From a virus, in IMG/VR virus record IMGVR_UViG_3300007734_000499, positions 1-24,019 of that record: a stretch of DNA of 24,019 bases; one strand, given 5' to 3'. The notes under the pieces are model-generated. The model searched no databases and was not told the DNA's origin. It was given only the letters and a program-made list of their open reading frames with translations. A program made the position numbers and the translations under genes. This document shows, one piece after another, positions 1 to 24,019 of this stretch (the first letter of the stretch is position 1; each line of letters starts with the position of its first letter).

Positions 1-831
1 GGTCGTATGCTTAGACAATATCGTATGGCAACTGACTTAACCAAGATGTCAGTCGGCGACAGTGATTGGAACAACTTACGTTTATATGGACCTCAGGACG
101 CAGGTGTTGCAAGCATCGCCATCCAGTACTCTCCGTCTAACAGAAAAGAAGGTCAAGTCACAGTGCTGCCAAGCATGCCTTATAACGATATTGCTATGAT
201 GTCAGCCGGCCTGCTATATTCTCCTATGGACTTCCTTGCAGGACAGAAAGTCTTGAGCACTGGTGAGCGTGAATACGGTAAGGGATTCATTATTGGCAAA
301 CTTGCGCCAGTGCCAAGAGGAACGTTCAACTTCATTGCTGGTCAGACAATGGACGATGTCAAGATGGCTGCAAACCAATTGTCACCAACTCATATTGCAG
401 CTGCTGCTACTTTCCAAAAAATGACTGGTGTGCCTGCTGTTCAAGCGTTGACAGAAATGTTCAATGCAAAGCCAAGACCTGCACTTCCTGGAGAGAAAGC
501 ATATGATGGAATAGTCTATGAACTCAGTCCAAAAGACTTTGACAGCTACAAAATGTACCTTGTGAAAACTATCCAATACACTGGTACATCAGCCGCCGTG
601 AATGAATGGGCTAAATCATACTCAGGTACTGACTTGGCTGGTACCACTGCTTCAACATACTCAGAGGCGCTTGGTCTGACAAGTAAGTATGCAGCACCTA
701 CTCCAGAATCTCTGCAAAGAAAAGCTGCTGACCTCTCTGCTGGTATGTTGGAAGCTGGAACGTCTGAAAAAGAAGTTGAAGCATCATTGAAGAGACCAAA
801 AGCACCAGCTGCTGGCGGTCGTGTAAAATAG
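1..831 (+). CDS. C-terminal part of a large probable virion protein (5' truncated)
   Basis: The frame is open from the first base (GGT CGT ATG) and ends at TAG 829-831, so at least 276 residues are present and the true start lies upstream. I do not recognise a domain. The sequence is soluble and mixed alpha/beta, rich in Ala, Ser and Thr, with no membrane segment. The last 40 residues are charged (Glu/Lys/Arg) and end in an Ala/Gly/Pro tail ending RVK. It lies upstream of structural genes and a fibre, so the C-terminal end of a big internal virion or tail protein is the likeliest reading. That is inference from position only. Confidence 0.6.
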   Translation, partial: GRMLRQYRMATDLTKMSVGDSDWNNLRLYGPQDAGVASIAIQYSPSNRKEGQVTVLPSMPYNDIAMMSAGLLYSPMDFLAGQKVLSTGEREYGKGFIIGKLAPVPRGTFNFIAGQTMDDVKMAANQLSPTHIAAAATFQKMTGVPAVQALTEMFNAKPRPALPGEKAYDGIVYELSPKDFDSYKMYLVKTIQYTGTSAAVNEWAKSYSGTDLAGTTASTYSEALGLTSKYAAPTPESLQRKAADLSAGMLEAGTSEKEVEASLKRPKAPAAGGRVK

Positions 832-859
832 TTGACTGGTTAGTTCGTTAGCGTAATAT
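832..859 (+). promoter_or_regulatory. sigma70-like promoter ahead of the 881 gene
   Basis: TTGACT at 832-837 and TAATAT at 854-859 are separated by 16 bases, a good match to a bacterial sigma70 -35/-10 pair. It starts directly after the stop codon of the preceding gene. A Shine-Dalgarno AAGGAG at 868-873 precedes the ATG at 881. The TATATAC around the -10 also resembles the TATAC motif ahead of other operon heads in this window. Confidence 0.5.
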
Positions 860-880
860 ATACAATTAAGGAGTTTCATC

Positions 881-1204
881 ATGGCAAAATCAAAGAATTT
901 CAAAGTTAAGTCTACAAAGAAAGTAGTCAAGGTAGACGTCAACGAGGGCGCTTATCCCGAGTCATACGCATTTGTTGTTAATGACAATAGAAGCGGTGGC
1001 AGTGGCGGCAATGGTGCTGGCTGGCGTCCTCGTCCTGAGAATGCGACTCAAAGTCCTGAAGGACAGAATGTAAAGTATCAGCCTCCTCGTGGTGGTGGTA
1101 AGTCCAGCATCAGCGAGTTGCCTGGTCAGTACACAGCGGCAATCCCTGTTCCTACCAAACCAAAGAAGCCTGCTCCCAGTAAGGGCAAGCCGTCGGCCAA
1201 GTAA
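881..1204 (+). CDS. small basic, disordered protein, probably virion-associated
   Basis: This 107-residue protein starts at ATG 881 behind a strong AAGGAG. It begins with a Lys-rich stretch (MAKSKNFKVKSTKK), has a Gly/Ser-rich middle around residues 38-48, and ends with Pro/Lys-rich sequence (KPKKPAPSKGKPSAK). Composition predicts an unstructured, positively charged protein with no enzyme motif. The position between a large virion protein and fibre-type genes suggests a minor structural or nucleic-acid-binding role, which is inference. A ten-codon ORF at 1206-1238 (MAKASKKSRR) follows at once and echoes its N-terminus. Confidence 0.65.
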   Translation: MAKSKNFKVKSTKKVVKVDVNEGAYPESYAFVVNDNRSGGSGGNGAGWRPRPENATQSPEGQNVKYQPPRGGGKSSISELPGQYTAAIPVPTKPKKPAPSKGKPSAK

Positions 1205-1285
1205 CATGGCAAAAGCAAGTAAGAAGTCTCGTCGTTAGTAATCACAATCAACAATCTCTCGAAGTAGTCGAAGAAGGAGAATCTC

Positions 1286-1705
1286 ATGGCCGCAACAGGT
1301 CGCTTTATACACTCATCAATCCACACTGGTCTATCAGTCGCTGCTACCAACGCTTATGTTATAGCGCAACGTCATCCAATCCCGCTCAACAATGATCAGA
1401 CAAGCGTCAATGGAAATAGCAGAGGAATCGCCATCCTTGGTGCACTCTACGTTCATGTCAATACCATTGTTGGTGCCACAACTCTGACACTGCGCCTCAG
1501 CACTGATGCCGCTGGTGATAATCCTTGGATTGGTGATACGACTGCCACCATCTCGACTGGTGTGACAACTGCTGCAAGCGGTGCTGTCACCATCAAGATG
1601 GACGTGCCATTCATCAAGCCTGCCAATGATATCTTGTACTGCCACTGGAAGACCAATGCTGGTACCTGCACTGTTGACGCGATAAATTTGACATGGACAG
1701 AGTGA
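1286..1705 (+). CDS. beta-rich probable tail/structural protein
   Basis: This 139-residue protein starts at ATG 1286 behind GAAGGAG (1274-1280). It alternates short hydrophobic and Thr/Ser/Gly-rich runs, typical of a beta-sandwich virion protein, with no catalytic motif and no membrane segment. It ends NLTWTE at TGA 1703-1705, where the next gene (the GIY-YIG endonuclease) begins in a TGATG overlap. The adjoining Gly-rich fibre gene suggests a tail or appendage accessory protein. I cannot name the family. Confidence 0.65.
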   Translation: MAATGRFIHSSIHTGLSVAATNAYVIAQRHPIPLNNDQTSVNGNSRGIAILGALYVHVNTIVGATTLTLRLSTDAAGDNPWIGDTTATISTGVTTAASGAVTIKMDVPFIKPANDILYCHWKTNAGTCTVDAINLTWTE

Positions 1706-2151
1706 TGATTGGCATATACAAAATCACTGAGACTGCCACTGGCTTATCTTATATTGGACAAAGCATTCGAATGGAAAAACGATGGAAGGACCACCGTGCC
1801 CGCTTTAGTCCAGACACTCACAATTACGAACTTCTAATGACTTGCACTGCAGAAGCTCTAAATAGAATGGAGCGATTCTGTATTCAGGCTTGGAATACAA
1901 TGGTGCCAAATGGTCTAAATCAGACTATAGGTGGCAATGGAACATTCGGACCTGGTAAATCTCCTTCTGCAAATGTTAGACGTAGAATATCGGAATCATT
2001 GAAAGGCATACCTCATTCAGAAGAACGTTGTCGTAATATATCTGAGGCGAAGAAAGGAAAGAAGATTGGTCCGATGTCTGAAGAGACGCGTCATAGAATA
2101 TCTGAAGCTCAAAAGAAAAGATTCAATAAGGATGTGAACAATGGCAATTAG
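1705..2151 (+). CDS. GIY-YIG homing endonuclease with NUMOD3 repeats
   Basis: The product (148 residues from ATG 1705, or 152 from in-frame ATG 1693) opens with MIGIYKIT, then YIGQS eleven residues on. An Arg-rich helix follows, then the probable catalytic Glu in RMERFCIQ and an Asn-containing NGLNQTIGG, the signature layout of a GIY-YIG nuclease domain. The C-terminal half has three NUMOD3-like DNA-binding repeats (RRISESLKG, RNISEAKKG, HRISEAQKK). I prefer ATG 1705 because it makes a TGATG overlap with the upstream stop. The 3' end overlaps the next gene start by 11 bases and contains its Shine-Dalgarno AAGGA. It is more AT-rich than its neighbours, consistent with a mobile endonuclease gene placed exactly at a gene junction. 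Confidence 0.9.
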   Translation: MIGIYKITETATGLSYIGQSIRMEKRWKDHRARFSPDTHNYELLMTCTAEALNRMERFCIQAWNTMVPNGLNQTIGGNGTFGPGKSPSANVRRRISESLKGIPHSEERCRNISEAKKGKKIGPMSEETRHRISEAQKKRFNKDVNNGN

Positions 2152-3070
2152 CAGCAATAATACCGACGTATTCGCAGTTACAGTCGCAGGTGGTAGCACA
2201 AGCACTACACTGTTTGCTGGCGCATTTGGCGATGGATCAGATGGTGATGCCACAATCACAGGTGGTACAACTACTCTGACTCGTGAGTGGCACTACAACA
2301 ATCTCACTATCACTGGTACTGGAGTCCTGAAGCCACGTGGTCATCGCATCTTTGTGAAGGGCGTGTTGACTATCAATGCCGGCGGCTCTATCAACGATGA
2401 TGGTGTGGCCGGTGGGACTGGTGTCAGTGGTGGCACAGCGCTCAGCAACTTGAGCAACTCTTCACTTGGTGCAGGCAGTGGTGCTGGTGGCGCTGGGCGG
2501 ACAACGACTGGTGTTGGAAATGCAGGTGCCACATCGTCTAACTGTTCCACTAATAACGTTGCAGCACAGCCTATTGGTGGTGTTGGTGGTGGTATCAGTG
2601 CACCTGCAACTGCTGGTGGAAGTGCAGGTACTGCTCCTGTACCGACTGTCTCCCAGAAATGGAACTCATTGGCGTCTATTGTCAGTGGTCGTCTTTATAA
2701 CGGCTCATCTACGTTCAACGGTGGTAGCGGTGGCGGTGGTGGTGCCCTTGACCTGACAGGTGGAACTGGTACAAGCGGTAACGGTGGTAGCGGTGGTGGT
2801 ATTGTTCACATCGGTGCAAAGACTGTTGCCAATGCAGGATCAATCACTGCTAACGGTGGTGCTGGCGGTAATGGTGTCGCGACTGGAACTGCGAGTGCTG
2901 GAGCCGGTGCAGGTGGTGGTGGAGGATTGGTCACTTTGATAACGACCACCAACGCATCATTTGGAACTGTGACAGCCAATGCAGGTGCAATTGGAACTGG
3001 AGCAGGTGTGGCTCCTACTGCTGCAGTCGTTGGTCAACCTGGCTCAGTCGCCATACTCGTGCTATCATGA
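2141..3070 (+). CDS. glycine-rich tail fibre / appendage protein
   Basis: This 309-residue protein starts at ATG 2141 behind AAGGA (2128-2132), which lies inside the preceding endonuclease gene. Residues 1-90 are beta-rich (Thr/Ser/Val), including REWHYNNLTITG and KPRGHRIFVKGVLTI. From about residue 85 the protein is dominated by Gly/Ala/Ser/Thr runs such as GGSGGGGGA and NGGSGGGIVHIGAK. The pattern resembles glycine-rich phage adhesins, where polyglycine motifs build a receptor-binding tip. No chaperone domain is visible. It likely determines host attachment; this rests on composition and position. Confidence 0.65.
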   Translation: MAISSNNTDVFAVTVAGGSTSTTLFAGAFGDGSDGDATITGGTTTLTREWHYNNLTITGTGVLKPRGHRIFVKGVLTINAGGSINDDGVAGGTGVSGGTALSNLSNSSLGAGSGAGGAGRTTTGVGNAGATSSNCSTNNVAAQPIGGVGGGISAPATAGGSAGTAPVPTVSQKWNSLASIVSGRLYNGSSTFNGGSGGGGGALDLTGGTGTSGNGGSGGGIVHIGAKTVANAGSITANGGAGGNGVATGTASAGAGAGGGGGLVTLITTTNASFGTVTANAGAIGTGAGVAPTAAVVGQPGSVAILVLS

Positions 3071-3246
3071 CCTATATCGTCTTTGAGAAAGATACTCCTC
3101 AGTCTAAAGTAGATTGGCATGTCAAGCGTAACAAGGCGCAGATGTACTATGATGGTGTACCTCCTAAGTGGGAAGCCAAGGCACTTGCAGAAGAGTGGAC
3201 ATTCCCTTATGTAGTTGTTGAAACAGAGTCTGAAGGTGTGGAATGA
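3067..3246 (+). CDS. 59-residue protein of unknown function
   Basis: ATG 3067 overlaps the upstream stop (ATGA) and the frame ends at TGA 3244-3246, which overlaps the next start. The product begins MTYIVFEKDTPQSK and contains WHVKRNKAQMYYDG. It is soluble, charged, and has no recognised motif. Tight overlaps on both sides argue that it is translated by coupling with the fibre gene and the next small gene. A fibre-assembly or lysis-block accessory role is possible, but nothing in the sequence decides it. Confidence 0.6.
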   Translation: MTYIVFEKDTPQSKVDWHVKRNKAQMYYDGVPPKWEAKALAEEWTFPYVVVETESEGVE

Positions 3247-3449
3247 AAGTAGTAGAACTAAACCACTTCATCAATGGCTCATTCCCACTATCAGGCTCAA
3301 CTGCTCCTCAATCTGCCATAGAAACAATTACACAGCCACATCCAGTCTTTGATCTTAGAGCTGGAAGCCTGTTCAAGTTAGACACGACAGACAAGCAACA
3401 ACTAAAAGAATTGGGGGAATCATGGAGACAGCATTCATCTCACTCGTAA
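3243..3449 (+). CDS. 68-residue protein of unknown function
   Basis: The start ATG 3243 overlaps the previous stop by four bases. The product begins MKVVELNHFINGSFPLSG and ends QHSSHS. It is polar, has no membrane segment and no recognised motif. Its last 28 bases overlap the start of the holin-like gene, whose Shine-Dalgarno (GGGGG, 3412-3416) is inside this frame. Coupling places it with the lysis genes. Function unknown. Confidence 0.55.
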   Translation: MKVVELNHFINGSFPLSGSTAPQSAIETITQPHPVFDLRAGSLFKLDTTDKQQLKELGESWRQHSSHS

Positions 3450-3736
3450 CTGGTCCAACAGGTGCTCTTGCTCTGTCAGTCGGCATCCTTATATGGCTTG
3501 GTAATTCAGCAATACCATTGTTGAAGAACTATCTAGCAAAACAGAACGATCTCATCTCTGAATTGGTGAAGAGCCATCAGTGTGACAGAGACTCTTTCGT
3601 TGCTTCGCTTGACAAGATCAGTGACAGGCTCGATAAGATGTCTGAATCAACTGTTGCTATTCACTCAACGGTGCAACAACTCTCATCCTCAGTCGAAGCC
3701 ATTACTGCAAAGCTCAAGGATGATCGCAAAGAATAA
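3422..3736 (+). CDS. holin-like small membrane protein
   Basis: This 104-residue protein starts at ATG 3422 behind a G-rich ribosome binding site. Residues 14-33 (GALALSVGILIWLGNSAIPL) form one clear transmembrane segment. It is followed by a long amphipathic helix from about residue 36 to the end with heptad-like Leu/Ile/Val spacing, predicted as a coiled coil with a charged tail (KLKDDRKE). One N-terminal membrane helix plus a cytoplasmic or periplasmic coiled coil, two genes upstream of an endolysin, fits a holin or an inner-membrane spanin. I favour holin because no lipobox partner gene is visible. Confidence 0.6.
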   Translation: METAFISLVTGPTGALALSVGILIWLGNSAIPLLKNYLAKQNDLISELVKSHQCDRDSFVASLDKISDRLDKMSESTVAIHSTVQQLSSSVEAITAKLKDDRKE

Positions 3737-3789
3737 GCCAAGGATTACTATGGCTAAACAAACAGAATGCAACAGAATGAAACGGAGAT

Positions 3790-3951
3790 ATGCTAGTGAT
3801 TAAGCTTGAACCTACCTCGATACCTTTCAATAAGATAGTCCACATCATAATCGAACTGCTGAAGTTTAGTAAGGGCGGAATCAGTAAAGAGGAAGGAGCC
3901 ATCCTCGCAGAAGACCTGTTAGAAATAGTCATGCACCTGAAGGTGACATGA
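3790..3951 (+). CDS. 53-residue protein in the lysis block
   Basis: ATG 3790 follows GGAG (3784-3787) and the frame ends at TGA 3949-3951, overlapping the endolysin start by four bases (ATGA). The product begins MLVIKLEPTSIPFNK and includes VHIIIELLKFSKGG and ILAEDLLEIVMHLK. It looks like two short amphipathic helices rather than a membrane segment. The overlap suggests translational coupling with the endolysin. Function unknown. A 17-codon frame at 3750-3803 that overlaps its start is probably not a separate gene. Confidence 0.55.
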   Translation: MLVIKLEPTSIPFNKIVHIIIELLKFSKGGISKEEGAILAEDLLEIVMHLKVT

Positions 3952-4391
3952 ATCTGTCTCCACACTTCACACTTGCTGAGATGACTCATACCAGTTCAGG
4001 TCTATCTAACAATCCGTCAGATGCTGAAATGAAGTCGTTGACAGCGCTGTGTGTTGGATTATTGGAACCGATCAGACTGAAGTTTGGTCCTGTCTCTATT
4101 CACAGTGGCTATAGAGGACCTCTCGTCAATAAATCGATTGGCGGTTCTAAAACAAGTCAGCACCTGAAGGGAGAAGCAGCAGACTTCCACTGTCCAGGTG
4201 CTAAACTTGAAGACATCATGAAGTGGATAGTCACTGAATCAGGACTGCACTACGGTCAGGCTATACTTGAAGGCCACACTGCAGGTGAACCGACTTGGAT
4301 CCACATCTCATTAGGCGCTCCATACAGGATCGGTTCTCAGTGCCAACAGGCCCTGACTTTCGACGGCAGAAATTACCATAATTACAGATAG
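3948..4391 (+). CDS. endolysin: M15-family peptidase (D-Ala-D-Ala carboxypeptidase-like)
   Basis: This 147-residue protein has the zinc-site layout of the peptidase M15A family. SQHLKGEAADF at 70-80 gives His72 and Asp79, WIHIS at 117-121 gives His119, and SGYRGP at 53-58 is the usual upstream motif. Family members hydrolyse peptide bonds in peptidoglycan stems. There is no signal peptide, so release would depend on a holin, matching the small membrane protein two genes upstream. Length is typical of a single-domain phage M15 endolysin. The start overlaps the previous stop (ATGA). Confidence 0.87.
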   Translation: MNLSPHFTLAEMTHTSSGLSNNPSDAEMKSLTALCVGLLEPIRLKFGPVSIHSGYRGPLVNKSIGGSKTSQHLKGEAADFHCPGAKLEDIMKWIVTESGLHYGQAILEGHTAGEPTWIHISLGAPYRIGSQCQQALTFDGRNYHNYR

Positions 4392-4399
4392 GACTGAAG

Positions 4400-4942
4400 A
4401 TGAAGTTCATGAAAGCAGGTAGTCAACTCAGTGATGTTGTCTATACACCGGTCACATTAGCACAGCGTTTAGTAGAGCATTTCAATCCAACTGGGAGAGT
4501 GCTTGATGCTTGTCGTGGTGGAGGTGCATTTGACCATCCATCTGTGTCAGACTGGTGTGAGATTGCTGAAGGTCGTGACTTCCTTCAGTGTAATGAGAAC
4601 TGGGATTGGATTATCTCTAATCCGCCGTGGTCAGAGTTCAATCTCTTCAATCGCCATGCATTGGCACACAGTGATAATGTTGTGTGGCTCTATCATCTTC
4701 CTGGTCTCTTGACTAATAGGCGCCTCCGTGACGGTGACAAACATCACTATCTCAGAGAAATAATACTAATTGATGCACCTCCACCACCTTGGCCTCAGAG
4801 TGGATTCCAAGTTGCTGCTGCGTGGTGGTCAAAGACTGAGGGGCCAATGCAGTGGACAGACTGGAGGAGGAAAGATGTACGAACTGTTTCTATTACTGCT
4901 GGTAGCGATACTAATAACTCTTACCTATTGGGCCTGAAATGA
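4400..4942 (+). CDS. DNA adenine-N6 methyltransferase-like protein
   Basis: This 180-residue protein has a SAM-binding motif I (VLDACRGGGAF, about 34-44) and the catalytic NPPW tetrapeptide at 74-77, preceded by WDWIIS. That combination is characteristic of the Rossmann-fold N6-adenine/N4-cytosine methyltransferases. The domain is short and lacks an obvious target-recognition domain, so DNA specificity is unclear. The window shows no partner restriction enzyme beside it, so an orphan phage methyltransferase is likely, for self-protection from host restriction or for regulation. Its 3' end overlaps the next gene (ATGA). Confidence 0.75.
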   Translation: MKFMKAGSQLSDVVYTPVTLAQRLVEHFNPTGRVLDACRGGGAFDHPSVSDWCEIAEGRDFLQCNENWDWIISNPPWSEFNLFNRHALAHSDNVVWLYHLPGLLTNRRLRDGDKHHYLREIILIDAPPPPWPQSGFQVAAAWWSKTEGPMQWTDWRRKDVRTVSITAGSDTNNSYLLGLK

Positions 4943-5160
4943 AGATAGACGTTGGTGATATGGTCGTCATGAGAGATGAAGCGTTTCAGCACTTTGACGA
5001 AGACTGTTCTGAACTAAGAGGAATTGAAGCTGAAGTAGTTTATATCTCCTCTAATGGAGACGGTTCCTCTAAAGATCTGACTCTAAAATTTGAGTGCCCG
5101 AACAAGATCTTGATTACTAAACTGCCCAGATCTTATGTGCAAATAGCTGGGCGTGCATAA
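4939..5160 (+). CDS. small beta-rich (SH3-like?) protein
   Basis: This 73-residue product starts MKIDVGDMVVMRD and contains short strands (EAEVVYISS, DLTLKFE, KILITKLP). The opening VGDMVVMRD resembles the first strand of KOW/SH3-type small barrels that bind nucleic acid or protein; this is only a pattern resemblance. The start overlaps the methyltransferase stop (ATGA), and the gene ends the plus-strand lysis cluster two bases before a long hairpin. Confidence 0.6.
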   Translation: MKIDVGDMVVMRDEAFQHFDEDCSELRGIEAEVVYISSNGDGSSKDLTLKFECPNKILITKLPRSYVQIAGRA

Positions 5161-5161
5161 A

Positions 5162-5211
5162 ACTATAGCCCGCTCTACGGAAATGTCAAGGAAACCGAAG
5201 CGGGCTATAGT
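5162..5211. repeat. 13-bp perfect inverted repeat (hairpin) between convergent genes
   Basis: ACTATAGCCCGCT at 5162-5174 and AGCGGGCTATAGT at 5199-5211 are perfect reverse complements. They enclose a 24-base loop that could add a 3-bp CGG/CCG inner stem (5178-5180 with 5195-5197). It starts two bases after the stop of the 4939 gene and lies 55 bases beyond the 3' end of the minus-strand GIY-YIG gene. Position suggests a bidirectional transcription end. Neither side has the T-run of a standard rho-independent terminator, so an RNA stability or processing element is an alternative. Confidence 0.7.
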
Positions 5212-5265
5212 CGAGATGTAAGAAAGCGGAGGAAGCTAATATTTGCTGTCCGCAGTTCTAAGTAT

Positions 5266-5676
5266 TCAGCTCGATCTGTTCTTAGCCATCTTTTTTTTCT
5301 TCTGCCACTTCTTTTTTACTGAAGGTGGCATGTAGTTTCCGCCAGGTGCTTTGTTGTAGCCGCGTTTCTTTGACGTAGCTGAAAGAGTAGAGATCCACTT
5401 CTTCTCAGCTACATCCAGTGCCCATCCTAAGATCTTCTTCTTCATCTCTTCAGTTTCAGTCTCATACTTCAGATCTAAAACAACTTCTTCTAAGAGAACA
5501 AACTCAAATCCTTCAGGTCCATACTTTGTCCAGTCAGTCTGCCACTTGGAACCTTTCTTCTTTCCAGCAATGAGTTCACTGATGTGTTGCTTACGTCTAG
5601 CTTCTACACAGATGCTTTGACCGACATAGACTTTCTTGTTCTTCAAACACTTGAAGCAGTATATTCCTGATACCAT
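5266..5676 (-). CDS. GIY-YIG endonuclease with basic C-terminus
   Basis: This 136-residue protein starts MVSGIYCFKC and has YVGQS at 17-21, then an Arg/Lys helix (VEARRKQH), a candidate catalytic Glu91 in AEKKWI, and GYNKAPGG at 106-113. That is the GIY-YIG nuclease order. The C-terminus is strongly basic (KKKWQKKKKMAKNR), probably the DNA contact surface in place of NUMOD repeats. The start follows AAGGA with a four-base spacer. It is convergent with the lysis genes and lies on the strand opposite to the structural operons. I see no intron exons around it, so it looks free-standing. Confidence 0.85.
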   Translation of the reverse strand: MVSGIYCFKCLKNKKVYVGQSICVEARRKQHISELIAGKKKGSKWQTDWTKYGPEGFEFVLLEEVVLDLKYETETEEMKKKILGWALDVAEKKWISTLSATSKKRGYNKAPGGNYMPPSVKKKWQKKKKMAKNRSS

Positions 5677-6181
5677 TATGTCCTTGCTTGTTTTAGTTGC
5701 TAGATGATATTAGCCCTGACAGGACTTGCTCTCGGAAGCGTTTGACGGTAAGATGCGACCTCTAAGTTATTGGCTCATCTACCTCGCGGCCAGTTTGAAT
5801 CGCTTCCTTGACAACAGAATGATGAATCTTGTTGGCGGGCTACTTACGATTGACAACCTGGAGGACTATTATCCGTTCCCTTTCAACTCTTGACGTGACT
5901 GAAATCTCATTGAAGAGCTGGCTCATCTCGGTGTTGTCTCCCTAGTTTCATGCTCTTTCGAGATTATTCGAAGACAACTATCAGCCTCAATCACGCTGGA
6001 TTCACACCACTAAAGAGTCTCTATCCGCTGCGCTTTGCTCCAAGTAAGGGAGCTATGTTCTTTCTATGAATAAATATACAACTCAACTGCAAGTTGTTTA
6101 ACTATTTGCGACGGCTACGAAAATAAGTTGCGATCCAAATGGGACCAACAGGATTTTCTGAGGGCGGAATGTAGGAAGGAA
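5677..6181. other. 505-base stretch without a convincing gene
   Basis: This stretch separates the GIY-YIG start from the nuclease stop, both on the minus strand. It holds a direct repeat TGGCTCATCT (5771-5780 and 5919-5928), an inverted pair GGAAGCG/CGCTTCC (5734-5740 and 5801-5807) and several TTGAC words. Short open frames exist: 46 codons at 5753-5893 (+, MRPLSYWLIYLAAS), 39 codons at 5950-6069 (+) and a 28-codon minus-strand frame. None has a clear ribosome binding site or family signature. It may be a structured RNA, a decayed gene or a long leader for the GIY-YIG gene. I see no tRNA and no clear group I intron core. Confidence 0.5.
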
Positions 6182-6185
6182 TCAT
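6102..6185 (-). CDS. possible 27-residue minigene coupled to the nuclease
   Basis: On the minus strand an ATG (6185-6183) overlaps the nuclease stop codon in an ATGA arrangement. The frame encodes 27 residues (starting MIPSYIPPSENPVGP, ending FRSRRK) and ends at TAG 6102-6104. The only support is the overlap, which matches the coupling used throughout this genome. It is too short to judge by composition and may be chance. Confidence 0.25.
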   Translation of the reverse strand: MIPSYIPPSENPVGPIWIATYFRSRRK

Positions 6186-6637
6186 AGTGCCACCTCAGTC
6201 ATGAATCCAGCGTCGGTGTTCTTCCATTCTATTAGTACACAGTCAGCCTCATGCTTCTCAAATGTCTTCTGCCCAGCCATCCACTCATTGAGCTTCTTAG
6301 CGTTATAGAAGTATCCAACGTTCTGAGAGCGATTGACAAGCAAGACAACATCAGCTTTGCCAGTAGACCAGCCGATCCGATTGCCTCCACGAGTCCGTAC
6401 TTCAAGACAACAAGTAGTGTAGGGAACTCCTCTCCAGTTAGCACCTTCGTTAGTCTTGACTTCGATACGTTTGCCTTTGAAGATGAAGTCATGTCCAGCC
6501 AAGTAGTCGCCCTCGCCCTTGCTTATCCATCGAGTATTATCATCGATTGCTTTGAACTTGTCCCATAGTTTCTGCTCCCACTCTTCGCCTATTCTCATCG
6601 ACTTCCAACCGTCTGCAGTCATTAGATCTTTCAACAT
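6182..6637 (-). CDS. PD-(D/E)XK-like endonuclease
   Basis: This 151-residue protein starts at ATG 6637, behind AGGAG on the minus strand; a longer frame upstream is less likely because it would run through the promoter region. Residues 50-61 read D-FIFKGKRI-E-V-K, the Asp...Glu-x-Lys active-site pattern of PD-(D/E)XK nucleases, with GEGDYLAGH just before and TGKADVVLLV after, as in restriction-fold and Holliday-junction-resolvase-like enzymes. Acidic Glu19 and Glu21 may add a metal ligand. It could be a phage recombination or host-DNA-degrading nuclease, or a homing-type enzyme. It has no restriction partner next to it, though a methyltransferase lies 1.2 kb away on the other strand. Confidence 0.65.
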   Translation of the reverse strand: MLKDLMTADGWKSMRIGEEWEQKLWDKFKAIDDNTRWISKGEGDYLAGHDFIFKGKRIEVKTNEGANWRGVPYTTCCLEVRTRGGNRIGWSTGKADVVLLVNRSQNVGYFYNAKKLNEWMAGQKTFEKHEADCVLIEWKNTDAGFMTEVAL

Positions 6638-6796
6638 TTTTATTCTCCTGTGTGTTGTAAAAGTGCCACACAGTAGTATATATTGAGAAGAAAAACTCTT
6701 TGACGGCATCATTGAAAATAAACAAAAATAAAATGCAACTCTTGTGAACAAATAGACTTTGACGAGTATACTTACTACACAGGAGCAATAATCAAT
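6638..6796. promoter_or_regulatory. divergent promoter region with TATAC motifs
   Basis: This 159-base, AT-rich gap separates the minus-strand nuclease from the plus-strand 6797 gene. The plus side carries TATACTTACTAC at 6767-6778, then AGGAG at 6780-6784 and ATG at 6797. An 18-base-distant TTGTGA (6743-6748) could be a -35. The minus side carries TATATACTACTG about 40 bases before the nuclease ATG. The same 12-mer TATACTTACTAC occurs exactly ahead of the small terminase gene. Divergent promoters are the simplest reading. Confidence 0.5.
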
Positions 6797-6973
6797 ATGA
6801 AATACATTTCGGCCAAGAAGAAGAAACTAGAGAAGATACGCGGCATGATCCAACTAGAGATCCGAGGCGGCAAGTGCGACCGCCAAGACGTTGACGACCT
6901 CATCGAATTCCTGAGGATAACATTGACACCTTATGATGAGCGTCTACCAGTCGAAGATTCGAGCATCAACTAA
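6797..6973 (+). CDS. 58-residue basic protein of unknown function
   Basis: ATG 6797 follows AGGAG with a 12-base gap, and the frame ends at TAA 6971-6973, directly abutting the next ATG. The product begins MKYISAKKKKLEKIRG, then LEIRGGKCDRQDVDDLIEFLR. A basic N-terminal helix followed by an acidic helix suggests a small helical protein, perhaps DNA- or protein-binding. No family is recognised. It heads a two-gene unit transcribed opposite to the flanking nuclease. Confidence 0.55.
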   Translation: MKYISAKKKKLEKIRGMIQLEIRGGKCDRQDVDDLIEFLRITLTPYDERLPVEDSSIN

Positions 6974-7543
6974 ATGAACGCCGGACAGAGCTGGGCGGCT
7001 GCCTATAAACCTGGAGAACTCGTCGTCGTGATGAAACCGTTTATGGGAGAACTGAGCCGCATCGGTCTCGGTCTGCTTACACGCTGTGACATACCACCTG
7101 CAGGCGGCCTTCAAATTCCGGTCGTCGAGGTCCTCATATTCGGTAAGATAATAAAATGCTCACTCGGAGAGATACGACATATGACACCAAAAGAAATCAA
7201 ACAGGGCGAGCTCGGCGCCGGCATAAATGAAAAGTTGCTAGATTACGAAGCGCTGAATAGAGAAGATGAAGAGACTATAAGGAATGTGCCAAGAGTAGGA
7301 GAGCTCGCACTTGGTAATGAGTCACACACTGATGATCTTCAGAATCCTGTATTGGTAGTAGATATCAAGAATGCCAGCGTCGTGGTAGATGATGAGAGTC
7401 AGACATTCTATGTAGACAACCATCACGGCATCACATGGTTCGACGAACTCCCAGACGATATTCCCATGGCTCAAATCATATTCAACGGTGCTCTGTTCTG
7501 GCTCCCACTGAATTGGCTCACTCGAATCCCGTCAGCGTCGTAA
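6974..7543 (+). CDS. 189-residue protein of unknown function, beta-rich
   Basis: ATG 6974 abuts the preceding TAA with no gap. The protein appears bipartite. Residues 13-68 (KPGELVVVMKPFMGE ... EVLIFGKIIKCSLGEIRHM) and 124-187 (NPVLVVDIKNASVVVDD ... IIFNGALFWLPLNWLTRI) each look like a small beta barrel joined by an acidic helical linker. The PGELVVVMK opening resembles the VGDMVVMRD of the 4939 gene. No enzyme motif is visible. Frequent GTC, CTC and CGA codons differ from the lysis genes, hinting at a separate origin. It converges on the 7646 gene, with a 13-base palindrome TGATGACTCATCA (7621-7633) between them. Confidence 0.6.
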   Translation: MNAGQSWAAAYKPGELVVVMKPFMGELSRIGLGLLTRCDIPPAGGLQIPVVEVLIFGKIIKCSLGEIRHMTPKEIKQGELGAGINEKLLDYEALNREDEETIRNVPRVGELALGNESHTDDLQNPVLVVDIKNASVVVDDESQTFYVDNHHGITWFDELPDDIPMAQIIFNGALFWLPLNWLTRIPSAS

Positions 7544-7645
7544 TCCCCCAGTTCGAGTCACTCTCGCTGCTCAATAATTACGAATAATTTGCTGTCGAAT
7601 TGCCATGTTGACGAGACTCATGATGACTCATCAATCAGCAAAAAG

Positions 7646-7888
7646 TTAGGCAGCGAGCGACAGCGACCACATTGCACGGATAATTTCTCTGGCGTCTCTC
7701 GAAAGATGTCGCGGGACTCCGTCAACGAGAACACTGAAACCTCCGAGATACACACCGTAGATACGTTTTTCATTGTACATTATGTCAACGAGAGTCCCGC
7801 TGCCCAGCTCACGTATACGGCCGAGTTCATCAACAGTCTCTAGCAACGTTGGCATATCGACGATTGTTTGCAGATTGATTGTTGTCAT
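7646..7888 (-). CDS. 80-residue protein of unknown function
   Basis: The product starts MTTINLQTIVDMPTLLETVDE (helical), then has a beta-rich half (SGTLVDIMYNEKRIYGVYLGGFSVLVDG) and a basic helix (RHLSRDAREIIRAMW). An open frame on the plus strand covers the same bases, but its composition is less protein-like. It lies five bases after the stop of the 7894 gene and is probably translated with it. The central beta stretch resembles the C-terminal half of that neighbour (SGSLIQVDSGPIIVILES). Function unknown. Confidence 0.6.
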   Translation of the reverse strand: MTTINLQTIVDMPTLLETVDELGRIRELGSGTLVDIMYNEKRIYGVYLGGFSVLVDGVPRHLSRDAREIIRAMWSLSLAA

Positions 7889-7893
7889 GATGT

Positions 7894-8217
7894 TCAGAGA
7901 TTCGATAGACAGCTGATAATGTGAGCCGGTTCAGTGTAGACTCGTCCATCAAAGAGCCAGCCGGATTCGAGTATCACAATGATTGGACCGCTGTCAACCT
8001 GGATGAGACTACCAGACTCGCCACCAAGAACTTCGCGCCAACCAGATTCGATGCCGGTAATCCGCCCCCTCAGCACTTCAGCAATCCGTCCATCGGCATC
8101 ATCAACTTCAGAGTCTTCAACGTCCTGAAGCTCTTGGTCCAGTTCCCAGATATCCATTAGGTCTGTTTCGAAATCGTAGTCTGCAGTGTTGAGAGTTTTC
8201 ATGTTGCTGGCGTCCAT
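7894..8217 (-). CDS. 107-residue acidic protein of unknown function
   Basis: I chose ATG 8217 over the in-frame ATG 8226. The AAGGA at 8227-8231 (minus strand) is nine bases from the former and would touch the latter. The product has a very acidic first half (YDFETDLMDIWELDQELQDVEDSE) and a beta-rich second half (SGSLIQVDSGPIIVILESGWLFDG). Strong negative charge is typical of DNA-mimic or inhibitor proteins of phages, but that is speculation. It starts the minus-strand pair, reading away from the terminase genes. Confidence 0.6.
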   Translation of the reverse strand: MDASNMKTLNTADYDFETDLMDIWELDQELQDVEDSEVDDADGRIAEVLRGRITGIESGWREVLGGESGSLIQVDSGPIIVILESGWLFDGRVYTEPAHIISCLSNL

Positions 8218-8280
8218 GTGATCCATTCCTTGATGTTCTAAATATACATCTCGGTTGCACTTTGTATCAACGATGTCAAA

Positions 8281-8425
8281 ATAGTTGTAAATAGTTGTGG
8301 ATAGAGTTATGAATAGGCGGCAGTTATGAATAGGTTATGGGCAAGGTGATATGAACATGTTATGGGCAACTTATGAATAGGCCGACGGCTTGAACAAAAT
8401 GTGACGGCTGAATAGAATAAATGCA
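8281..8425. repeat. cluster of short direct repeats with a DnaA-box-like site
   Basis: TTATGAATAGG occurs three times (starts 8307, 8324, 8371) and GTTATGGGCAA twice (8334, 8359). ATAGTTGT occurs twice (8281, 8291) and GACGGCT twice (8384, 8403). TTATG words start at 8307, 8324, 8335, 8360 and 8371. TGTGGATAG at 8296-8304 matches eight of nine bases of the reverse DnaA box TGTGGATAA. The cluster fills the divergent gap between the minus-strand 8217 gene and the small terminase gene. Iterons of a replication origin, a terminase pac site, or operator repeats are all possible. Confidence 0.65.
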
Positions 8426-8434
8426 TATGAAGGA

Positions 8435-8451
8435 TATACTTACTACTGGAG
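8435..8451 (+). promoter_or_regulatory. TATACTTACTAC motif and ribosome binding site of the packaging operon
   Basis: TATACTTACTAC at 8435-8446 is identical to 6767-6778. It is followed by GGAG (8448-8451), seven bases before ATG 8459. No matching -35 box is visible at the usual spacing, so it may depend on a phage or accessory factor, or be only a leader motif. Confidence 0.4.
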
Positions 8452-8458
8452 AATAGAC

Positions 8459-8746
8459 ATGCCACAGTATGATAAGCAACGGACGCCTGAAGAAGAAGAA
8501 CGCTGGACACGATTCAGGGCTGCAAGAGCAAGTATCCGTAAGCGCGATGCCGCTGGTCTCATATGGTGCCTGTTGGACCTATACATGGAAGACTTGGCTG
8601 AAGGAAAGAAAAGTGATGTGACACAGAAGACCTTTGACAAGTGTCTCGATGTTGTTGGTAGTGCTGGCCGCAAACAGATAGGCGCAACAGATGAAGGTCC
8701 TGGTGTAGATGCAGTTGCCGCTTGGCTTGGTGAGCACGCCAATTGA
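8459..8746 (+). CDS. putative terminase small subunit
   Basis: This 95-residue, mostly helical, charged protein starts at ATG 8459 behind GGAG. It begins MPQYDKQRTPEEEERWTRFR and contains LIWCLLDLYMEDLAEGKKS. The immediate upstream position and overlap (the TGA lies within the large terminase start) support a small terminase, which binds the packaging site and hands DNA to the motor. It is short for this role and shows no obvious helix-turn-helix, so the call rests on position. The repeat cluster just upstream would suit a binding site. Confidence 0.5.
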   Translation: MPQYDKQRTPEEEERWTRFRAARASIRKRDAAGLIWCLLDLYMEDLAEGKKSDVTQKTFDKCLDVVGSAGRKQIGATDEGPGVDAVAAWLGEHAN

Positions 8747-10233
8747 AAGGTGATACTCTTAAGTCAGTCATGGATGATCCGCTGCAGTTTATCAGTCGCC
8801 TAACAGTGGTTGATAAGCGCGGTCGTCCTGTCAAGCTGAAGCCGAGAGCTGAGCAGATAGCCATCATTGAAGCGCTTCATGCAGGTGATGATGTCCTTGT
8901 CCTCAAGCCACGGCAGATTGGCAGCACCACAGTTGTCGCAGCTTACTTCTTCTGGCGGTGGTATACATCGAAAGGACCTGAGACCTATGTCATCCTCAGC
9001 CATAAGCTTGCATCATCACGGCACATCTTAGATATCCATAAGAGATTCTATAAGTCTCTGCCGGCTGGTCTTCAGCGACCACTGGTAGATGACAACAGCA
9101 TTACGCTTACTCTTGCCGACACTGGATCTAAGTTGATGGCAGTCTCAGCTGAAGGCAAGGGCGGTCTACGCAGTTTCACAGCAACAGCACTGCATATCAG
9201 CGAGTTTGCTTTCTCACCAGATGCAGATGAACTCAAAGCAACAGCTATCTCAGCACTGAATGGTGGTCAACTCTGTATTGAGTCAACAGCTAATCACTGG
9301 GGAGATGCACTGCACAGAGAGATTGGTCTATGGGAGAGCGGCGAGGTAGACTGGAACTTCTTATTCTTTCCATGGACAGACCATACCGAGTACAGTGAGA
9401 CACCACCTGCCGACTGGGAACATGACACTGAGGCAGACATGAGCCCTGGTCAACAGTACTGGATGACACGGATGATAGGCAAGCTGGGAGAGACCAAGTT
9501 CAGACGTGAGTATCCGCTGACAGTCGATGATGCCTATGCTCAGACAGACGGTGCTTGGATAGACCTTAGTCAACTACAAGATCTGACAGTGATGAAGACT
9601 GATGAAGAAGGCGAAGCGCTGACCAAGGTAGATCCCTCAGACGCTTATGCTATTGGTGTTGACTGCGGAGCTGGCACTGGCGGTGATGCATCAACAATCG
9701 CTGTTGTCAGTGGTAAGACTGGTCAGCTGGTAGAGACACGCCGCAGCAGAACAACATCACCGCAGGAATGGGCAATCATTGTTGCACAGTGCTCAGCGAA
9801 ATGGAATGGGGCCAAGGTCCTTGTCGAGTCCAACGGCACATATGGTGGTATCATCATCACTGAATTGAAGTACATGGGCACCAAGCTGTGGAAAGACAGC
9901 GACGGCAAAGACTGGATTACCAATGCATCGACCAAGCCGCTGATGTTGAACACTCTCAAAGAGCGTATCCTTGATGGGCAGATCCAACACCTTGATGATG
10001 TCACATATAAAGAGCTTCGTTCTTTCCAAGTCGATGATCGCGGCTTGCCCTACTGCCCACGCAACGGTGGCATGGCCCACCACGGTGACAGTGTCATTGC
10101 CCTTGCATTAGCTATTCAGTGTAGCGGCAAAATAAAAGTAGACAATCGTCCACATCTGCCTCAGTGGATTCGTGACCGCAAGATTCAGCTTGCATTTCGT
10201 AAGGGCAACGGCTCTGAACACAGAAGATATTGA
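8743..10233 (+). CDS. terL: terminase large subunit
   Basis: This 496-residue packaging motor has the two-domain layout of large terminases. The ATPase part has a Walker A-like KPRQIGSTT at 55-63 and a Walker B-type ALHISEF at 149-155, which supplies the catalytic Glu. The RNase H-fold nuclease part has acidic residues in AIGVDCGAG (Asp307), VLVESNG (Glu361) and HHGDSV (Asp448). The start is TTG 8743, overlapping the small-subunit stop (TTGA). The first ATG at 8770 would shorten it by nine residues and is possible. It would cut concatemeric DNA and pump it through the portal encoded next. Confidence 0.92.
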   Translation: MKGDTLKSVMDDPLQFISRLTVVDKRGRPVKLKPRAEQIAIIEALHAGDDVLVLKPRQIGSTTVVAAYFFWRWYTSKGPETYVILSHKLASSRHILDIHKRFYKSLPAGLQRPLVDDNSITLTLADTGSKLMAVSAEGKGGLRSFTATALHISEFAFSPDADELKATAISALNGGQLCIESTANHWGDALHREIGLWESGEVDWNFLFFPWTDHTEYSETPPADWEHDTEADMSPGQQYWMTRMIGKLGETKFRREYPLTVDDAYAQTDGAWIDLSQLQDLTVMKTDEEGEALTKVDPSDAYAIGVDCGAGTGGDASTIAVVSGKTGQLVETRRSRTTSPQEWAIIVAQCSAKWNGAKVLVESNGTYGGIIITELKYMGTKLWKDSDGKDWITNASTKPLMLNTLKERILDGQIQHLDDVTYKELRSFQVDDRGLPYCPRNGGMAHHGDSVIALALAIQCSGKIKVDNRPHLPQWIRDRKIQLAFRKGNGSEHRRY

Positions 10234-10297
10234 CAAGGACAAAAATAAATGTGCAAAAATAATTTGAGTGGTATATATAATCGTAGGATGATCATCA

Positions 10298-12343
10298 ATG
10301 GCTAGATCAGAAGCCGATCGCATACGCTTCGTGCGTGCAGCACTCCAGAATCATACGTCATATTGGGACAATCAACGTCCTACTATGCGCAAATACAAGA
10401 ACGTCTACATGACGCAGTTTTACCGTGATGTCGACATTGTCGCTGACACTAGCATTCGTGTAGAAACTGCTGATGCCTACGCTGCAGTCGAATCTCTGAT
10501 GGGATCGCTCTTCACCAAGTATCCAGGTGTCGAAATTGGCGATGATATCACTGGCAAGGGCGATGCTCAGGTCGTTAAAGAACTGTCCAACAACTTCCTT
10601 AAGTCTTCACGTCAGCAAATTGAAAATGCTGCTCGTATGGCCCTCATCTACACAAGCTCTTTCCTGAAGTTGGCACCACGTGAGAGCAACACTGTCCTTG
10701 GCAGGATTGCCCTCCGGGCTATTCCTCCTTGGCAAGTCATTCTTGACAGAGATGCTGCTGCCTGGGAAGATGCTCGCTTCATTGGTCATGTCTATTACAT
10801 CTCAGTCGATGAGGCAAATGAAAAGTTTGGCTACAAGAAATGGCACGGTGTGGCTCAGAAGGATTACTTCACAGACTTTGAACGCAATACTGACCGTAGT
10901 TACAAGTCTTATGGCGACACTAGCGGTGGTGACCTTCCTAATGAGTATCTGTATATTGAAATTGTGGAAATGTACGACTTCCTTAATGACGAACTCCTCT
11001 TCTGGACCTCACAATGGAAGAACGGGGAAGAACTCCTAAGCAAAGACAAGATTCCTGTCACCACTTACGATAATCGTCCCCTCAGCAACATCGTCCCATT
11101 CTACTTTAGCCGCACACCTGACCGTCCAATGGAAGGTTACAGCACACTGGGCCGAGTTTATGATCAATGTTTCGAAAAGAATATCCTCAGGACATTCTGG
11201 GCCAATGCCGTTCGCCGTGATAGCCGCCAGTACATCTACAAGGAAGGCGCCTTTGATGAGGATGCCCTTGCCAAGATCACAAGCGGTGTTGACGGTGCCA
11301 TGGTGCCCACAGATAGTGATGATCCGCTCAACACTCTGATCTCCCAGGTCCCAGTTTCTCCTATCTCCAGCAATCATGCCCAGTATCTCCAGTATATTGA
11401 GGCAGACATCCAACGTGGTGCAATGACTGCTGGCTTTACACGTGGTGAGGCAAGCAAAGCAACGGCAACTGAAGTCACAGTCCTTGCCCAATACACTGCT
11501 TCTGAACTTGGTAAGATGGCCCGTGACCGCGATGGAACAATTGAAGCAGCAACTGCTCTTTACGTCCGCATGCTCATTCCTCTTGTCGATGATAGCGAAA
11601 AGACTGTCATTGTCACTCCTTCAGGTGCTAAAATCGTTACGATTGCCGCCCTTGATGCCGACTGGACTGTCTATGCTATTGACGGTGGATCGACTCCAAT
11701 GACTGATGCACTTCGCAAGAATCAAATTATGCAACTCCTTCCGAGTCTCGTCCAACTTGGCGTTCCTCCCTTGGCAATCAAGGAAGAAGTCATTCGCCTC
11801 TTCGGTCTACCTGAGACTTTCACCAAAGAACTTCCAGCTCCTGAAGAACCTATTGCAACCGAAGCCGCACCGGCAGGACCTGAAGCCGTAACACCTACTG
11901 ATTGGTGGCGTATGAAAGATGCTTGCCCGAAATGTGGAGGAGACAAAGACACGCGTTCTAAAGTATGTAAAGAATGTCGAAAACTTGGTGGATGGAAATG
12001 CAAAAAGCATAAGCCACATGGCATGCATCCAAACTCTATTCGACGTGGTCCTCAAACTCCTGAACATATTGAGAAGCGTTGTCAATCACTTGGATATCGT
12101 GAACGAGATGTTAGATATCCAATTCATCTTAACTCTCAAGAAAAACGAGCAAAACAACTTTGGGCAAAACTTGTAAAAGCACGTGATCAAAGTTGTAGAA
12201 TGTGTGGAAGTGGTGATAGATTACATGCTCACCATATACTTAGTCATAGCAAACATCCGGAGCTATCATTGATTCTGAATAACGGAGTAACTCTTTGCCA
12301 CCAGTGCCATTGGGATGAACATCGTCTCAATGGCACGTTGTGA
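10298..12343 (+). CDS. portal protein fused in frame to an HNH endonuclease
   Basis: This 681-residue frame starts at ATG 10298 behind AGGA and follows TATATATAATC (10272-10282). Residues 1 to about 535 read as a podovirus-type portal (head-tail connector): MARSEADRIRFVRAALQ at the start, a mixed alpha/beta body, RGEASKATATEVTVLAQY helices, and a Pro/Ala/Glu-rich end (EEPIATEAAPAGPEA). The portal would form the dodecameric DNA gate. No stop codon follows. At residue 539 the frame runs into a zinc-finger and HNH endonuclease module, described separately. The fusion is visible in the sequence. Whether the phage makes a fusion, or starts the HNH part internally, cannot be told here. Confidence 0.85.
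   Translation: MARSEADRIRFVRAALQNHTSYWDNQRPTMRKYKNVYMTQFYRDVDIVADTSIRVETADAYAAVESLMGSLFTKYPGVEIGDDITGKGDAQVVKELSNNFLKSSRQQIENAARMALIYTSSFLKLAPRESNTVLGRIALRAIPPWQVILDRDAAAWEDARFIGHVYYISVDEANEKFGYKKWHGVAQKDYFTDFERNTDRSYKSYGDTSGGDLPNEYLYIEIVEMYDFLNDELLFWTSQWKNGEELLSKDKIPVTTYDNRPLSNIVPFYFSRTPDRPMEGYSTLGRVYDQCFEKNILRTFWANAVRRDSRQYIYKEGAFDEDALAKITSGVDGAMVPTDSDDPLNTLISQVPVSPISSNHAQYLQYIEADIQRGAMTAGFTRGEASKATATEVTVLAQYTASELGKMARDRDGTIEAATALYVRMLIPLVDDSEKTVIVTPSGAKIVTIAALDADWTVYAIDGGSTPMTDALRKNQIMQLLPSLVQLGVPPLAIKEEVIRLFGLPETFTKELPAPEEPIATEAAPAGPEAVTPTDWWRMKDACPKCGGDKDTRSKVCKECRKLGGWKCKKHKPHGMHPNSIRRGPQTPEHIEKRCQSLGYRERDVRYPIHLNSQEKRAKQLWAKLVKARDQSCRMCGSGDRLHAHHILSHSKHPELSLILNNGVTLCHQCHWDEHRLNGTL
11912..12343 (+). 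mobile_element. HNH homing endonuclease module at the portal 3' end
   Basis: From in-frame ATG 11912 this 143-residue module has a zinc-finger start (CPKCGG, CKECRK, CKKHKPHGMH), a basic middle and a classical HNH domain. The HNH part includes CRMCG (C633, C636), AHHI (H645, H646), LNNG (N661, N662) and CHQCHWDEH (C667, C670, H671, H675). All key residues appear intact. It is more AT-rich than the portal before it and the gene after it. No good Shine-Dalgarno precedes ATG 11912. It fills the portal/zinc-ribbon junction, with its stop overlapping the next start. Insertion by homing is the likely origin. Confidence 0.82.
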
Positions 12344-12813
12344 GGTGTATCTCGCCAATATACGAATTCTGCTGTGAAGAGCATGGTCGCTTTGATGACC
12401 TTGTCCCAATGGGCCAAATGACGCATGCCTGCCCACAGTGCTCACAGCAATCTGTCAAACTTGTTTCAATGCCTGCCAAGACTGCCACACTCTGGAATAG
12501 TCGTTGGAATGAGGGGCTTGCCTCCACTGGCTTCCACTCTTATTCAGTTGGTGGACAAGTCTGTGACAAGCGCCAGGAAGAAGAGATTATGAAGAAGCGC
12601 GGATTCATCAATGAGAAAGATCTCGGTGGTGATTCATGGCACAGTTCCAAATCTCAGGCCATCATAGATGACAAAAATAAACTAGAAGCTGATGCTGCTC
12701 GTTATCGTACCAATCTGAAGAAGTTTGATGGTGACAAAGTCAAAGCAGTTGAAGAAACATTTCCCGCAAAACAGATGCTAGAAGAAGCAGCTATTCACGA
12801 TGCAACAACTTAA
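12340..12813 (+). CDS. FmdB-type zinc-ribbon protein
   Basis: From GTG 12340 the product is 157 residues. Its start contains SPIYEFCCEEHGRF and later HACPQCSQQ, so Cys12/His15 and Cys31/Cys34 form a probable zinc ribbon. This resembles the FmdB regulator family, which normally begins Met-Pro-Ile-Tyr-Glu. Here that Met position reads Ser (TCG), and a GTG four codons upstream, overlapping the HNH stop, is the only near start. The rest is charged and helical (IIDDKNKLEADAARYRTNLKKF). Such zinc-ribbon proteins occur beside portal genes in phages; their job in virion assembly or regulation is not established. The start may have been altered by the HNH insertion. Confidence 0.7.
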   Translation: MRCISPIYEFCCEEHGRFDDLVPMGQMTHACPQCSQQSVKLVSMPAKTATLWNSRWNEGLASTGFHSYSVGGQVCDKRQEEEIMKKRGFINEKDLGGDSWHSSKSQAIIDDKNKLEADAARYRTNLKKFDGDKVKAVEETFPAKQMLEEAAIHDATT

Positions 12814-12823
12814 GGATAAACAA

Positions 12824-13360
12824 ATGGATGACGTAACTAAAATCGATCTCGAGTCAATGGGCAAAGAAGTCCAGCAACGCCAAGGCGAAGTTGAAGACAA
12901 AGAGGACATGCTCTATGCCCAGGCTTCTCCAAAAGGCAAGTTCTCTGGCAAGTCGCTCAATGCACTCGTCCAGTCTGTCAATCGTCTGACACCACTCTTT
13001 GGAATCAAGGATGCTTATCCTTCTTTCAGCGGCTCGATGATGACTGAACTGCCTTCCGAGTTTGTCCGTCTCCTGTCCATGTTCAAGGCTGCTATCTCTG
13101 ATGCAGTTGACCAAGGAATCCTGCCTGAGGATGCAATGATCGACCTCTCTGTTATCACTGACGACAACGGCATTCAGGCTCTTGCAGGTCGCATTGGTAT
13201 GGCCGCCAAGAGTGGTGGCTTCAAGCGCTTCCTGAATCAGAAGACTGCTGGTCCCAAAGGTGGACCAATGGAAGAAGAGCCCTCTCCTGGTGAGACTGAG
13301 GACACCAAAGCTGATATGAGTGAAGACAAGACCGAAGACCTTTTTGCGAGCAGGATGTAA
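12824..13360 (+). CDS. 178-residue head-region protein of unknown function
   Basis: I chose ATG 12824 because AAGGA (12812-12816) lies seven bases before it; the in-frame ATG 12800 lacks such a site and overlaps the previous gene. The protein has a helical charged start (VTKIDLESMGKEVQQRQGEVEDKED), a central region with helices (LNALVQSVNRLTPLFG, EFVRLLSMFKAAISDAV), and a Pro/Glu/Asp-rich tail (EEEPSPGETEDTKAD). Lying between portal and scaffold genes, it may be a head-assembly or scaffold-associated factor, but no family signature is visible. Confidence 0.6.
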   Translation: MDDVTKIDLESMGKEVQQRQGEVEDKEDMLYAQASPKGKFSGKSLNALVQSVNRLTPLFGIKDAYPSFSGSMMTELPSEFVRLLSMFKAAISDAVDQGILPEDAMIDLSVITDDNGIQALAGRIGMAAKSGGFKRFLNQKTAGPKGGPMEEEPSPGETEDTKADMSEDKTEDLFASRM

Positions 13361-13366
13361 TAACAG

Positions 13367-14212
13367 ATGAACGATCTTTCAACAGCCACGCCTACACTAC
13401 AGGCACCTGTTACCAGTGTCTCTCCAGATGCTTCTAACCGCGGTGCCATAGTAACTAATAGACAAGAACCAGAAGCACTCCAGAATGCATCTCGTGATGA
13501 CGAAGACATATCTTTAGATGAACTGATCAATGCAGACTTTGGTGATGATCAAGTAATGAAAGGAAGCCACAAAGGCTTGCCTGATTACAAGAAAGTCCTT
13601 GAACACATTCCTGAGAATGGTCGCAAACTCATTCAGAACTTACGCAACTCTTATGGTCAGAAGACTGCAGAGATTGCTGATCTTCGCCGGCAGGTTGAAG
13701 CAGAACGTGCTGAAGTCATGCGTGAACGTGAGCTCCTGTCCAATGGTCGATTTGCACAAGAAGTCCGGGCGCAAGCCGAGGCTCCTCTTCAGCATGATGC
13801 ATGGTCAGATGAAGGTCTCCAAGAGCGCATCAACAAGCAAGCCGCTGAACAAATGGCCAAGATGCTTGCTCCCCTTCAGCAAGACCTTGAGAGTCAACGT
13901 CGTCAAGTCTCGCTTACCTCATTCAAGACCACACATCCAGACTTGACAAGCGATGAGATGAGACTGCCAATTGCAAAGATGCTGATTGAACGTCCTGAAC
14001 TTAAACTCGAAGATGCTTATTACTTGGTCAAGGGCCAACAGGCGTCGACAGCAGCAGGTCAGGCGCAGATCGCAGCAGCGAATGCTCGTCAGGCAGCCAA
14101 AGACACACTAATGAAAACAAGCACCGGCAACGCAGTACGTAATGGTGAGACTCCCAAGTTTAAAGATGCTTGGACAGCTTATCAGTATCATAAAGCCAAC
14201 GGTTCTAAATGA
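13367..14212 (+). CDS. capsid scaffolding protein
   Basis: This 281-residue protein directly precedes the major capsid gene. It has an acidic, disordered start (EDISLDELINADFGDD), long helical and coiled-coil stretches (AEIADLRRQVEAERAEVMRERELL and EQMAKMLAPLQQDLESQRRQ), and a Gln/Ala-rich then basic C-terminus, ending AWTAYQYHKANGSK. This composition and gene order are typical of phage scaffolds, which guide prohead assembly and are then removed. The basic C-terminal end may contact the capsid protein. Confidence 0.8.
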   Translation: MNDLSTATPTLQAPVTSVSPDASNRGAIVTNRQEPEALQNASRDDEDISLDELINADFGDDQVMKGSHKGLPDYKKVLEHIPENGRKLIQNLRNSYGQKTAEIADLRRQVEAERAEVMRERELLSNGRFAQEVRAQAEAPLQHDAWSDEGLQERINKQAAEQMAKMLAPLQQDLESQRRQVSLTSFKTTHPDLTSDEMRLPIAKMLIERPELKLEDAYYLVKGQQASTAAGQAQIAAANARQAAKDTLMKTSTGNAVRNGETPKFKDAWTAYQYHKANGSK

Positions 14213-14383
14213 GCGATATATATATCTATTGGGCAATGTCTCCCGCCAGTGAAAAGAGAACGGCAACGTCACCTCCAACACATCTGTGGAACACGGACCG
14301 GAAACGGCAATCGAGAACAGTTAGAGCTGACGGGCAATTCTGCTACTTCAGCATCAGTAATACAGAACTAAAGGACTAAAACA
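14213..14383 (+). promoter_or_regulatory. leader of the capsid operon with repeated GGCAA words
   Basis: This 171-base gap holds the AT palindrome GATATATATATC (14215-14226), just after the scaffold stop, as a possible promoter -10 region. Four GGCAA-centred words follow: TTGGGCAA 14229, AACGGCAA 14259, AACGGCAA 14303 and ACGGGCAA 14330. The capsid ribosome binding site (AAAGGA, 14370-14375) ends the gap. No open frame of note is present. A strong promoter or mRNA-stabilising leader for the capsid gene is likely. Confidence 0.45.
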
Positions 14384-15415
14384 ATGGCAATTTCCAATGA
14401 GCTCTTGTCCTCGACGCTGTTCTCGATCAGAGACGGCGAAGTGGATGAACTCTTTCAGCGCGTTCCATTCCTCGACTTCGCAAAGAAGTTGGGCGGTATC
14501 GAGTACGAGGACGGTGGTATCAAGATCCAGCGCCCCCTCGCAGTCACCAATCACTCCACCATCACACAGCTTGCAACTGGCTATGAGCCTGTTTCTCTGG
14601 CGGTGAACGATGTCATGCAGCCTGCCCTCTATGAGTGGTCGGACTTCGTGGCTCCTATCGTCATCACCAAGAAAGAAGAGCTGGAGAATGCCGGCGAGAA
14701 GGCGATCGTCAAGATCGTTGAAGCTCGTATGCGTAACGTCATGGGACTCCTCCGCAGGGAAATCAACAAGCAGCTCGTCGGTGCTAACAGCGCCGTTCTG
14801 ACCTCGCTTGGCTCCCTGTGTGGCGATCCCATCTCAGGCGTCACCACCGGCTTCCTGCAGCAGGGCGCTCCCACTGCGGCTGGCCAGACTAACACCATCG
14901 GCGGACTCTCCAGAGCCCTCGTGCCGGACGGTAACGGTCTGTTCAATCGTAGCTTCGACTGCGCCGCTGGCTTCAACGCCAACGGTATCCGTGGCATGCA
15001 TCAGATTGCGGCTGAGACTTCTGCTCGCGCTCCTATGGGCGAGATCAAGTTGATCCTGGCTTCTGAAGCTGGTTACGCCAACTACCGTCGCGCCCTGTTC
15101 AATCAGGAGCGTTACATCGATGAGAAGCAACTCAATGCAGGCTTCATGTCCCTCGCCTTCGGTAATGCCGCAGTCGTTCAGGATGTGTTCATGCCCGCTG
15201 GTGCGGCTCTCGATACGGCCAAGCCCAACACCATGTACTTCATTAACTTCGACGGTATCAAACTTGTGATGCACTCCGATGGCGACCTCGCGGTCTCTCC
15301 CTTCGAGTTCATTCCTGGTACGACCGCTCGCTCTGCTCAGATCTACTGGAAAGGCCAGCTCATCGCTGACAATCTGGCTAGCTGCGCAGTCCTCTTCGAC
15401 GGAGACACTTTCTAA
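14384..15415 (+). CDS. major capsid protein
   Basis: This 343-residue protein begins MAISNELLSSTLFSIRDGEVD. It shows a mixed alpha/beta body consistent with the HK97-like capsid fold: a long alpha helix with ENAGEKAIVKIVEARMRNVMGLLRREINKQL, A-domain strands, and a C-terminal stretch with DGIKLVMHSDGDLAVSPFEFIPGTTARSAQIYWKGQLI. Position after the scaffold, its own leader and a markedly GC-rich, C-ending codon choice (CTC, ATC, GGC, GCC) compared with neighbours all fit the most highly expressed structural gene. No delta domain is obvious because a separate scaffold is present. Confidence 0.88.
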   Translation: MAISNELLSSTLFSIRDGEVDELFQRVPFLDFAKKLGGIEYEDGGIKIQRPLAVTNHSTITQLATGYEPVSLAVNDVMQPALYEWSDFVAPIVITKKEELENAGEKAIVKIVEARMRNVMGLLRREINKQLVGANSAVLTSLGSLCGDPISGVTTGFLQQGAPTAAGQTNTIGGLSRALVPDGNGLFNRSFDCAAGFNANGIRGMHQIAAETSARAPMGEIKLILASEAGYANYRRALFNQERYIDEKQLNAGFMSLAFGNAAVVQDVFMPAGAALDTAKPNTMYFINFDGIKLVMHSDGDLAVSPFEFIPGTTARSAQIYWKGQLIADNLASCAVLFDGDTF

Positions 15416-15416
15416 A

Positions 15417-15941
15417 ATGGCAACTACTACAATCCTTCAGTACCTCCAAAATACTGGCAAGTCAGTTACAACTGGTGCGTCTGTCTTTCTTGGAACTACT
15501 CCTCTCGATCGTCTCCAGACTGAGACCTTCCTTACTGAGACTGCAGTCGTCAAAGGTCAAGTCGTCTCTGTCGACTTTGCCAAAATGGCTACTGACACGA
15601 CCGGTGGATACTCGGCTCTGACCGTCATCGCTGGCGTTGGTAACGTCGTCACCAAGACCTGCGCAGTGGGCGTGGCAGCGGAGTCCGTAACTGGCACCGC
15701 CACCAATCCTCAGCCTGTCAAGGTCATCATCCGTGGTCCCGCTCTTGCGGTGCCTGCGGTCGGTGCGATTGCTCAGGGCGCTCCTGTTATTCTTGATACT
15801 GCCGGCGGTGTTGGCTCTGTCAAGGTCCAGGACAACTATGACGCTGCCGTGACCGCTCCTGTAAAGGAAGCACTCGGTATCGCCATGACTGCAGCGGCGG
15901 CCAACTTGGTCAACGTGTACGTGTTCGGTAAGGGCATCTAA
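15417..15941 (+). CDS. head accessory / decoration protein
   Basis: This 174-residue protein starts at ATG 15417, one base after the capsid stop. An upstream extension of the frame lies within the capsid gene and is not used. It is beta-rich and small-residue-rich (GVGNVVTKTCAVGVAAESVTG, VKVIIRGPALAVPAVGAIAQG), like capsid-binding decoration or stabilising proteins encoded next to capsid genes. Base composition follows the capsid gene, so it is probably also made in quantity. A terminator follows 12 bases after the stop. The family is inferred from position and composition. Confidence 0.65.
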   Translation: MATTTILQYLQNTGKSVTTGASVFLGTTPLDRLQTETFLTETAVVKGQVVSVDFAKMATDTTGGYSALTVIAGVGNVVTKTCAVGVAAESVTGTATNPQPVKVIIRGPALAVPAVGAIAQGAPVILDTAGGVGSVKVQDNYDAAVTAPVKEALGIAMTAAAANLVNVYVFGKGI

Positions 15942-15952
15942 GCTCAACCTTC

Positions 15953-15991
15953 GGTCGGCCATCAGCAATGGTGGCCGGCCTTTGCCTCTTT
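15953..15991 (+). terminator. rho-independent terminator after the capsid operon
   Basis: GGTCGGCCA (15953-15961) pairs with TGGCCGGCC (15972-15980), nine pairs including one G-U, around a ten-base loop. TTTGCCTCTTT follows. GC-rich stem, short loop and T-rich tail make a good intrinsic terminator for the head genes. Its tail just reaches the stop codon of the minus-strand HNH gene. Confidence 0.75.
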
Positions 15992-16331
15992 AACTTTTAT
16001 GTTTTACACCACGATTTGCTTTTCCGCCTGCAGCACAAATAGATAAAAGCAAAGCTCTTTGTTTCTCAATATCTCTTTTACCATTAGGACCATACTGATC
16101 GTGCATATTCTCAGACTGATTGCTCCACTCAATATGCTCTTGGCAAATAAAGCCATTAGGCATAGTGCTGTCGTTGATGCAAGTGTGTCTGAGAATGCTA
16201 TTAGCAAAAGGTGGTGGTCCAAACTTTCTAATATAGATTCTTCGCAACATAGTTCTTGCGTTACTTTTAGAAAGATTGCCAGTGTGTCCAAGCTTATTAC
16301 GTTGTCTAAGAAGTGGGATGCAGTTAGTCAT
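15990..16331 (-). CDS. minus-strand HNH homing endonuclease
   Basis: The 113-residue product contains NCIPLLRQRNKLGH, RRIYIRKFGPP, LRHTCIND, GFICQEHIEW and SENMHDQ. These follow the order of the common phage HNH domain (C-I...GY...FGPIP...H-x-C-x-N...C...H-x-x-W-G-T..ENM-x-D). His49, Asn53 and His66 would be the H-N-H residues. The AHR usually found before the YE-FGP block reads MLRR here. The frame is open further upstream, into the next plus-strand gene, and no Shine-Dalgarno precedes ATG 16331, so the start is uncertain. A TATAAT lies about 13 bases upstream. It sits between the head terminator and the tail operon. Confidence 0.75.
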   Translation of the reverse strand: MTNCIPLLRQRNKLGHTGNLSKSNARTMLRRIYIRKFGPPPFANSILRHTCINDSTMPNGFICQEHIEWSNQSENMHDQYGPNGKRDIEKQRALLLSICAAGGKANRGVKHKS

Positions 16332-16366
16332 ACAAACATTATAGACAAAACAATCCAGGATTACAC

Positions 16367-17893
16367 ATGAATCTAACAGAACTAAGAAATCGTGTAAAGC
16401 AAATTACCGATTATTCGCCTGAACTAACTGTCTACAATGAAACTTTAGATCTACTTATTAATGACGCATACGATTCGTTGTGGACCGAGAAACGTTGGAA
16501 GTTTGCAGAGAAAACTGTCTTCCTCGATATCTGGCCGGACATCGTTGCAACACAAATCTCTGGTGTTATTGCCGCTGCAGGATGTGTCAACAACAGACGC
16601 CGTATCGTCTTCAACAACGCAGTCCATGCCCTTGACCTTCCTTACATCTGGGAAGGACAGATCTTTGAGATTGACGGACGTGACTATGGTGTCCTGAAGG
16701 TAGTCAACAATCAAGAGCTACACCTTGATGTCCCATTCCGTGGCACAACTGCTGCAACAAATGTGACATGGAAACTTAAACATCGATTCTATGAGATACC
16801 AAAAGATGCCATTGAAATGCTTTTCGTTGGACATCGCGATACTCCTTCAGTTGGTAAACGACCACCATATGGTGCTATGCGTGGACTACTGGCTCGCCGT
16901 GATGAGGACCTTAATCTCAGAGAAGACCTGACAAACTTCTGGAGTGAGTGCTACATCCCAGTCGGCACTGCCAATGTACCTGCCGCTGAGACTTTTAACT
17001 ATGCACTTACTAATCCAGGCAGTGGCTCTTTCATTGGCAGTCCATACGTTGAACTCTGTTGGGCATTCGAAGACCAGGGCGGAAAGCTTGGTCCTCTCAG
17101 CGAGTCTAAGATAATCCATGCAGTGGATGGCCCTGCAGGTGGTGTTGGCATCACAATGGCATTCAAAACATTCGACGATGAGCCTGTCAAAGCGCCTGTC
17201 TTCAATCCCTTTATCGACCAAGTTGTCAATCAATACGAAGGCATGCGCAAACGTATGTTCTTCAATCAGAACTTCAATCGTCTAACTGGTGTCCGCCAAG
17301 CAGGTCTTCCTGTCTGGCGAGATGTTGTGATTGGACCGACTGTCTCATATCCAGCAATTCCTGGATACACATCTGACGCAGATCCAGTCAGAGTACCAGA
17401 CGAAATAGACTCTTACACCATTACTTCTCCCACTCAGTTGGCAGTTGGTGGCAAACGTTATCAGGACTGGGAAGGCTTACATGCTAGATTCCGCCCTTAT
17501 CCTCGTCCTATTGGCTCTGACTTCCAGTATCAGTTCTTGCTTGGTGTTCCAGTTGGAGACCAGCCTACTAACAGTGGTGAGGAACGCTTGTTCCGTCAGT
17601 GGGAGTGCCGATACTACCGTAAGCCTGGTCGCCTTGCCCTCCAGACAGATCAACCTGAACTACCACATGAGTTCCACAACTTGATTGTCTACAAGGCACT
17701 TCACGATATCTTCAGTAAGCATGACAATACGACTCAGGCTCAAGTCTATCAAACGAAATACAACAAAGAGTTGACCAGATTGGAGAAACGTTATGTTGAT
17801 GCAATTGACATCAATGTGCAGAGAGGACAGTTCGGTATCTTCGGTAATGTCTGGTCACCGTATGATGCAAACTCACTTCGCCGGATGAACTAA
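16367..17893 (+). CDS. head-tail adaptor / tail tube-like structural protein
   Basis: This 508-residue protein starts at ATG 16367 behind AGGA. Its first 60 residues (MNLTELRNRVKQITDYSPEL ... LINDAYDSLWTEKRWKFAEK) resemble the helical start of podovirus adaptor proteins (T7 gp11-like or P22 gp4-like), which sit under the portal. A long beta-rich body follows, unusual for the small adaptors, so the protein may combine adaptor and tail functions. It ends in an antiparallel helical segment (HEFHNLIVYKALHDIFSKH ... YNKELTRLEKRYVDAI). It heads the tail block and overlaps the next gene by one base (TAATG). Confidence 0.65.
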   Translation: MNLTELRNRVKQITDYSPELTVYNETLDLLINDAYDSLWTEKRWKFAEKTVFLDIWPDIVATQISGVIAAAGCVNNRRRIVFNNAVHALDLPYIWEGQIFEIDGRDYGVLKVVNNQELHLDVPFRGTTAATNVTWKLKHRFYEIPKDAIEMLFVGHRDTPSVGKRPPYGAMRGLLARRDEDLNLREDLTNFWSECYIPVGTANVPAAETFNYALTNPGSGSFIGSPYVELCWAFEDQGGKLGPLSESKIIHAVDGPAGGVGITMAFKTFDDEPVKAPVFNPFIDQVVNQYEGMRKRMFFNQNFNRLTGVRQAGLPVWRDVVIGPTVSYPAIPGYTSDADPVRVPDEIDSYTITSPTQLAVGGKRYQDWEGLHARFRPYPRPIGSDFQYQFLLGVPVGDQPTNSGEERLFRQWECRYYRKPGRLALQTDQPELPHEFHNLIVYKALHDIFSKHDNTTQAQVYQTKYNKELTRLEKRYVDAIDINVQRGQFGIFGNVWSPYDANSLRRMN

Positions 17894-20151
17894 TGAAGAG
17901 TTCTACTAATCCTGACCAAATTGCTGGTGGCGTAGACCAACGCTATTTTCCAGTAGCAAACTCAGCCCTTGACATCCATAACTTCAGATACTCTCCTGAC
18001 GGTGGATGGCGTAATGACCGTGGATGGGAGCCACTAATTGCTGATCAGGACCTGATACTAACTACTGCTGAGTTCAACGCTCTGATTGCTCCTTGTCGTT
18101 TCCTTCAGACATGGACTCGTCATGGTGGTAGCGAAGAGTACTATGTCCAAGAACGTAATGGCGAACTCTTCTATGAGTTTGGCAACATGGGAACTGCGAC
18201 ATCCAGAAAGCACACATTAGCAACAGGTCGTCATATTCCAAGGAGTGATGAGCCTGGTACTCAGATGATTCCTTATGGTCGCTTTGCTTTCATCCTGAAT
18301 GGTCATGATCAGATGCTGAAGTGGTGGGGACGTGACAAGGTGGAGCCATTTGGATTCATCCTCAATCCTCCTACTCCTCAGGTTCCACCTGTCCAGACTG
18401 ACTACTACTCACGCCAGTTCCCTGTTCATGCAGATCCCAACTACAGTCTTGGTGACAACAAGAACAATGCACTGAACGGTATTGCTGTTCAGTTCTATGC
18501 ATCTGACTACCTCGGTCTTGGAGATCCTGCAAAGGGCAGTGTCAACTTCTACTCGTGGCGTGTCAGTTACATCACAGACACTGGATCTGAGAGTCCTCTA
18601 TCCGAACCTGTTAATGTCAGTTGGACACTTTTGACTGATGTGACTGCACCTGGTGAGACTGAAGCAACTCGTATCATCAATGCAGACGGTAATGCACGTA
18701 AGTATGGTGTGCTCCTGACAGGTCTTGAGCCTGGTCCTGATGGCACAGTGGCACGTCGTATCTATCGCACCAAGAACAAGAAAGATGGTTTGACTGGTGC
18801 CGGTGACATATATTACTATGTTACACAGATAGATGATAACACCACAACTCAGTATATCGATGCGATTCCAGACAACGAACTTGTCAATCCGGCTCCGTCA
18901 GTTAACGACAGTGTAGCAATCTCATCTTCTTACAAATACGGAGCAACATGGAATGGTAGTTCTTGGTTGGCTGGTGGTGATGTTCTTCCGACGAGACTTA
19001 TCTATTCAAAACAAGGACTGCCAGAGCAGTTCGGCGCTTTTGACTACTTCGACGTTGGTGTTAGAGAAGGAGGAGCAATCACTGCATTGTTCCCCTACTA
19101 CGATGTTCTGTTAGTCTTCAGAGAAAACTCCATTGATGCGGTCTTCACTGGAACTAACGGATACACCTGCACCACAATCAATCAAACAATCGGTACGTTA
19201 GCAACTGGTTCTATTGTCCTGATTCCGACTGTTGGTGTCATGTTCATGAACAAAGACGGATTCTATCTGGTAAGTGGTGGTCTTCGTGGTGGAGCATCTC
19301 TTTCAGTATCGCCTGCTTCAATCATGACTGAAAAAGAAATGGCAAGAGTCAATGTCAATGCTCTGTGTCGTGCATCTGCCACATACTCAGACAAAGAGAA
19401 AGAATACTGGTGCATGTTCCCTGTTGATGGCAACACTGAGAACACTCATGGCATGGTCTACAATAACGTCACTAATCAATGGGCATTCCGTGGAGACACA
19501 GGCGATACATCATTAACAGAGTGGCCTATCAGTCGCCTTGCAGTTGATAGTAGCGGATGGATACTCTTGGGACTGATACCATATGTTAATCCAATTGCAA
19601 AGACTATCTATCCAGGCGTTGGAATTCAAGTCTGGAGTGCACGCAATGCCCTCGGTGACACATTCACTTGGACATACGACATTCAGAAAGCTGAGTACAC
19701 GCTCACTGCTGCACCTAATCCAATCACAGATTGTATTTGGCAGAGTGCATGGGATGATTATGGTGATGATAGTGTCAAGAAGAGAATACTAACAATTGAA
19801 CTTGATGTCTTAACTGAAGGCGACAATTCAATAGAACTCCAATGGGCACAAGACTACTCAACAGACTTTAAGAGTGCTGGTCTTGTCAAGCCTCAGATTG
19901 GTGACTATCTTGGAAGTACTGTTACAGATCCTACATACGACTCTGGTTCTAATATTGCAAAGTGGGACTCAAGCAAATGGCAGGATCATAAAGTGACACG
20001 CATGCGCTGGGATGTCAACACTGGTCTTGTTTCACACTTCAGTTTCAGAATCATCACGACTAATGTCATTCAGATAGTTCGTTATCAGACAAACGTAATA
20101 GTCGGCACTGTCAAGACACCAAACACCAAGGCACCTGGAGCAAATCAATAA
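17893..20151 (+). CDS. large tail protein, probable nozzle / stabilisation protein
   Basis: This 752-residue protein begins with IAGGVDQRYFPVANSALDIHN and GGWRNDRGWEPLI, a pattern typical of tail proteins in the T7 gp12 / P22 gp10 functional class, where the N-terminus reads like a list of 'what is on the genome ring'. The body is beta-rich with repeated Tyr/Trp and Gly. It includes a fibronectin-type stretch around residues 215-320 (INFYSWRVSYITDTGSESPLSEPV) and a C-terminal beta domain. No enzyme motif or membrane segment is seen. It overlaps both neighbours (TAATG). The call is by length, order and the N-terminal pattern. Confidence 0.65.
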   Translation: MKSSTNPDQIAGGVDQRYFPVANSALDIHNFRYSPDGGWRNDRGWEPLIADQDLILTTAEFNALIAPCRFLQTWTRHGGSEEYYVQERNGELFYEFGNMGTATSRKHTLATGRHIPRSDEPGTQMIPYGRFAFILNGHDQMLKWWGRDKVEPFGFILNPPTPQVPPVQTDYYSRQFPVHADPNYSLGDNKNNALNGIAVQFYASDYLGLGDPAKGSVNFYSWRVSYITDTGSESPLSEPVNVSWTLLTDVTAPGETEATRIINADGNARKYGVLLTGLEPGPDGTVARRIYRTKNKKDGLTGAGDIYYYVTQIDDNTTTQYIDAIPDNELVNPAPSVNDSVAISSSYKYGATWNGSSWLAGGDVLPTRLIYSKQGLPEQFGAFDYFDVGVREGGAITALFPYYDVLLVFRENSIDAVFTGTNGYTCTTINQTIGTLATGSIVLIPTVGVMFMNKDGFYLVSGGLRGGASLSVSPASIMTEKEMARVNVNALCRASATYSDKEKEYWCMFPVDGNTENTHGMVYNNVTNQWAFRGDTGDTSLTEWPISRLAVDSSGWILLGLIPYVNPIAKTIYPGVGIQVWSARNALGDTFTWTYDIQKAEYTLTAAPNPITDCIWQSAWDDYGDDSVKKRILTIELDVLTEGDNSIELQWAQDYSTDFKSAGLVKPQIGDYLGSTVTDPTYDSGSNIAKWDSSKWQDHKVTRMRWDVNTGLVSHFSFRIITTNVIQIVRYQTNVIVGTVKTPNTKAPGANQ

Positions 20152-20906
20152 TGGCACGGATGTACACTAAAGGACGGATCAAGTCTGCGGATATCATCCT
20201 TGCTGATCCCTATAATGACGAGATCAATCAGAGTGTTGGTGAGTTAAACGGCGGTCTTGATCAGAACAATATGCCGTTGAATTCTGTGACTCGTAGTAAG
20301 TTAATCCCTCCAGTTTTGACATCGATTGCTGGACCTCCTGCACAGAAGTCATATGTAATGCCTTCACAAGACTACCATATCAGTGAATACTGTGATGCCG
20401 CCACTGTTCAGGTACCTGTCGCTGAATGGCAACTTGGATGGAATAAGTTTGAACAGGGAGTAGGCGTAAATAAGACTGGCTTTGTACTTGACTTCACATC
20501 CTCAGAAGGAATGCTGAAAGGAGAAGCTTGTCTTGATGCAGAGATGAGACAGTCTGCCTATGTCTTCAAGTACTTCATTCCAAGTGGACCTGGTAGCGGC
20601 TGGTATCCAGTTGTCAACATTAAGGACAAGCATACTGGCGAGATTGGTATCTTTGTTAACGACGTCTTGGTCGGTAGAACTGGTCCACTGTGGATAGCAT
20701 GTGGTCGTCATTCTTATGTTGTACCGTTCTCCACACCAATCGGATCTGGTCCATGCCACATCGATGTCCGATGGATTGTAGACTACCACAATGAGATAAC
20801 TGTCCTGCCTCCATACACTGTGGAAGTTGGAATAAACTGGGATCCACTAACAGCACCATTTCAGATTCACAATAGATCACTTTGGTGTAGGAACGAAAAA
20901 CGATGA
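20151..20906 (+). CDS. tail appendage protein 1
   Basis: This 251-residue protein starts at ATG 20151 (TAATG overlap). Residues 1-60 (KGRIKSADIILADPYNDEIN ... SVTRSKL) look like a virion-attachment region. From about residue 75 the protein is beta-rich, with HSYVVPFSTPIGSGPCHIDVRWIVD and a short tail IHNRSLWCRNEKR. The distal part resembles a jelly-roll/carbohydrate-binding-type fold by strand pattern only. It is the first of three consecutive similar-sized proteins, probably components of tail fibres or spikes. Confidence 0.6.
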   Translation: MARMYTKGRIKSADIILADPYNDEINQSVGELNGGLDQNNMPLNSVTRSKLIPPVLTSIAGPPAQKSYVMPSQDYHISEYCDAATVQVPVAEWQLGWNKFEQGVGVNKTGFVLDFTSSEGMLKGEACLDAEMRQSAYVFKYFIPSGPGSGWYPVVNIKDKHTGEIGIFVNDVLVGRTGPLWIACGRHSYVVPFSTPIGSGPCHIDVRWIVDYHNEITVLPPYTVEVGINWDPLTAPFQIHNRSLWCRNEKR

Positions 20907-21634
20907 GCACCATAAAAACAAATCCTGCAATCCCAGGCGCTATTGCAACTGCCGGCGGTGTCAATGCTACTTACACTGCAATCCAGACTGGAACTGCTGC
21001 ACTGACAGATATCAATGAGCAGACTGAATGGGCAACGTTTAGTCATCTAAACGGTGTTACTAACGACACTCTATTCACAACTGATATGCAGACATTCTGC
21101 AATCCTAATGACACTTACACTCTGACATCTGAGAGTTATGTCGTTATCAATCTGGCTGGAACAACTCCTGTCAGAGTCAGCTATGCACCAACGTTGACAT
21201 ACACTTCAGGTAATGAACTGCTTCGTGTCCATGCTGATATCAATCTTGATGCAGTCTCAGAAGCATTTGCTTTGCCAGCTGTATTGATGAATGATCAGGA
21301 CTGCTTCTTCTTACAACTGTGGTACCGGGACGGAACAAACGCATACCATGCAGTTGACTGTGAGTGGGCATACTCAGTCACCAACTACACAAACTTTGAC
21401 GCAACTGCAATTGCATTTGATACACAGCCAGATTTTGATGCATCAGGTCTATTGCAAACATATGCTGAGTCACATCCTCGCCATAGACTTCGTTGCTCAG
21501 TAACTGGATTCATTCCAATTGTTGCTTCAGGTATCAATCGAGTTGAGCTTCGTGCAAGACTTCAGGACAATGCAGTGCTTCCTTCAGTCCGATTTAAAGA
21601 AGCGACGATGATCACAACAATGATAAGGCACTAA
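20903..21634 (+). CDS. tail appendage protein 2
   Basis: This 243-residue protein overlaps the previous stop by four bases (ATGA). The N-terminus (NPAIPGAIATAGGVNATYTAIQTGTAALTDINEQTEWATF) is typical of head-binding or collar-binding ends of podovirus tail proteins. The rest is beta-rich (TYTLTSESYVVINLAGTTPVRVSY, CFFLQLWYRDG). A region GFIPIVASGINRVELRARLQD near residue 205 parallels GSGPCHIDVRWIVD in the preceding protein and GVHHFYVAQSP in the next. Likely a fibre or spike subunit. Confidence 0.6.
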   Translation: MSTIKTNPAIPGAIATAGGVNATYTAIQTGTAALTDINEQTEWATFSHLNGVTNDTLFTTDMQTFCNPNDTYTLTSESYVVINLAGTTPVRVSYAPTLTYTSGNELLRVHADINLDAVSEAFALPAVLMNDQDCFFLQLWYRDGTNAYHAVDCEWAYSVTNYTNFDATAIAFDTQPDFDASGLLQTYAESHPRHRLRCSVTGFIPIVASGINRVELRARLQDNAVLPSVRFKEATMITTMIRH

Positions 21635-21635
21635 C

Positions 21636-22394
21636 ATGGCATTTACTACACCGAACACATTCACTGCTACCACCACAATGGAAGCAGCAAAGGTCGATCA
21701 GAATAATGCTGCACTCAGAACTTACCTGAATGTTGGGATTGTTGCTGCAGATATTCCAAGCAATGTTGTCAACACTATCGACATTGTTCGTGGTGAGTTT
21801 GTTGGTGTTGTGGCTGACCATCAGTTCACTTCTGGCGACATGTACACTCAGTTCATTGATCTACTCAGGACAAACGAGAAGTACTGGACTGGACACATCA
21901 AGCCTTACGACATGAGCGCCGATTCACCTTTCCAGATCATTCCCAATAGTGGCAAACGTATTGTGCTTGAACATGCAGCTGATGTCATATTCAGTGTTGG
22001 AATGCTTGGCATCGGCAATCAAAACTATCAACGTGCCAAGCAGAGACTACGCAATCCTTGCTATGTTGGACATACTACAGGTGATGTCAAACTAAACACT
22101 GATATTGAGCACTGTACTGCTGGTCACTGCTACACTGAAGATAGTCCTGAATGGAGTGACACAGAGTATCCATTGGATCCTGATGACAGCGGTAACATCA
22201 CAACTGCTGGAACTTCACCTGTTGCAGATGGATTCTATAGTCGTCGGTGGTATTGCCAACGGATTGGATTCAAGAATTTGCCTGCAGGTGTCCACCACTT
22301 CTATGTTGCCCAGTCACCTCGTTGTGATAAGGGACATGTCAAAGTGCTGATGTCACAAACTGAAGTATTCTACAAAAATATAATTGCAGGATGA
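21636..22394 (+). CDS. tail appendage protein 3
   Basis: This 252-residue protein starts at ATG 21636, one base after the previous stop. Its N-terminus FTTPNTFTATTTMEAAKVDQNNAALRTYLNVGI has the Thr/Asn-rich attachment pattern seen in phage tail-fibre anchors, followed by an Ile-rich hinge. The beta-rich C-terminal half has several Cys and Trp residues (YSRRWYCQRIGFKNLPAGVHHFYVAQSPRCDKGHVKV). It ends the three-gene set of probable receptor-contact or fibre-base proteins. Confidence 0.6.
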   Translation: MAFTTPNTFTATTTMEAAKVDQNNAALRTYLNVGIVAADIPSNVVNTIDIVRGEFVGVVADHQFTSGDMYTQFIDLLRTNEKYWTGHIKPYDMSADSPFQIIPNSGKRIVLEHAADVIFSVGMLGIGNQNYQRAKQRLRNPCYVGHTTGDVKLNTDIEHCTAGHCYTEDSPEWSDTEYPLDPDDSGNITTAGTSPVADGFYSRRWYCQRIGFKNLPAGVHHFYVAQSPRCDKGHVKVLMSQTEVFYKNIIAG

Positions 22395-22400
22395 ACATGA

Positions 22401-22421
22401 TCGATATACTTAAATGGAGTG
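22401..22421 (+). promoter_or_regulatory. TATACTTA motif and ribosome binding site before the internal protein genes
   Basis: TATACTTA at 22405-22412 shares eight bases with the 6767 and 8435 motifs. GGAG at 22416-22419 lies nine bases before ATG 22429. A weak TTGCAG (22384-22389) is 15 bases upstream, short for a sigma70 pair. It probably marks a start point for the ejection-protein genes. Confidence 0.4.
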
Positions 22422-22428
22422 AACTAAA

Positions 22429-23136
22429 ATGGCTGGATTAGCAAGTTTGTTGGGCGGGGGAGTAGGCTCTATGGCTGGTCCAGTTGGATCTGCCGTTGGA
22501 GCTGGTCTTGCTGGTGCTGCAGCTGGAGCGCTTGCAGGTATTCCAAAGATCATTGCCTCTGATGCTGAGAAAGCAAACAAGAAAGCGTTGGAAGAATTAC
22601 AACGCAAACAAGATCTTGGGATGCTTGGATTGACTGAAGCTGAAAAGCAATCACTCTACAATCCAGCGACTTCACAGATTGCTGGTCGCCTCCGCGAAGG
22701 TGGACAGATTGCTCGTCAGGCTGGCTCTGCTGGTATGCAGACTGGCGCTGGTAGTGATCTACTTCGTCAGACAATGTCATTTGAACAAGGCGCTGCTGAA
22801 GCAGCAAACGCAGCAATGAATGTTGAAGCCCAGAATCTTGCTCGTAAGCGTGAGATGGAAGGCGACCTCAGCGCACGTGAAGCACAGGCAAACCAATACA
22901 AACAAGACAGACTCAATAGCATTGTTGGAATTCTGACTGGTGGTCTTGCTGCTGGTACTGAGGCTGCTCAACAGAGTACAACAGAGCGTGGTGCACCTAT
23001 TGCTTCTGCTGGTCCTGAAGTGAAAGCAATATCATCTAAGCTTGGTATCAAAGATGAAGAAAGCGCCAAATTCTTGGAATGGCTTGGTAAGAATCCAGAT
23101 GCTGCTCCTTACGCAACACTGCTTGGAGGTCAATAA
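22429..23136 (+). CDS. internal virion (ejection) protein, alanine/glycine-rich
   Basis: This 235-residue protein starts at ATG 22429 with a long small-residue stretch (GGGVGSMAGPVGSAVGAGLAGA, about 9-30), able to insert in or bind a membrane as in T7 gp14-type ejection proteins. A helical, Gln/Glu/Lys/Ala-rich body follows (EKANKKALEELQRKQDLG, EQGAAEAANAAMNVEAQNLARKREME). A second small hydrophobic stretch (SIVGILTGGLAAG) is near residue 165. Position at the end of the tail block fits an internal core protein ejected with DNA to form a channel in the host envelope. It overlaps the next gene by one base. Confidence 0.68.
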   Translation: MAGLASLLGGGVGSMAGPVGSAVGAGLAGAAAGALAGIPKIIASDAEKANKKALEELQRKQDLGMLGLTEAEKQSLYNPATSQIAGRLREGGQIARQAGSAGMQTGAGSDLLRQTMSFEQGAAEAANAAMNVEAQNLARKREMEGDLSAREAQANQYKQDRLNSIVGILTGGLAAGTEAAQQSTTERGAPIASAGPEVKAISSKLGIKDEESAKFLEWLGKNPDAAPYATLLGGQ

Positions 23137-24019
23137 TGGCTGTTGTTCAACTACGTAATGGCATCTATGTCAACAGCATTGAGACAGTTCCTGACGCTGA
23201 TCAAACTGCTGCTTACAAGTATGCGTCACTCTTCACCAAGCATCGCAAAGAAAACTGGGAGATGGCACAGAAGCAAGCCGCCAGTGAGATTGCTGATGCC
23301 AAAGCACGTGATGCTGCCCTATTAAGTGTGTATGGTCAGCAACTTCAAGACTACAATGACAGACTGAAGCAACTTGATTTAGATATAGCACGCGCTGGCA
23401 CTGATGTAGCCAAGGCCAATGCTGCTACTCAGAGAACTGCACTGCAAGAAGCAACTGCACAACAGAACAATGCTATTGAATGGCAGAAAGCAAAAGCAGA
23501 ACAAGTCTCTGTGACTGGTGGAAGTCGTTCAAGTTCTACATCTACTGGAACTTCTGTGTCTACAGGTGGTGGCGGTGGTGGCGGTGGAAGGAGACCTGGT
23601 GCAGCAAGTACTGCAGCAGATGCAGAAATTTCGCTTTCATTTGCTAATACTGGAACTGATGATGTTGCAACAGCACTTGGCGGTCTTGAATCTGGACCAA
23701 TGTTCTCTCAGACAATTCCTGGTGCAAGTCAGTCTGAAAGAAATGCAGCATACGGTGTGGCAGTTGAAAGACTCATTACTCCTAGAAAAGCTGCATATGA
23801 GAATCAAGGATATAGTGCGCAAGATGCATATGATCTAGCTGAGACTGATGTTAAGAATGAAGCTGATGCTGCTGGTTACGCACAATATGCTCAAGGTCAT
23901 GATGCATATAAGCAAGAGACTGAAGGCGGCGGTGGTGGTGGTTCATCATCACAACGTGCATCCAGTTCTGTTTCAGTTCGTGAGCCAGCAACTCTACAGC
24001 CCAGGTACAAGGGACTTGG
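23136..24019 (+). CDS. internal virion protein with polyglycine linkers (3' truncated)
   Basis: ATG 23136 overlaps the previous stop (TAATG), and the frame is open to the window end (at least 294 residues). The first 125 residues are strongly helical and Gln/Ala-rich (ENWEMAQKQAASEIADAKARDAALL, LDLDIARAGTDVAKANAATQR), as in ejection proteins. A Ser/Thr/Gly linker with eight glycines follows at about 144-151. A roughly 110-residue Ala/Tyr-rich helical part leads to a second run of six glycines near residue 265. The glycines use mixed GGT/GGC codons. It is probably a second ejection or core protein. Confidence 0.62.
   Translation, partial: MAVVQLRNGIYVNSIETVPDADQTAAYKYASLFTKHRKENWEMAQKQAASEIADAKARDAALLSVYGQQLQDYNDRLKQLDLDIARAGTDVAKANAATQRTALQEATAQQNNAIEWQKAKAEQVSVTGGSRSSSTSTGTSVSTGGGGGGGGRRPGAASTAADAEISLSFANTGTDDVATALGGLESGPMFSQTIPGASQSERNAAYGVAVERLITPRKAAYENQGYSAQDAYDLAETDVKNEADAAGYAQYAQGHDAYKQETEGGGGGGSSSQRASSSVSVREPATLQPRYKGL

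Follow-up and report, generated by a model that had tools for sequence, protein, structure and literature searches.

In the virus record IMGVR_UViG_3300007734_000499, of which the whole analysed stretch (positions 1 to 24,019, i.e. 24,019 nucleotides; hereafter the window) was examined, the portal gene runs without a stop codon into an HNH endonuclease gene. The history that we favour, with a probability of about 0.88, has two steps: insertion of an HNH gene that overlaps its neighbours at both ends, then the loss of two bases (AT), private to this record, which gives the appearance of a portal-HNH fusion.

The uninterrupted portal ORF (10298..12343, plus strand like all features below) starts at ATG 10298 and encodes 681 aa. 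Its residue 539 is a methionine (ATG 11912-11914) from which a complete zinc-finger/HNH protein is read down to the TGA at 12341-12343. On these points the original prediction, made from the sequence of the window, holds: the portal frame lacks a stop and enters the HNH part at residue 539, and the HNH module is complete. Its HNH domain is genuine, with matches to PF01844 (HNH, E 5.5e-6) above the family cut-off and, at a best E of 3.9e-9, to several HNH families of PHROG. The portal part, which in the frame of its relatives corresponds to 10298..11915, matches SU10_portal in Pfam (E 9.6e-10) and PHROG portal families. The HNH gene proper (11912..12343, 143 aa) carries at the N-terminus of its product a four-cysteine motif, CPKC-x10-CKEC (11924..11977), whose zinc-ribbon/DZR matches are weak and below cut-off. 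The catalytic domain (12194..12325) contains two CxxC pairs, the AHHI histidines, the Asn of LNNGVTLC and a final CHxxxH; the HHI, Asn and Cys residues are kept in phage relatives. Compared by sequence with solved structures, the HNH protein gave no match at E 0.1. The next gene (12340..12813) encodes a zinc-ribbon protein of 157 aa (Zn_ribbon_8, PF09723, E 1.5e-8) and is opened by GTG 12340, which shares the four bases GTGA (12340-12343) with the HNH stop, an overlap that had also been predicted correctly.

Searching IMG/VR with the portal part yielded 65 relatives, whose C-termini were compared. Neither the portal part nor the zinc-ribbon protein matched the annotated phage collection at the limits used. 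No portal relative was confirmed in bacterial and archaeal genomes, so a clue to the host is absent.

One of the 65 relatives is a sister virus (L057, present as the complete record L070, IMGVR_UViG_3300011336_000359, 18,316 bases) that is 98.1% identical to the window across 12,837 aligned bases. It has the same HNH insert, with the same ORF and ATG (730..1161), and positions 11861-12366 are alike in both viruses apart from the missing AT and a single base at the outer end. The portal gene of the sister ends CCT ACT GAT ATT GGT GGC GTA TGA (Thr-Asp-Ile-Gly-Gly-Val-stop), and its TGA overlaps the HNH ATG (730) as ATGA. The window reads CCT ACT G--AT TGG..., i.e. it is one AT short at about 11900, so that the portal is read on in the frame of the HNH gene. 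By pairwise alignment the deletion of two bases lies at 11898..11903 (CTGATTGG in the window, CTGATATTGG in the sister), about four codons ahead of the portal stop, and the series ATT GGT GGC GTA TGA (Ile-Gly-Gly-Val-stop) is still found in the window at 11901-11915, one frame over. Thus a virus with the same insert retains an intact portal stop, and the insertion did not remove it, contrary to what had been proposed. As the two aligned records read, it is a separate and recent AT deletion in the window record, or an assembly error there, that hides the stop.

The lost terminus is well conserved. We compared 38 junctions of closer relatives, taken from the loci of the portal scan with obvious duplicates omitted and L070 included. 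In all 38 the portal ends with Ile-Gly-Gly-x-stop; more distant portals (L054-L056, L059-L064) have other C-terminal ends. The portal stop overlaps the ATG of the next gene as TGATG in 27 junctions, and 24 contain GGAGG within the Ile-Gly-Gly-x codons; the relatives tested gave anti-SD duplex energies of about -9 to -11 kcal/mol. The Ile-Gly-Gly-x codons (ATCGGAGGT) double as the ribosome-binding site of the gene that follows and overlaps, and it is probably at least in part for this role that they are kept. A natural C-terminal extension of the portal, which the original prediction had considered for relatives, was seen in none of the 38 junctions.

The missing AT could be a sequencing or assembly error, the true portal end being IGGV-stop, and to this we give a little less than an even chance. 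Over the 12.8 kb shared by window and sister no other indel changes the frame on balance, as the remaining gaps compensate one another within divergent patches; the loss destroys a motif present in 38/38 junctions, and it falls in a two-copy AT run. Random errors, nevertheless, would rarely hit the last four codons of a gene, the place at which a real mutation is most easily tolerated, and the rest of the contig shows no such errors: its other genes have their full length when set against L070-L073 and further relatives. A slip of one AT pair at this place fits a tolerated real mutation, and it fits a single assembly error equally; between the two the balance is roughly even. The refuting case named with the prediction, read errors that hide a portal stop near 11900, comes close to this result.

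Does the long frame encode a genuine functional fusion, in which a nuclease at the C-terminus of the portal becomes part of the virion or works in packaging? In the window record the frame is open with both halves intact, portal tails of the family vary in length and sequence so that an extension might be tolerated, and HNH proteins adjoining terminase or portal can serve packaging (PMC12724721). But the sister, with an identical HNH gene, keeps its portal stop, as do all 38 junctions with their Ile-Gly-Gly-x end. The fused frame is known from one contig, and no second independent record of it was found in IMG/VR. Because the HNH genes of window and sister show no differences, the fusion has no measurable evolutionary history. 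The open frame itself is not surprising, because one of the two possible frameshift classes at this place yields a fusion. A functional fusion seems very unlikely on these grounds, and the portal ring bearing twelve nucleases that had been envisaged finds no support in a junction private to one contig, whose HNH part has not diverged further.

The insert measures about 450 bases, 432 of them HNH coding. The HNH gene is absent from the portal/zinc-ribbon junction in 37 of the 38 relatives, L070 being the sole carrier besides the window, and a scan of IMG/VR with the HNH protein, in which further copies of the insert or of the fused junction were sought, gave the sister as the only other copy. 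As the insert occurs in only two records, the original state of its left edge is read from one sister. Among HNH-less viruses none with a near-identical backbone came to light, and for this reason the empty site is deduced from relatives whose portals are about 93% identical or less. Third-position GC is 0.24 in the HNH gene, 0.47 in the portal gene and 0.42 in the zinc-ribbon gene, all genes measured other than HNH ranging from 0.42 to 0.69; such a low value looks as expected for a foreign gene.

The upper value of this range belongs to the major capsid gene (14384-15415; 0.69), far above the portal, terminase and zinc-ribbon genes (0.42-0.49). In the same region ORF 15279-15941, from its listed start, shares 137 bases with the capsid gene; alignments with relatives in several other contigs begin only at 15417, and the true start probably lies near this position.

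Phage group I introns often carry HNH genes, which would suit an insert that is an intron or another spliced element with its HNH gene. Examples have been described (PMC7344957). Nevertheless a search of Rfam, at the gathering score and at a lax threshold, revealed no intron at the insert, which moreover lies between genes and not inside one. With no ribozyme core in Rfam and no room beside the HNH coding sequence, we rejected the intron as highly improbable.

The free-standing endonuclease genes of phage T4 offer a closer model. The start of T4 mobE sits on the stop of nrdA (UAAUGA), and 5 of the 12 free-standing endonuclease ORFs of T4 overlap the upstream ORF (PMC2988022). Like MobE and the mobA-mobE arrangement, the insert is a promoter-less, intergenic HNH gene between conserved phage genes (PMC2988022), and in the sister allele its start codon overlaps the upstream stop, as in mobE. 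Differences nevertheless appear: in contrast to the T4 mob genes, the HNH domain of the window follows a four-cysteine motif and lies at the C-terminus, the insert shares four bases with each neighbour, and in the window record the deletion has put the upstream stop out of frame. The HNH protein also has relatives in Staphylococcus phage 6ec (AIA64062.1) and Enterococcus phage 9183 (QOC57595.1), about 29-32% identical over most of the protein (tblastn). These are free-standing genes at other gene junctions, in unrelated phages of Gram-positive hosts; in 6ec the gene is separate, between two tail/tape-measure genes.

The gene could instead be a conserved component of DNA packaging and not a mobile gene. 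Its place near terminase and portal genes recalls HrdP, the GVE2-type packaging HNH of Skunavirus, which adjoins the portal gene (PMC12724721). However, HrdP is found in every member of its genus, between TerL and portal, whereas the HNH gene of the window lies 3' of the portal, is rare and sporadic with a foreign composition, and shows no conservation across its lineage, being absent at this junction from 37/38 relatives. A packaging role of this kind is quite improbable. With an intact domain, an intergenic position and a sporadic distribution with an empty site in relatives, the insert agrees with free-standing HNH homing genes, and our best reading of the comparison is that of a putative homing-type HNH gene in the mobE style, overlapping both neighbours. 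It adds to a known class of free-standing phage HNH genes and the case is, to that extent, largely ordinary.

At the right edge of the insert the zinc-ribbon gene has changed its beginning. The family motif Met-Pro-Ile-Tyr reads Ser-Pro-Ile-Tyr at 12352-12363, as originally predicted, the Met codon being replaced by TCG (12352). Junctions without HNH read GGAGGTGTCTGATG-CC, and the closest of them (L001-L004) GGAGGTGTCTGATT-CC; the HNH-bearing junctions of window and sister read GAGGTGT-ATCTCG-CC. The distance from GAGGTGT (12342..12348) to TCG equals that from GGAGGTGT to ATG or ATT in HNH-less relatives. By this comparison GAGGTGT is a leftover ribosome-binding site of the zinc-ribbon gene, with a duplex energy of -6.9 in the window against about -9 to -11 in relatives. 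The SD upstream of GTG 12340 is weak (-1.5). From these sequences the present zinc-ribbon start is most likely GTG 12340 (also found in the sister, at 1158), coupled to termination of the HNH gene, and the protein would then most likely begin Met-Arg-Cys-Ile-Ser-Pro-Ile-Tyr; a start at ATC 12349 is less likely.

The proposal that the insertion removed the zinc-ribbon start stands in part. TCG and the GTG/HNH-stop overlap are shared by both HNH-bearing viruses and so belong to the allele with the insert; since ATT already stands there in L001-L004, the closest relatives without HNH, the insertion is not the sole cause of the lost Met. ATT takes the place of ATG at the zinc-ribbon start in L001 (6624-6628), L002, L003, L004 and L030, each with a strong ribosome-binding site ahead, and is possibly a natural start codon there.

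Beyond the insert, from 12366, the zinc-ribbon genes of window and sister diverge: 75/120 bases are alike in the head (about the first 45 codons of the gene) and 166/170 in the body. The head of the window is nearest to that of L004 (106/120 bases) and the head of the sister to that of L003 (109/120). Such swaps occur family-wide over a conserved PA[KR]TATLWN body. The head forms a module of about 40 codons (12366-12490 in the window), of MPCYEYKC, MPLYDAVC and MPIYDF types among the L001-L058 junctions. A border of exchange next to the insert is in keeping with published work that places nuclease genes at borders of genetic exchange (PMC10448857). But because heads also swap without any HNH, this one may be ordinary.

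The whole can be ordered as follows. A promoter-less, free-standing HNH gene of homing type would have inserted at the portal/zinc-ribbon junction of a phage lineage, fitted by overlap of the portal TGA with the HNH ATG (ATGA) and of the HNH TGA with the zinc-ribbon GTG (GTGA). Ribosomes that terminate on the portal gene would re-initiate on the HNH gene, and the zinc-ribbon protein, begun at the GTG, would gain a short extension at its N-terminus. Homing activity, coupled translation and use of the GTG we infer; the insert with its overlaps and its rarity, the intact stop of the sister and the missing AT are seen in the sequences. Later, the loss of an AT in the last portal codons would have moved the portal onto the frame of the HNH gene, creating the apparent fusion. 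If the deletion is real, the portal would carry an extended tail and a free HNH protein might still be made from the internal ATG 11912. That the deletion circulates as a mutation, with virions containing an HNH-extended portal together with free nuclease from this ATG, is nevertheless hardly to be expected.

Thus a selfish nuclease gene can fit between tightly coupled phage genes by means of four-base overlaps on both sides. A single slip of two bases then suffices to produce a fusion gene that is spurious or, at most, of very recent origin, which calls for caution with gene fusions read from single metagenomic contigs.
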